Below, in pieces: positions 1-64,000 of a stretch of 64,000 nt of DNA. Made by a program: the position numbers and the translations under genes. The stretch spans positions 48,480-112,479 of the forward strand of contig CACIBE010000006.1 in NCBI GenBank assembly GCA_902584805.1, given 5' to 3'. The DNA comes from an uncultured Alphaproteobacteria bacterium (GTDB lineage Bacteria; Pseudomonadota; Alphaproteobacteria; HIMB59; GCA-002718135). The first letter of the stretch is position 1; every line of letters starts with the position of its first letter. The notes under the pieces are model-generated. The model did not search any database, was not told the origin of the DNA, and was given only the letters and a program-made list of their open reading frames with translations.

Positions 1-126
1 GAAGTTGTAAAAAGTAGACTTCAAGAATTTGGAACTGCAGGAAATGCTTCATCTATAAACTCAATTTCTTTAGGTGAAATGTCAAAAAAATATAAATCTG
101 GTGAGTTTAAAGCTATTATCAATTAG
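1..126 (+). CDS. C-terminal end of an unrecognised protein (partial)
   Basis: An open frame enters from the left edge in frame 1 and ends with TAG at 124-126, giving the last 41 residues of a protein (ending GEFKAIIN). The stretch has no motif I can assign. It ends 45 bp before the next + strand gene, so it may be the preceding member of the same operon. Only the tail is visible and no function is proposed. Confidence 0.55.
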   Translation, partial: EVVKSRLQEFGTAGNASSINSISLGEMSKKYKSGEFKAIIN

Positions 127-171
127 CTTTTTATTATTGATAAAAATTATTTTTTAATCCAAAATATAAAT

Positions 172-999
172 ATGAAAAAAGTTTCACAGCTTGATGAATA
201 TTTATTTGATTTAAATGGATATTTAATAATTGAAAATGCTTTAAGTAAAAAAGAATTAAAAGATCTTAATAATATTCTAGATAAATTAAAAAGTTTAAAA
301 CATAAAGAATGGGCAGGCTATGTTCATGGACACAATTACGGTGGTAAGGAAGGTTTAAATCTTCAACAAATTTATGAAGCCGGAAAACCCTTTGAAAAAT
401 TAATTGATCATCCTTCATGGATAAATCATATGCTTCATTTTGTTGGAGGAAAAGATACATTTGATCAACATCATGGACCATTATTTATCGATGAAAATTT
501 TGCGAATATTAGAGGGCAAGGAGAAGCTATTGGAATTCATTCTGGTGCTCACGAAGGAACTCAAAGAGGTCATTATAGATTTGAAAATGGAAAATTTCAC
601 TGCGGACAAATTAATATTTTGCTAGCTCTCAATGATATAGGCCCTGGTGATGGTGGTACAGTCATTATTCCTTCATCACATAAATCAAATTTACGTCATC
701 CAGAGTTTGATAAACATGTTATGAAAAAGGGCAAAGTTACATCAGCTGATAATATGACAGCTTCAAAAGAAATTTATTTAAAAGCTGGAGATGGACTATT
801 ATTTGTAGATTCACTTTGTCATGGTTCTGCAAAAAGAACAAATAAAGGAGAAAGAAGAATTGTTGTTTACAGATATGGGCCTTCTTGGGGTTTTTTTAGA
901 CACCCTTATCGACCTTCAAAAAAACTACTTTCAAATCTCACTGAATTTCAAAAAAAAATAGTAATGCCTCACGAGCAAGTGCTTTCACCAAATAACTAA
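172..999 (+). CDS. Phytanoyl-CoA dioxygenase (PhyH) family protein
   Basis: A 275-residue protein resembling the PhyH branch of Fe(II)/2-oxoglutarate-dependent oxygenases. The recognisable core is FHCGQINILLAL near 142-153, the PGDGGTVIIPSSHKSN block near 158-173, and GDGLLFVDSLCHGSAKR near 207-222. His143 and His217 are the likely iron ligands, and the arginine-rich stretch at 228-235 is where 2-oxoglutarate is normally held. These are assigned from family knowledge and not tested. Many marine bacteria carry such enzymes beside ABC transporters for small organic substrates. The substrate cannot be read from sequence. The gene precedes the first sugar importer and could be co-transcribed or separate, since there is a 93-bp gap. 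Confidence 0.8.
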   Translation: MKKVSQLDEYLFDLNGYLIIENALSKKELKDLNNILDKLKSLKHKEWAGYVHGHNYGGKEGLNLQQIYEAGKPFEKLIDHPSWINHMLHFVGGKDTFDQHHGPLFIDENFANIRGQGEAIGIHSGAHEGTQRGHYRFENGKFHCGQINILLALNDIGPGDGGTVIIPSSHKSNLRHPEFDKHVMKKGKVTSADNMTASKEIYLKAGDGLLFVDSLCHGSAKRTNKGERRIVVYRYGPSWGFFRHPYRPSKKLLSNLTEFQKKIVMPHEQVLSPNN

Positions 1000-1078
1000 A
1001 AAAACAAGATTATTTACTAGTTAAATACATTTTTTTTATCTTGATTTTTCGATCAATTTAACTTTTAAATGATATATT

Positions 1079-1088
1079 AAAGGGAGGA
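1079..1088 (+). promoter_or_regulatory. Strong ribosome-binding site of the first binding-protein gene
   Basis: AAAGGGAGGA lies 4 bp before the ATG at 1093. It contains AGGGAGG, close to the full anti-Shine-Dalgarno complement. Most genes in this window have no comparable site, and the same ten bases occur before the second binding-protein gene. Confidence 0.75.
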
Positions 1089-1092
1089 ATAG

Positions 1093-2346
1093 ATGAAATT
1101 AATAAAATCCTTAATTTTGTCTCTTGCAGTTTTAGTTGGGTTTTCATCAACTTCAAATGCTAGAGATATTACACTTTCAATGTGGACGCACAACCAGCTC
1201 TATGTTGATTATTTCAATACTTATCTTGAAGAAGTGCAAGCTGCATTTCCAGATGATAATATTACTTTTGATTTTCAAGTTACGCCTGATATGGCTACAA
1301 ACAGTTTAACGGCGATTGCTTCAGGTTCTGAACATACTGATCTTTTAGGAATTGAGATAAGCGGTTTTGGTCTATTTATGGTTGATGATATTATTTCAGA
1401 CAACTTTGTACCACTAACAGATATGTACGGTGACATGTCTCAATGGAATCCAGGAAAAGTAGCTGCTTGGACTCACACTAATGGTGAGATATATGGAATT
1501 GAAAGTGAAGGCTGTTATATGGTCTATTACTACAACCCAAGCATTCTTGAAAGTTATGGTAAATCAGTACCAAAAACTTGGGATGAGTTTATGGAAACTG
1601 GAAAAATTTTAGCAAAAGATGGAATTTCAATGATGCTATCTGAGTTAAGATTTATTGGAATGTACCAACAAGCTGGTGGTAAATTCTTCAATGAAGATGG
1701 TGAATTTGAAATGGATGAAGATCTTTTCATGGAGGTTTTAAAATTCCAAGAAGAAGCTTTTGCATCCGGAGTAATTAATTATACTACTGACTATTGGGGT
1801 CAAACACCTGGTGTTCTTTACAATTCAAAGCAAACTGTAGGAACTATGGCGCCTGACTGGTATAACAACTGTTGTTTACAACCTACAGTTAAGGATACAC
1901 AGTCTGGTGAGTGGAGAGTTGCTCCTCTTCCTACTTGGGGAGATGAAGGATATAAAACTTTTCACTGGGGTGGAACTGGTTTTGCCATTCATAAATCTTC
2001 AGAAGCTGTAGATGTTGCTAAAAAGTTACTTGAACTCGCTTACTTCTCATATGAAGGTCAAATTGCAAAATATGATTTCTTCGGAGGAATGCCTACTTTA
2101 TTGGCTGCTCTTGAAGATCCAAGAATTGCAGATAAAAAATTTGATTTTTATGGAGGTCAAAAATTTGCAGAGCCATTTATTTCTGTAGCAGGGTCAAGTG
2201 CTGATGACTATCAGCATGTTGGTCGAGCTATTATTGATAGTGTTTCTCGTGATTTGACAACATTATTAGCAAATGGTGAAATAACTGCTGAGGAAGCTCA
2301 TGAAAGGTTCATTTCACAAGTTCAGGATGAACTTGACTTTTTATAG
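1093..2346 (+). CDS. ABC sugar importer, extracellular solute-binding protein (family 1)
   Basis: A 417-residue periplasmic binding protein. The N-terminus is a clear Sec signal peptide (K4, a hydrophobic run to about residue 18, and a probable cut after STSNA near 23), and the mature part begins with the ITLSMWTHN beta-strand typical of MalE/UgpB-type proteins. Tryptophan and tyrosine residues are common, as in sugar binders. It is the first gene of an importer whose permease follows at 2409. A strong Shine-Dalgarno sequence and a hairpin after the stop suggest it is made in excess over the permease. The ligand is unknown; a saccharide or sugar alcohol is likely from the neighbouring sugar-metabolism genes. 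Confidence 0.88.
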   Translation: MKLIKSLILSLAVLVGFSSTSNARDITLSMWTHNQLYVDYFNTYLEEVQAAFPDDNITFDFQVTPDMATNSLTAIASGSEHTDLLGIEISGFGLFMVDDIISDNFVPLTDMYGDMSQWNPGKVAAWTHTNGEIYGIESEGCYMVYYYNPSILESYGKSVPKTWDEFMETGKILAKDGISMMLSELRFIGMYQQAGGKFFNEDGEFEMDEDLFMEVLKFQEEAFASGVINYTTDYWGQTPGVLYNSKQTVGTMAPDWYNNCCLQPTVKDTQSGEWRVAPLPTWGDEGYKTFHWGGTGFAIHKSSEAVDVAKKLLELAYFSYEGQIAKYDFFGGMPTLLAALEDPRIADKKFDFYGGQKFAEPFISVAGSSADDYQHVGRAIIDSVSRDLTTLLANGEITAEEAHERFISQVQDELDFL

Positions 2347-2360
2347 ACGATAATTTTTAA

Positions 2361-2385
2361 AGCAGGGTTTTTACCCTGCTTTTTT
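2361..2385 (+). terminator. Hairpin with T-run between binding-protein and permease genes
   Basis: AGCAGGGT (2361-2368), a TTTT loop, then ACCCTGCT (2373-2380) followed by five T. This is a perfect 8-bp stem with a short T-tract, 14 bp after the stop codon at 2346. It looks like a partial intrinsic terminator or mRNA 3'-end stabiliser of the kind known between malE and malF, which lowers permease relative to binding protein. Confidence 0.75.
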
Positions 2386-2408
2386 AAAAATAAAATCAAA
2401 ATAATAAT

Positions 2409-4235
2409 ATGTCAGTTGTGAGTAATAGTAGAAGATTAAGACCTGAAAAGGTTGCGCCGTATTTTTTTATATCGCCATTTTATATTATTTTTACAATTTT
2501 TTTTCTTTTACCTACCATAGCTTCTTTTATTTTAGCTTTTTACAAATGGAAAGGTGTAAAGGCTCCTAAACCTAGGGGATGGGGAAATTTTGAATATTTA
2601 TTTTTTAAAGACCAAAACTTTTGGGAAACTTTCCAAAATACAGTATTTTATTCTGCGGGCAGTGTATTTATTACTATTCCCCTTGCTCTTTTATTAGCTC
2701 TTGCTCTTAATAGTCATAGTTTAAAACTAAAACCTTTTTGGCGTTTAGTATTTTTCTCACCGATTGTTACTTCAGTTGTTGCGGCTGCATTAACTTTCAA
2801 GATGATATTAAATAGTGAATTTGGATTACTTAATTATGTAATTGGTTTTATTGGAATTGAACCAGTCAATTGGGTTGAATCTTCAGCAACCTCAAAGTGG
2901 TCTGTCATGATGTTAGTAATATGGAGATGGACTGGTTTAACCTGTATTTATTTTTTAGCTGGACTACAATTTATAGATAGAACTTTGTATGAAGCTGCAA
3001 AAATTGACGGTGCAACAGCATGGCATCAATTCTGGTATGTTACTCTTCCTCAATTAGCACCAGTTACTCTTTTTGTTTGTATAATTGTTTCTATTGGCTC
3101 TTTTCAAATATTTGAAGATGTATTTGTTATGTATAGTGGAAACGATGTTCCAACTCACGCTAAATCAATGGTTGTATACATGATGGAAAGAGGTTTCAAT
3201 CAACTCAAATTAGGTTTTGGTTCCTCTATTGGTGTATTTATGTTCATCTGTATTTTAGCTATATCATTATTTCAATTTAGATCATTTGCATCAAATTTAG
3301 ATCAGGATGCTAAAAAAAGTTTTATTGAGAGAATTTTATCTCCTATCATAGATTTTATTGCTAATATTTTTCCAATAGAATCTTCTACTTCTAGTAAAAA
3401 ATCTTTATCTCCAAAAATTGGTAAATATTCATTAAATTTTATAATTACAATTATTGGTTTGATAACACTTATTCCTTACGCTTTCATGCTTACCTCTTCA
3501 GTTAAATCAACAGCAGAAATAATGGCATGGCCACCTATAATGTGGTCTAAAAGTCCTAATTGGGTAAATGTAACAAAATTATTTACTGAGTTTCCAGCAA
3601 GTTTATGGATATTCAATTCCTTCTTTGTTGCTATTGCTGTTACAATTCTAACGATCTTTTTATGTACTTTAGCTGGGTATGCGTTTGCAAAATATAATTT
3701 TAAGGGAAAAAATAAACTTTTCATATTTATGGTAGCAACTGCAATGATACCTTTTCCTATTATAATGATCCCTCTTTATGTTTTAGTAGGTAGAATGGGA
3801 ATGAATGATACCTTATCGGGATTAATAGTTCCTTTTATAGCTCCTGCAATAGGAATTTTTATGATGAGACAGTTCATAACATCTGTTCCCGATGAATTAA
3901 TTCAAGCAGCAAGATCAGATGGCGCTGGTGAGTTTAGAATATTTTGGCAAATAGTTGTCCCACTTGTTTGGCCTGGTATTGCTACTCTAGCAATAATTAC
4001 ATTTGTTAATTCTTGGAATAGTTTCTTATGGCCTCTTATTATTTTAAGAGATGATCTTAATTACACCATTCCTCTTGGTATGACTGAAGTATTTGCGCTG
4101 AGTGTTGGTCAGGAGCCGCAGTATGGACAAGCTATGGCTTTTGCAACCTTAACAACAATTCCAATTATAGTCATTTTTTCTTTTGTTCAAAAATATTATA
4201 TTGCTGGCTTATCAGCAGGAGCAGTAAAAGGTTAG
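2409..4235 (+). CDS. Fused MalF-MalG-type ABC sugar permease (two permease domains in one chain)
   Basis: A 608-residue membrane protein, twice the usual length. Residues 1-290 form a MalF-like permease with an EAA loop at about 195-218 (YEAAKIDGATAWHQFWYVTLP). Residues 340-608 form a MalG-like permease with a second EAA loop at about 497-520 (IQAARSDGAGEFRIFWQIV) and the family ending SAGAVKG. A linker of about 45 residues joins them. The frame is continuous with no internal stop, so it is one gene and not two read together. The two halves would form the complete channel of a class I importer fed by the binding protein at 1093. No ATPase gene adjoins it; the ATPase at 9382 is the likely partner. 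Confidence 0.9.
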   Translation: MSVVSNSRRLRPEKVAPYFFISPFYIIFTIFFLLPTIASFILAFYKWKGVKAPKPRGWGNFEYLFFKDQNFWETFQNTVFYSAGSVFITIPLALLLALALNSHSLKLKPFWRLVFFSPIVTSVVAAALTFKMILNSEFGLLNYVIGFIGIEPVNWVESSATSKWSVMMLVIWRWTGLTCIYFLAGLQFIDRTLYEAAKIDGATAWHQFWYVTLPQLAPVTLFVCIIVSIGSFQIFEDVFVMYSGNDVPTHAKSMVVYMMERGFNQLKLGFGSSIGVFMFICILAISLFQFRSFASNLDQDAKKSFIERILSPIIDFIANIFPIESSTSSKKSLSPKIGKYSLNFIITIIGLITLIPYAFMLTSSVKSTAEIMAWPPIMWSKSPNWVNVTKLFTEFPASLWIFNSFFVAIAVTILTIFLCTLAGYAFAKYNFKGKNKLFIFMVATAMIPFPIIMIPLYVLVGRMGMNDTLSGLIVPFIAPAIGIFMMRQFITSVPDELIQAARSDGAGEFRIFWQIVVPLVWPGIATLAIITFVNSWNSFLWPLIILRDDLNYTIPLGMTEVFALSVGQEPQYGQAMAFATLTTIPIIVIFSFVQKYYIAGLSAGAVKG

Positions 4236-4236
4236 T

Positions 4237-5280
4237 ATGGAAAAAATTAAATGGGGAATTATAGGACCTGGAAGTATAGCAAATAATTTTGCAGATGGAC
4301 TTAAAGGTTCTTATTCTGGTCAACTAGTAAGTATAGCAAGTAAAAATGATGATCGCCGAAAAAGCTTTGGTGATAAATACGATATTCATCCTGATTTTAG
4401 ATTTGATAATTATGATGATATTATAAATTCAGAACATATTGATGCTATTTATATTTCGACACCACATACTCTACATGCTGAATGGACAATAAAAGCTGCA
4501 GGAAAAGGAAAGCATGTTCTTTGTGAAAAACCAGGAGCTGTAAATCTAAACCAAGGTAAAAAAATTATAGAGGCTGTAAAAGAAGCTGGAGTTTTTTATA
4601 TGGAAGGCTTTATGTATCGATGTCATCCTCAAATTCCAAAACTTTTAGAAGTAATAAAAAATAAAGCGATAGGGGATATCACATCAATTGAAGCTTCTTT
4701 TGGTTTTGATATGGGTAAAACAATACCAGATCACAGATTATTTAATAAAAATTTAGCAGGTGGAGGTATCCTTGATGTTGGGTTATATCCCATTTCTTTT
4801 TCTAGACTTATTGCAGGGGTCGCAACTGGCGAAAAATTTTTAGAACCTAAATTTATAGAAGCTGAAGCGAGAATAGGAGAAACAGGGGTAGATGAGGTTG
4901 CCCATGCAAATTTAGAATTTAAAAATGGTATAAAAGCTAAAGTCTCAACTGCAGTTATGGAAAGTATGAAAAACAATGCAGTTATCTTAGGATCGGATGG
5001 CAAAATTGAGTTGCCAGATCCATGGATGCCTGGAAGAGAAGGCGGCCCATACCATGCTAAAATAATTATTACAAAAGAAGGTAATGAAGAAATTATAGAT
5101 GTTAAAGGGCCAGAACATTTGTTTTTCTTCGAAGGAGAACTTGCAAGTCAGTGTATTGCAAAAGAAAAAACACAACCACCTCATCCAGCAATGACTTGGG
5201 AAGATACATTAGGTAATCTTCAAGCTCTTGATACATGGAGAGAGAAAGTAAATTATAAACTACCACAGGATGATATATGA
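4237..5280 (+). CDS. Gfo/Idh/MocA family oxidoreductase
   Basis: A 347-residue NAD(P)-dependent oxidoreductase. The N-terminal Rossmann motif is KWGIIGPGSIANNF (4-17), followed by AIYISTPHTLHAEW and the family signature HVLCEKPGAVN near 92-102, whose EKP lysine is the usual catalytic residue. The C-terminal alpha/beta domain carries GGGILDVGLYPISF, in which the DxG(L/C)Y segment packs against the sugar. It resembles the dihydrodiol-dehydrogenase-like branch. It begins one base after the permease stop and overlaps the next gene by 4 bp (ATGA), so it is translationally coupled. A role in oxidising the imported sugar or glycoside is inferred. Confidence 0.85.
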   Translation: MEKIKWGIIGPGSIANNFADGLKGSYSGQLVSIASKNDDRRKSFGDKYDIHPDFRFDNYDDIINSEHIDAIYISTPHTLHAEWTIKAAGKGKHVLCEKPGAVNLNQGKKIIEAVKEAGVFYMEGFMYRCHPQIPKLLEVIKNKAIGDITSIEASFGFDMGKTIPDHRLFNKNLAGGGILDVGLYPISFSRLIAGVATGEKFLEPKFIEAEARIGETGVDEVAHANLEFKNGIKAKVSTAVMESMKNNAVILGSDGKIELPDPWMPGREGGPYHAKIIITKEGNEEIIDVKGPEHLFFFEGELASQCIAKEKTQPPHPAMTWEDTLGNLQALDTWREKVNYKLPQDDI

Positions 5281-6230
5281 AATACGGTAGAATAGAAGGA
5301 ATAAATAAAGACATTTCTAAACTTGTTATGGGATGTGATAACCAAGACGATATCAATGAGGCTTCAAAGTTATGGGATCATTGGATTGAAGTTGGTGGCA
5401 ATATCTTTGATACTGCATTTATTTATGGGGGTGGTAATCATGAAAAAGTTTTTGGCGAATGGTTAAAAAATAATAATAGACAAGATGTTTTAATACTTGG
5501 CAAAGGTGCGCATTCACCTGAATGTAATCCTGAAGCAATTTCAAAGCAATTAACTATCTCTCTTGAACGAATGAAAACAGATTATGTTGATATTTATATC
5601 ATGCACCGAGATAATACTGATTATCCAATTGATGAATTCATGGATGTTTTGAATGAGGAAAAAGAAAAAGGTAGAATTAAAATATTTGGTGGTTCAAATT
5701 GGACAATACAAAGATTTAAAGAAGCAAATGAATGGGCAGAAAAAAATAATAAACAAGAAATGTCAATTTTAAATAATAATTTAGCACTTGCTAAAATGAT
5801 TAAGCCTCTTTGGAATGGTTGCTTATCATCTAATACTGAAGAGATATTGGCATACCTAAATTCTTCACAAAAATCTCATATGTCTTGGTCTAGTCAAGCA
5901 AGAGGTTATTTTTTACCTGATAATATAACGCAAGAGATTGAAGATAAAATTACTAAGGCGGAGACATACCGAGCACCAGGGGAGAACTCAAGCGGTCCTA
6001 TTAGTTGCTATGATAGTGAAGATAATAGAGAAAGAAAAAAAAGAGCTATGGAGTTAGCTGATAAAAAAGGCTGTTCTGCTCATAATATTGCAGCAAGCTG
6101 GACCATAAACCAGTCTTTTCCTTCTTTTGCATTAATTGGCCCTAGATCTGTAAAAGAGTTAGATACAACCCTCCCTTGTCTTGATATTGAACTGAGCCAA
6201 GAAGAAATTAATTGGTTGAACCTTCTCTAA
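5277..6230 (+). CDS. Aldo/keto reductase family protein
   Basis: A 317-residue (alpha/beta)8-barrel oxidoreductase. The catalytic tetrad of the family is visible: Asp and Tyr in FDTAFIYGGG, Lys in LILGKGAH, and His in IYIMHRDN. GGSNWTIQRF and the late ALIGPRSVKEL segment contribute to the NADP(H) site. The start codon overlaps the stop of the preceding oxidoreductase (ATGA at 5277-5280). It probably reduces or oxidises a sugar carbonyl in the same pathway. The exact substrate is not recognisable. Confidence 0.85.
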   Translation: MKYGRIEGINKDISKLVMGCDNQDDINEASKLWDHWIEVGGNIFDTAFIYGGGNHEKVFGEWLKNNNRQDVLILGKGAHSPECNPEAISKQLTISLERMKTDYVDIYIMHRDNTDYPIDEFMDVLNEEKEKGRIKIFGGSNWTIQRFKEANEWAEKNNKQEMSILNNNLALAKMIKPLWNGCLSSNTEEILAYLNSSQKSHMSWSSQARGYFLPDNITQEIEDKITKAETYRAPGENSSGPISCYDSEDNRERKKRAMELADKKGCSAHNIAASWTINQSFPSFALIGPRSVKELDTTLPCLDIELSQEEINWLNLL

Positions 6231-6305
6231 TATTACTATCAAATTGCGTTAATTTAACTGGTTGACTTTATTACAGAGATATTCATTGTTCTTTATTAAT
6301 TAATC

Positions 6306-6315
6306 AAAGGGAGGA
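6306..6315 (+). promoter_or_regulatory. Strong ribosome-binding site of the second binding-protein gene
   Basis: AAAGGGAGGA, identical to the site at 1079-1088, 3 bp before the ATG at 6319. The 88-bp gap upstream also holds TTGACT at 6262-6267, but no good -10 element at the expected distance. Confidence 0.75.
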
Positions 6316-6318
6316 AAA

Positions 6319-7563
6319 ATGAAAAAATTTTTTTCAATACTTTTAACTTTATTTTTACCTCTATCTTTTACTAATGTTTCTAAAGCTGCAGGGCATATGG
6401 AAGCTGAAGTTATTCACTGGTGGACATCTGGTGGAGAACAAGCTGCTATCTCTCAATTTGCAGAAGCTTGGCAAGAGATGGGTAATACTTGGATTGATAC
6501 TGCTATTACTGGTGGAGACAATGCAAGAGGAACAACTGTAAACAGAATTATTGGAGGAAATCCTCCAACTGCAGCACAGTTTAATATTTCAAAACAATTT
6601 GTAGACTTAGTTGAGCAGGGCTTACTTCAATCACTTGAAGAAGTTGCATCTGCAGAAGGTTGGAGAGATTTTATTTATCCACCTGAACTAATCGAAACGT
6701 GCGAATTTGAAGGTGAATTTTATTGTGTACCAGTAAACATTCACAGTTGGCAATGGATGTGGATTAACAACGATGTATATAAACAAGTTGGTCTTCCAGT
6801 TCCACAAACATTTGAAGAATTTTTAGCCGGTGCACCAAAAATACAAGAAGCAGGAATTATTCCTTTAGCTCTTGGTGGACAAACATGGCAAGAGTCTGGA
6901 ATGTTTGGAGTTGTATCATCTTCAATTCTAGGTTTTCCTCACATGCAAAAAATATTTAGAGATAAAGATGTTGATACTCTAAGAGATGGAAGATTTGCAG
7001 ATGTGTTAAATACTTATAGAGAACTTAATGCATTTACTGATGAGGGTTCTCCAGGAAGATTGTGGAATGATACTACTGCAATGGTCATCGAAGGTAAAGC
7101 TGCAATGCAAGTCATGGGTGACTGGGCAAGAGGTGAATTTGCTGTTGCTGGAAAAGAGGCAATGGTTGATTATTCTTGTATAATTCCAGGAAAAGAAAAA
7201 TATGTAGCCCTTGGTGGTGACGTGTTTGTTTTCCCTAAAAATGATGATCCAAAAGTAAAAGATGTTCAACTTGCAATGGCTAGTATGATGGTAAATCCAA
7301 CTGTACAAGCTAAGTTTAACAATGCTAAAGGATCTCTTCCAATGAGACTTGACGTTGATACTTCAGCTGCTGACGCTTGTATGCAAATGGGTTTAGATTT
7401 AATTCAAAATCCTGATGCAATCATGAGAGAAAGTGATGATTGGAACACTCCAGCATTTACTAACGCTTGGGATGATATTATTTCTGAATTTAGAAATGAT
7501 CCTAATTACACAGTTGCGCAAGTAATGGACGACCTTGAAGGCGTTTTAACAAGCGGTCTATAA
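6319..7563 (+). CDS. ABC importer solute-binding protein, glucose/mannose type
   Basis: A 414-residue secreted binding protein. A Sec signal peptide covers about residues 1-24 (MKKFFSILLTLFLPLSF, cut near SKAAG). The mature N-terminus EVIHWWTSGGEQAA is characteristic of the glucose/mannose-binding proteins of Gram-negative importers (GtsA/GltB type), and an internal NIHSWQWMWIN tract fits the aromatic sugar site. It heads a complete operon of binding protein, two permeases and an ATPase. Glucose, mannose or a glucoside is the likely ligand; the type is well supported, the precise sugar is inference. Confidence 0.87.
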   Translation: MKKFFSILLTLFLPLSFTNVSKAAGHMEAEVIHWWTSGGEQAAISQFAEAWQEMGNTWIDTAITGGDNARGTTVNRIIGGNPPTAAQFNISKQFVDLVEQGLLQSLEEVASAEGWRDFIYPPELIETCEFEGEFYCVPVNIHSWQWMWINNDVYKQVGLPVPQTFEEFLAGAPKIQEAGIIPLALGGQTWQESGMFGVVSSSILGFPHMQKIFRDKDVDTLRDGRFADVLNTYRELNAFTDEGSPGRLWNDTTAMVIEGKAAMQVMGDWARGEFAVAGKEAMVDYSCIIPGKEKYVALGGDVFVFPKNDDPKVKDVQLAMASMMVNPTVQAKFNNAKGSLPMRLDVDTSAADACMQMGLDLIQNPDAIMRESDDWNTPAFTNAWDDIISEFRNDPNYTVAQVMDDLEGVLTSGL

Positions 7564-7576
7564 TATAATATATAAA

Positions 7577-7600
7577 TTAGGGCAGGAAATCCTGCCCTAA
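7577..7600 (+). terminator. Perfect hairpin after the second binding-protein gene
   Basis: TTAGGGCAGG (7577-7586), an AAAT loop, then CCTGCCCTAA (7591-7600): a 10-bp perfect stem 13 bp after the stop at 7563 and 16 bp before the permease start. The following sequence (CTTTATTTTA) is only loosely T-rich, so it is more likely a stabilising or processing hairpin that lets some transcription through than a strong terminator. Confidence 0.7.
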
Positions 7601-7616
7601 CTTTATTTTAAATTAA

Positions 7617-8498
7617 ATGTCTAAATTTAGAAACATTGCTTCAATAATAGCATTACTTCCAATGATAATAATATCATTAACTGTTTTCATTGGATGTATA
7701 ATTTACTCATTTATTTATTCCCTTACTAATTCAAAATTAATACCTGTTACAAATTTTGTAGGTTTCGATCAATATGAAAGATTATTTAAACAAAGAAAAT
7801 GGGATGTTGCAGTTGAAAATATTTTTATCTACGGTTTTGTATTCACAATTGGATGTCTAATCATTGGTTTTTTACTTGCTGTTTTAATAGACCAAAAAAT
7901 TAGAGGAGAAAGTTTATTTAGAACTATTTTCCTTTATCCATATGCAATGTCTTTTGTTGTTACTGGTTTAGTTTGGAAATGGGTGTTGAATCCTACATTT
8001 GGATTGGAAAACTCAATGCACATGTGGGGATTCTCTTGGTTCCAGCTTGATTGGTTAGTAAATAGAGACCTTGCTATTTATGCTGTTTGTATTGCTGCTG
8101 TTTGGCAAGGTGCAGGTTTTGTAATGGTATTAATGTTAGCAGGGTTAAGAGGAATTGATGAAGACATTTGGAAGTCTCTTAGTATCGAAGGTGTTGCTAA
8201 ATGGAAATCATACTTATTTGTTATTCTTCCAATGTTACGACCAATGGTTGTAACTGCTATAGTCTTAATAGCAGCAGGAGTTGTAAAAGTTTACGATTTA
8301 ATTTTAGCTTTAACATCTGGTGGGCCAGGTTATGCAACAACCACACCCGCAATGTATGTAATGGAAAACTTTTTCCAACGGGCGAATTTGGGACAAGCTT
8401 TTGCTGCATCAATTATAATGTTCATTTCAGTTGTTTGTATTCTTGCTCCATGGGCATTTTATGAGTTTTATATAAGAAATAAATACGCGGCCAATTAA
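7617..8498 (+). CDS. ABC sugar permease, MalF-like (glucose/mannose importer)
   Basis: A 293-residue inner-membrane protein with about six hydrophobic segments. The N-terminal stretch with SLTNSKLIPVTNFVGFDQYE is typical of the first permease of glucose/mannose importers, and the cytoplasmic EAA-type loop is near WKSLSIEGVAKWKSYLFVI (about 184-203). It follows the binding-protein gene and its stop overlaps the next start by one base (TAATG), which indicates coupled translation with the partner permease. Confidence 0.87.
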   Translation: MSKFRNIASIIALLPMIIISLTVFIGCIIYSFIYSLTNSKLIPVTNFVGFDQYERLFKQRKWDVAVENIFIYGFVFTIGCLIIGFLLAVLIDQKIRGESLFRTIFLYPYAMSFVVTGLVWKWVLNPTFGLENSMHMWGFSWFQLDWLVNRDLAIYAVCIAAVWQGAGFVMVLMLAGLRGIDEDIWKSLSIEGVAKWKSYLFVILPMLRPMVVTAIVLIAAGVVKVYDLILALTSGGPGYATTTPAMYVMENFFQRANLGQAFAASIIMFISVVCILAPWAFYEFYIRNKYAAN

Positions 8499-9379
8499 TG
8501 AGATCAATACCTACAGGCCCACGTCCAAAACATCTAACCATAGGAAGAATTGGATTGTATTGTTTTATTTTTGTATGTGCGATATTTTTTTTAATGCCTC
8601 TTTATGTAATGATTATAACTTCACTTAAAGATATGGATGAAATTAGAGCTGCTAATATTTTAAATCTACCAAAAGAACTAAGTTTTTATTCTTGGCCTAA
8701 AGCATGGTCCCAGGCCTGTACTGGCTTTGTTTGTGAAGGTTTAAAACCAGGTTTTTTTAATTCTGTAAAAATTACTGTCCCGAGTGTTATTGTGTCTGTT
8801 GGTCTAAGTGCACTAAATGGGTATGCTCTTGCTTTTTGGCGTTTTAAAGGAGCTTATTTATTTTTTGGACTTTGTTTGTTTGGTGCATTTATTCCATATC
8901 AGGTAATGGTTTACCCTTTATTAAAAATCGAAGACGCTTTAGGTATTTATTCAACTCTTCCTGGGATAATTTTAGTTCATACAATATTTGGTATGCCTAT
9001 ACTAACACTAATTTTTAGGAATTTTTATGCCAGTTTACCAATAGATCTTTTTAAAGCCGCAAGAATTGATGGAGGTAATTTTATAAAAATATTTTTATAT
9101 GTTATTATCCCAATGTCTGCCCCTATAACTATTGTAGCTGTCATTCTTCAAGTTACTGGAATTTGGAATGATTTTCTTCTAGGATTAGTTTTTGCAGGTA
9201 GAGACAACCAACCTATGACAGTTCAATTAAATAACATAGTGCAAGTTGATTATGGGGTTGCAGAATATAATGTAGATATGTCTGCAACTATTTTAACATC
9301 ACTTGTTCCACTTTTTGTTTATTTTATATCAGGAAGATGGTTTGTAAGAGGAATAGCAGCTGGAGCAATTAAGGGGTAA
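8498..9379 (+). CDS. ABC sugar permease, MalG-like (glucose/mannose importer)
   Basis: A 293-residue inner-membrane protein with about six transmembrane segments. The EAA loop is FKAARIDGGNFIKIFLYVII (about 186-205) and the C-terminus GIAAGAIKG is the standard end of MalG-type subunits. It forms the heterodimeric channel with the product of 7617. The ATPase gene starts 2 bp after its stop codon. Confidence 0.87.
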   Translation: MRSIPTGPRPKHLTIGRIGLYCFIFVCAIFFLMPLYVMIITSLKDMDEIRAANILNLPKELSFYSWPKAWSQACTGFVCEGLKPGFFNSVKITVPSVIVSVGLSALNGYALAFWRFKGAYLFFGLCLFGAFIPYQVMVYPLLKIEDALGIYSTLPGIILVHTIFGMPILTLIFRNFYASLPIDLFKAARIDGGNFIKIFLYVIIPMSAPITIVAVILQVTGIWNDFLLGLVFAGRDNQPMTVQLNNIVQVDYGVAEYNVDMSATILTSLVPLFVYFISGRWFVRGIAAGAIKG

Positions 9380-9381
9380 TA

Positions 9382-10455
9382 ATGAAAAATAATGTAGAAG
9401 TAAAAAATATCTCATTCAGTTATGGTAAAACTGAAATTCTAAAAGATTTAAGCCTTGATATAAGAGAGGGTGAATTTATGGTTTTACTTGGCCCTTCAGG
9501 TTGTGGAAAAACAACTCTTTTAAATTGTATTGCAGGACTTCTAGATTTAACTGATGGACAGATTTGGATTGAAGATGACAACGTTACATGGAAAGAACCA
9601 AAAGATAGGCATATAGGAATGGTATTCCAATCCTATGCATTATATCCAAGTATGACGGTTGAGAAAAATTTATCATTTGGACTAAGAATGATGAATACGC
9701 CAAAGAATATAATTAATGAAAAAATTGATAAAGCGGCAAATCTCCTACAAATAAATGAATTACTTAAAAGAAAACCTTCTCAACTCTCTGGAGGTCAAAG
9801 GCAACGTGTTGCTATTGGTAGAGCTTTAGTTAGAGATGCAAAAGTTTTTTTATTTGATGAACCTTTAAGTAACCTTGATGCAAAATTAAGAGCTGAACTA
9901 CGCTATGAAATTAAAAAACTTCATAGAGATTTATCAAATACAATGATTTATGTTACTCATGATCAGATAGAAGCCATGACTCTTGCTGATCGTATATCAG
10001 TGATGAAAGATGGATTAATACAACAATTAGATACTCCTAAGCAAATTTATAACAAACCTGCTAATTTATTTGTTGCTGGTTTTATTGGATCTCCTAGTAT
10101 GAATTTTTTAAAAGCCAGCTATGACAAATCAAATAAAAAAATAATTGTTGGCAAAAAGCAAATTGATATTTCTAAATATGAAAATATAAATAATTTGATG
10201 AATGATCAAGGGGTTGTCTTTGGAATAAGACCTGAAAATATAAACATAGAGAAAAATGAAAATTCTATTCAATGTAAAGTTGAATTAGTGGAACCTATGG
10301 GGGCAGATACTCTTGTGTGGACTAGTGTTGAAGGTAATCCAATATCTATTAGGCTAGAAGGAAGTTCGAATTTTAATTTAAATGATGAAATAAACATTTC
10401 ATTTGATATAAATAAATCTTCAATATTTGACAGCAAATCAGAGGAGAGAATTTAA
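9382..10455 (+). CDS. ABC transporter ATPase, MalK/UgpC type
   Basis: A 357-residue nucleotide-binding subunit. Walker A is GPSGCGKTT (37-45), the Q-loop is FQSYALYPS (82-90), the signature is LSGGQRQR (135-142), Walker B is VFLFDEP (155-161), the D-loop is SNLD and the switch histidine is His193 in THDQ. Residues from about 235 form the MalK-type regulatory (TOBE/OB) domain, including GIRPENI. It is the only importer ATPase in this block, so it may energise both this permease pair and the fused permease at 2409; MalK-type ATPases are known to be shared. GAGGAG at 10441-10446 within its end is the ribosome site of the next gene. Confidence 0.92.
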   Translation: MKNNVEVKNISFSYGKTEILKDLSLDIREGEFMVLLGPSGCGKTTLLNCIAGLLDLTDGQIWIEDDNVTWKEPKDRHIGMVFQSYALYPSMTVEKNLSFGLRMMNTPKNIINEKIDKAANLLQINELLKRKPSQLSGGQRQRVAIGRALVRDAKVFLFDEPLSNLDAKLRAELRYEIKKLHRDLSNTMIYVTHDQIEAMTLADRISVMKDGLIQQLDTPKQIYNKPANLFVAGFIGSPSMNFLKASYDKSNKKIIVGKKQIDISKYENINNLMNDQGVVFGIRPENINIEKNENSIQCKVELVEPMGADTLVWTSVEGNPISIRLEGSSNFNLNDEINISFDINKSSIFDSKSEERI

Positions 10456-11228
10456 TGAACAGAAACGAAGTAACAATGCAGTTGTACACAACAAGAAAAT
10501 TTCAACCTTACGAACCAATATTTAAATTCTTATCTGACTCTGGGATAGAAAATATAGAACTCTTTGATTTAGATAAAATTGATTTAGATAAATTTAAATC
10601 AATGATGGATGAAAATGGCATTTCTATAAAATCTTCTCACATAAGTTTTCAAGCAATTACAAATACAGAAGAAACTATTAGAAGGATGAAATATCTAAAT
10701 ATTAAGCATGCGATAGTACCTTCCGTGCCTGAAAAATTTAGTAAAGACTTTGCATCAAATTTTGATCTTGATGAAGACACTTGGAATAACTTTGGTAAAG
10801 ATCTCTCATCATATGTCAAAACGTATGAAGATAATGGCCTAACACTAGGTTATCATAATCATTCATTTGAATTTAGACCCCTTCCTAGTGGTAAGCTTCC
10901 AATAGAATGTATGATGGATCAAAATGAAAATCTAAAAATGGAACTTGATCTTGGGTGGGCAGTTGCTGGAAAAGCAGATCCACTTGAATGGATAGAAAAA
11001 TATAAAAATAAAATTATTGGCTGTCACTTGAAAGATTTTTTTGATGAAACAAAAAATCTTTTAGATCATAGTGAGCAATCTGCAGTAGGAGAAGGTTTTA
11101 TAGATTGGCCTAAGCTTATTGGGGAAGTTAAAAAAACACCATGCGAAGTTTTTGTCTTAGAACATGATGATCCAAAAGATTATAAAGAATACACAACCAA
11201 ATCTTTAGAATATTTAGAAACAATTTAA
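10455..11228 (+). CDS. Sugar phosphate isomerase/epimerase-like TIM-barrel protein
   Basis: A 257-residue AP-endonuclease-2/xylose-isomerase-like TIM barrel. Metal-ligand candidates follow the family pattern: His in YHNHSFEF, Glu/Asp in MELDLGWA, His in GCHLKDF, and Glu-His in VLEHDDP near the end. Proteins of this family next to Gfo/Idh/MocA dehydrogenases act as epimerases or as lyases/hydratases on 3-keto-glycosides. Its start overlaps the ATPase stop by one base (TAATG), so it belongs to the importer operon. The reaction is not determined by sequence alone. Confidence 0.8.
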   Translation: MNRNEVTMQLYTTRKFQPYEPIFKFLSDSGIENIELFDLDKIDLDKFKSMMDENGISIKSSHISFQAITNTEETIRRMKYLNIKHAIVPSVPEKFSKDFASNFDLDEDTWNNFGKDLSSYVKTYEDNGLTLGYHNHSFEFRPLPSGKLPIECMMDQNENLKMELDLGWAVAGKADPLEWIEKYKNKIIGCHLKDFFDETKNLLDHSEQSAVGEGFIDWPKLIGEVKKTPCEVFVLEHDDPKDYKEYTTKSLEYLETI

Positions 11229-12352
11229 TGAATATTGGAATTGTTGGCTGTGGAAATATTTCTGAAACTTATTTTGAGTGTCAAAAAATATACAATAATT
11301 TTAAAATAATTGCATGTGCTGATATATACAAAGAAGCTGCATCTAATGCTGCATCAAAATATAATGTTAAGGCATTATCAGTTAAGGAAATTTTAGAAAA
11401 TAATGAAATTGATTTAATTATTAATCTAACAATTCCTGCCGCGCATAAAGAAATTATTACAAAATCATTACTTAATGGAAAACACTGTTTTAGTGAAAAA
11501 CCTCTAGCAATGAATTTTCAAGAAGGTTTAGAAATACAAAAATTAGCAAATGAAAAGGGTTTATATGTTGGATGCGCACCCGATACATTTTTAGGAGCTT
11601 CAGGACAAAAAGCTAGAAAATTAATTGAAGACAATAGGATAGGTAAAATTGTTCTTGGTACATTTAATTTAATGTCACATGGGATGGAGCATTGGCACCC
11701 TAATCCAGATTTTTTCTTTAAACCTGGTGCTGGACCAGTTTTTGATGTTGGTGTTTATTATATTACTCAATTAGTTAACTTAATTGGACCAGTTAAACGA
11801 ATAAATGCAATCAGTGGAACTGCTACAAATGAGAGAACAATAACTAGTCAACCTAGATATGGAGATAAAATTAAAGTTGAAACACCAACAACATTAATGG
11901 GCTCGTTAGAATTTACAAATAACGCTAAAATCCAGTTTTTTTGTACTTGGGATGTTTGGAAAAATAAGCACTCGACAATCGAGCTTTATGGATTAGATGG
12001 AAGTATGATTGTGCCTGACCCCAATTTTTTTAGTGGTGATTTACTCATTTCTCAAAAAGATAGTGATTGGGAAACAATTAATAATGATAATATGTTGTTA
12101 GGTATTCCTAATAAAAGTGATGGAGAAGGTAATAAAAAAGCAAATTATAGAGGTATTGGTCTTTCAGAAATGATTGATTCAATTGCTAAAAATCGTAAAG
12201 CAAGATGTTCACTTGAATTATCTCTTCATGTTTTAGAAATAATGGACGGTATAATAAAATCTGCAGAGGAAAAAAGATCATATATTTTAACTACAAATCC
12301 TGAACAACCAGATTTACTAACTGAAGAAGAAATAAGTAAACTAAAAATTTAA
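11228..12352 (+). CDS. Gfo/Idh/MocA family oxidoreductase (second copy)
   Basis: A 374-residue NAD(P)-dependent oxidoreductase with Rossmann start NIGIVGCGNISETY, the signature HCFSEKPLAMNF near 97-108, and a C-terminal domain with GAGPVFDVGVYYITQL. It is not a close copy of the protein at 4237: length, signature context and C-terminus differ. It is coupled to the upstream isomerase-like gene through a TAATG overlap. The pairing of a Gfo/Idh/MocA protein, a TIM-barrel protein and a beta-glucosidase points to glycoside catabolism through keto-sugar intermediates (inference). Confidence 0.84.
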   Translation: MNIGIVGCGNISETYFECQKIYNNFKIIACADIYKEAASNAASKYNVKALSVKEILENNEIDLIINLTIPAAHKEIITKSLLNGKHCFSEKPLAMNFQEGLEIQKLANEKGLYVGCAPDTFLGASGQKARKLIEDNRIGKIVLGTFNLMSHGMEHWHPNPDFFFKPGAGPVFDVGVYYITQLVNLIGPVKRINAISGTATNERTITSQPRYGDKIKVETPTTLMGSLEFTNNAKIQFFCTWDVWKNKHSTIELYGLDGSMIVPDPNFFSGDLLISQKDSDWETINNDNMLLGIPNKSDGEGNKKANYRGIGLSEMIDSIAKNRKARCSLELSLHVLEIMDGIIKSAEEKRSYILTTNPEQPDLLTEEEISKLKI

Positions 12353-12354
12353 AC

Positions 12355-13716
12355 ATGTCAGAAATTAAATTTCCATCTGATTTTATTTGGGGTGCATCAT
12401 CCGCAGCCTATCAAATTGAAGGTGCTTGGAACATTGATGGAAAATCTCCTAGTATTTGGGATACTTTTACTCAAACTAAAGGTAATGTTCATAATGATGA
12501 AAATGCAAATATAACTTGTGATTTTTATAATAATTATAAAGAAGATATTTCTTTAATGAAAGAAGCTGGATTAAAAAGTTTCCGCTTTTCTACTGCATGG
12601 TCTAGAATTCTCCCTAATGGTTTTGGCAAAGTAAATCAAAAAGGTTTAGATTTTTACAATCGTGTTATTGACTCACTCTTAGAAAAAAATATTGAGCCTT
12701 TTATATGTCTCTATCATTGGGATTTACCACAAATTTTACAAGATAAAGGTGGTTGGACAAATAGAGAATCTTTAGATTGGTTTACAGAATTAACAAATAT
12801 TGTTGTTTCCAATACTTGTGATAGGGTTAAAAAATACTCAACTTTTAATGAACCTGTAGTTTTTACTCTTGCTGGATACGGACAAGGAATAATGGCTCCT
12901 GGTATAAGTGATTTTACAAAAACATTACAAGCTGTGCATCATGTTAATTTATCACACGGATTTTCTATTAAAGAAATGAGATCAATTTCATCCGATCTAA
13001 AATGTGGTTGTGTTAATGTTATGGCTCCAATTAAATCATTTTCTAACAAAGAAAAAGATATTGAGGCTTCAAAAATTGCAAATGTTTTTTTCAATACTTT
13101 ATTTACAGACCCACAATATCTAGGAAATTATGATCCATATATAGCTCAGCAAATGAAAGATATAATTAAGGATGGAGATATGAAAATAATTAAACAAAAA
13201 TTAGATTATTTTGGACTTAATTTTTATTCACATTTTCATGTTCAGGCAGATCCAAGTGACAAATTATTTATGGGAGCTAAAACAAATAATGATGCAGGTT
13301 TTACTTTACTTCCTCCTCCTGATGATGCTGAAGTAAATCCAATGGGGTGGGAAATTGCTCCATCTTCTTTTTATGATCAAATTATGCAAGTAAAAGAAAA
13401 ATATGGAAGTCCGTTAATTTATATAACTGAAAATGGTGTAGCAACTGAAGATGTATTATCAGAAAAAAATACGATATCAGATGAAGAAAGAATTAGTTTT
13501 TATAAACGATATTTAATTTGCTTAAATAAAGCAATCAATGACGGGGCTGATGTTCGAGGTTTTTATGCATGGTCGTTTACAGATAATTTTGAATGGCATA
13601 GGGGATATGACATGAGATTTGGTATGGTTTATATAGACTATGAAAATCAAAAAAGAATTCCAAAAGATTCATTTTTCTTTTATAAAAATCTTATAGAAAG
13701 TTCAGCAATTAGTTAG
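12355..13716 (+). CDS. Beta-glucosidase, glycoside hydrolase family 1
   Basis: A 453-residue GH1 enzyme of the usual length. The N-terminal signature FPSDFIWGASSAAYQIEGAW (6-25) is textbook GH1. The acid/base glutamate is Glu166 in TFNEP and the nucleophile is Glu359 in YITENG. There is no signal peptide, so it acts in the cytoplasm on glycosides brought in by the linked importers, releasing glucose. It is the last gene of the operon. Its 3' end overlaps by 8 bp the convergent mlaC gene, so both stop codons lie inside the other gene. Confidence 0.93.
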   Translation: MSEIKFPSDFIWGASSAAYQIEGAWNIDGKSPSIWDTFTQTKGNVHNDENANITCDFYNNYKEDISLMKEAGLKSFRFSTAWSRILPNGFGKVNQKGLDFYNRVIDSLLEKNIEPFICLYHWDLPQILQDKGGWTNRESLDWFTELTNIVVSNTCDRVKKYSTFNEPVVFTLAGYGQGIMAPGISDFTKTLQAVHHVNLSHGFSIKEMRSISSDLKCGCVNVMAPIKSFSNKEKDIEASKIANVFFNTLFTDPQYLGNYDPYIAQQMKDIIKDGDMKIIKQKLDYFGLNFYSHFHVQADPSDKLFMGAKTNNDAGFTLLPPPDDAEVNPMGWEIAPSSFYDQIMQVKEKYGSPLIYITENGVATEDVLSEKNTISDEERISFYKRYLICLNKAINDGADVRGFYAWSFTDNFEWHRGYDMRFGMVYIDYENQKRIPKDSFFFYKNLIESSAIS

Positions 13717-14311
13717 TAATTTTGTTGTAGCTTATCTGATTTTGTTCAAACAAAACTTCATTAAATTTTGAAAGATCATTATCAACTTTTTTTAACATAG
13801 AATTAAATTCTGACCTTTTTGTTACTACTAAAGAAATATCAGCAACAATTAAATCAATAACAAAAAACTGATCTTTTGATTCTTTTACTCGCCATGTTAC
13901 AACAACTGATCCAGTATCTGAAAAAATCTCCATATCTATCAAAGTGACTTGATTTTTGTTGTCATATTTTGATTTTGTTAATTCATATGTTTGGTCTGAA
14001 TAACCTTGCATCATTGAAGCTATATTTAAAGCTAAATGTCGTTTAAAATTATCAATGTAGATTTTTTTTGTATTTTTATCTGATTTTTTCCAAGCTTCTC
14101 CTGCAACAAACTTAGCTATACCAGTACCAGCAAAATTATTATTAATTGTTTTTTCAATTAAAAGAAATCTGTTTTCATTAGAGAGATTTTGATTTTTATA
14201 AGCTTCAAGAATTATATCAATTTCTCTTTTCAACCATTCTGAAGTTTCATCAGAATATAAATTTTTTGAAATAAAGATTATAAAAATAAATATAATTAAA
14301 TTAAACTTCAT
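13709..14311 (-). CDS. mlaC: MlaC/Ttg2D-family phospholipid-binding protein
   Basis: A 200-residue secreted protein of the MlaC family, which shuttles phospholipids across the periplasm between MlaA in the outer membrane and the MlaFEDB complex. The signal peptide is MKFNLIIFIFIIFISKNLYS. Family features include FAGTGIAKFVAGEAWKK and the C-terminal VVTWRVKESKDQFFVIDLI, followed by a final helix with RSEFNSML. It directly follows mlaA with a 1-bp overlap. The mlaFED genes are not in the window. Confidence 0.82.
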   Translation of the reverse strand: MKFNLIIFIFIIFISKNLYSDETSEWLKREIDIILEAYKNQNLSNENRFLLIEKTINNNFAGTGIAKFVAGEAWKKSDKNTKKIYIDNFKRHLALNIASMMQGYSDQTYELTKSKYDNKNQVTLIDMEIFSDTGSVVVTWRVKESKDQFFVIDLIVADISLVVTKRSEFNSMLKKVDNDLSKFNEVLFEQNQISYNKITN

Positions 14312-15096
14312 TATTCAAATTCAATGCTAATTAGTGGCAGAGGTGTTAATTCTGAATCATCAACATTGTTAATTGCTGCCTTTCGGTTTTGATAATATGA
14401 GCTTCTTACTGCAGCATAATAATCTACTGAATTATCTCTTAAGGCATTAACTTCATCAATTATTTGTGATCTTGTATCAACTGCATTAACTGCTGTTCTC
14501 ATTGGTACTAACCAAGCTTCTCCTTCACTTACTGCATATGCATTAATTGGATCAGTCATCATTGTTAAAACCATTCCTGAAGCATCTCTAAGATTTGATG
14601 GACCAAATAAAGGAAGAACAATGTAAAAACCATCTCCAACACCCCAAGTTGCAAGTGTTTGTCCATAATCCTCCTCTTTTTCTTCAAGACCGACCTTTTC
14701 AGCTACATCAAATAAGCCAAATACACCCACAGTACTATTAAGAATAAATCTTCCTGATGATTGAATGGCATTTTCACCTTGACCTTGTAATAATTGATTA
14801 ACAACAACCAAAGGAGCTCTTAAATTACTAATAAAATTATTTATTCCACCTTGTATTGGAGAAGGTAATTTTTTATAGCCTTTTGCAATTGGTTCTAAAA
14901 CAATTCTATCAGCTACATTATTAAAACTAAATATAGCTCTATTTAGTGGTTCAAAAGGATCATATATTTCATCTTCTATCGTGGTTGTTTCAAAGTCCTC
15001 AGAGTCAGTATTTACTTGATCAGCATCACTAGCAATTACGTTATAGGATAGTAAACTGAAAAATAGAAAAAATAGAATTATAATTTTTTTACTCAT
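14311..15096 (-). CDS. mlaA: MlaA (VacJ) family outer-membrane lipid-asymmetry protein
   Basis: A 261-residue VacJ/MlaA protein. The conserved start of the domain is YDPFEPLNRAIFSFN at about 45-59, followed by GINNFISNLRAPL and NSTVGVFGLFDVA, and later YGQTLATWGVG with LPLFGPSNLRD. It removes mislocalised phospholipid from the outer leaflet and hands it to MlaC, encoded next. The N-terminus has a signal peptide but no lipobox cysteine (SYNVIASDADQ), although E. coli MlaA is a lipoprotein; here it is likely a soluble or integral form. Confidence 0.9.
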   Translation of the reverse strand: MSKKIIILFFLFFSLLSYNVIASDADQVNTDSEDFETTTIEDEIYDPFEPLNRAIFSFNNVADRIVLEPIAKGYKKLPSPIQGGINNFISNLRAPLVVVNQLLQGQGENAIQSSGRFILNSTVGVFGLFDVAEKVGLEEKEEDYGQTLATWGVGDGFYIVLPLFGPSNLRDASGMVLTMMTDPINAYAVSEGEAWLVPMRTAVNAVDTRSQIIDEVNALRDNSVDYYAAVRSSYYQNRKAAINNVDDSELTPLPLISIEFE

Positions 15097-15175
15097 AGAC
15101 TAATCACTAATAACTAAACTATTATTTAATATAGTTTATAAATTACATTATATATATCTCTATTATAGCAAAAAA

Positions 15176-17404
15176 ATGACAGAAAATTCGCAAAATTATC
15201 TTGATTTATTAAATAAAGAACAAAGAAATGCTGTAGAGCAAACTAATGGTTCATTACTTGTATTAGCTGGCGCGGGTAGTGGCAAAACAAGGGTATTAAC
15301 CTTTAGAATCTTGAATATATTAATAAAAAAACTTGCTACTCCGAGGCAAATTTTAGCAGTTACTTTTACAAATAAAGCTGCGAGCGAAATGAAGTCACGA
15401 ATCGGAGATACATTAAATTTCCCTATAGATAATATGTGGGTGGGAACATTTCACTCTTTATCACTAAGAATACTAAGACAACATTATGAAGAAGTAGGAC
15501 TAAGAAAAAATTTTTTAATTATTGATGTAGATGACCAGTTAAAATTGATAAAAAATATTTGTGAGGTAGAAAAAATAGACACAAAAGAAACTTCACCTAA
15601 ATATTATTTATCAGCAATAGATAATTTAAAAAACAAAGGAATAAGTCCAAATGAATTGAGTGAAAATAAATATCGGAAAAACGATAAAGAACTTCGAAAA
15701 ATCTATAGTATTTATCAGTCTGAACTTCTTCGATTAAATAGTGTTGATTTTGGTGACTTGATTTTATTTTGTATAAAAATTTTTCAAAAAAATAAAAATA
15801 TATTATCAAAATATCAAAACATTTTTAAATATATTCATGTAGATGAATATCAAGATATTAATCCAATACAACAAGAGTGGATTCATTTTTTATATAAAGG
15901 AAATAAAAATATATGTTGCGTTGGTGATGATGATCAATCAATATATTCTTGGAGAGGAGCTGATGTTACTAATTTATTAAATTTTGAAAAAAATTTCGAG
16001 AATGTAACAATTGTAAGACTAGAACAAAATTATCGGTCTACAAGAAATATATTAAGTTGTGCATCAACTCTTATTTCTAAAAATAAAGGAAGATATGGAA
16101 AAGAATTATGGAGTAAAAATCAGATTGGTGAAAAAATTACAATTAATGGATTTTGGGAAACAAAAGAAGAGTCTGTTTTTGTAACAGACAAAATAGAAAA
16201 TATAATAAAAGATAAAATAAATTTGAGTGAAATCTCAATCTTATTTCGAGTAGCTGCTCATACTAGATCTTTTGAAGAAAGATTAATTAATCTTGGGTTG
16301 CCTTATAAAATAATTGGTGGATTACGATTTTATGAAAGAAAAGAAATCAAAGATATAATTGCGTATTTAAGATTAACAAATAATCTATCTGACGACTTAG
16401 CTTTTGAAAGAATAATTAATGTACCCAAAAGAGGTATTGGAAAATCAACAATTAGTAAAATCAGTAGCTATGCAAGAATGAATAATATTTCTCTATTTGA
16501 ATCTGCACAACAACTGACATTTAAGAGTAATTCTAAAGTCAAAGCAGAATTATATAATTTTACTGACAACATTTTAAAATGGCAAAAGGTTAAGAAAAAA
16601 TTTGACCATATTGAATTAACAAAAGTAATTATAGAAGACTCCGGCTATTTAGATTACTTAAAAAAAGAGGAAGAGAGCTCAAATAAACCAGACAGCCTAT
16701 CAAGAATAGACAATTTAAATGAATTTATAGAAAGTTTAAAAGAATTTGAAAACATAGAAGGTTTTTTGGAACATGTATCTTTGGTTATGGAAAATATAAC
16801 AAATACTTCAGAAGAAACTCTAACTCTCATGACAATGCATGCAGCTAAAGGATTGGAGTTTGATTATGTATTTTTAGCTGGCTGGGAGGAAGGAGTTTTT
16901 CCAAGTCAAAGATCAATAGAGGAATCAGGTAATCAGGGATTAGAAGAAGAAAGAAGGTTGGCCTATGTTGCACTAACTAGAGCAAGAAAAAAAATTTATA
17001 TTACTTATGTAAATCAAAATAGATATTCTTTTGCATCACATGATTACAATCTACCATCTAGATTTATAAGCGAGCTTCCAGAAGATAAAGTAGAGATAAA
17101 TGATTCAAAATATATTCAAGATAATAACTTTTTAGATAATTTTTTAGAAACTGATTCATTTAGTGAAGAAATAATTACACCGGGAAGAAGAAGATTATTA
17201 GAAAACTCAAAAAAAAATAATATCGATTGGGATTTTAATCAAGATTTCGAATATGATGTTGATATATCTAAAGGGAAAAATGTTTATCATCAAAAATTTG
17301 GAAACGGAAAAATTATAAAACTAGATGGTGATAAAGCTTTAATTGACTTTGATAATTTTTCTTCAAAAAAAGTATATTTAAAATTTTTGAAAATTATTGA
17401 TTAA
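15176..17404 (+). CDS. uvrD: DNA helicase UvrD/PcrA (superfamily 1)
   Basis: A 742-residue 3'-5' helicase. Motif Q and Walker A appear as LNKEQRNAV and LAGAGSGKT (30-38), motif Ia as AVTFTNKAASEM, Walker B as HVDEYQDINP, motif III as CVGDDDQSIYSWRGAD, motif IV as LEQNYRST, motif V as TLMTMHAAKGLEFD, and motif VI as RRLAYVALTRARK. A C-terminal Tudor-like tail (YHQKFGNGKIIKLDGDKALIDF) is as in PcrA. It functions in nucleotide-excision and mismatch repair and in clearing RecA or RNA polymerase. It is divergent from mlaA and convergent with ligA, overlapping the latter by 11 bp. Confidence 0.94.
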   Translation: MTENSQNYLDLLNKEQRNAVEQTNGSLLVLAGAGSGKTRVLTFRILNILIKKLATPRQILAVTFTNKAASEMKSRIGDTLNFPIDNMWVGTFHSLSLRILRQHYEEVGLRKNFLIIDVDDQLKLIKNICEVEKIDTKETSPKYYLSAIDNLKNKGISPNELSENKYRKNDKELRKIYSIYQSELLRLNSVDFGDLILFCIKIFQKNKNILSKYQNIFKYIHVDEYQDINPIQQEWIHFLYKGNKNICCVGDDDQSIYSWRGADVTNLLNFEKNFENVTIVRLEQNYRSTRNILSCASTLISKNKGRYGKELWSKNQIGEKITINGFWETKEESVFVTDKIENIIKDKINLSEISILFRVAAHTRSFEERLINLGLPYKIIGGLRFYERKEIKDIIAYLRLTNNLSDDLAFERIINVPKRGIGKSTISKISSYARMNNISLFESAQQLTFKSNSKVKAELYNFTDNILKWQKVKKKFDHIELTKVIIEDSGYLDYLKKEEESSNKPDSLSRIDNLNEFIESLKEFENIEGFLEHVSLVMENITNTSEETLTLMTMHAAKGLEFDYVFLAGWEEGVFPSQRSIEESGNQGLEEERRLAYVALTRARKKIYITYVNQNRYSFASHDYNLPSRFISELPEDKVEINDSKYIQDNNFLDNFLETDSFSEEIITPGRRRLLENSKKNNIDWDFNQDFEYDVDISKGKNVYHQKFGNGKIIKLDGDKALIDFDNFSSKKVYLKFLKIID

Positions 17405-19409
17405 TTTTTTTAAGGAATTCTTTTTCGTTCAAAATCTTAATTCCTAATTCTGTTGCTTTATTTATTTTTGACCCTGCTTTTTCTCCAGCAATTAGAAAAT
17501 CTGTTTTTTTACTAATACTAGATAATATTTTTGCACCTTTAGTTTTTGCTAAATATTTAGCTTCATCTCTTGATAATTCGGATAATGTTCCAGTAAAAAC
17601 TAAATGTTTATTTGAAAAAAAATTATTTAATGCTTCATTCTTTATAAATGAAATTGATAAATGATTTTTTAATATTTTAATAGTTTCCTTATTTATATCC
17701 TTTGAAAAAAAATCTATAATTGAAGAAATTGCTTTTGGTCCTAAACCGTCAATATTTTCTAACATGCTTATATTATTTGAAGATGAAATAAATACATCTA
17801 GCTGTTTAAACTCATTTGCTAAAATTTCAGCATTAACTTCTCCAATAAATCTAATGCCAAGTGAATAAATAAATTTATCGAGCGATATTTTTTTTGCATT
17901 ATTGATAGAATTAATTAAATTAGTAAAAGATAATTTACCCCAACCATCTAACTCAATTATTTCTGATTCAAACCTTTCAAGATTGAATATATCTTCCACT
18001 TTATTTATGTATTTTAAATTAAATAATTGCTTAACTTGTTTCTCACCAAATCCATCAATATTTAAACTTTTCTTACTGACGAAATGAATTATTCTCCCTA
18101 TTTTTTGTGAACTACAACCATATGTGTTTGTACATCTAAGTATTGCTTCATCTTTTTCTTTTAAAACATTACTCTTACAGATAGGACAATTTCTAGGAGG
18201 TTTTATTTTGGTATTTAATTTACTATTTTTTTTAACTAATCTTGTAACATATGGAATAACATCTCCTGCTCTTTCAATTTCAACAAGATCTAAAACATTT
18301 ATTTTTTTTTTATTTATTTCATCAAAATTATGTAAAGAAGCATTAGATATAATAACACCACCTAAATTCACAGGCTGCAATCTAGCCACAGGTGTTATAG
18401 CGCCAGTTCTTCCAACTTGGAAATCAACAGATTGAATTATAGTATTAGCTTTTTCAGCAGAAAACTTTACGGCAACTGCCCATCTTGGGTTTTTTCCTAC
18501 ATAACCTAATCTTTCTTGTAGTTTAAAACTATTTATTTTTACGACTAATCCATCAATATCATAATCAATACCTGATCTTTTTTGATCTATTTGATTATAA
18601 AATTTAATAATTTCTTCAACTGATTGACATTTTTTACTTAAATTATTTGGGGCAATGTTCCAATTCTTAAGTTGATCATAATAATTCTCAATATTTTCAA
18701 AATTATAAGAACATTTACCTATGCCATGAGGTATAAATTTAAGTGGTCTACTATGACTAATAGAAATATCAAGTTGTCTTAGGCTGCCAGCTGCAGCATT
18801 CCTTGGATTTGCAAATTTAGATTTATTTTCTAACTTAGAATTAAGTTTCTCAAAATCACTTTTATTCAAGAAAACCTCTCCTCTAATTTCAATAAAATCT
18901 GGAAAGTTTTTTTTTAACTCTGATGGAATATTTTTTATATTTAAAATATTTTGAGTAACATCTTCTCCTATAAATCCATCTCCTCTTGTCCCAGCGGAAA
19001 CCAAATTTCCATTTTTATAGACAAGATTTAGAGACAGTCCATCAATTTTTGGTTCACAGATATATTGAAAATCATTATCATTATCTAAATTTAAAAATTT
19101 TACTGAACGTTTTATAAACTCGTTTATATCAGTATTATCAAATGCATTTGAGAGTGAGTACATTTGGGAATTATGTTTTATTTTTTTAAAATTTTCTTTT
19201 ATTTTACTACCATAATTTTTGTTAGGACTATCCCTTAATATTAAATTTGGGTACTTTTTTTCTAAAGTATCATTTTCTTTAATTAAATTATCAAATTCTC
19301 GATCAGTTATTTTAGGTTTATCTAATGTATGATAATTATAATTATGTTCTTTAATTAATTCAGCAAGCTCTTTTAATCTTTTTAAAATTATTTCTTCTTT
19401 ATCCATCAA
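17394..19409 (-). CDS. ligA: NAD-dependent DNA ligase LigA
   Basis: A 671-residue ligase with the complete bacterial layout. The N-terminal Ia domain (YNYHTLDKPKITDREFD) is followed by the adenylation domain with catalytic Lys121 in CEPKIDG and SAGTRGDGFIGEDVT. After this come an OB fold (VGRTGAITPVARLQPV), a four-cysteine zinc finger (CPICKSN, then CTNTYGC), HhH repeats (INIDGFGEKQ-like, IDGLGPKA), and a C-terminal BRCT domain (LVFTGTLSELSRDEAK). It seals Okazaki fragments and repair nicks. Its start overlaps the bamD stop by 11 bp, so the two are one operon on the minus strand. Confidence 0.95.
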   Translation of the reverse strand: MMDKEEIILKRLKELAELIKEHNYNYHTLDKPKITDREFDNLIKENDTLEKKYPNLILRDSPNKNYGSKIKENFKKIKHNSQMYSLSNAFDNTDINEFIKRSVKFLNLDNDNDFQYICEPKIDGLSLNLVYKNGNLVSAGTRGDGFIGEDVTQNILNIKNIPSELKKNFPDFIEIRGEVFLNKSDFEKLNSKLENKSKFANPRNAAAGSLRQLDISISHSRPLKFIPHGIGKCSYNFENIENYYDQLKNWNIAPNNLSKKCQSVEEIIKFYNQIDQKRSGIDYDIDGLVVKINSFKLQERLGYVGKNPRWAVAVKFSAEKANTIIQSVDFQVGRTGAITPVARLQPVNLGGVIISNASLHNFDEINKKKINVLDLVEIERAGDVIPYVTRLVKKNSKLNTKIKPPRNCPICKSNVLKEKDEAILRCTNTYGCSSQKIGRIIHFVSKKSLNIDGFGEKQVKQLFNLKYINKVEDIFNLERFESEIIELDGWGKLSFTNLINSINNAKKISLDKFIYSLGIRFIGEVNAEILANEFKQLDVFISSSNNISMLENIDGLGPKAISSIIDFFSKDINKETIKILKNHLSISFIKNEALNNFFSNKHLVFTGTLSELSRDEAKYLAKTKGAKILSSISKKTDFLIAGEKAGSKINKATELGIKILNEKEFLKKINQ

Positions 19410-20202
19410 AAAAATTTCTAATTTTTTTTAAGAATGTTTCTTCGCTATCATTTTTCTCAACTAAATTATAACTATATTTATACCATTTAGATTCAGGATA
19501 ATTATATCCAAGTAATGCAGCTGTATTATTGCTATCTTCATACATACCCATTTCATAATAAATTTCTACCATTCTGTGCAATGCCTCAGGGGTAAATTTA
19601 GTCATTGAGAATTCATCTACAACTATTTTAAATCTATTTAATGCTGCAAAGTATTTTTTATTGTCTAAATAAAATCTTCCAATTTCCATATGTTTCGCTG
19701 CTATATTTGATTTAACTAAGATAATTTTTTGTCGACTGTCTTTTGCATATTTACTTTCAGGATATCTATTAATAACTTGATCGAAAGATCTTAAAGTAAC
19801 ATCATTATAATATCCATCCAAAGCTTCATCCTGAAGTTGCTCATAATTACACATTGCAATCATATAATAAATATAATCTAAATCTTTATGTGAAGGATAT
19901 TTGTTAATTATTTTATTATAATTTAAAATTGCATTATTATAATCCATTTGAATGTAATCAATAAATGCAATCATTATTTCTGATTGAATTGCTTCATTAG
20001 ATAATGGAAATAGTTTGTTAATTTCGTTAAATTGATCTCTAGCTAATTCTAAGTTTTGATTATCAAAAGTTCTTTTAGCTAATTTGTATAGGTTTTCTGG
20101 ATCATTCAATAGATTTTTATTTTTATCAATATTTGAATTAGTATTATTTGAACAACTAATGCATAGATATAATAATATTAGACAGATAATTTTTTTTATC
20201 AT
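19399..20202 (-). CDS. bamD: Outer-membrane assembly lipoprotein BamD
   Basis: A 267-residue TPR-type protein of the BamD/ComL family. The signal peptide MIKKIICLILLYLCISC ends in a cysteine (Cys17) that is the probable lipidation site, although the -3 residue (Cys) is unusual. TPR-like repeats run through LYKLAKRTFDNQNLELARDQF, YIYYMIAMCNYEQL and SFDQVINRYPESKYAKDSR. It is part of the BAM complex that inserts beta-barrel proteins. In other alphaproteobacteria bamD lies downstream of lpxC with recN and ligA; here it forms a minus-strand pair with ligA upstream of the dcw cluster and recN is missing. Confidence 0.9.
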   Translation of the reverse strand: MIKKIICLILLYLCISCSNNTNSNIDKNKNLLNDPENLYKLAKRTFDNQNLELARDQFNEINKLFPLSNEAIQSEIMIAFIDYIQMDYNNAILNYNKIINKYPSHKDLDYIYYMIAMCNYEQLQDEALDGYYNDVTLRSFDQVINRYPESKYAKDSRQKIILVKSNIAAKHMEIGRFYLDNKKYFAALNRFKIVVDEFSMTKFTPEALHRMVEIYYEMGMYEDSNNTAALLGYNYPESKWYKYSYNLVEKNDSEETFLKKIRNFFDG

Positions 20203-20235
20203 AATTTATTTATATATTTAAATTTAAAAATTTGA

Positions 20236-20982
20236 ATGAAATATATAACGAAATATAAATCTCCTAATTTTAATTCAAGAAAGAATTCAAGAGTACAACT
20301 GATTATAATTCATTATACAGCCTTGAAAAATACCTTAGAAGCTATTTCTTATTTATGCAAAAAGGAGAAAAAAGTTAGCTCTCATTATCTAATTTCTCAA
20401 AATGGAGATGTATATAACTTGGTAGAGGATAAATATAGAGCATGGCATGCAGGACAGGCATTCTGGCATGAAATTACAGATATAAATTCTATTTCTATAG
20501 GGATAGAGCTTGATTATAATCCGAATGGAAAAAATAACAAATTCTCATTTAAAATGATTTATTCATTAAAAAAACTTATTCGTAAATTACTAAAAAATTA
20601 TAAAATTAATAAAAATGGTATTTTAGCACATTCAGATATTGCCCCGTTTAGAAAAAAAGATCCTGGAAAACATTTTCCATGGCAATCACTCTCTTCTTCA
20701 AAGTTAATTTTAAATCTTAGAAAACCAAAAAAAAGAGAAATAAAAATTATAGAAAATTGGTTTCATAGCCATAACTTAAAGTCAAAAAAACAGAAAACAA
20801 TTTTAGCTTTATCATTGATTGGATACGATACACGTGAAGTGTATAAAAATGATAGACTTTATAATAAACTTGTAAGAGCATACAGGAATAGATATTTAAA
20901 TAGCAAAGATATAAATAACAATAAATCTATATATAATACTTTAATTAAACACCTCTTTAATTTTCTATTGACCAAAAATTAA
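20236..20982 (+). CDS. N-acetylmuramoyl-L-alanine amidase (Amidase_2/AmpD type)
   Basis: A 248-residue zinc amidase. Zinc ligands are visible as His in QLIIIHYTA, His in GILAHSDIAP and the ligand in DPGKHFPWQ; YRAWHAGQAFW, with SIGIELDYNP following, is also typical. It cleaves the amide bond between MurNAc and the stem peptide, in recycling or remodelling. No signal peptide is evident, favouring a cytoplasmic AmpD-like recycling role. It lies 33 bp from the divergent bamD gene, and the rnpB promoter overlaps its 3' end. Confidence 0.87.
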   Translation: MKYITKYKSPNFNSRKNSRVQLIIIHYTALKNTLEAISYLCKKEKKVSSHYLISQNGDVYNLVEDKYRAWHAGQAFWHEITDINSISIGIELDYNPNGKNNKFSFKMIYSLKKLIRKLLKNYKINKNGILAHSDIAPFRKKDPGKHFPWQSLSSSKLILNLRKPKKREIKIIENWFHSHNLKSKKQKTILALSLIGYDTREVYKNDRLYNKLVRAYRNRYLNSKDINNNKSIYNTLIKHLFNFLLTKN

Positions 20983-20995
20983 ATAAATTTATTAA
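20968..20995 (+). promoter_or_regulatory. Probable sigma-70 promoter of rnpB
   Basis: TTGACC (20968-20973), a 16-bp spacer and TATTAA (20990-20995). Transcription would start about 7 bp on, at 21001-21003, exactly where the RNase P P1 helix begins. The -35 lies inside the end of the amidase gene. Confidence 0.55.
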
Positions 20996-21001
20996 GAAAG
21001 C

Positions 21002-21335
21002 AGATGGTGCGATGATCGCTTGAGTAATCAAGAGGAAAGTCCGGGCTCCACTGGGGAAAAAACCAGGTAATACCTGGCAAGTGAAAGCTTAGGGAAAGTG
21101 CAACAGAAAATATACCGCCTGAAAAGGTAAGGGTGAAAAGGTAAGGTAAGAGCTTACCGCTTTTTTGGTAACAAAAAAGGCTTTGCAAACCCTTTTTGGA
21201 GCAAGGTCAAATAGGAATAGCAATCAGTCCCAGCTGAGCTATTCGGGTAGACTGCTTGAAGCAAATGGTGACGTTTGTTCTAGATTAATGATCATCAATT
21301 TTATTAAATTACAGAACCCGGCTTATGCACCATCT
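21002..21335 (+). ncRNA. rnpB: RNase P RNA (bacterial class A)
   Basis: The catalytic RNA that matures tRNA 5' ends. The P1 helix pairs AGATGGTGC (21002-21010) with GCACCATCT (21327-21335). The universal block GAGGAAAGTCCGGGCTCC occurs at about 21032-21049, and the 3' conserved block ACAGAACCCGGCTTA at about 21311-21325. A T-run follows the last helix (21335-21340) and probably terminates transcription. Location directly upstream of mraZ is common in alphaproteobacteria. Confidence 0.95.
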
Positions 21336-21384
21336 TTTTTGTTTTTTGAGAACATTCAAAGAACATTTATCATAATTTCACATA

Positions 21385-21419
21385 CCCATTGACGCCCATA
21401 TATTCCCATGATAACCCAT
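21385..21419 (+). promoter_or_regulatory. Four MraZ-type operator repeats
   Basis: CCCAT occurs at 21385, 21395, 21405 and 21415: four copies with an exact 10-bp period (TGGG on the other strand, separated by the 5-nt spacers typical of MraZ boxes). The last copy ends 5 bp before the mraZ ATG, so bound MraZ would cover the translation start. Autoregulation of the dcw operon is inferred. Confidence 0.75.
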
Positions 21420-21424
21420 AATAA

Positions 21425-21886
21425 ATGGATTTATTTGTATCTAAATATATTAATAAAATAGATAAGAAAGGAAGAGTATCTCTACCTTCAAGCTTTAGAA
21501 ATATACTTCCAAAAGCTAATAGAAATGAAATTATTTTATACAAATCTATAAAAACACCTTCCATTGAGGGTTGTGGTGTAGGAAGATTAAACGAAATCGC
21601 AAAAAGAATAAATAATTTAGATTTTTTTTCTGAAGATTATGATGATTTTTCAACATCAATATTTTCAGAAATAATTACAACTAACATTGATAAAGAAGGA
21701 AGATTTTTAATTCCTGAAGAATTAAAAATATATGCTGATATTAAAACTGAAGCCGCCTTTTTTGGTCAAGGCCATTATTTTCAAATTTGGGAGCCAAAAA
21801 AAGGTCTAAAAAATACTGAAGATTCAAGAAGACGTCTTTTAAAAGAAAAAAAATCATTACGAATGATCTTAACACAACAAAAATAA
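21425..21886 (+). CDS. mraZ: MraZ, transcriptional regulator of the dcw cluster
   Basis: A 153-residue protein with two AbrB-like half-domains: KYINKIDKKGRVSLPSSFR (7-25), and NIDKEGRFLIPEEL near 88-101, the duplicated DxKGR motif that defines MraZ. It forms ring oligomers that bind tandem TGGG boxes, four of which lie immediately upstream. It is the first gene of a 17-gene division and cell-wall cluster and is followed by rsmH after 1 bp. Confidence 0.93.
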   Translation: MDLFVSKYINKIDKKGRVSLPSSFRNILPKANRNEIILYKSIKTPSIEGCGVGRLNEIAKRINNLDFFSEDYDDFSTSIFSEIITTNIDKEGRFLIPEELKIYADIKTEAAFFGQGHYFQIWEPKKGLKNTEDSRRRLLKEKKSLRMILTQQK

Positions 21887-21887
21887 T

Positions 21888-22826
21888 ATGGAAAATTTAC
21901 ATAAATCAGTAATGATAAATGAAATAATATCTTTTTTGCCATTAACAAAATCAATAAATGTAATAGATGCAACTTTTGGTGGCGGTGGCTATTCAAAAAC
22001 TATACTTAAAAAATTTAATGTAAATCAATTCTTAGCAATAGATAGGGATCCAATTTCAAAAATATTTGCAAAAGAAATAGAATCTAAATTTTCAAATTTT
22101 ACTCTAATAAATGATAAATTTAGTAGAATTGAAGAAATAGTAAATATTACAAAGTTAAAGGATAAAAAATTTGACATAATTCTTTTCGACTTAGGCACAA
22201 GTTCAAATCAAATAGATAATGCGCAAAGAGGTTTTTCATTCAACAAATCTGGACCACTTGATATGCGAATGGGCTCTTCAGATAAAAATGCTTATGATAT
22301 AATTAATAAATATGAAGAAAAAAATTTAGCTGATATAATTTATAAATATGGAGAAGAGCGTTATTCTAGAGTTATTGCAAAAGAAATAGTAAAAAATAGA
22401 AAAATAAAATTTATAAATGACACTTTAGAATTATCAAACATTATAAAAAATTGTTTACCTAAAAAGAATCAATTAAAAAACAAGATTCATCCAGCAACAA
22501 AAACATTTCAGGCAATTAGAATTTATGTGAATGATGAGTTAAGTGAACTAAAGACGAGTCTAGAAAAAACTTTAAAAATTTTAAATAAAGATGGTTTAAT
22601 TTTAGTAGTTTCTTTCCAAAGTCTAGAAGATAGAATTGTGAAAGATTTTTTTAACCACAAAAGTGGTAAACGATGGCGTTCCTCCCGCCACTACCCGGAG
22701 TTACCTGATAAACCGGCAACTCAACTTAAAATAATCACCAAAAAACCAATATTGCCATCAGCTTCTGAGATTTTAGAAAATCCCAGATCTAGATCAGCAA
22801 AACTTCGGGTAGCTCAGAAAATTTAA
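21888..22826 (+). CDS. rsmH: 16S rRNA (cytosine(1402)-N(4))-methyltransferase RsmH
   Basis: A 312-residue SAM-dependent methyltransferase (formerly MraW). It shows HKSVMINEII at the start, the SAM motif VIDATFGGGGYSK (about 24-36), FDLGTSSNQIDNAQRGFSF and the late block HPATKTFQAIRIYVNDEL. It methylates C1402 of 16S rRNA in the decoding centre. It sits between mraZ and ftsL with 1-2 bp gaps, in the standard position. Confidence 0.95.
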   Translation: MENLHKSVMINEIISFLPLTKSINVIDATFGGGGYSKTILKKFNVNQFLAIDRDPISKIFAKEIESKFSNFTLINDKFSRIEEIVNITKLKDKKFDIILFDLGTSSNQIDNAQRGFSFNKSGPLDMRMGSSDKNAYDIINKYEEKNLADIIYKYGEERYSRVIAKEIVKNRKIKFINDTLELSNIIKNCLPKKNQLKNKIHPATKTFQAIRIYVNDELSELKTSLEKTLKILNKDGLILVVSFQSLEDRIVKDFFNHKSGKRWRSSRHYPELPDKPATQLKIITKKPILPSASEILENPRSRSAKLRVAQKI

Positions 22827-22828
22827 TC

Positions 22829-23143
22829 ATGAAGTATACTAAATCAATTATATTCTTTCTAATTTTTAATTTGATACTAGTTTTTTCAATGATTTTTATC
22901 GCCAACCATACAAGAGAAATCGAAAAAAATAATCAGAAACTAAAAGTTAAAATATCTAAAATTTCAGAAAATTTAAAAATTAATAAAATTGAATTAGCCA
23001 CTCATCAAAATAGCTCATATTTAAAAACAATGTATGAATTATATTTTGATGAATCTCAAAATGATAATGTTCCTCTTATTGTAAAAATGGAAGAACTTTC
23101 AAATCAAGATAAAAATATAAAACTTGTTAGTTCAAATAATTAA
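22829..23143 (+). CDS. ftsL: Cell-division protein FtsL
   Basis: A 104-residue bitopic membrane protein with one N-terminal transmembrane helix (about residues 6-25) followed by a periplasmic coiled-coil segment (REIEKNNQKLKVKISKIS). Sequence conservation in this family is low, so the assignment rests on topology and the fixed position between rsmH and ftsI. It acts in the FtsQLB complex that activates septal peptidoglycan synthesis. Confidence 0.75.
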   Translation: MKYTKSIIFFLIFNLILVFSMIFIANHTREIEKNNQKLKVKISKISENLKINKIELATHQNSSYLKTMYELYFDESQNDNVPLIVKMEELSNQDKNIKLVSSNN

Positions 23144-23146
23144 TTA

Positions 23147-24796
23147 ATGTTAAGTAAACTGAACTTATTTGATAGTGATTCTTTAAAATTACTTCATAGA
23201 AGAGTTTTTTTTTCAATTACAATTTTTATCTTTGTCTATTTTATTTCAATTTATAGAATATCATCAATTATGCTCTTTCCTGATTTAATTGAGGATACTA
23301 ATAATTATATAAAAAAAGATATTAGGGGCAATATTTATGATAGGAATGGAAAAATAATTGCCTCCTCAATTGAGAGCATCTCTTTATCAATTAATCCTAA
23401 TAAGATAAGAAATAAAAAAGAACTTTCTAATAAATTGGGATTAATTCTTGATTTAGATATAAAAAAAATAGAAAAAAAATTATTATCGACAAGTAAATTT
23501 GTTTGGATAAAAAGAAATATATCTCCAATTGAATATCAAGAAATAATTAATCTTGGTGAAATAAATATAAAAGCTCACAAGGAATTTAAAAGAATATATC
23601 CCTATAAAAATACTTTATCACATATTCTTGGATACGTAGATGTTGATCAGAATGGACAGAGTGGAATTGAGAGGTATTTTGAAAATGATCTATCAAAATC
23701 GCAAGATATAACTATTAGTATTGATGCTAATTTACAGCAGTTGGTTAGAGAAAATCTCTTAAAAACAATAAATAATTACAAAGCTGAATCAGGCTTAGCT
23801 ATAGTTATGGATATTAGTAGCGGACAAATCCTATCTTCAGTAAGTTTACCTGATTATAATCCTGAAAACAAATCGTCGTTTAATAACAATAATTTAATAA
23901 ACAGAGTTTTTCAGTCTAATTATGAAATGGGATCAACATTTAAACCAATAACTGCAACTATTGGATTTGATTTAAATATTTTAGATCCTCAGATGACTTT
24001 TGATGTTACAAAAAAATATTTAAATATTGGTGATCATGATAAATACAAAGATAATGGTATTTATGATGTTGAAAAAATAATTGTTGAATCATCCAACATT
24101 GGTACTGCTCAAATTGCTACTTTGATTGGAAAAAATAACCAAAAAGAATTTTTTGAAAAAATAGGTTTCAATAAAAAAATAAATATAGAAAATAAAGAAA
24201 GTTCATCTCCTTTAGGAAATAAAAATAATTGGGGTAAGTTAGAAACAGCAACTATAGGATTTGGTCATGGTTTTGCAATTACACCTCTTCATTTAGTCAA
24301 AGCTTATGCTTCATTGGCAAATAATGGAAACGAGGTCTTCCCTACACTACAATTAAATAAACAATATGAACAAAGACAAATTTTAAATAAGAAAGAATCA
24401 TCAAAATTCTTTATAAATTTATTGAATTCTGTTGTTCTCAAAACCGAGTATACTGGACCTAGAGTAAAAGTAGATGGTTATTCTGTAGGAGGTAAAACGG
24501 GAACATCAGAATTATTAAATCCAAATGGTGGATATTACAAGGATAGAAACTTAACGTCCTTTATTGGAATATTTCCTACAAATAATCCAAAATATGTAGT
24601 TTACACTGCTATTGAATATCCAAAAAAGGAAACAGGCACTAAACAAAGAATGACTGGAGCAAGAGTAAATGCCCCCCTAGTAAAAGATATTATTATAAAT
24701 ATTATAGGTCTTTTTAATATTCCAAAAGATAAAAAAGATGAGCTTCTAAAAGTAGACACAAATTTTTTATATAGAAAATTAAATGTTACTGTCTAA
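23147..24796 (+). CDS. ftsI: Septal peptidoglycan transpeptidase FtsI (PBP3)
   Basis: A 549-residue class B penicillin-binding protein. One transmembrane helix lies near 21-45, followed by the RGNIYDRNG dimerisation block (60-68). Transpeptidase motifs are SxxK with Ser263 (GSTFK), SxN at 315-317 (SSN), and KTG at 450-452 (GGKTGTSE). It crosslinks septal murein with FtsW. Its end overlaps murE by 14 bp. Confidence 0.93.
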   Translation: MLSKLNLFDSDSLKLLHRRVFFSITIFIFVYFISIYRISSIMLFPDLIEDTNNYIKKDIRGNIYDRNGKIIASSIESISLSINPNKIRNKKELSNKLGLILDLDIKKIEKKLLSTSKFVWIKRNISPIEYQEIINLGEINIKAHKEFKRIYPYKNTLSHILGYVDVDQNGQSGIERYFENDLSKSQDITISIDANLQQLVRENLLKTINNYKAESGLAIVMDISSGQILSSVSLPDYNPENKSSFNNNNLINRVFQSNYEMGSTFKPITATIGFDLNILDPQMTFDVTKKYLNIGDHDKYKDNGIYDVEKIIVESSNIGTAQIATLIGKNNQKEFFEKIGFNKKINIENKESSSPLGNKNNWGKLETATIGFGHGFAITPLHLVKAYASLANNGNEVFPTLQLNKQYEQRQILNKKESSKFFINLLNSVVLKTEYTGPRVKVDGYSVGGKTGTSELLNPNGGYYKDRNLTSFIGIFPTNNPKYVVYTAIEYPKKETGTKQRMTGARVNAPLVKDIIINIIGLFNIPKDKKDELLKVDTNFLYRKLNVTV

Positions 24797-26201
24797 TTTA
24801 TCAAAAGTTATAAATGTAAATAAAACATACAATTTTTATAAAAATAAATATTTCTCTGCAATTACTTCCAATTCAAAATTTACTAATAGCAAAACGTTGT
24901 TTGTTTATGACAAAAATATAAAGGTAAAAAAGCTTTATTTAGACGAAGCACTTAAGAATAAAACTCCCGCTATAATTTCGAATAAATATATTAATAATTT
25001 AAAAATTCCTCAATTTCTAGTATCTAATATTAATTTAGAGATCTATTCTTTATTAAATAAGCTTCATAATAATCTTCCTTTTAAAACTCTGGCAGTTACG
25101 GGTACAAATGGAAAGACATCAGTTGTTTGGTATATTTCGAAAATTCTAAATTCATTAAAATATAATAATACAACGGTAGGTACCTTAGGGCATTTTAAAA
25201 ACGGAAAAAAAATAAATAATATAAATTTAACAACTCCTGCTTATGAGGAATTATTTAAATATGGATCTTCGAATAAAAAACAGAAAAATATTTACATTTT
25301 TGAAGCTTCAAGTCATGCTTTAGAACAAAACAGGTTAAGAAATTATCCTATAAATATTGCAGCTATTACAAATATTTCCAAAGATCATCTTGATTACCAT
25401 AAAACGTTCTCAAATTATAAAAAATCTAAAATTAAACTTTTTACTAATCATTTAGAAAGTAATGGATTTGCTATAATTAATTCAAGATTAAAAATCTCAA
25501 CAGAATTAAAAAAAAAATTGATAAAAAAAAATGTCAAATTAAAATATTTTGGAAATAAAAGTATAAAATTAATAAAAATCAAAGATTTTGTATATTTAAA
25601 TATTAATAATAAAAAATATAAACTGAAAAATCTCAAACTTAAAACAAATATAGAATTAGAAAATTTAGAATGCGCCATTACTTGTTGTTTGGCACTTAAT
25701 ATTAGTCAAAACGAAATCATAAAAGTATTATCAAAAGTTACTAATCCTTCCGGCCGCTTAGAAACAATTGAATATAAGAAGAAAAAATCAAAAATTATTA
25801 TTGATTATGCACATACACCAGATGCTTTAAAAAAAATACTTCTTGCATATAAAATCAAAAAATTAAGACCAGCAATTTTATTTGGTTGTGGAGGTGATAG
25901 AGATAAAAGTAAGCGAAAATCAATGGCATTAATTGCAAATAAATACGCTGGTAAAATTTATATAACGGATGACAATCCTAGAAATGAAAATCCATCTAAA
26001 ATAAGAAAAAATATCTTAAAATATTGTCCTAGAGCTGTTGAAGTATCTGGTAGAAGAAAAGCAATTAAAGTAGCTATCAAAGAATTAAAAATGAATGAAA
26101 TTTTAATAGTAGCAGGTAAGGGGCACGAAAAATTTCAAATTTTAAAAAATAAAACGATTAAGTTTGATGACTTTAAAGTTGTGAAACAATTATTAAATTA
26201 A
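24783..26201 (+). CDS. murE: UDP-MurNAc-tripeptide synthetase MurE
   Basis: A 472-residue Mur ligase. The ATP-binding P-loop is VTGTNGKTSV, the central domain has FEASSHALEQNRL, and ITDDNPRNENP contains the DNPR motif of enzymes that add meso-diaminopimelate. It adds the third residue of the stem peptide in the cytoplasm. It overlaps ftsI by 14 bp and shares one base with murF (TAATG). Confidence 0.93.
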   Translation: MLLSNLSKVINVNKTYNFYKNKYFSAITSNSKFTNSKTLFVYDKNIKVKKLYLDEALKNKTPAIISNKYINNLKIPQFLVSNINLEIYSLLNKLHNNLPFKTLAVTGTNGKTSVVWYISKILNSLKYNNTTVGTLGHFKNGKKINNINLTTPAYEELFKYGSSNKKQKNIYIFEASSHALEQNRLRNYPINIAAITNISKDHLDYHKTFSNYKKSKIKLFTNHLESNGFAIINSRLKISTELKKKLIKKNVKLKYFGNKSIKLIKIKDFVYLNINNKKYKLKNLKLKTNIELENLECAITCCLALNISQNEIIKVLSKVTNPSGRLETIEYKKKKSKIIIDYAHTPDALKKILLAYKIKKLRPAILFGCGGDRDKSKRKSMALIANKYAGKIYITDDNPRNENPSKIRKNILKYCPRAVEVSGRRKAIKVAIKELKMNEILIVAGKGHEKFQILKNKTIKFDDFKVVKQLLN

Positions 26202-27568
26202 TGAACGAATCAAATAAATTAGAAAAATATATAATATCTAAAAAAGATAAAATTAAAATATCAAGTAAAGATATTAAAAGTGGCGATATATTCCTTGCTT
26301 TAAAAGGCAAAAGATTTCACGGAAATAAATTTATCAATGAAGCAATAAATAAAGGTGCAAGATTTTGTATAACTGATAAGAAAAATTTTAAAGAAAATAA
26401 AAAAATTTTATATGTAAATAATATTTATAAGTATCTTTTAGAAATAGCAAAAAGAAAGAGAGATTTATACAAAGGTAAAGTAATAGGTATTACTGGTAGT
26501 GCTGGTAAAACAACTTTAAAAGAAACTCTAGCATTTTTCTTAAAAAAAGATCATATCATTTCTTACTCAAAGAAAAGTTATAATAATCAGTTAGGTGTTT
26601 TAATATCTATACTAAATTTAAATTTAAAATCGCATTTTGCAATTTTTGAAATTGGAACAAACAATTTTGGTGAGATAAAAATTCTTAGTAATTTAGTTAA
26701 ACCGTCAGAAGTATTTATTACTAATATACAATCTACACATCTTGAAAATTTCCAAACTAAAAACAATATTGCCAGAGAAAAAGCTGATATATTTATTTCA
26801 AAATATAATAATAATAGACAAAAGCTATATTTAAATATTTCATCTAAATCCGAAAATATTTTAATTACAAAGGCAAAAAAAGAAAAAAATCTTACAATAA
26901 TTCGTATTGATAATTCTTCAAAAAAATATTTTATTAAAAAAATATCTCCTTTTAAAAAAATTTATAAAGTAACTTTATCAATTAATAAAAAACTAATTAA
27001 TATTATTACTGAAGTAGTAGTAATGCATAGATTAAATAATTTATTATTTTGCCTTGCATTTTATAATGAAAATTCTCTAAATATTAAATCAGTTATAAAT
27101 CGTTTCAAGTTTTTGAAACCAGTTGAAGGTAGGGGATTAGTTCATAAAATTTCTTTAAATAATAAAAAAATAAATATCATTGATGAATCTTATAATGCTA
27201 ATCCAGATACAATGTTGCAAAGCATACGAAACTTAAATAACATAAAATTAAATAATAATAAAAAAATAATAATACTTGGAACAATGAATGAACTGGGAAA
27301 AAATTCTTACAAAATTCATTATAAATTACTAAGACAATTAGATGACTCTATTTTTAAATTTGTAATTTTATGTGGCGAATTCTTTGAATTATCTATAAAA
27401 AATTTTTTAAATCCAAATAATGAATTTATCCATTTTAAAAATACAAATAAAATCATGCGATATTTAGAAGATAAAGTGCATAACAATGACATTATTTTAA
27501 TTAAATGTTCTAATTCAACAAAAATAAATAAGTTTGCAAAAACATTATTAAAGCAGGTATCGATTTGA
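26201..27568 (+). CDS. murF: UDP-MurNAc-pentapeptide synthetase MurF
   Basis: A 455-residue Mur ligase that adds D-Ala-D-Ala. The N-terminal substrate domain has SGDIFLALKGKRFHGNKFI. The P-loop is GITGSAGKTTLKE, followed by FEIGTNNFGEI and, in the C-terminal domain, DESYNANPDTM and ILGTMNELG. Its start and stop are coupled to murE and mraY. Confidence 0.93.
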   Translation: MNESNKLEKYIISKKDKIKISSKDIKSGDIFLALKGKRFHGNKFINEAINKGARFCITDKKNFKENKKILYVNNIYKYLLEIAKRKRDLYKGKVIGITGSAGKTTLKETLAFFLKKDHIISYSKKSYNNQLGVLISILNLNLKSHFAIFEIGTNNFGEIKILSNLVKPSEVFITNIQSTHLENFQTKNNIAREKADIFISKYNNNRQKLYLNISSKSENILITKAKKEKNLTIIRIDNSSKKYFIKKISPFKKIYKVTLSINKKLINIITEVVVMHRLNNLLFCLAFYNENSLNIKSVINRFKFLKPVEGRGLVHKISLNNKKINIIDESYNANPDTMLQSIRNLNNIKLNNNKKIIILGTMNELGKNSYKIHYKLLRQLDDSIFKFVILCGEFFELSIKNFLNPNNEFIHFKNTNKIMRYLEDKVHNNDIILIKCSNSTKINKFAKTLLKQVSI

Positions 27569-28653
27569 TTAAATATTTAGCTTTTGAATACCAATCTTTA
27601 TTTAGTTTTCTAAATATTTTTAGCTATATAACATTTAGAGCTGGCGCCTCTATTCTTACTGCATTATTTTTTTCTCTCATATTTGGAAATTATATTATTA
27701 ATAAATTATCTAATATTCAGCCAACTGGTCAGCCAATAAGAGATGATGGTCCAGAGTCACATATAATTGCTAAAAAAGGCACTCCTACCATGGGTGGATT
27801 ATTGATTATTCTAAGTGTTTTAATCTCAACCATTATTTGGGCTGATTTAAAAAATATTTTTATATGGATTTTACTTTTAACTATTTTTATTTTTGGATCT
27901 ATTGGTTTTGCTGATGATTACAAAAAAATAAAATCAAATACAAGTGATGGCATTTCATCAAAAATAAGAATTTTATTTCAAATTATTTTTTCATTTTTTA
28001 TTACATACTTAATTCTTATCAATTTAGATCCAAGTATAAGCAAATCTATGACATTTCCTTTCTTTAAAAATTTAATTATAGATTTTGGAATATTTTATTT
28101 TCTCATTTCTATATTTATAATTATTGGATCGGCTAATGCAGTAAATTTAACTGATGGACTTGATGGTTTAGCAATTGTCCCTGTAATGATAGTTGCTATG
28201 TCTTTTGCTTTCATAGCTTATATTTCAGGAAATATAGTTTTTTCTAATTATTTACTTATTCAATATATTCCTGGAACTGGTGAATTAGCAGTTTTTTGTG
28301 GTTCTTTAATTGGAGCTGCTTTAGGTTTTCTTTGGTTTAACGCGCCACCCGCTAAAGTTTTTATGGGTGATACAGGATCTTTAGCATTGGGAGGCTCTTT
28401 AGGCTCAATTGCAATAATATGTAAACATGAAATTCTTCTTGCAATAATTGGAGGTTTATTTGTTCTAGAAACGTTATCTGTAGTAATCCAAGTATACATT
28501 TTTAAAATGACAGGAAAAAGAGTTTTTTTAATGGCTCCACTACATCATCATTTTGAAAAAAAAGGATGGCCTGAGTCAACAATAGTTATTCGTTTTTGGA
28601 TAATTACTATTGTATTAGCTTTGATAGGTCTTGCAACTTTAAGAATTCGATAA
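27565..28653 (+). CDS. mraY: Phospho-MurNAc-pentapeptide translocase MraY
   Basis: A 362-residue, roughly ten-helix membrane enzyme that makes lipid I. Signatures are GTPTMGGLLII, FADDYKKIKSN (paired catalytic Asp), NAVNLTDGLDGLA, FMGDTGSLALGG and the histidine block APLHHHFEKKGW. The start is TTG at 27565, overlapping the murF stop as TTGA. No ATG precedes the conserved N-terminal helix, so TTG is the most reasonable start. Confidence 0.94.
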   Translation: MIKYLAFEYQSLFSFLNIFSYITFRAGASILTALFFSLIFGNYIINKLSNIQPTGQPIRDDGPESHIIAKKGTPTMGGLLIILSVLISTIIWADLKNIFIWILLLTIFIFGSIGFADDYKKIKSNTSDGISSKIRILFQIIFSFFITYLILINLDPSISKSMTFPFFKNLIIDFGIFYFLISIFIIIGSANAVNLTDGLDGLAIVPVMIVAMSFAFIAYISGNIVFSNYLLIQYIPGTGELAVFCGSLIGAALGFLWFNAPPAKVFMGDTGSLALGGSLGSIAIICKHEILLAIIGGLFVLETLSVVIQVYIFKMTGKRVFLMAPLHHHFEKKGWPESTIVIRFWIITIVLALIGLATLRIR

Positions 28654-29969
28654 TGTATTTAATTTATGGAATTCAAAAATCAGGACTTTCAATAGTAAAT
28701 TATTTTGAAAATAAAAAAATAAAATTTAAGATGTGGGATGATAATCCAATAGTAAGAAAAGCTATAAAAAAAAATTATAATAAAGATTATTTTTTTAATA
28801 TTAAAAAAGATAATCTAAATGATTTTGAAAAAATTTTTGTTAGCCCAGGAATATCTTTAAGGCAAAAAAAATTTCAAAAAAAAAATATATCTAAAAAGAT
28901 AAATAGAGACTTAAATCTATATATTTCAAATTTAACAAATCAAAAGATTGTAGCTATTACTGGAACAAATGGGAAATCCACGACTACCAAATTAATAGGA
29001 GATATTTTAAAAAAAAATAATATTAAAACATTTGTTGGAGGCAATATTGGAGAATCATTATGTAATGCTTTTCTTTTGAAAAAAAAATATAAAGTTCATG
29101 TTATCGAATTAAGTTCCTTTCAATTAGAAACTGTTAAGTCACTTAATAGTAGAATATCAGTAATAACAAATTTATCCAGCGATCATTTAGATAGGTACAA
29201 AGATATTAGTGATTATATTAATCAGAAAAAAAATATTATTTCTAAAAATGGAATTAATTTGTTATCAATTGATGACATTTATTCAAGAAAAATATTTAAT
29301 CAAACAAAAATTAAAAATAAAATTAGTTTTTCTTTAGTTGATAAATCAGCTGATTGTTTCGCTAACAATGATTATATTCTAGATAATTATTTCAAAAAAA
29401 ACAGAAAATTATTTATAAAAAAAATCTCAAAAGACTTAGAGGGTCATTTTAATATCCAAAATATTTTAATAGCATACATATGCAGTAAAATATTAAAAAT
29501 TCCAGAAACGAATTTTCTTAAGGTTATTAAAACATTTCAGGGTCTTCCATTTAGATCATCTACAATTTTTACAAATAATAAATTAAAAATAGTAAACAAT
29601 AGTAAGTCTACTAACTTAAATTCAACAATAAATTCAGTTGTAAATTACAATAATATTTACCTAATCTTGGGAGGTGTAGCTAAAGAAAAAAATTTTGAAA
29701 TTCTTCTGAAGTATAAAAATAAAATTAGTTGTGTATATACTTATGGAAAATCGGGATCTTTTATTGAAAAAAAATTAAAAAAAGAATTAGTTGTAAAAAG
29801 ATCGGCAAATTTAAAATCAGTTATCAAAAAAACCATTAAGGATATTAAAAAAAATTCAAATCAATCAACTATATTGTTTGCTCCTGCATGTGCCTCTTAT
29901 GATCAATACAAAAATTTTGAAGAAAGAGGCATACATTTTAATAATTTAATAAAAAATTATATAAATTAA
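28653..29969 (+). CDS. murD: UDP-MurNAc-L-alanine:D-glutamate ligase MurD
   Basis: A 438-residue Mur ligase. I place the start at the ATG at 28653, which forms TAATG with the mraY stop and gives YLIYGIQKSGLS, the normal MurD N-terminal fold; an upstream in-frame ATG at 28596 would add 19 unrelated residues inside mraY. The P-loop is AITGTNGKSTTTK, followed by VIELSSFQLE and the late LLFAPACASYDQYKNFEERG. It adds D-glutamate in the cytoplasm. Confidence 0.92.
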   Translation: MYLIYGIQKSGLSIVNYFENKKIKFKMWDDNPIVRKAIKKNYNKDYFFNIKKDNLNDFEKIFVSPGISLRQKKFQKKNISKKINRDLNLYISNLTNQKIVAITGTNGKSTTTKLIGDILKKNNIKTFVGGNIGESLCNAFLLKKKYKVHVIELSSFQLETVKSLNSRISVITNLSSDHLDRYKDISDYINQKKNIISKNGINLLSIDDIYSRKIFNQTKIKNKISFSLVDKSADCFANNDYILDNYFKKNRKLFIKKISKDLEGHFNIQNILIAYICSKILKIPETNFLKVIKTFQGLPFRSSTIFTNNKLKIVNNSKSTNLNSTINSVVNYNNIYLILGGVAKEKNFEILLKYKNKISCVYTYGKSGSFIEKKLKKELVVKRSANLKSVIKKTIKDIKKNSNQSTILFAPACASYDQYKNFEERGIHFNNLIKNYIN

Positions 29970-29971
29970 CC

Positions 29972-31033
29972 ATGGAATATTTAAAAAATTGGTGGAACTC
30001 AATTGATAGAATTAACGTAATATTAATATTATCATTGGGTTTTACGGGATTAATACTTTCATTTTCAATAGATGAAAATTTATCCATAAATAGACACTCT
30101 ATTTTTTTTCTTTTTTCAATTTTCTTACTTATTGCGCTATCAGACTTAGATAGTAAAAATATAAGAAGAATTTCATTATTTTTATTTATTATTTTATTAA
30201 TAATAATACTTTTAATACTTTTTTTAGATTATGAAGTTAAAGGTGCTAAGAGATGGTTCCAAATATTTAACTTTACACTACAACCTTCAGAGATAATTAA
30301 GCCTATTTTTGTCATATTGACGGCATGGTGTATAAGTAAATCTATAGAAGATAAAAAATTTTATTTACCTTTACTCTTTGTCTTTTTCTTCTTGCTTTTA
30401 TCTTTAATACTTATGCAACCTGATTTGGGAATGACAGTTTTGCTGTCGGCAACTTTTTTTTGCCAGTTATTTGTTGCTGGTTTATCAATTTTTTTAGTTA
30501 TTGTTGCATTTTTATTTATATTAGGAATTTCAATTTTTTCTTATTTTACTTTTGATCATGTTCAATCAAGGATTAATTCATTTCTTGGTGGGTTAGGTGG
30601 GACTGATACATACCAAATAGATTTAAGTATTCAAGCTTTCAAAAATGGTGGGCTACTTGGTAAGGGCCCAGGGCAAGGTATTTTAAAAGAAAAAATTCCT
30701 GATGCTAACACAGATTTTATTTTTGCTGTTGCTGGAGAAGAATTAGGATTTATTTTTTGTTTAATTATTATTTTTATAATTCTATCTATTATAGTAAGAA
30801 GCTTATTAAAAGTTCTACAACTTGAAAATCCATATAAAATTATAGCAATTAGTGGTTTAATTTGCTCATTTGGATTACAATGCTTAATTAATATCTTTAG
30901 TTCGCTAGGTCTTATGCCAACAAAAGGTATGACACTACCATTCGTAAGCTATGGAGGCTCTTCCATGATATCAATAGCAATTTTATTTGGTTTTTTATTA
31001 TCTCTTACAAACAAAAAAAATGAAGAATTATGA
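29972..31033 (+). CDS. ftsW: Septal peptidoglycan glycosyltransferase FtsW
   Basis: A 353-residue SEDS-family polytopic membrane protein. Family blocks are EVKGAKRWFQIFNFTLQPSE (about 89-108), MQPDLGMTVLL, GGLLGKGPGQG, IPDANTDFIFAVAGEE and LPFVSYGGSS near the end. It polymerises lipid II at the septum with FtsI. It is a little short, with a reduced N-terminal tail. It overlaps murG by 4 bp (ATGA). Confidence 0.93.
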   Translation: MEYLKNWWNSIDRINVILILSLGFTGLILSFSIDENLSINRHSIFFLFSIFLLIALSDLDSKNIRRISLFLFIILLIIILLILFLDYEVKGAKRWFQIFNFTLQPSEIIKPIFVILTAWCISKSIEDKKFYLPLLFVFFFLLLSLILMQPDLGMTVLLSATFFCQLFVAGLSIFLVIVAFLFILGISIFSYFTFDHVQSRINSFLGGLGGTDTYQIDLSIQAFKNGGLLGKGPGQGILKEKIPDANTDFIFAVAGEELGFIFCLIIIFIILSIIVRSLLKVLQLENPYKIIAISGLICSFGLQCLINIFSSLGLMPTKGMTLPFVSYGGSSMISIAILFGFLLSLTNKKNEEL

Positions 31034-32115
31034 AAAAAAATTTTTTACTAATTACAGGAGGAACAGGAGGGCATGTTATACCAGCAAAAAATTTTGCCAA
31101 TTATTTATCTATTAAAAACATAAGTTCTACAATTATAACTGACAAAAGAGGTTATAAATACTTTGATAATTATAATGGAAAAATTTATATAATTAGTTCA
31201 TCAAATTTAAATGGGAACATAATATTTAAAATCTTTGGTATATTTCAAATTTTATTAGGATTAATTCAATCATTTATTATTATATTTTTATTAAAACCAT
31301 CCCACTCTATTTCTTTTGGAAGTTATGCTTCATTTTCCCCAATGTTATCCTGTATTTTATTAAAACCATTCTACAAAATTAAGCTTTATATACATGAACA
31401 AAATTCAATAATAGGCAGAACGAATAAATTTTTTCTAAATTTTATAAATAAATTATTTTTAAATTTTGATATTACTTCTAAAATCAACTCAAAGATAAAA
31501 GATAAAATATTTGTAGTAGGCTCTCCAGAAAATAATTTTAAAAAAAATTCTAACATAAGAAATAAAAATTCTGATAGTAACTTTACAATTCTTATTTCTG
31601 GTGGAAGTCAAGGATCAGAATTTGTATCAAACTTTGCAACAAATTTAATTAAAATTATAGATAATGATAAAATTATAAAAACTAAATTTATATTTCAGTG
31701 TTCTAAACATTTGATAAAAAAACAAGAGGAAAAATTAAGAAATATTAAATCACCAATCATTTTAAAAGATTTTTTTATAAATATAGATGAAATACTAGAT
31801 AATACTAATTTAGCAATATGTAGAGCTGGAGCAGGCACAATTGGTGATTTAATTAATTTTAAACTTCCCTCGATATTAATTCCCCTACCTTCTTCAAAAG
31901 ACAACCATCAATTTTTTAATGCTAAAATATTAGCTAAACATGACTTAGCTATTATTATCGATCAAAATAATGATGATTTAGACAAAGCAAAAAGATATAT
32001 TTATGAAATATATAGTAATACAAAAAAATTAGAATCAATGAATAAAAAATTTAATATGATTCAAGTTAAAAACTCTAACACTTTAATTTATAAATTAATA
32101 CTAAATGAAAATTAA
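31030..32115 (+). CDS. murG: Lipid II synthase MurG
   Basis: A 361-residue GT28 glycosyltransferase that adds GlcNAc to lipid I on the inner face of the membrane. It has the N-terminal glycine-rich motif LITGGTGGHVIPA (6-18), FGSYASFSPM, YIHEQNSIIGRTN, the central ISGGSQGSE, and a C-terminal CRAGAGTIGDL. It overlaps the murC start by 11 bp. Confidence 0.93.
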   Translation: MKKNFLLITGGTGGHVIPAKNFANYLSIKNISSTIITDKRGYKYFDNYNGKIYIISSSNLNGNIIFKIFGIFQILLGLIQSFIIIFLLKPSHSISFGSYASFSPMLSCILLKPFYKIKLYIHEQNSIIGRTNKFFLNFINKLFLNFDITSKINSKIKDKIFVVGSPENNFKKNSNIRNKNSDSNFTILISGGSQGSEFVSNFATNLIKIIDNDKIIKTKFIFQCSKHLIKKQEEKLRNIKSPIILKDFFINIDEILDNTNLAICRAGAGTIGDLINFKLPSILIPLPSSKDNHQFFNAKILAKHDLAIIIDQNNDDLDKAKRYIYEIYSNTKKLESMNKKFNMIQVKNSNTLIYKLILNEN

Positions 32116-33475
32116 AAGTAAAATTCATTTTATAGGTATTTCAGGAATAGGGATGTCTGGTATTGCAGAATTGATGTTAGATAAAGGATATTTGATTCAG
32201 GGTAGTGATATATCAGTAAACGACAACACAAAAAGATTAAAGAAAAAAGGTGTAAAATTTTTTTTAGGACATAATAAAAAAAATATTAAAAATGCCCATG
32301 CCGTTGTTTATTCATCAGCTATAAAAAAAAATAATCCTGAAATAAAAGAGGCATATATTAAAAAAATCCCTGTTCTTTCTCGAGCTGATATGCTTTCAGA
32401 ATTAATGAAAAATAAAAAATCTATTGCCATTGCTGGATCTCATGGAAAAACTACTACTACTAGTTTGGTTGGAAACATTTTTAATGAAGCAGGTTTGGAC
32501 CCTACTATTGTTAATGGTGGTATTATAAATTCTTTTTCCAAAAATAATCGCTATGGAAAAGGGGAATGGATGATTGTTGAGGCAGACGAAAGTGATGGCA
32601 CCTTTTTAAAACTCCCACATCAAATATCAATTATTACTAATTTAGACGTTGAACACATGGATTTTTATAAATCAAAAAAAAATTTAATTAATGCATTTGA
32701 AAAATTTATAAATCTGCTTCCATTTTATGGAACCACAATAATGTGTTACGATGATAAGAATCTTAAATTACTAATTAACAAAATAAAAACTAGAAATATT
32801 TTAACTTATTCAATAAAAAATAAAAAAGCAGATGTATTAATCTTTGACATTATTCAAAACAAACTAAAAACTTCCTTTAAATTAAAAATAAACAATAAAA
32901 TTATTCATTCTTCTAATTATAAATTTACTATCAATGCTATCGGAAATCACAATATTTTAAATGCAGCTGCAAGTATTGTTGCATCTAAACTAAATGGAAT
33001 AAAAAATAAAGATATCAATAATGCGTTGACTAACTATGTTGGTGTAAAAAGAAGATTCTCATTTATTGGAAAAAAAAATAAGTCTTTTGTGTACGATGAT
33101 TATGCACATCATCCAACAGAAATTGCGGCCACATTAAGCGCAGCTAAAAGTTTAAATAATAAAGTAATAGTTGTTTTTCAACCACACAGATACACTAGAA
33201 CTAAAATACTAATTAGAGAATTTATAAAAGTTTTATCTAAAGTTGATTATTTAATTTTATTAGAAACCTATTCAGCTGGAGAAAAGATTATCAAGGGTGC
33301 AACTTCAAAAGATATATTTTCTAAAATATTAAAAAAAAATAAAAATACTACATATTTAAAGAACATAGGTGATTTAAATAAATTAATGAAACCTCATACT
33401 ATGAATCAAAATACCATTGTTTTTATGGGCGCGGGCTCAATATCAAGTATCGCAAAAAAATATTTGAATAATTAA
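32105..33475 (+). CDS. murC: UDP-MurNAc:L-alanine ligase MurC
   Basis: A 456-residue Mur ligase for the first stem-peptide residue. It has IHFIGISGIGMSGIAELM (7-24), the P-loop IAGSHGKTTTTSL, VEADESDGTFLKL, DDYAHHPTEI and FQPHRYTRTK. The gene overlaps murG and shares one base with murB (TAATG). Confidence 0.94.
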   Translation: MKIKSKIHFIGISGIGMSGIAELMLDKGYLIQGSDISVNDNTKRLKKKGVKFFLGHNKKNIKNAHAVVYSSAIKKNNPEIKEAYIKKIPVLSRADMLSELMKNKKSIAIAGSHGKTTTTSLVGNIFNEAGLDPTIVNGGIINSFSKNNRYGKGEWMIVEADESDGTFLKLPHQISIITNLDVEHMDFYKSKKNLINAFEKFINLLPFYGTTIMCYDDKNLKLLINKIKTRNILTYSIKNKKADVLIFDIIQNKLKTSFKLKINNKIIHSSNYKFTINAIGNHNILNAAASIVASKLNGIKNKDINNALTNYVGVKRRFSFIGKKNKSFVYDDYAHHPTEIAATLSAAKSLNNKVIVVFQPHRYTRTKILIREFIKVLSKVDYLILLETYSAGEKIIKGATSKDIFSKILKKNKNTTYLKNIGDLNKLMKPHTMNQNTIVFMGAGSISSIAKKYLNN

Positions 33476-34368
33476 TGTCAAAAAAAATTATAGAATTAGC
33501 TAATAAACTTAAAAGTAAAATTTACTCAGATTATAATGCTGGTAAACATACTTGGTTCAGAACAGGCGGTAATGCGAAAATATTTGCTATAGTTGAAGAT
33601 AATTTAGAGTTAGAAATTATATTAAATGAAATAAATAATGAAAATTTTTACATATTAGGTTCAGGTTCAAATCTTTTAATTAGAGATAATGGTTACAATG
33701 GAACTCTTATAAAATTAGGCAAAGGTTTTAATACTATTAATATTAATGATAACAAACTTGAAGTTGGTGCTAGTATTTTAGACATAAATTTATCGAATTA
33801 TGCATTGAGACAAAATATAGAGGGTTTTGAATTTTATAGTGGTATTCCAGGGTCAATAGGTGGAGCAGTTAAAATGAATGCTGGTTGTTATGGTTCGGAA
33901 ACTGTAGATGTTATAAATAGTATAGAAATTTGTGATAATTTTGGTCAAAGAAAAACAATTACAAAAGATAAACTAAATCTAAAATATAGATCTTCAAAAA
34001 TTAATAATACAGATATAGTTACAAAAGCTATATTTGATTTTAACTATGGAGATCAAAATTTAATCAAAGAAAAGATTAACGAAATAAAGAATAAACGTTT
34101 AGAATCTCAGCCAATTAAAAATAAAACTTCTGGCAGTACTTTTAAAAATCCTAAAAATTTTCATGCAGCAAAATTAATTGAGGAAGCAGGATGCAAAGGT
34201 ACCAATTATGGAGATGCATATGTGAGTGATAAGCATGCGAATTTTATAATAAATAGGGGAAGTGCTTCAGCAACAGATATAGAAAACCTAGGTAAAAGTA
34301 TTGTTGAAAAGGTATATGCCAAATTCAATGTAAAATTGGAATGGGAGGTAAAAATAATAGGTGAGTAA
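33475..34368 (+). CDS. murB: UDP-N-acetylenolpyruvoylglucosamine reductase MurB
   Basis: A 297-residue FAD flavoenzyme making UDP-MurNAc. It has HTWFRTGGNAKIFAIVE (19-35), LGSGSNLLIRDNGYNG, FYSGIPGSIGGAVKMNAGCYG, YRSSKIN, the catalytic serine region SGSTFKNP, and the final EWEVKIIGE with the catalytic glutamate. Its length fits the type II enzymes. It overlaps ddl by 8 bp. Confidence 0.94.
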   Translation: MSKKIIELANKLKSKIYSDYNAGKHTWFRTGGNAKIFAIVEDNLELEIILNEINNENFYILGSGSNLLIRDNGYNGTLIKLGKGFNTININDNKLEVGASILDINLSNYALRQNIEGFEFYSGIPGSIGGAVKMNAGCYGSETVDVINSIEICDNFGQRKTITKDKLNLKYRSSKINNTDIVTKAIFDFNYGDQNLIKEKINEIKNKRLESQPIKNKTSGSTFKNPKNFHAAKLIEEAGCKGTNYGDAYVSDKHANFIINRGSASATDIENLGKSIVEKVYAKFNVKLEWEVKIIGE

Positions 34369-35311
34369 TAAAAAATTTTTAATTTTAGAAGGAGGTAATA
34401 ATGAAGAGCATGATGTATCTTTAGTAACCTCTAGAGAAATTCAAAAAATTCTTAATCAAAATAAATTGAAGTTTAAGACATTAAGAGTTAATCCTAAAAA
34501 CTTTCATAAAAAAATAATTAATTATAAAAATTTTCTTTGCATTAATGCTTTACATGGGCCTTTTGGTGAAGATGGACAAACTCAAAAAATTTTAAAAAAA
34601 AATAAAATTCCTTTTACTCATTCAAATATAAAATCATCTAATCTATGTTTTAATAAATCTGCATCTAAGAAAGAAATTATTAAAAATAAATTAATGTCTC
34701 CAAAATATTATCTTTTAAATTTAAATGATTTAACTGATAAGAAATTAATTATAATCAAAAGTAAGTTAAAAAAATTTGTTATTAAACCCAATAGAAGTGG
34801 TTCAAGTTTTGGTATAAAAATAATTAAAAATCAAAAAGAATTTGATATTTTAATTTCTAATTTAGAAGAATTTAAAAGTAAACTTACTAATCACAAAGAA
34901 ATTTTAATAGAAGAGTATATATCTGGAAGGGAGCTTACAGTTTCAACTATTAAATTGGATAAAAAAATTCACGCACTTGCTGTTACAGAGATAAAATCGA
35001 AAAATAATTTTTTTGATTATAAAGCAAAATATTCAAAAGGTTACGCTAAACATATTTTGCCAGCTAAGTTAAATAAAATAAATTATGCTAATTGTCTTAA
35101 ATTTGCTACTAAAGTTCATAAGATATTAGGTTGTAATTCACTTGCAAGAACTGATTTTATTTTTGATACAAAAAAAAATAAAATTTTCTTTTTAGAAACA
35201 AATACTCAACCTGGACTTACTCCTATATCTCTGTTACCCGAACAAGCTACTCATAAAGGTTTATCATTTTCTGAAATTATTTTTATTTTGATCAAAAATT
35301 TGAATTATTAG
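34361..35311 (+). CDS. ddl: D-alanine:D-alanine ligase Ddl
   Basis: A 316-residue ATP-grasp enzyme that makes the dipeptide used by MurF. It has EGGNNEEHDVSL near the start, NALHGPFGEDGQTQ, FVIKPNRSGSSFGI, YISGRELTVST, RTDFIFD and ETNTQPGLTPISLLPEQA. Translation begins at GTG (34361) inside the end of murB, with GGGAGG about 13 bp upstream; no ATG is available before the conserved N-terminus. Confidence 0.93.
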   Translation: MSNKKFLILEGGNNEEHDVSLVTSREIQKILNQNKLKFKTLRVNPKNFHKKIINYKNFLCINALHGPFGEDGQTQKILKKNKIPFTHSNIKSSNLCFNKSASKKEIIKNKLMSPKYYLLNLNDLTDKKLIIIKSKLKKFVIKPNRSGSSFGIKIIKNQKEFDILISNLEEFKSKLTNHKEILIEEYISGRELTVSTIKLDKKIHALAVTEIKSKNNFFDYKAKYSKGYAKHILPAKLNKINYANCLKFATKVHKILGCNSLARTDFIFDTKKNKIFFLETNTQPGLTPISLLPEQATHKGLSFSEIIFILIKNLNY

Positions 35312-35312
35312 T

Positions 35313-36086
35313 ATGAACAATATTAATAGAAGAAGATATGTCTTAAATTTTAGATTATTGATTTATTTTTGTATTTTCTTTTTTTTAATTTTTTTTTCTT
35401 TTTTAATATTTTTAAATAAAAATAATATAATTTTGATTTCTAAAAATTTAATTCAAAATTTTTCCGAAAACTTCCAATACCAATTTACAACATTTGATAT
35501 TTCAGGTTTAGAGAAAATTGAATCAAAATTTGTAGAAGATAAAATACAAAAATATATAGACTCTTCAATTTTTTTATTACCATTAGATCAAATTAATAAT
35601 TCAATTAAAGAAAACAATTGGGTTAAGGAAATTTATTTAAATACAAATTTTAAAGATACCCTATTTATTCGGATTGAAGAATATAAGCCAATAGGCATCT
35701 ATTATTTTAATGATAATTACTTTTTTTTTGATGAAAATGGAAAAATTATAGATCAAACTTATATTACAGATTTTTCTAATCAGTCACTAATTATATTTAA
35801 AGGAAATTCCTCAAATTTAAAAGCTAATTCAATAATTAATATTTTAAAAAATAATGATTTTAAAAAAAAATATAACATTGAGAATTTAGAATTTGTCAAT
35901 AAAAGAAGATGGGATATAAATTTATATAGCGATGTGAAATTATTGCTTTCAGAAGAAGATCCAAATAAATCTATACAGAATTTTATTAAGATACAAAATA
36001 AACTTAGCGAAACAGATATTAATAATATAAAAATATATGACTTAAGAAATGTAAAAAAAACAATCTTAATTAATTTAAATGATTAA
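35313..36086 (+). CDS. ftsQ: Cell-division protein FtsQ
   Basis: A 257-residue bitopic protein. A basic N-terminus (NRRRY) and one transmembrane helix (about 13-33) are followed by a POTRA domain beginning FQYQFTTFDISGLEKIES. The later beta domain includes VKEIYLNTNFKDTLFIRIEE. It sits between ddl and ftsA as usual and links FtsL/B to the Z-ring machinery. Sequence is divergent, but context is decisive. Confidence 0.87.
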   Translation: MNNINRRRYVLNFRLLIYFCIFFFLIFFSFLIFLNKNNIILISKNLIQNFSENFQYQFTTFDISGLEKIESKFVEDKIQKYIDSSIFLLPLDQINNSIKENNWVKEIYLNTNFKDTLFIRIEEYKPIGIYYFNDNYFFFDENGKIIDQTYITDFSNQSLIIFKGNSSNLKANSIINILKNNDFKKKYNIENLEFVNKRRWDINLYSDVKLLLSEEDPNKSIQNFIKIQNKLSETDINNIKIYDLRNVKKTILINLND

Positions 36087-37299
36087 AGCTGGTCTAGATA
36101 TTGGTAATTCAAAAATATCATGTGTAATTGCTGATTATAAGAATACTGAAAATATTAATATACTATCCATTGCTAGTGTTCCTAATAATAACATTAAAAA
36201 AAATATTATTTTAAATTTTGAAAATTTACATGATCAAATTAAATCTTTAGTTATAGATGCTGAAAAACAATCTCAAACTAAATTAAATTCTATTAATCTT
36301 AATCTATCTTTATTGAATTCTAATTCTCATTATTACAACTCAGCAATAGAATTAAAAAATGAGAAAATTTCAGAGTTACATCTTAAAAAAATTATTAATC
36401 AATCAGAATATTTTAATAATCACCGTGAACAATTCGAAATATTTAATAATATAACGTCATACGATATCGATAATAACCAATATTTTAATGCTCCAATAGG
36501 AAATTACTCAGATAATATAAAAATTAACTTTTACAAAATAAATATACAAAAAAAATATTCAGATAATATTTCCAGTGTTATCAAAAAATTGAAACTTAAT
36601 ATCGATAATTATATTCCTTCTCCATTATCTTCTTCTTTATCATCACTAACAAAAGATGAAAAAGAATTAGGAACTATTTGTATTGATTTAGGTCATTCAA
36701 CATCTTCCATATCAGTTTTTGAAAATAATAAATTTGTGTATGGAGACGCAATAGGTGTTGGCAGTAATAATGTTACATTAGATATTGCTCGAGGTTTATC
36801 AACTAACATTTCTAGTGCTGAAAGATTAAAAACTTTATACGGTTCTCTTGTTTCATCGCCCAGCGATGATCATGAAATAATAGAAATTCCAATAATTTCA
36901 GGTGATAAAAATTCATTTAAGCAAATAACAAGATCAAGCTTAAATGCTATTATTAGACCTCGTATTGAAGAAACTTTAGAGATGATATGGCAAAAAATTA
37001 AAGACAATAATTTAAACAATAAAAAATTAAATAATGTAGTTCTTACCGGCGGCGGGGCAATGATGGATAATATTGAAAAATATGTAGAAACAATTTTTGC
37101 AAGTGGCGTGAGAGTATCGAGTCCCTTAGAACAATTAAATTTGGATAATAATTTTAAAAAACCTAATTTTTGCGATATCATTGGATCTATCTTGTATGAA
37201 CAAGATTTATTTAAAATTGATTTTTTAGCAAATCAGTCAAAAAATACAAAAAAACGAGGAATATCCGGATTTTTTTCTTGGCTTGATCAGTATATTTAG
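36079..37299 (+). CDS. ftsA: Cell-division protein FtsA
   Basis: A 406-residue actin-fold protein that tethers FtsZ to the membrane. It shows AGLDIGNSKISCVIADY (phosphate 1), TICIDLGHSTSSISVF (phosphate 2), VVLTGGGAMMDN (adenosine motif), and a C-terminal amphipathic tail GISGFFSWLDQYI, the membrane-targeting sequence. It overlaps ftsQ by 8 bp. A 79-bp gap with candidate regulatory sites separates it from ftsZ. Confidence 0.92.
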   Translation: MIKAGLDIGNSKISCVIADYKNTENINILSIASVPNNNIKKNIILNFENLHDQIKSLVIDAEKQSQTKLNSINLNLSLLNSNSHYYNSAIELKNEKISELHLKKIINQSEYFNNHREQFEIFNNITSYDIDNNQYFNAPIGNYSDNIKINFYKINIQKKYSDNISSVIKKLKLNIDNYIPSPLSSSLSSLTKDEKELGTICIDLGHSTSSISVFENNKFVYGDAIGVGSNNVTLDIARGLSTNISSAERLKTLYGSLVSSPSDDHEIIEIPIISGDKNSFKQITRSSLNAIIRPRIEETLEMIWQKIKDNNLNNKKLNNVVLTGGGAMMDNIEKYVETIFASGVRVSSPLEQLNLDNNFKKPNFCDIIGSILYEQDLFKIDFLANQSKNTKKRGISGFFSWLDQYI

Positions 37300-37324
37300 A
37301 TAATACTATATCTAGTAAATTATA

Positions 37325-37362
37325 TTGACGATTTCGAACATAAATCGTTAAAAACTATTTAA
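37325..37362 (+). promoter_or_regulatory. Candidate ftsZ control region with a CtrA-like site
   Basis: TTAA (37348-37351), AAACTAT, TTAA (37359-37362) matches the full CtrA box TTAA-N7-TTAA, and ends 16 bp before the ftsZ ATG. Just upstream are TTGACG (37325-37330) and an inverted repeat CGATTT-N7-AAATCG (37329-37347). In Caulobacter CtrA controls ftsZ; here the role is inferred, and chance in AT-rich DNA is a real alternative. Confidence 0.4.
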
Positions 37363-37378
37363 AACGGCGGAGATTACA

Positions 37379-39028
37379 ATGACTATCAATATTTCAATAC
37401 AAGATGTAGGGCAAAACTTACATCCCAAAATAACAGTTTTGGGAGTAGGTGGATCTGGCGGAAATGCAGTTAACAATATGATTAATGCTAATTTAGAAGG
37501 TGTAGATTTTTTAATAGCAAATACAGATGCACAAGCTTTACAAATTTCAAGTTGTCCAAATAAAATTCAATTAGGATTAAACAGCACCAAAGGTTTGGGT
37601 GCGGGAATGAGACCTGACATTGGAAGACAGGCAGCAGAAGAAGCAATTCAAGATCTAAGTGAAAAGTTTGAGGGTAGTCATATGCTATTTATAGCTGCTG
37701 GAATGGGTGGTGGTACTGGCACAGGAGCTGCACCAGTAATTGCTAAACTAGCAAGAGAAAAAGGAATATTAACTGTAGGTGTAGTAACTAAACCTTTTCA
37801 TTTTGAAGGCTCTCAAAGAATGAAGTTAGCTGACAAAGGAATTGAAGAACTGCAACAGTATGTTGATACATTATTAACAATACCTAATCAAAATTTATTT
37901 AGAATTGCTAATGAAAAAACTACATTTTCTGATGCATTTAAGATGGCAGATGATGTTTTATATGCAGGTGTTAGAGGCGTAACTGATCTTATGGTTCAAC
38001 CTGGAATGATAAATTTAGATTTCTCAGATATCAAAACTGTAATGTCTGAAATGGGTAAAGCTATGATGGGCACTGGTGAAGCACAAGGTGAAGGTAGAGC
38101 AATTGCAGCTGCTGAAGCAGCTATTGCAAACCCATTAATTGATGACGTGTCCTTAAAAGGTGCAAAAGGTCTAATAATAAATATTACCGGCGGTAAAGAC
38201 ATTACATTGTATGAAGTTGATGAGGCTGCAAATAGGATCAAACAAGAAGTAGATGAGGAAGCAAATATTATTTATGGAACTACTTGCGACGATAGACTTG
38301 AAGGTGTTGTTAGAGTTAGCATTGTTGCTACAGGCATTGACGCAAACAATAATAAATCAACTAAACCGATAGAAAGCTTTGCACCAATAAATATAAATAA
38401 TGATATTTATAAACAAGATATAGAAAAATCTGAGTTATTGTCTGAAAGTACTATCTTACAGGAAAATTTTTCACAAGATGGGAGCATTCTAGATGAAGAG
38501 ATTAATGACATAGCAAATGAAGGAAAGCTCAATAATCAAAGTTCTGATAATATTCATGTAGATGAGCAAACAAATACTAACCAAATAGAGATTTCTAGCT
38601 TCGAAGAAAGTATTAATGATAAGGCATTTGTTCAAAATGAAGTTACAGAAACTTTAGATCAAATTGAAACTGATAATATCTCTGGGGAAGTATCAAGCTC
38701 ATCTATTGATATAGATAAAACAAATGAAGCAAGTGTAAGAAGGTTAAGTTTATTTGATACCCTTTCTACTGAAAATAAATCTGAAGATACAGCTGTAGAA
38801 AATGATATTATTACAAAGACTGAACCTGTTTTTGCCTCTTCAGAGGAAAAGATTGAAGAAAATGACTCTAAGGATAACAATTCTGAAGATGATAATTTAA
38901 GTATTGTTAAAAAAGAGGAATTCAGTGCTGAAGAGAGTGAAAATTCTGAAATAGATGATGAGTTCAATCAGGAAACAGAGGAAGAACTTTTAGATATACC
39001 AACTTTCCTTAGAAGACAGGCTAATTAG
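37379..39028 (+). CDS. ftsZ: Cell-division GTPase FtsZ
   Basis: A 549-residue tubulin homologue. GTP-binding features are [15 protein letters not shown] (20-34), ANTDAQAL, and the tubulin signature GGGTGTG (110-116), followed by the T7-loop region of the GTPase core, which ends near residue 325. About 200 acidic, low-complexity residues follow as a long linker, then the conserved C-terminal peptide [10 protein letters not shown] that binds FtsA. The linker makes it much longer than the roughly 380-residue E. coli protein and similar to other long alphaproteobacterial FtsZ. Its own leader with GGCGGAGA suggests independent expression. Confidence 0.96.
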
Positions 39029-39098
39029 TAAATAAACTATTATCTGCAATATTTTGAAATATTAGGTTAGTTGTTAAGAACGTCAAAAATATGTAAAA

Positions 39099-39125
39099 AA
39101 AAAGTGCTGAAAACAGCACTTTTTT
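39099..39125 (+). terminator. Terminator-like hairpin directly before lpxC
   Basis: AAAAAGTGCTG (39099-39109), an AAAA loop, then CAGCAC and six T (39114-39125). The arms are complementary through the A/T tracts. It has the form of an intrinsic terminator for the ftsZ transcript, but its T-run ends 3 bp before the lpxC ATG at 39129. Confidence 0.75.
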
Positions 39126-39128
39126 AAA

Positions 39129-40001
39129 ATGATAGACATATTAAATATTTCTAAAAATCAACAAACAATAGCTGAACCAGTATCAATTAATGGAATAGGA
39201 TTGCATTCAGGAGTAGATGTTACAATGAAGTTATATCCTGCTGAAGCTGATTATGGAATAAAGTTTATCCGAAAGGATCTGAATAAAAATAACATCATTG
39301 AAGCTATATGGTCAAATGTAACTAATACAAAATTAAGCACAACTATAAGTAATCAAAATGGCGCAAGTGTCTCAACAATTGAACATTTGATGAGTGCTTT
39401 GTCTGGACTACACATAGATAATATCAAAATTGAAATTGATGGACCAGAAGTCCCAATAATGGATGGAAGTTCAATAAAGTTTGTTGATCTTATTGATCAA
39501 ACATCCACCCAAAGTTTAAATAAAAGAAGAAAAATTTTAAAAGTTAAAAAAAATATTAAAGTAGAAAATAACGACTCATCTGTAGAATTAAGACCAAATA
39601 ATCAATTTTCAATTGATTTTGAAATTGATTTTCCTAGTAAATTAGTCAGTAAACAAAGCTGTCAACTACAACTTGTAAACGGAAACTATAAAACTGATAT
39701 TGCATCAGCACGTACTTTTGGATTTGAAAGAGATGTCGATATGCTTAGATCAAATGGTTTAGCACTAGGGGGTTCTTTAGATAACGCTGTTGTTGTTGGA
39801 GAAAGTAAAATACTTAATTCAGATGGATTGCGCTTTAAGGATGAGTTTGTAAGACATAAAATTCTTGATTCTATAGGAGATTTATATTTAGCAGGAGCTC
39901 CAATTCATGGATATTTTTTAGGTAACAAATCAGGTCATCATCTAAACAACTTATTATTAAGGTCTTTATTTGCTGATAAAAATAACTACGAATATATTTA
40001 G
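39129..40001 (+). CDS. lpxC: UDP-3-O-acyl-N-acetylglucosamine deacetylase LpxC
   Basis: A 290-residue zinc deacetylase that commits the cell to lipid A synthesis, so the organism makes lipopolysaccharide. Zinc-binding features are STIEHLMSALSGL (first His), and HKILDSIGDLYLAG (His and Asp); GSSIKFVDLI and the catalytic GHHLNNLLL are also clear. The start at 39129 lies 3 bp after a terminator-like hairpin, with no room for a Shine-Dalgarno site. It abuts the convergent fumC gene with no gap. Confidence 0.93.
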   Translation: MIDILNISKNQQTIAEPVSINGIGLHSGVDVTMKLYPAEADYGIKFIRKDLNKNNIIEAIWSNVTNTKLSTTISNQNGASVSTIEHLMSALSGLHIDNIKIEIDGPEVPIMDGSSIKFVDLIDQTSTQSLNKRRKILKVKKNIKVENNDSSVELRPNNQFSIDFEIDFPSKLVSKQSCQLQLVNGNYKTDIASARTFGFERDVDMLRSNGLALGGSLDNAVVVGESKILNSDGLRFKDEFVRHKILDSIGDLYLAGAPIHGYFLGNKSGHHLNNLLLRSLFADKNNYEYI

Positions 40002-41387
40002 TTAAATCATTTTCTTTGGATCAACTATCTTATCAAATTCTTTTTCAGAAATTAATTTTAATTTTAATGCTGCTTCTTTAAGAGTCAAATTTTCATTAAA
40101 TGCTTTTTTTGCAATTTTTGCTGCATTATCATATCCAATAGTTTTATTTAGGGCAGTTACAAGCATTAAAGAATTATTTAAATGATTATCAATCATTATT
40201 TTATTTGCCTTTAATCCTTTTAAACAATTTTTATTAAAACTTTTTATTCCATCATTAATAAGATTAATAGATTGAATTATATTCAAGGCTATAACTGGCT
40301 TATACGCATTTAATTGAAAGTGACCATTTGAACCTGCAATATCTACTGTTGTACTATTTCCAATTACTTGAACGCAGACCATACTCAATGCTTCAATTTG
40401 AGTTGGATTTATTTTTCCTGGCATTATTGATGATCCGGGTTCATTTGCTGGTAATATCAATTCTCCTAAACCTGATCTAGGTCCAGATGCTAAAAATCTA
40501 ATGTCATTTATTATTTTTAATAATGAAATTGATAAAGTTTTTAAAGAATTTGAAAAATTAATTAGTGGGTCATGAGAAGCTAAAGACTCAAATTTATTTT
40601 GAGCAGGTTTATAATTATCCCTAGTAAGTTTATTCAAATATTTACAAAATACTTTATCAAATTTTTTTGGTGCATTAATTCCAGAACCTACAGCAGTGCC
40701 ACCCTGAGCAAGATATTTTAATTCTAATTTTGAAACTTCTATTCTTTTTAAACAAGCTTGTAATTGAGTGCAAAAAGCAGAAAATTCATTACCTAAAGTA
40801 ATTGGCGTTGCATCTTGAGTATGCGTTCTTCCTATTTTAATTATATTTTGAAATATTTTTTTCTTTTTTTGAAATTCTTTTATTAAGTCTTTTAGATTTG
40901 GAATCAAATCTTTTATTGACAACTCATTAATTGCAACATGCATAATTGTTGGAAAGGTATCATTTGATGATTGAGATAAATTTACATGATCATTTGGATG
41001 AATAGGTTTTTTACTTCCAATTTTTCCTTTTAATTTTTTGATAATATGATTACTAATTACTTCATTTGCATTCATATTAGTTTGAGTTCCAGATCCAGTT
41101 TGCCATACTGATAATGGAAACTCTTCAATAAGTTTTAAATTTATAATATCATCGCAAGCTTTTGATATTAATGATCCCAATTTTTTATCTATTACACCTA
41201 GTTCCATGTTAGCTTCCGCAGCTGCTTTCTTTTGTTGACCCAATGCGACAATCAATTCTGACGGTATTTTTTCACTGCCAATTATAAAATTTTCTAAGGA
41301 TCTTTGAGTTTGCGCACCCCAAAGTTTATTTTTATCAATTTTTTTGGAACCTAAACTATCAAATTCTATTCTTTTTTTATTAGCCAT
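40002..41387 (-). CDS. fumC: Fumarate hydratase, class II (FumC)
   Basis: A 461-residue TCA-cycle enzyme of the fumarase/aspartase superfamily. It contains LWGAQTQRSLENF near the start, SGTQTNMNANEVI, QSSNDTFPTIMH, GRTHTQDATPITLG and the family signature GSSIMPGKINPTQ with the catalytic serine loop. It runs convergent to lpxC, with stop codons adjacent. The next gene, gpmA, is divergent from it, 42 bp away. Confidence 0.94.
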   Translation of the reverse strand: MANKKRIEFDSLGSKKIDKNKLWGAQTQRSLENFIIGSEKIPSELIVALGQQKKAAAEANMELGVIDKKLGSLISKACDDIINLKLIEEFPLSVWQTGSGTQTNMNANEVISNHIIKKLKGKIGSKKPIHPNDHVNLSQSSNDTFPTIMHVAINELSIKDLIPNLKDLIKEFQKKKKIFQNIIKIGRTHTQDATPITLGNEFSAFCTQLQACLKRIEVSKLELKYLAQGGTAVGSGINAPKKFDKVFCKYLNKLTRDNYKPAQNKFESLASHDPLINFSNSLKTLSISLLKIINDIRFLASGPRSGLGELILPANEPGSSIMPGKINPTQIEALSMVCVQVIGNSTTVDIAGSNGHFQLNAYKPVIALNIIQSINLINDGIKSFNKNCLKGLKANKIMIDNHLNNSLMLVTALNKTIGYDNAAKIAKKAFNENLTLKEAALKLKLISEKEFDKIVDPKKMI

Positions 41388-41429
41388 TACTTACTTAACA
41401 AACTCTTTATAACATATTATAAGTAACTT

Positions 41430-42059
41430 ATGAACAAACTTGTTTTACTTAGACATGGTCAAAGTCAGTGGAATTTAGAAAATAGATTTACTGGCTGGAA
41501 AGATGTTCCATTAACTGAAAAAGGTATTAATGAAGCTAATAATGCAGGACATTTATTAAAAAAACATAATATAAAAATTGATAAAGTTTTTAGTAGTGTT
41601 TTAGAAAGAGCAAATAAAACAGCAGAAATAGCTATAAAGGCATCAGAGATAGAAAATTTATATAAAAATGGAAAATTAATTTATGAAAAAAACCAAAATC
41701 TAAATGAGAGGGATTATGGAGATTTAGTTGGGTTAAATAAAGCTGAAACTGCTGATAAATTTGGGAAAGAACAAGTACACATATGGAGAAGATCTTATGA
41801 TACACCGCCTCCAAATGGGGAAAGTCTCAAGGATGTGGTAGATCGAGTTTCTCCTTACTTTACTGAAACAATACAACCACATATTTTAAATAAAAAAAAT
41901 GTTTTAATTGCAGCACATGGTAATTCCTTAAGAGCAATTATGATTAAAGTTGGTATGTACAAACCTGAAGAAATATCTTCAATAGAACTACCAACAGGTA
42001 GCCCATTATGTATAGACTACCAAAATGGTGAATTAATTGAGCATTATTACTTAGATTAA
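41430..42059 (+). CDS. gpmA: 2,3-bisphosphoglycerate-dependent phosphoglycerate mutase
   Basis: A 209-residue histidine-phosphatase-fold glycolytic enzyme. The RHG motif with the phospho-histidine is LLRHGQSQWNLENRFTGW (6-23); SSVLERANKTA, LNERDYGDLVGLNK and the second histidine in IAAHGNSLRAI follow. It is shorter than the 250-residue E. coli enzyme, as is common in alphaproteobacteria. It overlaps the convergent sspB gene by 4 bp. Confidence 0.92.
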   Translation: MNKLVLLRHGQSQWNLENRFTGWKDVPLTEKGINEANNAGHLLKKHNIKIDKVFSSVLERANKTAEIAIKASEIENLYKNGKLIYEKNQNLNERDYGDLVGLNKAETADKFGKEQVHIWRRSYDTPPPNGESLKDVVDRVSPYFTETIQPHILNKKNVLIAAHGNSLRAIMIKVGMYKPEEISSIELPTGSPLCIDYQNGELIEHYYLD

Positions 42060-42487
42060 TTTTTTTTATAATTTGAAAAATTAATTATATTATCTTTTTT
42101 TGATTTATTATTTTCCAATTTTTTATTTACTTTCTTCTGAATTTTATTTTTTTGCAAAATTAAACCAAAATTAGCTGAGGGATCTGCAAATGAAACAATG
42201 GCATTATAATTAATTTTTAAGTTTGTTTTAATATCGTCAAATGACAGTGTGATAGAAAAATTATTTTTATTTATTTCTAGATCATAATATTCATATTGAA
42301 TAATAATTGTCATTTCTTGGGGGTAATTTTGTTTTAACCAATTAGGTAATTCAACGTTTTTATCATTTGTTAAAAATGTAACGTAGAGATGATTATTATT
42401 TGATAATCCATTATCTTTTATGTTTTTGAGAATATCCTTAAATACATTTAGCATATTCTTATCGAGTATTTTTTGATATTCAATCAT
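42056..42487 (-). CDS. sspB: SspB-like ClpXP adaptor
   Basis: A 143-residue protein of the alphaproteobacterial SspB type, with HLYVTFLTNDKNVELPNWL and NYPQEMTIIIQYEYYDLEI in the substrate-binding fold, and IVSFADPSANFGLIL near the end of the fold. A basic, disordered tail (KKVNKKLENNKSKK) links to a short end that would dock ClpX. SspB delivers ssrA-tagged proteins to ClpXP. Its neighbour fumC is a common partner in the class, and the tmRNA gene lies 7.4 kb away. Confidence 0.78.
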   Translation of the reverse strand: MIEYQKILDKNMLNVFKDILKNIKDNGLSNNNHLYVTFLTNDKNVELPNWLKQNYPQEMTIIIQYEYYDLEINKNNFSITLSFDDIKTNLKINYNAIVSFADPSANFGLILQKNKIQKKVNKKLENNKSKKDNIINFSNYKKN

Positions 42488-42535
42488 TTCTGTTTTATTT
42501 TTTTATTAAATATTTAAAGTATTGCAATAAAATTT

Positions 42536-43060
42536 ATGAGTTTAGATAAAAATAATTCGCAATATAGTAAAATTGCAAAATTATTTCATTGGGGGTTTGT
42601 TCTTTTATTTGTTTATGGTGTAGCAAAGCAAGTAGATGATATTAATCAGCTTGAAGACCAAGCATTTTTTAGATTTGAAATTATTTTTGCAGTAATTTTT
42701 CTGTTTCTTCTATTAATCCGTCTAATTTATATGAAAACAACACAAAAGACATCCTTACCTGCAGATACTCCTAAAGCTCAAAAATTAGCTGCTAAAATTG
42801 TTCACAACGGTATGTATGCTTTATTAATAGGCACTGTGTTATCAGGGTTATTGATTGCATTTTTATTTTGGATAGAACTTAGAGATGGAATTTTAATTAA
42901 TATTGTTATTTTTTTTCACGAACTAAATATTAATTTGCTCTATTTATTTATTGGTATACATATTGTAGCAGCAACCTATCATCGTTTAAAAAGAGATGGT
43001 GTTTGGAGCTCAATGGTGCCTTTTTTGAAAGAAAAAAACTCTTTAAAAAATGAAATATAA
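42536..43060 (+). CDS. Cytochrome b561 family protein
   Basis: A 174-residue inner-membrane di-haem b-type cytochrome with about four transmembrane helices. Candidate haem ligands are the histidines in KLFHWGF, KIVHNGMYAL, IFFHELN and ATYHRLKR. It probably moves electrons from the quinol pool. Its last 11 bases overlap the next gene. A truncated, nearly identical copy of its 3' two-thirds lies at 46225-46562 on the other strand, inside a mobile element. Confidence 0.87.
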   Translation: MSLDKNNSQYSKIAKLFHWGFVLLFVYGVAKQVDDINQLEDQAFFRFEIIFAVIFLFLLLIRLIYMKTTQKTSLPADTPKAQKLAAKIVHNGMYALLIGTVLSGLLIAFLFWIELRDGILINIVIFFHELNINLLYLFIGIHIVAATYHRLKRDGVWSSMVPFLKEKNSLKNEI

Positions 43061-43973
43061 AAAATTAATTGAAGATTTAAAAATAGATAGTTTTGAGTAT
43101 TTAGATATAGGTTCAGGATATGATTTTCTTATTACCAGCACAACTTCATCTGTTGGAATAAATAATTTTACTGTTGATAAAGCAATTGCAAATAAATTTA
43201 ATTTAAAATTAATAGATCCAGCAATTGAACAAAACCAAAAAATTGAAAATCTTAAAAAATATTTCAAAAGTGTTAGTACGTTTAAAGATGCTGTTTATGA
43301 TGGAAATAAAAAAATCTTCAATATTTTGAAAGCAACACATGGAAGTTCTTTTTTAGAACCTCATATGGAAAATATTATTAATTGGAGAGGTTATGACAAT
43401 CGATTTGAAATAGTAAATAAAAAAGAAATTCAAACTGTTAAATTTAGTGATTTTATTAAAATAAATAAAATTGAATGCATAGATTATTTAAGATTAATGG
43501 TTCAAGGTCAAGGTTTTGATATTTTAAAAGACTTAGATGAAAACAACTTTAGAAAAATAAATTTAATTTCTATGACTGTAGAATTTATTCAAATTTATAG
43601 AAACCAGGGCATCTTTAGTGATATAATTAAATTATTATCAATTAATGGTTTTAAAATTGTAAATTTTGAAAAAAATACAACTGGGAGAATTTCAAATCCT
43701 AAAAAAAGAAAAATAAATAAATTAATTTGGTCAGATATTTTATTTATTAAAGATTTTACAAAACATAATGATAAAAAAGAAGAAGATATATACAAAATGG
43801 CCATTTTATTATCTAGTTTAAATTTTGAAGAAGAGGCTATTTTTTTATTACGTGAGAATAAAATAGATAAAAAAATAATTAATTTTTTTATTAAAATTCA
43901 TAAAAGTAAAAGAGGGATTATCGAAAAATTAAATTTAATTTTAAAAAAAATAAAAAATAATATCTTCTCCTAA
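43050..43973 (+). CDS. FkbM-like methyltransferase-type protein, divergent
   Basis: A 307-residue protein whose layout resembles FkbM-type SAM methyltransferases: FEYLDIGSGYD near 15-25, VKFSDFIKINKIECIDYLRLMVQGQG near 130-155 (normal family pattern IDLLKIDVEG), and LISMTVEFIQIY. The canonical acidic residues of the second motif are replaced (LMVQGQG), so activity is uncertain. The C-terminus is a lysine-rich helical extension. It overlaps cytochrome b561 by 11 bp. It is the last chromosomal gene before the integrated elements. Confidence 0.5.
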   Translation: MKYKKLIEDLKIDSFEYLDIGSGYDFLITSTTSSVGINNFTVDKAIANKFNLKLIDPAIEQNQKIENLKKYFKSVSTFKDAVYDGNKKIFNILKATHGSSFLEPHMENIINWRGYDNRFEIVNKKEIQTVKFSDFIKINKIECIDYLRLMVQGQGFDILKDLDENNFRKINLISMTVEFIQIYRNQGIFSDIIKLLSINGFKIVNFEKNTTGRISNPKKRKINKLIWSDILFIKDFTKHNDKKEEDIYKMAILLSSLNFEEEAIFLLRENKIDKKIINFFIKIHKSKRGIIEKLNLILKKIKNNIFS

Positions 43974-44044
43974 GCTAATATTATAGGTGAACCTGGAGTA
44001 TTTTAAAAAAAACTGGATAAATAAATCAAAATTCAAGATTATAG

Positions 44045-44067
44045 TGGGGCGTTCTGTTGCTCGGTGC
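44045..44067 (+). repeat. att core copy 1 (ssrA 3'-end sequence)
   Basis: A 23-bp copy starting TGGGGCGTTCTGT, identical to 49928-49950, where it forms the 3' end of ssrA. It marks the left boundary of the whole array. The DNA on its left is probably the original chromosome downstream of ssrA. Confidence 0.85.
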
Positions 44068-44086
44068 GGGAACTAGTGCTCCTTTT

Positions 44087-44217
44087 ATGACGCGTGAACA
44101 AACACCCAAAACAATAAGCAATCTCTAGCTAATTCGCTCATTCTTTGTTAAAAAAGTTATATCATTTAATCCTCAAAAAATGAAATTTTTAATAAAAATG
44201 ACGCGTAATGGACGCGT
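44087..44217 (+). repeat. Left arm-type repeats of element 1 (GACGCGT)
   Basis: ATGACGCGTGA at 44087-44097, ATGACGCGT at 44198-44206 and GGACGCGT at 44210-44217, all in one orientation. The palindromic ACGCGT core is rare in this AT-rich DNA. The last two lie inside the first codons of the element's first gene. Confidence 0.65.
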
Positions 44218-44644
44218 AAACTTAGGGCATTTTTCTTATTCTAATGATAGTAATAATTTTATGAATTCTAATGAGGCTATAGATTTTATAAAAAATAATA
44301 AAATATTTTGCTTTAAAACTATGTTTGCTGGAAAAGAAAAAATTTACGGACTTACAGTTTTAAGAGAATATGAAATTAAAAATTGGTATCATGCTATAGA
44401 TTTACAAATTGATCCAAAAGATTATTTAAATTTAAATAAGGAAAAATTAATTGAATATTTAAAAAAGGTTCACGTTTATATTTTGTGCGATAAAAAACCC
44501 ATTATTTCCCATATTAATGATTGCTTGCATCTTGATATATATAAAAATATAGGATTAGAGGGTCTTAACAAAAGAGCAGATCTAATAAGAGATAATGAAA
44601 ATTTATTAAATAAAATAAAAATTAAATTTCAAATTAATGAATAA
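44180..44644 (+). CDS. Small protein resembling the C-terminal SH3-like domain of exonuclease I
   Basis: A 154-residue protein. From memory its pattern follows the ExoI (SbcB) C-terminal region: CFKTMFAGKEKIYGLTVL, then HAIDLQIDPKDYLNL, KLIEYLKK, and a KPIISHIND stretch where ExoI has VHINKCPVL, ending in GLEGLNKRADLIRDN. The N-terminal DEDD nuclease domain is absent, so it should not cut DNA. ExoI uses this region to bind DNA and SSB, so a modulator of the host enzyme is possible (inference). The start may be 44180 or the ATG at 44198; the latter lies in an arm-type repeat. It overlaps the next gene by 8 bp. Confidence 0.5.
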   Translation: MKFLIKMTRNGRVNLGHFSYSNDSNNFMNSNEAIDFIKNNKIFCFKTMFAGKEKIYGLTVLREYEIKNWYHAIDLQIDPKDYLNLNKEKLIEYLKKVHVYILCDKKPIISHINDCLHLDIYKNIGLEGLNKRADLIRDNENLLNKIKIKFQINE

Positions 44645-45338
44645 TAGAATTTATAAGCTTACCGTCTATTCAATTAAATTTTATTTGCTAATATTTTTAT
44701 CTATATTGATCTCATTTGAACTTTATGGACAAACAACAATTTTGTCTCATGAAAATCTTAAACTTGGGATGACCAAGGATGAAGTTTTATCAAGAATAGA
44801 AGTAAAGTCATTATCAATAAAGTCTGAAGGTGAATACGGGCCCGAATATACTTTGATTTTTGATAATGCTTATTATGAAATTGAAGGTATTAAATTTGAA
44901 AGAAGGCTTAGACTTGATAGTGATATATTAACAGAAATTAGATTAGGCAAAATCTATTTAGAAACTAGCAAAGAAGAGGATGCACAAGAATATTCAAATA
45001 AATTATCTAATTTATTTTTATTAAAAGGAAAAAAATTAACAAATAATGAGCCAATTTATGAAAATACAATTCTTGAAAATCAAATTCAAATTTTTGATAT
45101 TCAATTCGTTGGTCAAAAATATGAAGCTATAGAAAGACAATGTCATTTTGATGCAGAAAAAACGAAACGAGAAACCTACAAATTTATTTTAGATAATGCT
45201 CAATTTATTTATGAATTCGATAGTTCCCCTTGTCATGAATTAGATGGTTTTATCTCTAATTTTAAAGTTTATTACCAAATAAAAAATTCATATATTTTTG
45301 AAGAAGAACAGAGAAAGATTAAAAAAAGTAAATTTTAG
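44637..45338 (+). CDS. Secreted protein of unknown function
   Basis: A 233-residue protein with a signal peptide or N-terminal anchor (hydrophobic about 13-30, possible cut after ELYGQ). ENLKLGMTKDEVLSRI near 40-55 resembles the GMTkeEVl turn of SmpA/OmlA-like domains. Two cysteines late in the chain (in RQCHFD and SSPCHE) could form a disulphide. It is coupled to the upstream gene. I do not recognise a function. Confidence 0.6.
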   Translation: MNNRIYKLTVYSIKFYLLIFLSILISFELYGQTTILSHENLKLGMTKDEVLSRIEVKSLSIKSEGEYGPEYTLIFDNAYYEIEGIKFERRLRLDSDILTEIRLGKIYLETSKEEDAQEYSNKLSNLFLLKGKKLTNNEPIYENTILENQIQIFDIQFVGQKYEAIERQCHFDAEKTKRETYKFILDNAQFIYEFDSSPCHELDGFISNFKVYYQIKNSYIFEEEQRKIKKSKF

Positions 45339-45344
45339 ATACTT

Positions 45345-45563
45345 CTATTTTTTCCTTATCAAAAAAGCGATTGTAATGAATATTACCGCTAAAGCCCAAC
45401 TAAATGGATACATTTCAAAAGTTGTATTCCAAAAAACTAATACTGGCCAATGATCTAGAAAAAAAGGTCTTATTAGAACACTTCCGAAGTCATAAATAAT
45501 CCATAGGGTAAATAAATAATACGAGTAGTAAAAAATTTTTTTAATATTATTATTTAAGACCAT
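45345..45563 (-). CDS. Small two-helix membrane protein
   Basis: A 72-residue protein with two hydrophobic segments (about 10-30 and 50-67) separated by an aromatic loop (RPFFLDHWPVLVFWN), ending RKK. It is convergent with the secreted-protein gene, 6 bp between stops. No family is recognised; composition and helix pattern favour a real gene. Confidence 0.5.
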   Translation of the reverse strand: MVLNNNIKKIFYYSYYLFTLWIIYDFGSVLIRPFFLDHWPVLVFWNTTFEMYPFSWALAVIFITIAFLIRKK

Positions 45564-45615
45564 TCTTTTTTATACTAGGTAAATTTAATATAGTCATGAA
45601 TATTTTAATTTTTTT

Positions 45616-45635
45616 TACGCGTATATGACGCGTGA
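45616..45635 (+). repeat. Right arm-type repeats of element 1 (ACGCGT)
   Basis: TACGCGTA at 45616-45623 and ATGACGCGTGA at 45625-45635, the latter identical over 11 bp to the left-end copy at 44087. They lie about 60 bp from the next att core, as arm sites of a tyrosine integrase would. Confidence 0.65.
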
Positions 45636-45691
45636 TGTTGGAGCATTTGTAAGAAAGGATAAGCTAGAAGCCAAAAACTAGATTTATGAGT

Positions 45692-45714
45692 GGGGCGTTC
45701 TGTTGCTCGGTGCG
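45692..45714 (+). repeat. att core copy 2
   Basis: A 23-bp copy of the ssrA 3'-end core, identical to copies 1 and 4. It is the shared boundary of elements 1 and 2. Confidence 0.85.
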
Positions 45715-45732
45715 TGTGACGGGGCTCATGCA

Positions 45733-45855
45733 AAACGGCACAAAGCTTAGCCCAAAAGTTTAAGCAAACTCTAACAAATTTGCCAATCCTTTCTTAAAAA
45801 GTTCATACCACATAACCAAGAAAATTGGTAATTCAAACGGCACAGAAACGGCACA
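45733..45855 (+). repeat. Left arm-type repeats of element 2 (AAACGGCACA)
   Basis: Three identical 10-mers at 45733-45742, 45835-45844 and 45846-45855 in the same orientation; the last two are spaced 11 bp, about one helical turn. Confidence 0.7.
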
Positions 45856-45894
45856 AATTATTTATGCTCGGTGGACGTATTTGGTGGTTTAGAT

Positions 45895-46033
45895 TCCCAT
45901 AATTATGGGATGAATGATTCTGTAAAATGGAAATAACAAATCACTATGGCAACTTGTTACAAGCTCACCCACGTGTAAAAAATGGAATCTAAAAGGGCAA
46001 ATAGGTCCGTCGGCTCCGCCGCCTTCGGCGGCG
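45895..46033. other. Non-coding stretch of element 2 with a palindrome and a GC-rich hairpin
   Basis: The 510 bp between core copy 2 and the b561 remnant hold no convincing gene. They contain a perfect 16-bp palindrome TCCCATAATTATGGGA (45895-45910) and a GC-rich hairpin CGCCGCC-TTC-GGCGGCG (46017-46033) with a UUCG-type loop, striking in DNA this AT-rich. Either could be an origin, operator or RNA structure; no function can be assigned. Confidence 0.5.
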
Positions 46034-46224
46034 TCGCTTGTTAAACTTTTTACTTTTTTATTTACTTTTTTATTTAACCATACACCCCCTAAATAATAAT
46101 TATGGATGTTATAATGTTGCCTACAACACAATTTACCTCAAATGATAACGTTTAAAATTATATAAAAAAAATTAACTAATCCCAATGGGAAAAATTAAAA
46201 AAATAATTTTATTAAATTAAAAAT

Positions 46225-46562
46225 TTATTTGTGGTTTTTTTCTTTAAAAAAAGGCACCATTGAGCTCCAAACACCATCTCTTTTTAAACGATGATAAGTT
46301 GCTGCTAATATATGAATGCCTATTAACCAATAAAGTAAATTAATGTTTAGTTCGTGAAAAAAAATAACAATATTAATTAAAATTCCATCTCTAAGTTCAA
46401 TCCAAAATAAGAAACCAATTAATAATCCTGATAACACGGTGCCTGTTAACAAGGCATACATTCCGTTGTGAACAATTTTAGCAGCTAATTTTTGAGCTTT
46501 TGGAGTATCTTCAGGTAAAGATGTCTTATGTGCGTGTCCCTCATTGCCATTATTTGCTAAAT
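46225..46562 (-). pseudogene. 5'-truncated cytochrome b561 gene
   Basis: Reading on the minus strand, an open frame from about 46562 gives KTSLPEDTPKAQKLAAKIVH and then MYALLTGTVLSGLLIGFLFW to the end, nearly identical to residues from about 76 onward of the chromosomal protein at 42536. The first transmembrane helix and first haem histidine are missing and no start codon precedes the homologous part. An ATG at 46461 would only give 78 residues. Near-identity extends to DNA, so the copy is recent or from a close relative. Confidence 0.75.
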
Positions 46563-46574
46563 TGACATTTTAAT

Positions 46575-46594
46575 ATAACTATATTACTAGTTAT
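46575..46594 (+). promoter_or_regulatory. Inverted repeat before arsR, probable operator
   Basis: ATAACTA-N6-TAGTTAT (46575-46594), a perfect 7-bp inverted repeat ending 6 bp before the regulator's ATG, downstream of TTGACA at 46562-46567. The size and place fit an ArsR-family operator and autoregulation. Confidence 0.6.
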
Positions 46595-46600
46595 ATCATT

Positions 46601-46918
46601 ATGAAAAAAATTGATTTAATAGCTAAGGGATTTAAAGCTATTGGTTCCACTCCACGTTTAGCTGTTTTTCTAGAACTCGTAAAAGCTGGGAACACCGGAT
46701 TATCGGTTGGAGAAATACAAGAGCAGCTAGATATTCCTCTATCCACGCTTGCTCATCATCTACGATTTTTGGAGAATGCTGAACTCATCCATCAAGAAAA
46801 AAAAGGACGATCCATTTTTACATACGCAAATTTTCATCAAGCAGAATTACTTGCAAGCTATGTATTAAAGGAATGTTGTCGTAATGAAAAACAAACTCCA
46901 AAAAGAAAAACTGCATGA
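46601..46918 (+). CDS. ArsR-family winged-helix repressor
   Basis: A 105-residue regulator. The recognition helix region is IQEQLDIPLSTLAHHLRFLENAEL (about 40-63), followed by the wing IHQEKKGRSIFTY. The vicinal cysteines in LKECCRNE near 91-92 match arsenic- or metal-sensing ArsR proteins that carry a C-terminal Cys pair. It overlaps the permease gene by 4 bp (ATGA), so the two are one unit. Metal or metalloid response is inferred from these cysteines and the partner. Confidence 0.82.
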   Translation: MKKIDLIAKGFKAIGSTPRLAVFLELVKAGNTGLSVGEIQEQLDIPLSTLAHHLRFLENAELIHQEKKGRSIFTYANFHQAELLASYVLKECCRNEKQTPKRKTA

Positions 46919-47958
46919 ACTACGCAAACTTCATCTCAGCTAATTTTTTTCATTCAAATTATAAAAAAATCAAATCAGTCTGGTTGATTACCTTATCTAT
47001 TGTTTTGATTATTGGCATCATGGATATAAGTAATTTGCCGTCCATCATCACCAAAGCATTATCTGCTCTAATAGGAACTATTCCTTTTATCTTGATTGCT
47101 ATTTTATTAATTGCTTCTCTTAAAGCATCGGGTGCTGAACGTATTATTTCCAAATCGTTTCAAGGAAGAGAAATTAATATGATTTTTTTGGCCACTATAG
47201 TTGGCGGGCTTGCCCCTTTTTGTTCTTGTGAAGTTATTCCATTTATTGCCAGTATGTTAGCATTAGGTGTACCTCTCTCAGCGGTTATGGCATTTTGGTT
47301 GTCATCTCCGTTAATAGACCCGCCTGCATTATTAATCACTGCCTCTGCGCTTGGCTGGGAATTCGCAATAGCCAAAACTCTCTCAGCTCTCTTTCTAGGT
47401 TTATTAGGAGGTTTTGGTATTTTTATATTTTCAAAAATGGGATTATTTAGCTCTCCATTAAAAGTAATGAATAATGCACAAAGTTGCTGTTCGGTAAAAT
47501 CTTTTACGAACAAAACTATTTGGAAGTTTTGGCAAGACAAACAACGCATGCAATTTTTCTGGTCTGAGTTTTCCTCAAATGGAATATTTCTACTTAAATG
47601 GTTAACACTAGCCTATCTGCTTGAAGCAATCATGATTATTTATATTCCCACACAACTAATTGGAAGCATCGTGGGAGGAAATGGATTATTTTCTATTGTT
47701 GTCGGAGCATTCATCGGTGTTCCCGCCTACCTGAATTCCTATGCAGCTCCCGCTGTAGTATCAGGATTGCTAGAACAAGGATTAAGTGCAGGTGGGGCAT
47801 TAGCCTTTCTTGTGGGAGGTGCTATTTCTAGTATACCAGCTATGACTGCTGTTTGGTCACTGGTCAATAGAGCAACTTTTACGGCATATTTATTTTTTGG
47901 TTTAGGAGGCGCTATAATGTGCGGTATATTTTTTCAAATATATGCTGTTACTTTTTAG
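46915..47958 (+). CDS. ArsP/YraQ-type (DUF318) permease
   Basis: A 347-residue membrane protein with about eight helices, of the family that includes organoarsenical efflux permease ArsP and YraQ. The signature GLAPFCSCEVIPF (98-110) with Cys103 and Cys105, PLSAVMAFWLSSPLIDPPAL, and the later GAFIGVPAYLNSYAAPAVV mark the two inverted halves. A pair of cysteines (SCCS) lies in the central loop. Paired with an ArsR-type repressor it likely exports an arsenical or metal. Codon choice is less AT-biased than in neighbours, which fits transfer. Confidence 0.82.
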   Translation: MNYANFISANFFHSNYKKIKSVWLITLSIVLIIGIMDISNLPSIITKALSALIGTIPFILIAILLIASLKASGAERIISKSFQGREINMIFLATIVGGLAPFCSCEVIPFIASMLALGVPLSAVMAFWLSSPLIDPPALLITASALGWEFAIAKTLSALFLGLLGGFGIFIFSKMGLFSSPLKVMNNAQSCCSVKSFTNKTIWKFWQDKQRMQFFWSEFSSNGIFLLKWLTLAYLLEAIMIIYIPTQLIGSIVGGNGLFSIVVGAFIGVPAYLNSYAAPAVVSGLLEQGLSAGGALAFLVGGAISSIPAMTAVWSLVNRATFTAYLFFGLGGAIMCGIFFQIYAVTF

Positions 47959-48014
47959 TTCTAAAACCAACCAAGGAGATTGTTAAGTGTTCTGGTTATT
48001 TACTAACTTTATTC

Positions 48015-49030
48015 TTACGATTTCTTTTTCTCATTAATCTTTTCAACTAATTCGATAGCTTTTATTCTCGTATACTTCTGAAGCTCCGACCAACTTTTAT
48101 GACCGCTTACTACTGCAACACTACTCACATCCCATCCGTCTTGGAATAGTCTTGTAATTTTGGTAGCACGACAATCATGAAACCTAAAATCTTTTATACC
48201 CGCTCTCTTACAAGCTTGTTCAAAGTAATGTCTGAACTTATCTCTATGTATTGGAAATAAAGTCTGGTGATCTCTAAATTCTAAAACCTTATCTTTAAAT
48301 CTATATTTAGAACAAATATCTAAAGCTCTAATTGTTAATGGACAATCTCGGCTATCACCGTTCTTTGTATCATGTAAACTTGCAATCGATTTATCAAAAT
48401 CAATATCTCTTACTTGTAGTCTGGTAATTTCACCAAACCTCATCGCAGTTTCTAAAGCGAACTCTACTATGTCTGATAATTGATCTAGTCCACTTTTTTA
48501 CATGCTAATAATAATTTATCTTGTTCTTCATACGTTAATATTCTGTCAATCTTTGTCATAACCTTTTCTTTCTTGACGAGTGTCGTCGGATTATTTGGCG
48601 GAAGTAATATTCCCCAGTTTAATCGTGCAGTTTCCCAAACCGTATAAAAGTAATGGATGTATTTATTGACGGTAGCTGGTGCTCTTGATTTCTTTAAATC
48701 GTTTTTAAAATCAATAACCATCTTCGTGCTCAATCTTAAAACTTTCGTTCTTGCGATCGGCTGACGTATAAGAAAATTTAACTTATAAACTTCTGATCTA
48801 GCACCTTTCTTGTTTGGCGTGATCTCATCTCGATAACGAGTAATCAAATGCGCCATGGTTAAGTGTGCGCTATCTCTAAAATCTTGAAACTGTTCTTTCT
48901 CTAAAGCTAGTTCTGTATCTCTTAACCATTTAGATGCATCGCCTTTAGATTGAAAACTTTTACTTACATATTTTCCATTGTGTCTAGCTTCTGCTCGCCA
49001 CTTTTTTTTATACTTTCTTAAACTGCCCAT
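48015..49030 (-). pseudogene. Tyrosine recombinase/phage-type integrase split by a -1 frameshift
   Basis: The N-terminal part (49030 to 48485, 181 residues) has an AP2-like arm-binding start (GSLRKYKKKWRAEARHNGKY) and a core-binding domain. It ends at a TAG just after a run of six A (minus strand). The -1 frame continues as GLDQLSDIVEFALETAMRFG and runs to 48015, giving the catalytic domain: Arg in MRFGEITRL, HDCRATKITRL, SGHKSW and Tyr in LQKYTRI. All catalytic residues are intact. Read across the shift, the protein is about 340 residues, normal for integrases. It may be a true pseudogene, an assembly error in a homopolymer, or a slippage site. Confidence 0.85.
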
Positions 49031-49050
49031 AGTCCTTTTTTCTTTCTCTC

Positions 49051-49071
49051 AAACGGCACCAAAACGGCACA
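49051..49071 (+). repeat. Right arm-type repeats of element 2 (AAACGGCAC)
   Basis: AAACGGCACC at 49051-49060 and AAACGGCACA at 49062-49071, spaced 11 bp and in the same orientation as the left-end copies. They lie just upstream of the integrase start codon and 56 bp from core copy 3. Confidence 0.7.
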
Positions 49072-49126
49072 ACGTTAGAGCAATCTAGAAAGAATGAACT
49101 CTGATATAGAATATGCGAAAAACTAG

Positions 49127-49139
49127 TGGGGCGTTCTGT
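49127..49139 (+). repeat. att core copy 3 (short)
   Basis: TGGGGCGTTCTGT, identical to the first 13 bp of the other copies, after which the sequence diverges. The strand exchange of the integrase should therefore lie within these 13 bp. Confidence 0.8.
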
Positions 49140-49190
49140 ATAACGACTACTAAATCATTATTAACAGAAAATAAGGACTTTTGGAAACTT

Positions 49191-49254
49191 CTTCGTAGAA
49201 ACTTCGTAGTAAGTTTTCTTTATTTGTCAGATTTCTTGTTTTAGTTCTTCGTAG
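49191..49254 (+). repeat. Left arm-type repeats of element 3 (CTTCGTAG)
   Basis: CTTCGTAG at 49191-49198, 49202-49209 and 49247-49254, same orientation. The first two are 11 bp apart. Confidence 0.65.
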
Positions 49255-49260
49255 TCTTTT

Positions 49261-49788
49261 TTATTCTTTAATTAAGGATAATAATTTCTTTGCTAGTCTA
49301 GAAACTGCCTTTCTTCTATCTTTTGAAAGTTTTTTAATAATTTTTATATTTTCTTTTATTGTTTTATTATCAATTTTATTGAAAGTTATTAGAGCATTCA
49401 TTGATTGACACAAAACAATCCAATCACTGGAATTATTAAGATAATCAGATACAATTTTTTTTGCTTTTTTTTGTTCTTTATTTTCTAATTGATTAACTAA
49501 TTCTGAAAATAATTGAGCGCAGGTCCATTGTGTGGAAGATTGTTTTATTTTTGAAATTTTGTTTAAGAAAATATGTTTAAAATCTAAAAACCATTCTGGT
49601 TTTTGTCTAAATATTCTTTTAAAAGCATTTGATGTTCTTAATCTTACTATTTGGTCTGTGCTTGAATAACACTTAATTAATGGATTAATTCTATTTTTTT
49701 TAACAATAACATGTTCAACAACTTTTATTGTATTACCTAGTGAATTTGGATGACCTCCAGTTAGTTCAGACTCATAATTCATTATCAA
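49261..49788 (-). CDS. HEAT-repeat-like protein of unknown function
   Basis: A 175-residue, all-helical protein. Repeating helix pairs such as IVRLRTSNAFKRIFRQKPEW, STQWTCAQLFSELVNQL and WIVLCQSMNALITFNKI resemble HEAT or DNA-alkylation-repair-type repeats, and the C-terminus is lysine-rich (KDRRKAVSRLAKKLLSLIKE). It may bind nucleic acid or protein. It is the sole cargo of element 3. No enzymatic motif is seen. Confidence 0.55.
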   Translation of the reverse strand: MIMNYESELTGGHPNSLGNTIKVVEHVIVKKNRINPLIKCYSSTDQIVRLRTSNAFKRIFRQKPEWFLDFKHIFLNKISKIKQSSTQWTCAQLFSELVNQLENKEQKKAKKIVSDYLNNSSDWIVLCQSMNALITFNKIDNKTIKENIKIIKKLSKDRRKAVSRLAKKLLSLIKE

Positions 49789-49847
49789 TTAATTTGTTTA
49801 AATAAATCTGACAATTAACATTACCTAATAATAAATTATATATTTTC

Positions 49848-49878
49848 CTTCGTAGTAACTTCGTAGTAAACTTCGTAG
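49848..49878 (+). repeat. Right arm-type repeats of element 3 (CTTCGTAG)
   Basis: CTTCGTAG at 49848-49855, 49859-49866 and 49871-49878, with the longer unit ACTTCGTAGTAA shared with 49201-49212. The array ends 50 bp from core copy 4. Confidence 0.7.
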
Positions 49879-49927
49879 AGAGGTTTTTAAAAGAAATTGT
49901 TGATTTGGTTAGATAATATTTAAAAAA

Positions 49928-49950
49928 TGGGGCGTTCTGTTGCTCGGTGC
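49928..49950 (+). repeat. att core copy 4, within the ssrA 3' end
   Basis: The copy that belongs to the functional ssrA gene. On the minus strand it forms the closing arm of a GGGGC/GCCCC hairpin followed by ATTTTTT, the probable end of the tmRNA transcript. Target of all integrations in the array. Confidence 0.85.
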
Positions 49951-50171
49951 CCCTAACCGCGCTCACCTAGAACCTAGGCAGCAAGTGCTAATCTATTATC
50001 GTTAGCTTTTATAAAATAGCCCGATAACGGTGGTACAATACCGGATAAAGTCTTTGTCTTTGAATTACCGTCAAACCTATTTCGTCCCCATATTGGTGGA
50101 GACGCCGGGTACCGCCCCCGGGTCCGAATAACTTATTGCACAAAGCATTTATTATCTTAGTTGCAAAGCAA
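49928..50171 (-). ncRNA. ssrA: Two-piece (circularly permuted) transfer-messenger RNA
   Basis: On the minus strand the acceptor piece comes first: from about 50171 to the ACCA at 50097-50094, with the T-arm CGGACCCGGG...CCCGGCG. After a 4-nt spacer (ATAT, 50093-50090), the coding piece begins GGGGACGAAATAGGTTTGACGG at 50089. The tag reading frame is 50006-49974, GCT AAC GAT ... GCC TAG, encoding ANDNRLALAA. It ends in a hairpin and T-run at about 49922. This permuted arrangement is diagnostic of alphaproteobacteria. tmRNA rescues stalled ribosomes and tags the product for ClpXP; the adaptor sspB is encoded at 42056. Confidence 0.93.
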
Positions 50172-50178
50172 CGTTTTC

Positions 50179-50184
50179 ATTATA
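50179..50184 (-). promoter_or_regulatory. -10 element of the ssrA promoter
   Basis: TATAAT on the minus strand (50184 to 50179), a perfect -10 hexamer about 7 bp before the inferred 5' end of the acceptor piece. The -35 region at 17 bp (TTTCAA) is weak. Confidence 0.6.
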
Positions 50185-50274
50185 CCTTAAACTAATTATA
50201 CTTGAAAGTTTTGTCTTGAAACCTAGCAATTAAAAAAAAAAATTGTTACTAATTAAGACATAAAATAAAAAAAT

Positions 50275-50763
50275 ATGATCAAAGCAATAATGGCAGTAGA
50301 TGAAAAAGGGGGGATAAGTAAGGGCCAAAGTATGCCCTGGCCAAAAAATTCAATTGACTTAAAATGGTTTAAAGAAAATACTATAAATAATGTCGTTGTA
50401 ATGGGTAGGAAGACTTGGGAAGATCCTTTTATGCCTACGCCTCTAAAATCTAGAATAAATGTTCTAATTACAAGCAAAGATAAAGAATTAATAGAAGGGG
50501 CTGATTATTACTTTGGTGGAAACATAAATGATCAAATTCAAAATCTTCAATCAGAATATAAAGATATGGATATTTTTATAATTGGAGGTTCAGAAATAAT
50601 AAATTTAACTTTTAAATCCATAGAACAATTTTATCTCACTAGAATCTACGGTAATTACAATTGTGAAAAATTTATAGATGTTACTTCTATAGAAAATAAT
50701 ATGAAAATGATTAAAAAAATAAATGGAGACTCAACTTGTCATTTTGAGATTTGGGAAAGATGA
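50275..50763 (+). CDS. folA: Dihydrofolate reductase
   Basis: A 162-residue DHFR. It has IKAIMAVDEKGGISKGQSMPW (substrate and Met20 loop), VVMGRKTWEDPF (NADPH motif), and FIIGGSEIINL (GGxxI phosphate loop). It regenerates tetrahydrofolate used by ThyA, encoded next with a 4-bp overlap (ATGA at 50760-50763). It is the first chromosomal gene on the other side of ssrA. Confidence 0.92.
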   Translation: MIKAIMAVDEKGGISKGQSMPWPKNSIDLKWFKENTINNVVVMGRKTWEDPFMPTPLKSRINVLITSKDKELIEGADYYFGGNINDQIQNLQSEYKDMDIFIIGGSEIINLTFKSIEQFYLTRIYGNYNCEKFIDVTSIENNMKMIKKINGDSTCHFEIWER

Positions 50764-51590
50764 AACAATACCTAGATGCTTTGAGATATTGTTATAATAA
50801 TGGCTCTGATGTTGAAAGTAGAGCTGGTGGTGTTAGAAAGTCTTTTGGTTATCAAATGCATTATGATCTATCAAAAGGTTTTCCTGCTATAACGACAAAA
50901 AAACTAGCATGGAAATCTGTAGTTTCAGAGTTATTGTGGTTTATCGAAGGTTCAGACGATGAGAGAAGACTTGCTGAAATTTTATACAATGATTCAAGAG
51001 AAAATTTAAAAGATAAAAAAACTATTTGGACACAAAATGCTCAAGCTGATTACTGGAAATCACAAGCTCGCTTTGAAGGAGATGTTGGTAAAATTTATGG
51101 AGTTCAATGGAGAAATTTTAATGGAGAAGATCAAGTCTTAAATCTAATTGAAGGATTAAAAGAAGATCCAAATGGAAGGCGCCATATAATTTCTGCTTGG
51201 AACCCTCCGGAGATTAAAAAAATGTCATTGCCAGCATGTCATGCATTTTCACAATTTTTTATTTCTAATAACAAATTAAGCTGTCAATTATATCAAAGGT
51301 CATGCGACATGTTTTTAGGAGTTCCATTTAATATAGCTAGTTATAGTCTTTTAACTCATATGTTGGCTAGAGAGTGTAAATTAGAAGTTGGAACGTTTAT
51401 TCATTCTTTAGGAGATTTTCACATTTACAAAGAACATTTTGAGCAGGTTAAAATCCAATTAGAAAGAGTGCCTAAAAAATTACCTGAGCTTCAATTCGAA
51501 ACAAAAGATTTTTTTAAATACAACGTAAATGATTTTAAATTAATAAACTATCAGCATTATGAAAAAATTGATGCCCTGATGAATGTTTAA
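50760..51590 (+). CDS. thyA: Thymidylate synthase ThyA
   Basis: A 276-residue folate-dependent thymidylate synthase. I choose the ATG at 50760, overlapping the folA stop as ATGA and giving MKQYLDALRYC; a TTG at 50751 would add three residues. Signatures include GGVRKSFGYQM, GKIYGVQWRNF, NGRRHIISAWNP, the catalytic Cys160 in LPACHAFSQF, and SCDMFLGVPFNIASY. It converges with mrp with a 4-bp overlap. Confidence 0.95.
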   Translation: MKQYLDALRYCYNNGSDVESRAGGVRKSFGYQMHYDLSKGFPAITTKKLAWKSVVSELLWFIEGSDDERRLAEILYNDSRENLKDKKTIWTQNAQADYWKSQARFEGDVGKIYGVQWRNFNGEDQVLNLIEGLKEDPNGRRHIISAWNPPEIKKMSLPACHAFSQFFISNNKLSCQLYQRSCDMFLGVPFNIASYSLLTHMLARECKLEVGTFIHSLGDFHIYKEHFEQVKIQLERVPKKLPELQFETKDFFKYNVNDFKLINYQHYEKIDALMNV

Positions 51591-52630
51591 TTTAGAGATT
51601 TTTTTAAGTTTTTAGCAATTGATATAAATTTTTTTGAAATTTCACCATCTGGATTATCTATCAAAGCAGGTATTCCATTGTCTGATTGAATTCTTAAATT
51701 TGTATCAATAGGAATTTCTCCTAAAAAAGGTATTTTAGATTCTTCAGCTTCTTTTTTCACACCATCTTTTGAAAATATATAATGTTTTTGATTACAATTA
51801 TCACATATGAAATAACTCATATTTTCAACAATACCAAGAATATCAACATTTACTTTTTTAAACATATTTATTCCTTTTCTAGCATCAGTAAGAGCTACAT
51901 CTTGAGGTGTAGAAATTACAATTGATCCTGAAAGTTTTGAACTTTGAGCCAAAGTAAGCTGAGCATCTCCAGTGCCTGGTGGCAGATCTATTATAAGGTA
52001 ATCTAATTCACCCCATTCAACTCCATTAAACATTTGCTCTAATGCTTTCATGACCATCGGCCCTCTCCAAATTGTTGGAGCCTCAGAGTTTAGAATAAAG
52101 CCAATGGACATCAATTTTATTCCATAATTTTCTAAAGGTACAAGTTTTTTGTTTTCATTCATTATAGGTTTTTTTGAAATACCCATCATTCTAGGAATGC
52201 TAGGACCATATATATCTGCATCAAGTAACCCAATCTTAAGATCTAACGAGCTTAATGCAGTAGCGAGATTTACAGAAAATGTTGATTTGCCAACTCCACC
52301 CTTACCACTAGCAATTGCTACAATATTTTTTGCATCAATTTTAAATCTTTTATTAACATTATTATTTGTTTTAGTATTTTCTACATCTGAGTTTATAATT
52401 ACATTCACAGAAAGTACTCCAGAAATTTGCTCAACATTATTTTTAAGCAATCTTGCGATATTTAGGTACAAATCTTCTTTTTGACCTTTCACATGTAAAG
52501 AAATATTTACATTCCCCTCTTTTACAACTGCTGAAATATTTTGATTTTTAGGATCAAAACTAAGATTTGTTTCAGGATCACTAAATTTCTTAGAAAATGT
52601 GTAAATTAAAGATAAAATTTCATCAGACAT
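51587..52630 (-). CDS. apbC: Mrp/ApbC-type iron-sulfur cluster carrier ATPase
   Basis: A 347-residue MinD-like P-loop ATPase. An N-terminal MIP18-like domain (residues 1-80) precedes the deviant Walker A ASGKGGVGKST (107-117), LLDADIYGPSIPRMM, and DLPPGTGDAQLTL. The cluster-binding CxxC is in YFICDNCNQKH. It delivers Fe-S clusters to apo-proteins. It is divergent from hflK, with an 86-bp gap. Confidence 0.93.
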   Translation of the reverse strand: MSDEILSLIYTFSKKFSDPETNLSFDPKNQNISAVVKEGNVNISLHVKGQKEDLYLNIARLLKNNVEQISGVLSVNVIINSDVENTKTNNNVNKRFKIDAKNIVAIASGKGGVGKSTFSVNLATALSSLDLKIGLLDADIYGPSIPRMMGISKKPIMNENKKLVPLENYGIKLMSIGFILNSEAPTIWRGPMVMKALEQMFNGVEWGELDYLIIDLPPGTGDAQLTLAQSSKLSGSIVISTPQDVALTDARKGINMFKKVNVDILGIVENMSYFICDNCNQKHYIFSKDGVKKEAEESKIPFLGEIPIDTNLRIQSDNGIPALIDNPDGEISKKFISIAKNLKKSLN

Positions 52631-52716
52631 ACTTGATTTTTCCAGATTTACCCAAATATTAGTTATTAAATAATATAATTAGTGTTAGTAGATAGAGCCA
52701 ATATTATCAATAATAT

Positions 52717-53823
52717 ATGAACTGGAATAAAAATAACAACGACAATAATCCTTGGGGATCAGGTGGAAATAACAACCCTTGGGGTTCAGGAGGGTCTGGA
52801 GACGGTCCAAACAAAAGAGATTTTGAAGATTCCATTAGAAAAGCAAAAGACAGATTTGGCAATTTTAAATTTGGTGGCAGACGTAACCTTTCAATATTTA
52901 TAATAGTAGCTGTTTTACTATGGTTAGCTACCGGTTTTTATAGAGTTGAGCCTGATGAGCAAGGTGTAGAGCTTTTATTTGGAAGATGGAATGGTCAAAC
53001 AACCGAGCCCGGATTACACTACTTTTTTCCAACTCCAATCGGTCAAACTGTTACACCTAAAGTTGAAGTAATTAGAAAAATTAACGTTGGATTTAGAAGT
53101 GCAAGTGATCTTGGTTTTGGCTCAAATTCAAATGCAGAGAGAAAAGTTATTGAAGAAAGTTTAATGCTTACGGGTGATCAAAACATAGCAGACGTTGCAT
53201 TCACAGTACTCTTCAAAATTAAAGACGCTGGAAATTTTTTATTTAAGCTTAGAAATCCAGAACTTACTGTTAAAGATATGTCTGAAAGTGTTGTACGTGA
53301 AGTTGTGGGTCAAAGAGATCTTCAATTCTTACTTACAGAAGGCCGTCAAGAGGTTGAGCAGGTTGTAAGAAATGAATTACAACTAGTTTTAGATTCCTAC
53401 GAGAGTGGTGTTTTAATTCAATCAGTACAGCTTCAAAGTGTTGATCCGCCTGATCAAGTTATTGATGCTTTTGATGAAGTTCAAAGAGCAAGACAAGATA
53501 AAGAAAGATTAGTTAACGAAGCAAACACTTATTTAAACAGAATTGTACCTAATGCTCGTGGTGAAGCAGCCAAACTCGTTGAAGCTGCCACAGCATATAA
53601 AGAGCAGGTAGTTAAACAAGCTGAAGGTGTGGCACAAAACTTTATAGATGTTTACAATAGTTATAAAGATGCGAAAGAAGTAACTAAGAGAAGAATTTAT
53701 TTAGAAACTTTAAGAGAAGTTTTAGAGGGTAAGAATAAAATAATTTTAGATGACACTGGAAATGGACAGGGTGTGGTTCCTTACCTTCCATTAAATGAAC
53801 TTAAAAAGTCAGGAAATAATTAA
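52717..53823 (+). CDS. hflK: FtsH-modulating membrane protein HflK
   Basis: A 368-residue SPFH/band-7 protein. The N-terminus is Asn/Gly-rich with a tandem copy of NNPWGSGG, then one transmembrane helix (about 57-73), then the band-7 domain (RVEPDEQGVELLFGRW onward) and a coiled-coil with QRARQDKERLVNEANTYLN. With HflC it forms a large periplasmic cage around FtsH. Followed directly by hflC. Confidence 0.92.
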   Translation: MNWNKNNNDNNPWGSGGNNNPWGSGGSGDGPNKRDFEDSIRKAKDRFGNFKFGGRRNLSIFIIVAVLLWLATGFYRVEPDEQGVELLFGRWNGQTTEPGLHYFFPTPIGQTVTPKVEVIRKINVGFRSASDLGFGSNSNAERKVIEESLMLTGDQNIADVAFTVLFKIKDAGNFLFKLRNPELTVKDMSESVVREVVGQRDLQFLLTEGRQEVEQVVRNELQLVLDSYESGVLIQSVQLQSVDPPDQVIDAFDEVQRARQDKERLVNEANTYLNRIVPNARGEAAKLVEAATAYKEQVVKQAEGVAQNFIDVYNSYKDAKEVTKRRIYLETLREVLEGKNKIILDDTGNGQGVVPYLPLNELKKSGNN

Positions 53824-53824
53824 G

Positions 53825-54700
53825 ATGAGATTTAGTGCAAGAAATTTACTTATAGTTTTAGTTTTATTTATTCTTTTCCTCACATTCACTGGAGCTTTTT
53901 TTATTGTAAATGAAACTAAGCAAGCTTTAGTTCTTCAATTTGGTGATCCAAGAAAAGTCGTTACTAAGCCTGGTCTTCAATTTAAAATTCCATTTATTCA
54001 AGATGCAGTTTTTTTAGATTCAAGATTACTAAATCTTGATCCTCAACCAGAAGAAATGATACTTTCAGATCAAAAAAGAATCATAGTTGATTCATTTGCT
54101 AGATACAACATTGTTGATCCTCTAAAATTTTATCAAACAGTTAGAAATGAAACTACTTTTTCAGATAGATTTGGCAGAATTATAAACGCAGCAGTAAGAG
54201 GTGTAATTGCACAATACTCTTTAACATCACTATTGAGTGATGAACGTATTAATATCATGAATGAAATTGAAAAACAAATAAAGGTTAATGAGGATTCTTT
54301 TGGTGTTAAAATTGTGGATATCAGAATTGGAAGAACAGATTTAACTGAACAAGTATCTAACAACGTTTATCAAAGAATGCGTTCTGAACGTGAAAAAGAA
54401 GCAAATTTATTAAGAGCAGAAGGTGAAGAACTTTCTAAAGAAATTGTTGCATCAGCAGATAGACAACAAACAGTAATTCTGGCCGAAGCTGAAAGAACGT
54501 CATCAATACTAAGAGGTGAAGGAGATGCTGCTAAAAATAGAATATTAGGTGATGCTTATAGTCGTGATGAAGAATTTTTTGATTTCTTAAGAACAATGCA
54601 AGCTTGTAAAGATACTTTTGGAGATACAGAGATGTCCATGGTAATTGCTCCTGGGGAAGTTTGTGAAAAATTTTTTGGTGAAATAGATATCCAAAATTAA
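53825..54700 (+). CDS. hflC: FtsH-modulating membrane protein HflC
   Basis: A 291-residue band-7 protein. I start at the ATG at 53825, 1 bp after the hflK stop, giving MRFSARNLLIV and a clean N-terminal transmembrane helix; an in-frame ATG at 53795 lies inside hflK. Family features include FFIVNETKQALVLQFGDPRKV, KPGLQFKIPFIQ and the conserved C-terminal region RAEGEELSKEIVASADRQ. Partner of HflK. The stop forms TAATG with the next gene. Confidence 0.93.
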   Translation: MRFSARNLLIVLVLFILFLTFTGAFFIVNETKQALVLQFGDPRKVVTKPGLQFKIPFIQDAVFLDSRLLNLDPQPEEMILSDQKRIIVDSFARYNIVDPLKFYQTVRNETTFSDRFGRIINAAVRGVIAQYSLTSLLSDERINIMNEIEKQIKVNEDSFGVKIVDIRIGRTDLTEQVSNNVYQRMRSEREKEANLLRAEGEELSKEIVASADRQQTVILAEAERTSSILRGEGDAAKNRILGDAYSRDEEFFDFLRTMQACKDTFGDTEMSMVIAPGEVCEKFFGEIDIQN

Positions 54701-54900
54701 TGTTTGAAGTATTACTAATAAGCATAGGTCTAGTGCTGATCGTTGAAGGCATGCTCTATTTTTTCTTAGCTAACAATTCAAAGAAATATCTTGATATGCT
54801 TTCTCTTATTAATCCACAAACTATAAAAAATATTAGTTTATTTTTTGCTCTTCTAGGACTGTGCCTTATTTATTTCACGTTCAAATACTATGACAATTAA
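54700..54900 (+). CDS. DUF2065 (YjeT-like) small membrane protein
   Basis: A 66-residue protein with two hydrophobic helices (about 5-23 and 44-62). Small DUF2065 proteins usually follow hflC in Proteobacteria, as here. Start overlaps the hflC stop by one base. Function unknown. Confidence 0.78.
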   Translation: MFEVLLISIGLVLIVEGMLYFFLANNSKKYLDMLSLINPQTIKNISLFFALLGLCLIYFTFKYYDN

Positions 54901-54901
54901 T

Positions 54902-56263
54902 ATGAGAATTAAATTCTTATTCTTAATTTCTATTTTATTTTGGAAACCATTGCTTGCTGTACCTGAGAGTTTTGCTGATTTGGTAGAACAATTATCTCCT
55001 GCAGTAGTTAGTATTGCATCAACTACTATTGTTGAAAATAATAACCAAAATCAAATACCACAATTTCCAGAGGGATCTCCTTTTGATGATTTTTTTAAAG
55101 AATATTTTGACCGTGATCAAAGACGATCACAACGACCAATGACAGGACTTGGGTCAGGTTTTATAATAAGTGAAGATGGTATAGTGGTTACAAATAATCA
55201 TGTAATTGAAGGAGCTGATGAAATAACTGTTATTTTAAATGATGAAACAGAGTTTACAGCTGAATTACTTGGAAGGGATCCCAAAGCAGACATAGCTGTA
55301 TTGAAAATTGATCCTAAAAACAAAAAACTTACATATGTTGGTTGGGGAGACTCAGACAAGATGAGAGTCGGAGATTGGTCAATTGCAATTGGAAATCCTC
55401 TTGGTTTAGGAGGAACTGTCACAGCAGGTATTATATCAGCCATCTCAAGAGATTTAGGCAGTGGACCATATGTTAAATTTTTACAAACCGATGCATCTAT
55501 TAATCGTGGTAATTCCGGTGGACCATTATTTAATTTAGATGGGGAAGTAATAGGAATTAATACGGCAATTGTTTCGCAAACAGGTGGAAGCATTGGTTTA
55601 GGATTTGCAATACCTGCGAACAGTGCCAAAAAAATAGTTCAACAATTAAAAGATTTTGGAAAAACTAAGAGGGGTTGGCTAGGTGTACAAATTCAACCCG
55701 TTACAAAGGATTTTGCAGAAAGTCTCGGATTACCTGATCAAAAAGGTGCATTTATATCAAATGTCAATCCTAATGGACCTTCCAAAACTGCTGGATTAGA
55801 ACCAGGCGATGTAATTTTAAAATTTAACAATATAGAAATTAAAAAGATGCCTGATTTACCAAGAGTTGTGGCAGAATCAGATGTAGGCTCTACTGCAATC
55901 TTAGAAGTTTGGCGAAAAAATAAAAGAATTAATATTGAGGTAATATTAGGAGAATTACCTGGAGAGGTAGTAACGGAAAGAAAAACAACTTCAAATATTG
56001 AAAGAAATTTAAAAATAGATTCCTTAGGAATTACTATTGAAGATCATGAAAGTGGGGTTAAAGTAATTTCAATTGAGGACATTGATAGTAGTTTGCTAAA
56101 CGGAGACATAATCACAGAAGTTAACAGAGAGGTTATTAACAATATGAATTCATTTGAAGAATTAGTAAATTCCTTAGAAAAAACAGGCAGATCCTCATTA
56201 TTACTAAAAATAATTAGAGATGATGAGCAAAATTGGGTAACAATTAAATTTAAGAATAATTGA
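54902..56263 (+). CDS. DegP/DegQ-family periplasmic serine protease (Do)
   Basis: A 453-residue HtrA-family protease-chaperone. The start at 54902 gives MRIKFLFLISILFWKPLLA, a good signal peptide; an ATG at 54890 adds four residues and is also possible. The catalytic triad is His in VVTNNHVIEGAD, Asp in DPKADIAVLKID and Ser in INRGNSGGPLF. Two PDZ domains follow (GWLGVQIQPV onward, and a shorter second copy). It removes misfolded envelope proteins. Position after hflKC is common in alphaproteobacteria. Confidence 0.92.
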   Translation: MRIKFLFLISILFWKPLLAVPESFADLVEQLSPAVVSIASTTIVENNNQNQIPQFPEGSPFDDFFKEYFDRDQRRSQRPMTGLGSGFIISEDGIVVTNNHVIEGADEITVILNDETEFTAELLGRDPKADIAVLKIDPKNKKLTYVGWGDSDKMRVGDWSIAIGNPLGLGGTVTAGIISAISRDLGSGPYVKFLQTDASINRGNSGGPLFNLDGEVIGINTAIVSQTGGSIGLGFAIPANSAKKIVQQLKDFGKTKRGWLGVQIQPVTKDFAESLGLPDQKGAFISNVNPNGPSKTAGLEPGDVILKFNNIEIKKMPDLPRVVAESDVGSTAILEVWRKNKRINIEVILGELPGEVVTERKTTSNIERNLKIDSLGITIEDHESGVKVISIEDIDSSLLNGDIITEVNREVINNMNSFEELVNSLEKTGRSSLLLKIIRDDEQNWVTIKFKNN

Positions 56264-57183
56264 AAACTCAAATCTATTTTGTATTAGGACCAACTGCATC
56301 AGGAAAATCAAAATTTGCTTTAAATCTAGCTAACAAACTAAATGGTGAGATTATAAATGCTGATAGTATGCAAATTTATCATGAGTTAAGTATCTTAACT
56401 GCTAGACCAACTATAAATGATCAAAAAAAAATAAATCACCATCTTTATGGTTTTGTAAAAGGTGATGTTAGATTTAATGTTCAAAAATGGTGTGAGGAAG
56501 CATCAAAAAAAATTAATTATTTGCTTGATCAAAATATAAGCCCTATTTTAGTTGGAGGTACAGGTCTTTACATAGAATCTTTAATTAATGGAATAGTTTC
56601 TATTCCATCAATCCCAGAAAAAGTAAAAAAAGAATCAGATAAAATAATTTTAAAAACTGGTAAGGAAAATTTTTTTAATTTAGTTAAAGAGCTTGATAGT
56701 GATGCAATGATTAATATTGCACCTAACGATATTCAAAGAATAAGAAGAATATGGGAGGTAAATTTTTTTACTAAGAAAAAATTTAGTGACTGGAAAAAAA
56801 ATAAAAATAAAAATTTTATTAATGTAAAAAATTACAAAATATTATTATTTCTTCCAGATAGAAAAGAAAACTATAAAAGAGTAGATCATAGAACACACTT
56901 AATGATGGAAGATGGTGCGATAGAGGAAGTCAAAAATTTGCTTAAACTAAACTATAATAATAGTTTACCAATAATGAAAGCTCACGGAGTTCCTGAAATT
57001 CAATCTTATCTTAATAACGAAGTATCAATTGAGGAATGTATTTCTAAAATTCAGCAAGTAACAAGAAACTATGTAAAAAGACAACACACCTGGTGGAGAT
57101 CTTCAAATCTTAATATTTTTAAAAAATTTGATCAATTTCCAGACGAAATTGACTTAAAATCCATTAATTTAGACCAAAATTGA
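56260..57183 (+). CDS. miaA: tRNA dimethylallyltransferase MiaA
   Basis: A 307-residue enzyme that adds the isopentenyl group to A37 of tRNAs reading UNN codons. It has FVLGPTASGKSKFAL (P-loop), INADSMQIY, ARPTINDQKKINHHLYGF, LVGGTGLYIESLING and a late TRNYVKRQHTWW. Translation begins at TTG (56260), overlapping the protease stop as TTGA; no ATG precedes the P-loop. Confidence 0.93.
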   Translation: MKTQIYFVLGPTASGKSKFALNLANKLNGEIINADSMQIYHELSILTARPTINDQKKINHHLYGFVKGDVRFNVQKWCEEASKKINYLLDQNISPILVGGTGLYIESLINGIVSIPSIPEKVKKESDKIILKTGKENFFNLVKELDSDAMINIAPNDIQRIRRIWEVNFFTKKKFSDWKKNKNKNFINVKNYKILLFLPDRKENYKRVDHRTHLMMEDGAIEEVKNLLKLNYNNSLPIMKAHGVPEIQSYLNNEVSIEECISKIQQVTRNYVKRQHTWWRSSNLNIFKKFDQFPDEIDLKSINLDQN

Positions 57184-57230
57184 ACTAATTTATTGATTTT
57201 ATTTTATCCACAGCCTATGAGCTAAAATCA

Positions 57231-58996
57231 ATGAGCAAAGAAATTACAGGTGCTGAAATTGTTCTAAAAAGCTTAGCTGAACAAGGAGTAGAAGTTGTAT
57301 TTGGATATCCCGGTGGTGCGGTATTACCCATATACGATACTTTGTTTAAACAGAATTCAATTAAGCATATTTTAGTAAGACAAGAGGGAGGCGCAATACA
57401 TGCAGCTGAAGGTTATGCTAGGTCTACTGGTAAAACTGGAGTAGTCCTTGTAACATCAGGACCCGGTGCAACAAATGTTGTAACTGGTTTAACTGATGCA
57501 ATGATGGATAGCGTACCTATCGTATGTATAACTGGACAGGTACCACAACACTTGATTGGTAGCGACGCATTTCAGGAATGTGATACAACAGGTATAACAA
57601 GACCTTGTACTAAACATAACTACTTAGTTAAAGATGTTAATAAATTATCATCTGTATTTCATGAAGCATTTACAATTGCTCAAAATGGAAGACCAGGACC
57701 TGTATTAATTGATATTCCAAAAGATGTTCAATTTGCTTCTGGTACTTATGAAGAAAAAAGTAAAATAATTATTCCTTCACATAGATTATTTGAGCCAAGT
57801 CCTGATTTTGAAAAAAATAAAATTGAAGAAGCAGTTGAATTAATTTCAAAAGCTAAAAAACCAATTTTTTATATTGGTGGTGGTTGTATTAATTCTGGTC
57901 CAAAAGCTTCAAAATTAGTTAGAGAATTTATAAATATTGTTGGATCACCAGTTACAATGACTTTAATGGGTCTGGGAGTAGTAGGCTCATCAGATAAAAA
58001 CTCACTTGGCATGCTTGGTATGCATGGAATGTATGAAGCAAATATGGCTATGCATGAATGTGATGTTATGATTAATATTGGTGCAAGATTTGATGATCGA
58101 GTTACTGGAAGACTCGATGCATTTTCTCCAAATTCAAAAAAAATCCATATTGATATTGATGAAAGTAATATTAATAAAACTATAAATGTCGATGTTCCAA
58201 TAATTGGTGACGTAAAACAGGTTGTCGAAAAGATGATTGGAGTTTGGCAAGACAAAAAATATAAAATAGATACGGAGTCATTAAAATTATGGTGGGACAA
58301 AATTAATAAATGGAAAGAAGTAGATTGTTTAAACTATAATAATGAAGGTAAACAGATAAAACCGCAGTATGCAGTTCAAAGACTCTATGAGTTAACAAAA
58401 AATACAAAAACATTTATTACAACTGAAGTAGGTCAGCACCAAATGTGGGCTGCTCAATTTTATAAATTTGAAGAACCAAACAGATGGCTTACATCAGGTG
58501 GTTTGGGAACTATGGGATATGGATTTCCTGCTGCAATTGGAGCTCAAGTTGGTCATCCAGATGCTTTAGTGGTAGATATAGCAGGAGATGCTTCAATACT
58601 CATGAACATTCAAGAAATGAGTACGGCTGTTCAATATAGATTACCTGTAAAAATATTTATTTTAAATAATGAATACATGGGAATGGTTAGACAATGGCAA
58701 GAACTTCTACATGGTGGGAGATATTCTGAAAGTTATACTGATAGTTTACCTGATTTTGTAAAGTTAGCTGACAGTTATAAAGCTGTTGGTTTAAGAGCAA
58801 AGACAACTGATGAACTTGATGATGTAATAACCCAAATGATTGAAACCAAAAATACAGTTATTGCTGATATTTGGGTTACTAAAGAAGAGAATTGCTTTCC
58901 AATGATTCAAAGTGGATCTGCTCATAACGAAATGATGCTAAGTAAAGATCAAAAACAAGATAAAAAATCAGCTGAAAAAGGAAAAATTTTAGTTTA

Positions 58997-58997
<1 letters not shown>
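57231..58997 (+). CDS. ilvB: Acetolactate synthase, large subunit
   Basis: A 588-residue thiamine-diphosphate enzyme, first step of valine and isoleucine synthesis. It has VVFGYPGGAVLPIYD, the TPP glutamate in RQEGGAIHAAEGYAR, FQECDTTGITRPCTKHNYLV, the FAD domain GARFDDRVTGRLDAF, and the TPP/Mg motif GDASILMN. The regulatory subunit follows with a one-base overlap. Confidence 0.95.
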
Positions 58998-60558
<1,561 letters not shown>

Positions 60559-60600
60559 ATGAAAGTTTAATAAAATATTGATTAGTGTATAATTAAAGAA

Positions 60601-62157
60601 ATGACTGAAAAAATTTATATTTTTGATACAACTCTTCGAGACGGAGAACAGTCTCCCGGCGCATCTATGAATTTAGATGAAAAACTTCAAATAGCTGAAG
60701 TACTTGATTCTATGAAGGTTGATATTATTGAAGCAGGATTTCCAATTGCTTCGAATGGAGATTTTGAAGCCGTTTCTGAAGTTAGTAAACAGGTAAAAAA
60801 TTCAACGATAGCTGGTTTAGCAAGAGCAAGTTTTAAAGATATTGATCGTGCTTGGGAAGCTGTACAACATGCTAAGTCGCCAAGAATTCATACTTTTATT
60901 GCTACAAGTCCTCTGCATATGAAATATAAATTAAAGAAAACTGAAGAAGAAGTTTTAGACGCTATTCAAAAGACTGTTTCTCATGCAAGAAATCTGTGTG
61001 ATAATATTGAGTGGAGTTGCGAAGATGGTGGAAGATCAGAGTTAGAATTTTTATATCAATGTATAGAGCTTGCTATTAACTCAGGAGCTTCAACAATTAA
61101 TATCCCTGATACTGTTGGTTATACATTACCAGAAGAGTTTGGTAAAATTTTTAAAAATGTAAAAAATAATGTTCCAAATATTGATAGAGCAATTCTTTCG
61201 ACTCACACACATAATGATTTAGGTTTAGCGACAGCAAATAATGTTGCGGCTATTAAAGAAGGTGCAAGACAAGTTGAGTGTACAATTAATGGAATGGGTG
61301 AAAGAGCTGGGAATTCATCATTAGAAGAAATTGTTATGACTTTAAAAGTAAAAAAAGATCTTATGCCTTTTCATACAGATATTAAAACGGAGTCCATTAT
61401 GAAAGCTTCTAGATTGGTATCATCAATAACAGGTTTTCCTGTTCAGCCAAACAAAGCGATAGTAGGCGCAAATGCTTTTGCTCATGAAGCAGGAATACAT
61501 CAAGATGGTATGCTCAAACATGCTGGAACGTATGAAATTATGACGCCTGAATCAATAGGGCTTAACAAATCTTCACTAGTTCTTGGAAAACATTCAGGAA
61601 AACATGCTTTTTCAGAAAAATTAAAAGAACTTGGTTATGAAGTTGGAGATAATGCTTTAATGGAATTATTTGGAAGATTTAAAGATTTAGCTGATAAGAA
61701 AAAAGAAATTTTTGAGGAGGATTTAATTGCATTAGCAGAAGATAGAACCTCGTCATACGATGAACACATTAAATTTGTATCTTTAGAAGTAAATGCTGGG
61801 TCTGTTGAAAAAGCTGAAGCTAAATTAAAGATAGAAATTAACGATAAAGTGGAAAATACTAAAATTAATGGTAATGGTCCTGTTGATGCTACTTTTAACG
61901 CAATAAAAAAACTTACTGATACTGAATTTAAACTCAAACTTTACCAAGTAAATGCAATTACAGCAGGTACTGATGCACAAGGAGAGGTAACTGTCAGACT
62001 TGAAGATGAAAATTTATCATCCCAAGCAAAAGGAAGTGATCCTGATATAATTGTAGCTTCAGCAAAAGCTTATATAAATGCTTTAAACAGATTGATATTT
62101 AAAAAAACTAAATCTATTAAAGAAAATGCAGCAAGTTTAAAAATTGAAGGAGTTTAA
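60601..62157 (+). CDS. leuA: 2-isopropylmalate synthase
   Basis: A 518-residue enzyme, first step of leucine synthesis. It shows IFDTTLRDGEQSPGASMN (5-22), EAGFPIASNGDFEAV, STHTHNDLGLATANNVAAI (metal histidines), NGMGERAGNSSLEE, and a C-terminal regulatory domain for leucine feedback (NAITAGTDAQGEVTVRLE). 42 bp separate it from ilvC, so it is probably in the same transcript. Confidence 0.95.
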   Translation: MTEKIYIFDTTLRDGEQSPGASMNLDEKLQIAEVLDSMKVDIIEAGFPIASNGDFEAVSEVSKQVKNSTIAGLARASFKDIDRAWEAVQHAKSPRIHTFIATSPLHMKYKLKKTEEEVLDAIQKTVSHARNLCDNIEWSCEDGGRSELEFLYQCIELAINSGASTINIPDTVGYTLPEEFGKIFKNVKNNVPNIDRAILSTHTHNDLGLATANNVAAIKEGARQVECTINGMGERAGNSSLEEIVMTLKVKKDLMPFHTDIKTESIMKASRLVSSITGFPVQPNKAIVGANAFAHEAGIHQDGMLKHAGTYEIMTPESIGLNKSSLVLGKHSGKHAFSEKLKELGYEVGDNALMELFGRFKDLADKKKEIFEEDLIALAEDRTSSYDEHIKFVSLEVNAGSVEKAEAKLKIEINDKVENTKINGNGPVDATFNAIKKLTDTEFKLKLYQVNAITAGTDAQGEVTVRLEDENLSSQAKGSDPDIIVASAKAYINALNRLIFKKTKSIKENAASLKIEGV

Positions 62158-63201
<1,044 letters not shown>

Positions 63202-63209
63202 AATTTAAA

Positions 63210-64000
63210 ATGGCACCAAAGTTTCAAATTAAGGTTTTTCAACTATCCAGATTTGTAAAAAACCTTACAATTATTTCTGTTGTAACACTTTCGTTTCTAT
63301 TAGTATTTTTTTCTAAAACTGACTACTATCTTATAGGTGGAATTAAAAATTTATCTAATTCTGTAATTCTTCCTATTACAAGATTTATTTCTGCACCAGT
63401 AAATGTCTTTTCTAATTTTGTAGATGAATATAATCAATTTAGAAGTTTAAAATTTGAAAACAAAATTCTTCAAGAAGAAATAATACGTCTAAAAAAATGG
63501 CAAACTTTAGCCATTCAAAACTCAAGAGAGAATAAAGTTTTAAAAAAATTGTTAAATGCAACTGATAATAATTTAACTTTAGTAAAAACAGCATCTCTTA
63601 TTAATAGAAATGATACAATTTATAGTAAATTAATAAATTTAAATGCGGGTTACGAGGATAAAATTAAAAAAAATATGTCAGCTATAAATGAAAGAGGATT
63701 ATTAGGTAAGGTAATTGATACAACATCAAATAATTCTAGAGTAATTCTTTTGACTGATCCTAATTTATCTATTTCAGTAAAATCTATATCTGATGGCATT
63801 TTTTCTTTACTTACTGGCAATGGAGATGGAAAATATTTAGTAAGTTCATTTGTTAAAGAAAATAAAATGCCAAGATTAGGAGATATTGTAGTAACAAGTG
63901 GTACAGCACAAATCTTTCCAGTAGATCTATTGGTTGGAAAAGTAGCTAAAGTTGAAAAAAATAGATTTTTCGTTCTACCTTTTGTAGATTTTGCAAATAT
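63210..64000 (+). CDS. mreC: Rod-shape protein MreC (partial, runs off the window)
   Basis: An open frame starts at the ATG at 63210 and reaches the right edge without a stop (263 residues visible). It has an N-terminal transmembrane helix (about 18-36), a coiled-coil (FENKILQEEIIRLKKWQ) and the beta-rich domain containing NERGLLGKVIDTTSNNSRVIL and RLGDIVVTSGTAQIFP, typical of MreC. It links MreB to periplasmic wall enzymes. Confidence 0.9.
   Translation, partial: MAPKFQIKVFQLSRFVKNLTIISVVTLSFLLVFFSKTDYYLIGGIKNLSNSVILPITRFISAPVNVFSNFVDEYNQFRSLKFENKILQEEIIRLKKWQTLAIQNSRENKVLKKLLNATDNNLTLVKTASLINRNDTIYSKLINLNAGYEDKIKKNMSAINERGLLGKVIDTTSNNSRVILLTDPNLSISVKSISDGIFSLLTGNGDGKYLVSSFVKENKMPRLGDIVVTSGTAQIFPVDLLVGKVAKVEKNRFFVLPFVDFAN

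Follow-up and report, generated by a model that had tools for sequence, protein, structure and literature searches.

Very small islands without a recombinase gene raise the question of how they come to be stacked at a single RNA gene, and of what moves them. The window analyzed here, a stretch of 64,000 nucleotides from an uncultured alphaproteobacterium (GenBank assembly GCA_902584805.1, contig CACIBE010000006.1), poses this question at the 3' end of ssrA, where four copies of a core from the end of the gene bound elements of 1.65, 3.4, and 0.8 kb. The locus is probably best explained as four short elements, three complete and one truncated, stacked at a permuted ssrA gene as cassettes that are moved in trans by tyrosine integrases which most of them lack.

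The Core Repeat and Its ssrA Target

Both pattern and repeat searches recovered the four core copies that a preliminary description had taken to divide the region. On the plus strand they are found at 44045..44067, between the truncated element and the left end of element 1; at 45691..45713, where the right end of element 1 meets the left end of element 2; at 49127..49139, a 13-bp copy joining the right end of element 2 to the left end of element 3; and at 49928..49950, between element 3 and ssrA. The starts at 44045, 49127, and 49928 are as first given, while the one placed at 45692 was off by a single base; the repeat search gave starts at 44045, 45691, and 49928. The pattern GTGGGGCGTTCTGT has exact matches at 44044, 45690, and 49126; a further match, at 49927, contains one mismatch. 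At up to three mismatches there are five matches in the window against 0.58 expected, a number reached by none of 100 shuffles; the fifth, at 59279, has three mismatches. The window's genome (1.37 Mb, 85% complete) contains three exact copies of the 22-bp core and elsewhere none within three mismatches, and the backward core used as a control gave no match there. The core is thus not a dispersed repeat of this genome. In 81 related loci (0.93 Mb), which had been oriented by the 22-bp core before the directions were counted, the 12-bp core occurs 169 times exactly in the ssrA orientation and never reversed, or 191 times forward against once in reverse at up to one mismatch. A chance origin of the repeats is rejected by the shuffles, the genome-wide search, and the core orientation in the related loci.

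The ssrA gene is intact at the right end of the stack, as had been described, but it is a permuted gene in two pieces. Rfam places alpha_tmRNA (RF01849) at 49926..50211 on the minus strand with 216 bits, and ARAGORN finds a permuted tmRNA (tmRNA* 49883-50189) with the tag ANDNRLALAA. Since the gene is permuted, the 3' end that supplies the core, the integration target, belongs to the coding piece and is not tRNA-like, so that the core is no T-arm. As in the tDNA-islands of Islander, the island has a 3' fragment of the RNA gene on one side and the intact gene on the other. Williams reportedly described in 2003 cyanobacteria in which a permuted ssrA is the site of integration, likewise at its non-tRNA-like 3' end; the target here is the same, but the bacteria are of SAR11 type, the elements are many, and most are without an integrase.

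Elements in the Window

The three tandem elements first described are all complete, and a fourth, truncated element was added at their left by an alignment to the related locus L090. It covers 43034..44044 (plus strand) and carries an FkbM-type methyltransferase gene (43050-43973; Pfam PF05050). The corresponding gene of L090 encodes a protein with 96% amino acid identity and is found within a complete element whose left core stands directly against the native flank. About 1.02 kb, left core included, is missing from the left of the element in the window, which, judged from this alignment, has lost its left core in a deletion of about 1 kb relative to L090.

Element 1 (44046..45691, plus strand, 1646 bp), delimited by the core search, has no integrase by Pfam. 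Its ORFs at 44180-44644 (154 aa), 44637-45338 (233 aa), and 45345-45563 (minus strand, 72 aa) belong to no Pfam family, and a protein search gave a single relative, at 90% identity, for the 233-aa protein. Element 2 (45692..49127, plus strand, 3436 bp), delimited in the same way, is the only element of the window with an integrase. It contains a 78-aa piece of a cytochrome b561 gene (46225..46461, minus strand; Pfam PF01292), which duplicates in inverted orientation the 3' portion of the gene at 42536-43060, with 91% amino acid identity. This is followed by an ArsR-type regulator (46601..46918, plus strand; Pfam HTH_20/HTH_5, NCBIfam HTH_metalloreg 54.3 bits with a cut-off of 55) and an ArsP_1-type permease (46915..47958, plus strand; Pfam PF03773, 1.1e-34), whose top NCBIfam match is to Cu/Zn efflux, below cut-off, and which is probably a metal or metalloid efflux protein. 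The tyrosine integrase (48015..49030, minus strand) is in two pieces, which were searched separately. The catalytic part (48015-48443) matches PF00589 at 1.2e-23, while the N part (48485-49030), whose match starts 97 bp from the core, belongs to no Pfam family.

Element 3 (49128..49928, plus strand, 801 bp), defined by the core search and alignments, has one ORF and no integrase. The ORF (49261..49788, minus strand) encodes a 175-aa protein with 507 relatives, for which AlphaFold predicts an all-helical structure with a pLDDT of 95. HEAT-type proteins make up most of the top Foldseek matches, of which none reaches E <= 0.001, and the model suggests a HEAT-like fold only. Pfam recognizes none of the ORFs in elements 1 and 3 above cut-off.

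Variable Stacks in Related Genomes

The related loci include 80 regions fetched from 76 of 79 other genomes with a core match (all except G103, G107, and G108), with three regions from G002 and two each from G057 and G064. The marine bacteria with these stacks likely belong to the SAR11 group. Core-bounded intervals, 110 in all, are found in 58 of the 81 loci, and are mostly 0.4-3.7 kb with one ORF. Seven of them were left out of the counts, six shorter than 400 bp and one of 11.2 kb (L036) with a one-mismatch core, and 27 of the 28 element 3 copies were dropped from the non-redundant tests. The ORF scan covered 116 of 155 ORFs; the others are those of the 27 dropped copies, 10 in the L036 interval, and two small ORFs of the window. 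Only one of the 116 is an integrase by Pfam, in agreement with the earlier view of small islands mostly free of recombinases.

Seven of the 20 single-core loci listed (L042, L044, L045, L054, L063, L089, and L100) have one and the same gene-start flank directly at ssrA and are read as empty sites. This flank stands to the left of the outermost core in L090, and similar 24-nt flanks are found in L092 and L105. The intervals, the differing elements, and the sites read as empty bear out a hotspot whose content varies between relatives.

Spread and Position of Element 3

The whole of element 3 is present in 27 other loci at 92.6-99.9% DNA identity. In L047 (94.7%) and L074 (99.3%) this is found where folA is only 77% identical. 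Among 25 loci, the window included, each with full-length element 3, folA, and thyA (300 pairs), the element diverges by at most 7.6%, against up to 23.8% for folA and thyA together. The divergence of element 3 does not follow that of its hosts (Mantel rho -0.09, with 1572 of 2000 permutations as high), while those of folA and thyA follow each other (rho 0.87; 0 of 2000). L047 and L066 have identical copies in hosts that are 23% apart in folA/thyA. Near identity in distant hosts means that element 3 has spread between cells, and these DNA divergences show it to be mobile between divergent hosts, likely with the help of integrases supplied by other elements.

SAR11 recombines at high rates, and the content could in principle be swapped by homologous recombination between conserved flanks, with no site-specific step. 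This is highly improbable, as high identity stops at the element edges; in L074 it is 99.3% inside element 3 and 76.7% in folA a few hundred bp away. A second location also speaks against it. In L386, element 3 is found at the 3' end of rnhA instead of ssrA, with the junctions GGGCA-GTTCTGT-AGAACG and GGGGC-GTTCTGT-TCCCAG, which confine the crossover to the 7 bp GTTCTGT. A pattern search of 162 genomes gave no uninterrupted rnhA site of the same sequence. In L420 and L421, rnhA adjoins the next gene without an insert, but the junction has diverged, and G177, the closest relative, has other DNA at this site. Three further genomes have element 3 away from ssrA, at the distal end of an island adjacent to tRNA-Gly.

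It had been proposed that newcomers insert next to ssrA. Consistent with this, element 3 is innermost in 24 of its 28 copies, while another element is found between it and ssrA in four, including L083, where the right core of element 3 is followed by the left end of another element. Each insertion would use the right end of the incoming element to restore the final few bases of ssrA, and would push older elements outward.

Repeats at the Element Ends

The ends of the elements carry short repeats, here called words. At least two 8-mers are common to both ends in 46 of 76 non-redundant elements, while 2000 permutations gave a mean of 12.7 and a maximum of 25. A tandem pair of 7-mers with 11-12 bp spacing is found 45-61 bp from the right core in 42 of the 76, but in only one when the search is shifted 100 bp inward, and the word of the right-end pair is found again at the left end in 38 of these 42. 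The remaining 34, element 1 included, have no tandem pair by this test; the pair of element 1 consists of six bases and is therefore missed. There are about a dozen words across the elements, and unrelated genes can have the same word.

In element 1 the word ACGCGT is found on the plus strand at 44090, 44201, and 44212 (44090..44217) on the left and, 11 bp apart, at 45617 and 45628 (45617..45633) on the right. Element 2 has ACGGCAC at 45735, 45837, and 45848 (45735..45854, plus strand) and at 49053 and 49064 (49053..49070, plus strand). Element 3 has a word different from that of the adjoining element 2, CTTCGTAG, at 49191, 49202, and 49247 (49191..49254, plus strand) and at 49848, 49859, and 49871 (49848..49878, plus strand). 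Right ends that bear an integrase show this geometry too, with pairs 68/57 bp from the core in element 2 and 69/58 bp in G006, where the word belonging to the integrase is GCTTCGGC; the contig of G006 does not extend to the left end of its element. The paired repeats may be inferred to be putative arm sites for different trans-acting tyrosine integrases. Each word would be recognized by its own integrase, similar in type to those of element 2 and G006, with strand exchange within the common 7 bp.

Integrases and Possible Helpers

The tyrosine integrases that insert and excise the cassettes would mostly be encoded elsewhere. Close members of this integrase family are found only in G000 and G006 among 162 genomes of the order, with 57-58% and 70% identity to P0160, the rest reaching at most 38%. 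Integrases of the P0160 family are present at ssrA in both genomes, and a stump in G062. A first test for helpers demanded three copies of a word and was too strict, missing the known pairs of element 2 and G006. When 16 words were searched for as 11-12-bp pairs in 64 loci with a SAR11 tyrosine recombinase or a tRNA-Gly island, pairs were found only in G000, in G006, and in those tRNA-Gly loci where element 3 is present; no integrase with CTTCGTAG was found at the other SAR11 integrase loci scanned.

A chromosomal tyrosine recombinase of about 350-370 aa, present in most SAR11 genomes searched, might be thought to integrate the elements, as it is the sole PF00589 protein found in many element-bearing genomes. 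It is very unlikely to do so, since one conserved recombinase leaves about a dozen end words unexplained, and it is another integrase family that is found at ssrA in G000, G006, and, as a stump, G062.

CIMEs have att sites at both ends but no integrase, and they accrete in tandem. The elements without an integrase could similarly be remnants of larger islands, either immobile by now or moving only in cis with an integrase-bearing neighbor. The integrase-bearing element 2 does sit between elements 1 and 3, and a 985-bp element in L080 keeps a 5' integrase stump of 56 N-terminal residues (87.5% identity, 85 bp from the core). The left ends of elements gave no match to an integrase remnant; a 26-aa integrase-like stretch in L040 was absent from the later remnant search and was not counted. 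Fifteen Dehalococcoides ssrA islands described as having no integration module are considered by the authors as possibly cis-mobilizable (PMC3146451). Still, this reading is unlikely here. Element 3 occurs alone at ssrA in, e.g., L092 and L095, elsewhere with varying neighbors, and has spread independently of its hosts; its word is unlike that of the adjacent element 2. Moreover, of the 57 genomes with at least one interval, many of them incomplete, nine have no PF00589 match, 37 exactly one, and 11 two or more. Within the favored reading of cassettes moved in trans, some of them are probably islands that lost the integrase gene and kept both ends.

Phages and Satellites

The elements might also be pelagiphage satellites, for which a temperate phage gives both integrase and capsids. 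Short satellites without transfer genes are described from marine bacteria (PMC10803314), a Pseudomonas tmRNA-proximal island is reported to be transduced by a jumbo phage (PMC12595487), and distant relatives of the integrase are present in phage records, including seven named Pelagibacter phages. However, the matches in these records (197 and 321 records) are all below 60% identity, and neither P0160 nor the element 3 protein has close relatives in viral contigs. The 22-bp core is found in no viral contig, and the ssrA end has no good match, only four weak partial ones, in 50,697 phage records. Two 14-mer scans of viral contigs gave 79 and at least 120 stretches. Of 11 stretches inspected, seven have a permuted tmRNA, while L154 and L174 match inside a gene. 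The end-word pattern of element 3 matched two viral contigs. In viral contigs below 42% G+C no two end words (eight classes) occur within 400 bp among the 14-mer matches listed. Phage structural families are absent from the 25 of 58 Pfam and 25 of 75 PHROGs families listed. A satellite origin is thus quite improbable.

Comparison with Known Systems

The Dehalococcoides ssrA island stacks and CIMEs are, by analogy, the closest known systems. The Dehalococcoides islands are arranged in tandem downstream of ssrA in a streamlined genome and bounded by direct repeats of its 3' end, the repeat being reported 11 times in strain VS, but they rely chiefly on a serine recombinase of CcrB type, and the vcr islands measure about 12 kb (PMC2764846, PMC3146451). 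What is found here instead is a tyrosine integrase (PF00589), elements that are mostly 0.4-3.7 kb long with one ORF, an ssrA in permuted form, and end words whose geometry is fixed. Elements 1 and 3 resemble CIMEs in having two att-type cores and no integrase or transfer gene; they differ in the independent spread of element 3, which suggests action in trans, and in the presence of several arm words at one core.

In lambda-type att sites, a core with a short overlap is accompanied by arm repeats at a set distance, and the elements appear to share this organization, with repeats at fixed distances and a 7-bp crossover. Integron cassettes and CALINs are likewise mostly single-gene units between copies of one site, and integrase-less arrays of them are described as mobilizable in trans (PMC11389934). 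The present elements have a core and putative arm repeats at an RNA gene, apparently in place of attC sites, and no integron integrase above cut-off was found; the G006 integrase scores 37.5 bits against integrase_gron, where the cut-off is 265.

The Pseudomonas islands I23, I44, and I55 also integrate at tmRNA with short direct repeats and are described as lacking transfer genes, but each has its own tyrosine integrase and alpA, and their common region is about 18 kb (PMC12595487). Tycheposons, with which the stack had been compared, share the streamlined marine hosts, the cargo, an RNA-gene site, and a tyrosine recombinase. The comparison fails on size, as they are given as 4-200 kb, with tRNA sites and their own recombinase (PMC10872708), against 0.8-3.4 kb at ssrA. 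PICMI/PICI-type satellites are characterized by integrase, AlpA-type regulator, and primase genes (PMC10803314), none of which Pfam detects in elements 1 and 3. Islander expects a separate integrase in every island of a tandem array (PMC4383910); in the window this holds only for element 2, and of the 116 ORFs scanned across all elements one is an integrase by Pfam. Finders demanding an integrase per island, such as Islander as there described, would miss most such elements.

Gene Gain in SAR11

SAR11 cells rank with the most numerous in the ocean, and in their small genomes, to our knowledge, few mobile elements have been recognized. It is conceivable, though somewhat short of probable, that the stacks reflect a population-wide exchange of cassettes at tmRNA, integron-like but with lambda-type att sites, where the core sets the site and the arm word the trans-acting integrase. 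Single genes would then be addressed parcels among species, with no mobility gene aboard. Entry of single genes at one fixed site makes gene gain in SAR11 testable from sequence, which is useful for cells that are hard to culture, and the end words would predict which elements have a common integrase.

When it comes to a possible defense role of the cargo, PADLOC gave five matches to a trypsin-like model and one to a C5 methyltransferase among the 116 element ORFs.

The core and its target gene

The core GTGGGGCGTTCTGT is found exactly at 44044, 45690 and 49126 in the window and with one mismatch at 49927, and a 22-bp form of it occurs in three copies in the window's genome. The intervals between these cores, elements 1, 2 and 3 from left to right, are 1646, 3436 and 801 bp. 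The rightmost core is the 3' end of ssrA (49926-50211, minus strand), a permuted two-piece alphaproteobacterial tmRNA gene. Because of this permutation, the core corresponds to the 3' end of the coding piece rather than to the tRNA-like end. When cores carry one mismatch (n = 22), it lies in the first five positions in 18 and within the seven GTTCTGT positions in four.

Stacks in related genomes

With up to two mismatches allowed, the core is present in 80 of the 110 genomes of the family, often in several copies of one orientation within a few kb. Across the order, 119 of 162 genomes have it when up to three mismatches are allowed; the ssrA end of the sister family is slightly different. The exact 12-mer core occurs 169 times forward and never in reverse in 81 oriented loci, and 58 of these loci contain 110 intervals between cores. 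Counting elements below 5 kb, 28 loci have one, 18 two, seven three, three four, one five and one seven. The longest array seen (L085, G066:C4) has eight cores in about 11 kb and several ORFs of one family. In seven single-core loci ssrA directly adjoins the flank that borders the stack in other loci, and these are read as putative empty sites.

The 76 non-redundant elements of 0.4-5 kb have a median length of 1.07 kb, and 53 contain exactly one ORF of at least 70 aa. The 25 of 58 Pfam families listed for the 116 ORFs include trypsin-like protease in 5 ORFs, acetyltransferase, FkbM and bactofilin in 3 apiece, and methyltransferase in up to 4 for a single model.

Mobility of element 3

Matches to element 3 longer than 150 bp were found in 39 other loci. 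Essentially the whole element is present in 27 of them at 92.6-99.9% identity, one more copy is cut by a contig end, and the remainder are partial or diverged. Across the 25 loci that could be compared in full, copies of the element diverge by no more than 7.6%, with no relation to host divergence (Mantel rho -0.09), while the host genes folA and thyA agree with each other (rho 0.87). The copies in L047 and L066 are identical; their hosts differ by 23%. Judged from such comparisons, element 3 appears to move.

Of 33 loci in named genomes, 28 have a tmRNA called within the fetched stretch; of the other five, L360 is a short contig. In L368, L377 and L382 an island adjoins tRNA-Gly, and element 3 is attached to its far end. 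This island has its own end word, CTTCACTGA, and a 201-aa ORF resembling an exonuclease (named from reading alone); in L368 and L377 it is near carotenoid-type genes. In L386 element 3 is found at the 3' end of rnhA, where the junctions GGGCA-GTTCTGT-AGAACG and GGGGC-GTTCTGT-TCCCAG place the crossover within 7 bp. The named records with relatives of element 3 come from single-cell genomes or MAGs that bear the label uncultured Alphaproteobacteria or Pelagibacteraceae, from which we infer that the window belongs to SAR11.

Contents of the window's elements

The three ORFs of element 1 (154, 233 and 72 aa) match no Pfam family; the 233-aa protein has a single database relative (90% identity). 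The FkbM gene to its left lies inside a complete element in the related locus L090, and the window is without about 1.02 kb there, left core included; the gene is the cargo of a fourth element.

Element 2 encodes an ArsR-type regulator and an ArsP_1 permease. Its tyrosine integrase lies in two frames, split at 48443-48488 by either a true lesion or an assembly error. The element also holds an inverted 3' piece (46225-46461) of the cytochrome b561 gene, which is complete just left of the stack (42536-43060), an arrangement that would fit capture of chromosomal DNA. The one ORF of element 3 encodes a protein predicted to be all-helical and HEAT-like in a high-confidence model. More distant relatives, named Bacteroidota proteins among them, are mostly 42-49% identical.

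Repeats at the element ends

Both ends share short words in 46 of the 76 elements, against a mean of 12.7 for permuted pairings, and these end words sit at fixed distances from the core. For the ACGCGT class, tested in element 1 and seven further elements, the distances are 33 and 136-156 bp on the left side and 68-69 and 57-58 bp on the right. For the ACGGCAC class (element 2, L040, L084) they are 32 and 134-154 bp on the left, and 68 and 57 bp on the right. For CTTCGTAG (element 3 and five others tested) they are about 52, 63 and 108 bp left and 73, 62 and 50 bp right, within 2 bp; one or two repeats are absent from some copies. None is internal.

A tandem 7-mer pair, 10-12 bp apart, is present in 42 of the 76 right ends, compared with one of 76 when the search was moved 100 bp inward, and in 38 of the 42 the left end repeats the word. 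The 34 right ends with no such pair include element 1, whose word has six bases. About 12 different words occur, and unrelated cargo is accompanied by the same word. Spacing at integrase-carrying right ends (element 2 and genome G006) is the same as in other elements. Such an arrangement is the anatomy of arm-type sites of lambda-type integrases; each word would be read by its own integrase.

Stacks at ssrA that include integrase-less members are described from Dehalococcoides (PMC2764846, PMC3146451), and cassettes mobilised in trans from integrons (PMC11389934). Literature searches, with most subscription papers outside their scope, found no paper on SAR11 ssrA elements. What is new is that the elements are as a rule very small and mostly carry one gene, that the site is a permuted ssrA, and that a single core is combined with a whole vocabulary of end words.

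Source of the integrase

Pfam identifies one integrase among the 116 element ORFs. Protein catalogues are rich in the family to which the integrases of element 2 and G006 belong (the G006 protein has 817 relatives there), and among the 162 genomes close members of this family are found only in G000 and G006, both at ssrA. No scanned locus has an integrase together with the end word of element 3. In the L080 element the integrase is reduced to its first 56 residues, which looks like a snapshot of loss. Tyrosine recombinase matches in the 57 element-bearing genomes number exactly one in 37, none in nine and two or more in 11, and the sole match is mostly a protein roughly 350-370 aa long. Such a protein occurs in most SAR11 genomes searched (L347:1110-2168, G000:C16); its catalytic domain is long, at 194 aa in G000.

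In phage records the integrase has only distant relatives, among them some in seven Pelagibacter phages. Seven contigs from viral collections (L270, L278, L283, L285, L305, L312 and L326), one of them 242 kb, contain a permuted tmRNA gene whose tag ends in ADENLALAA.
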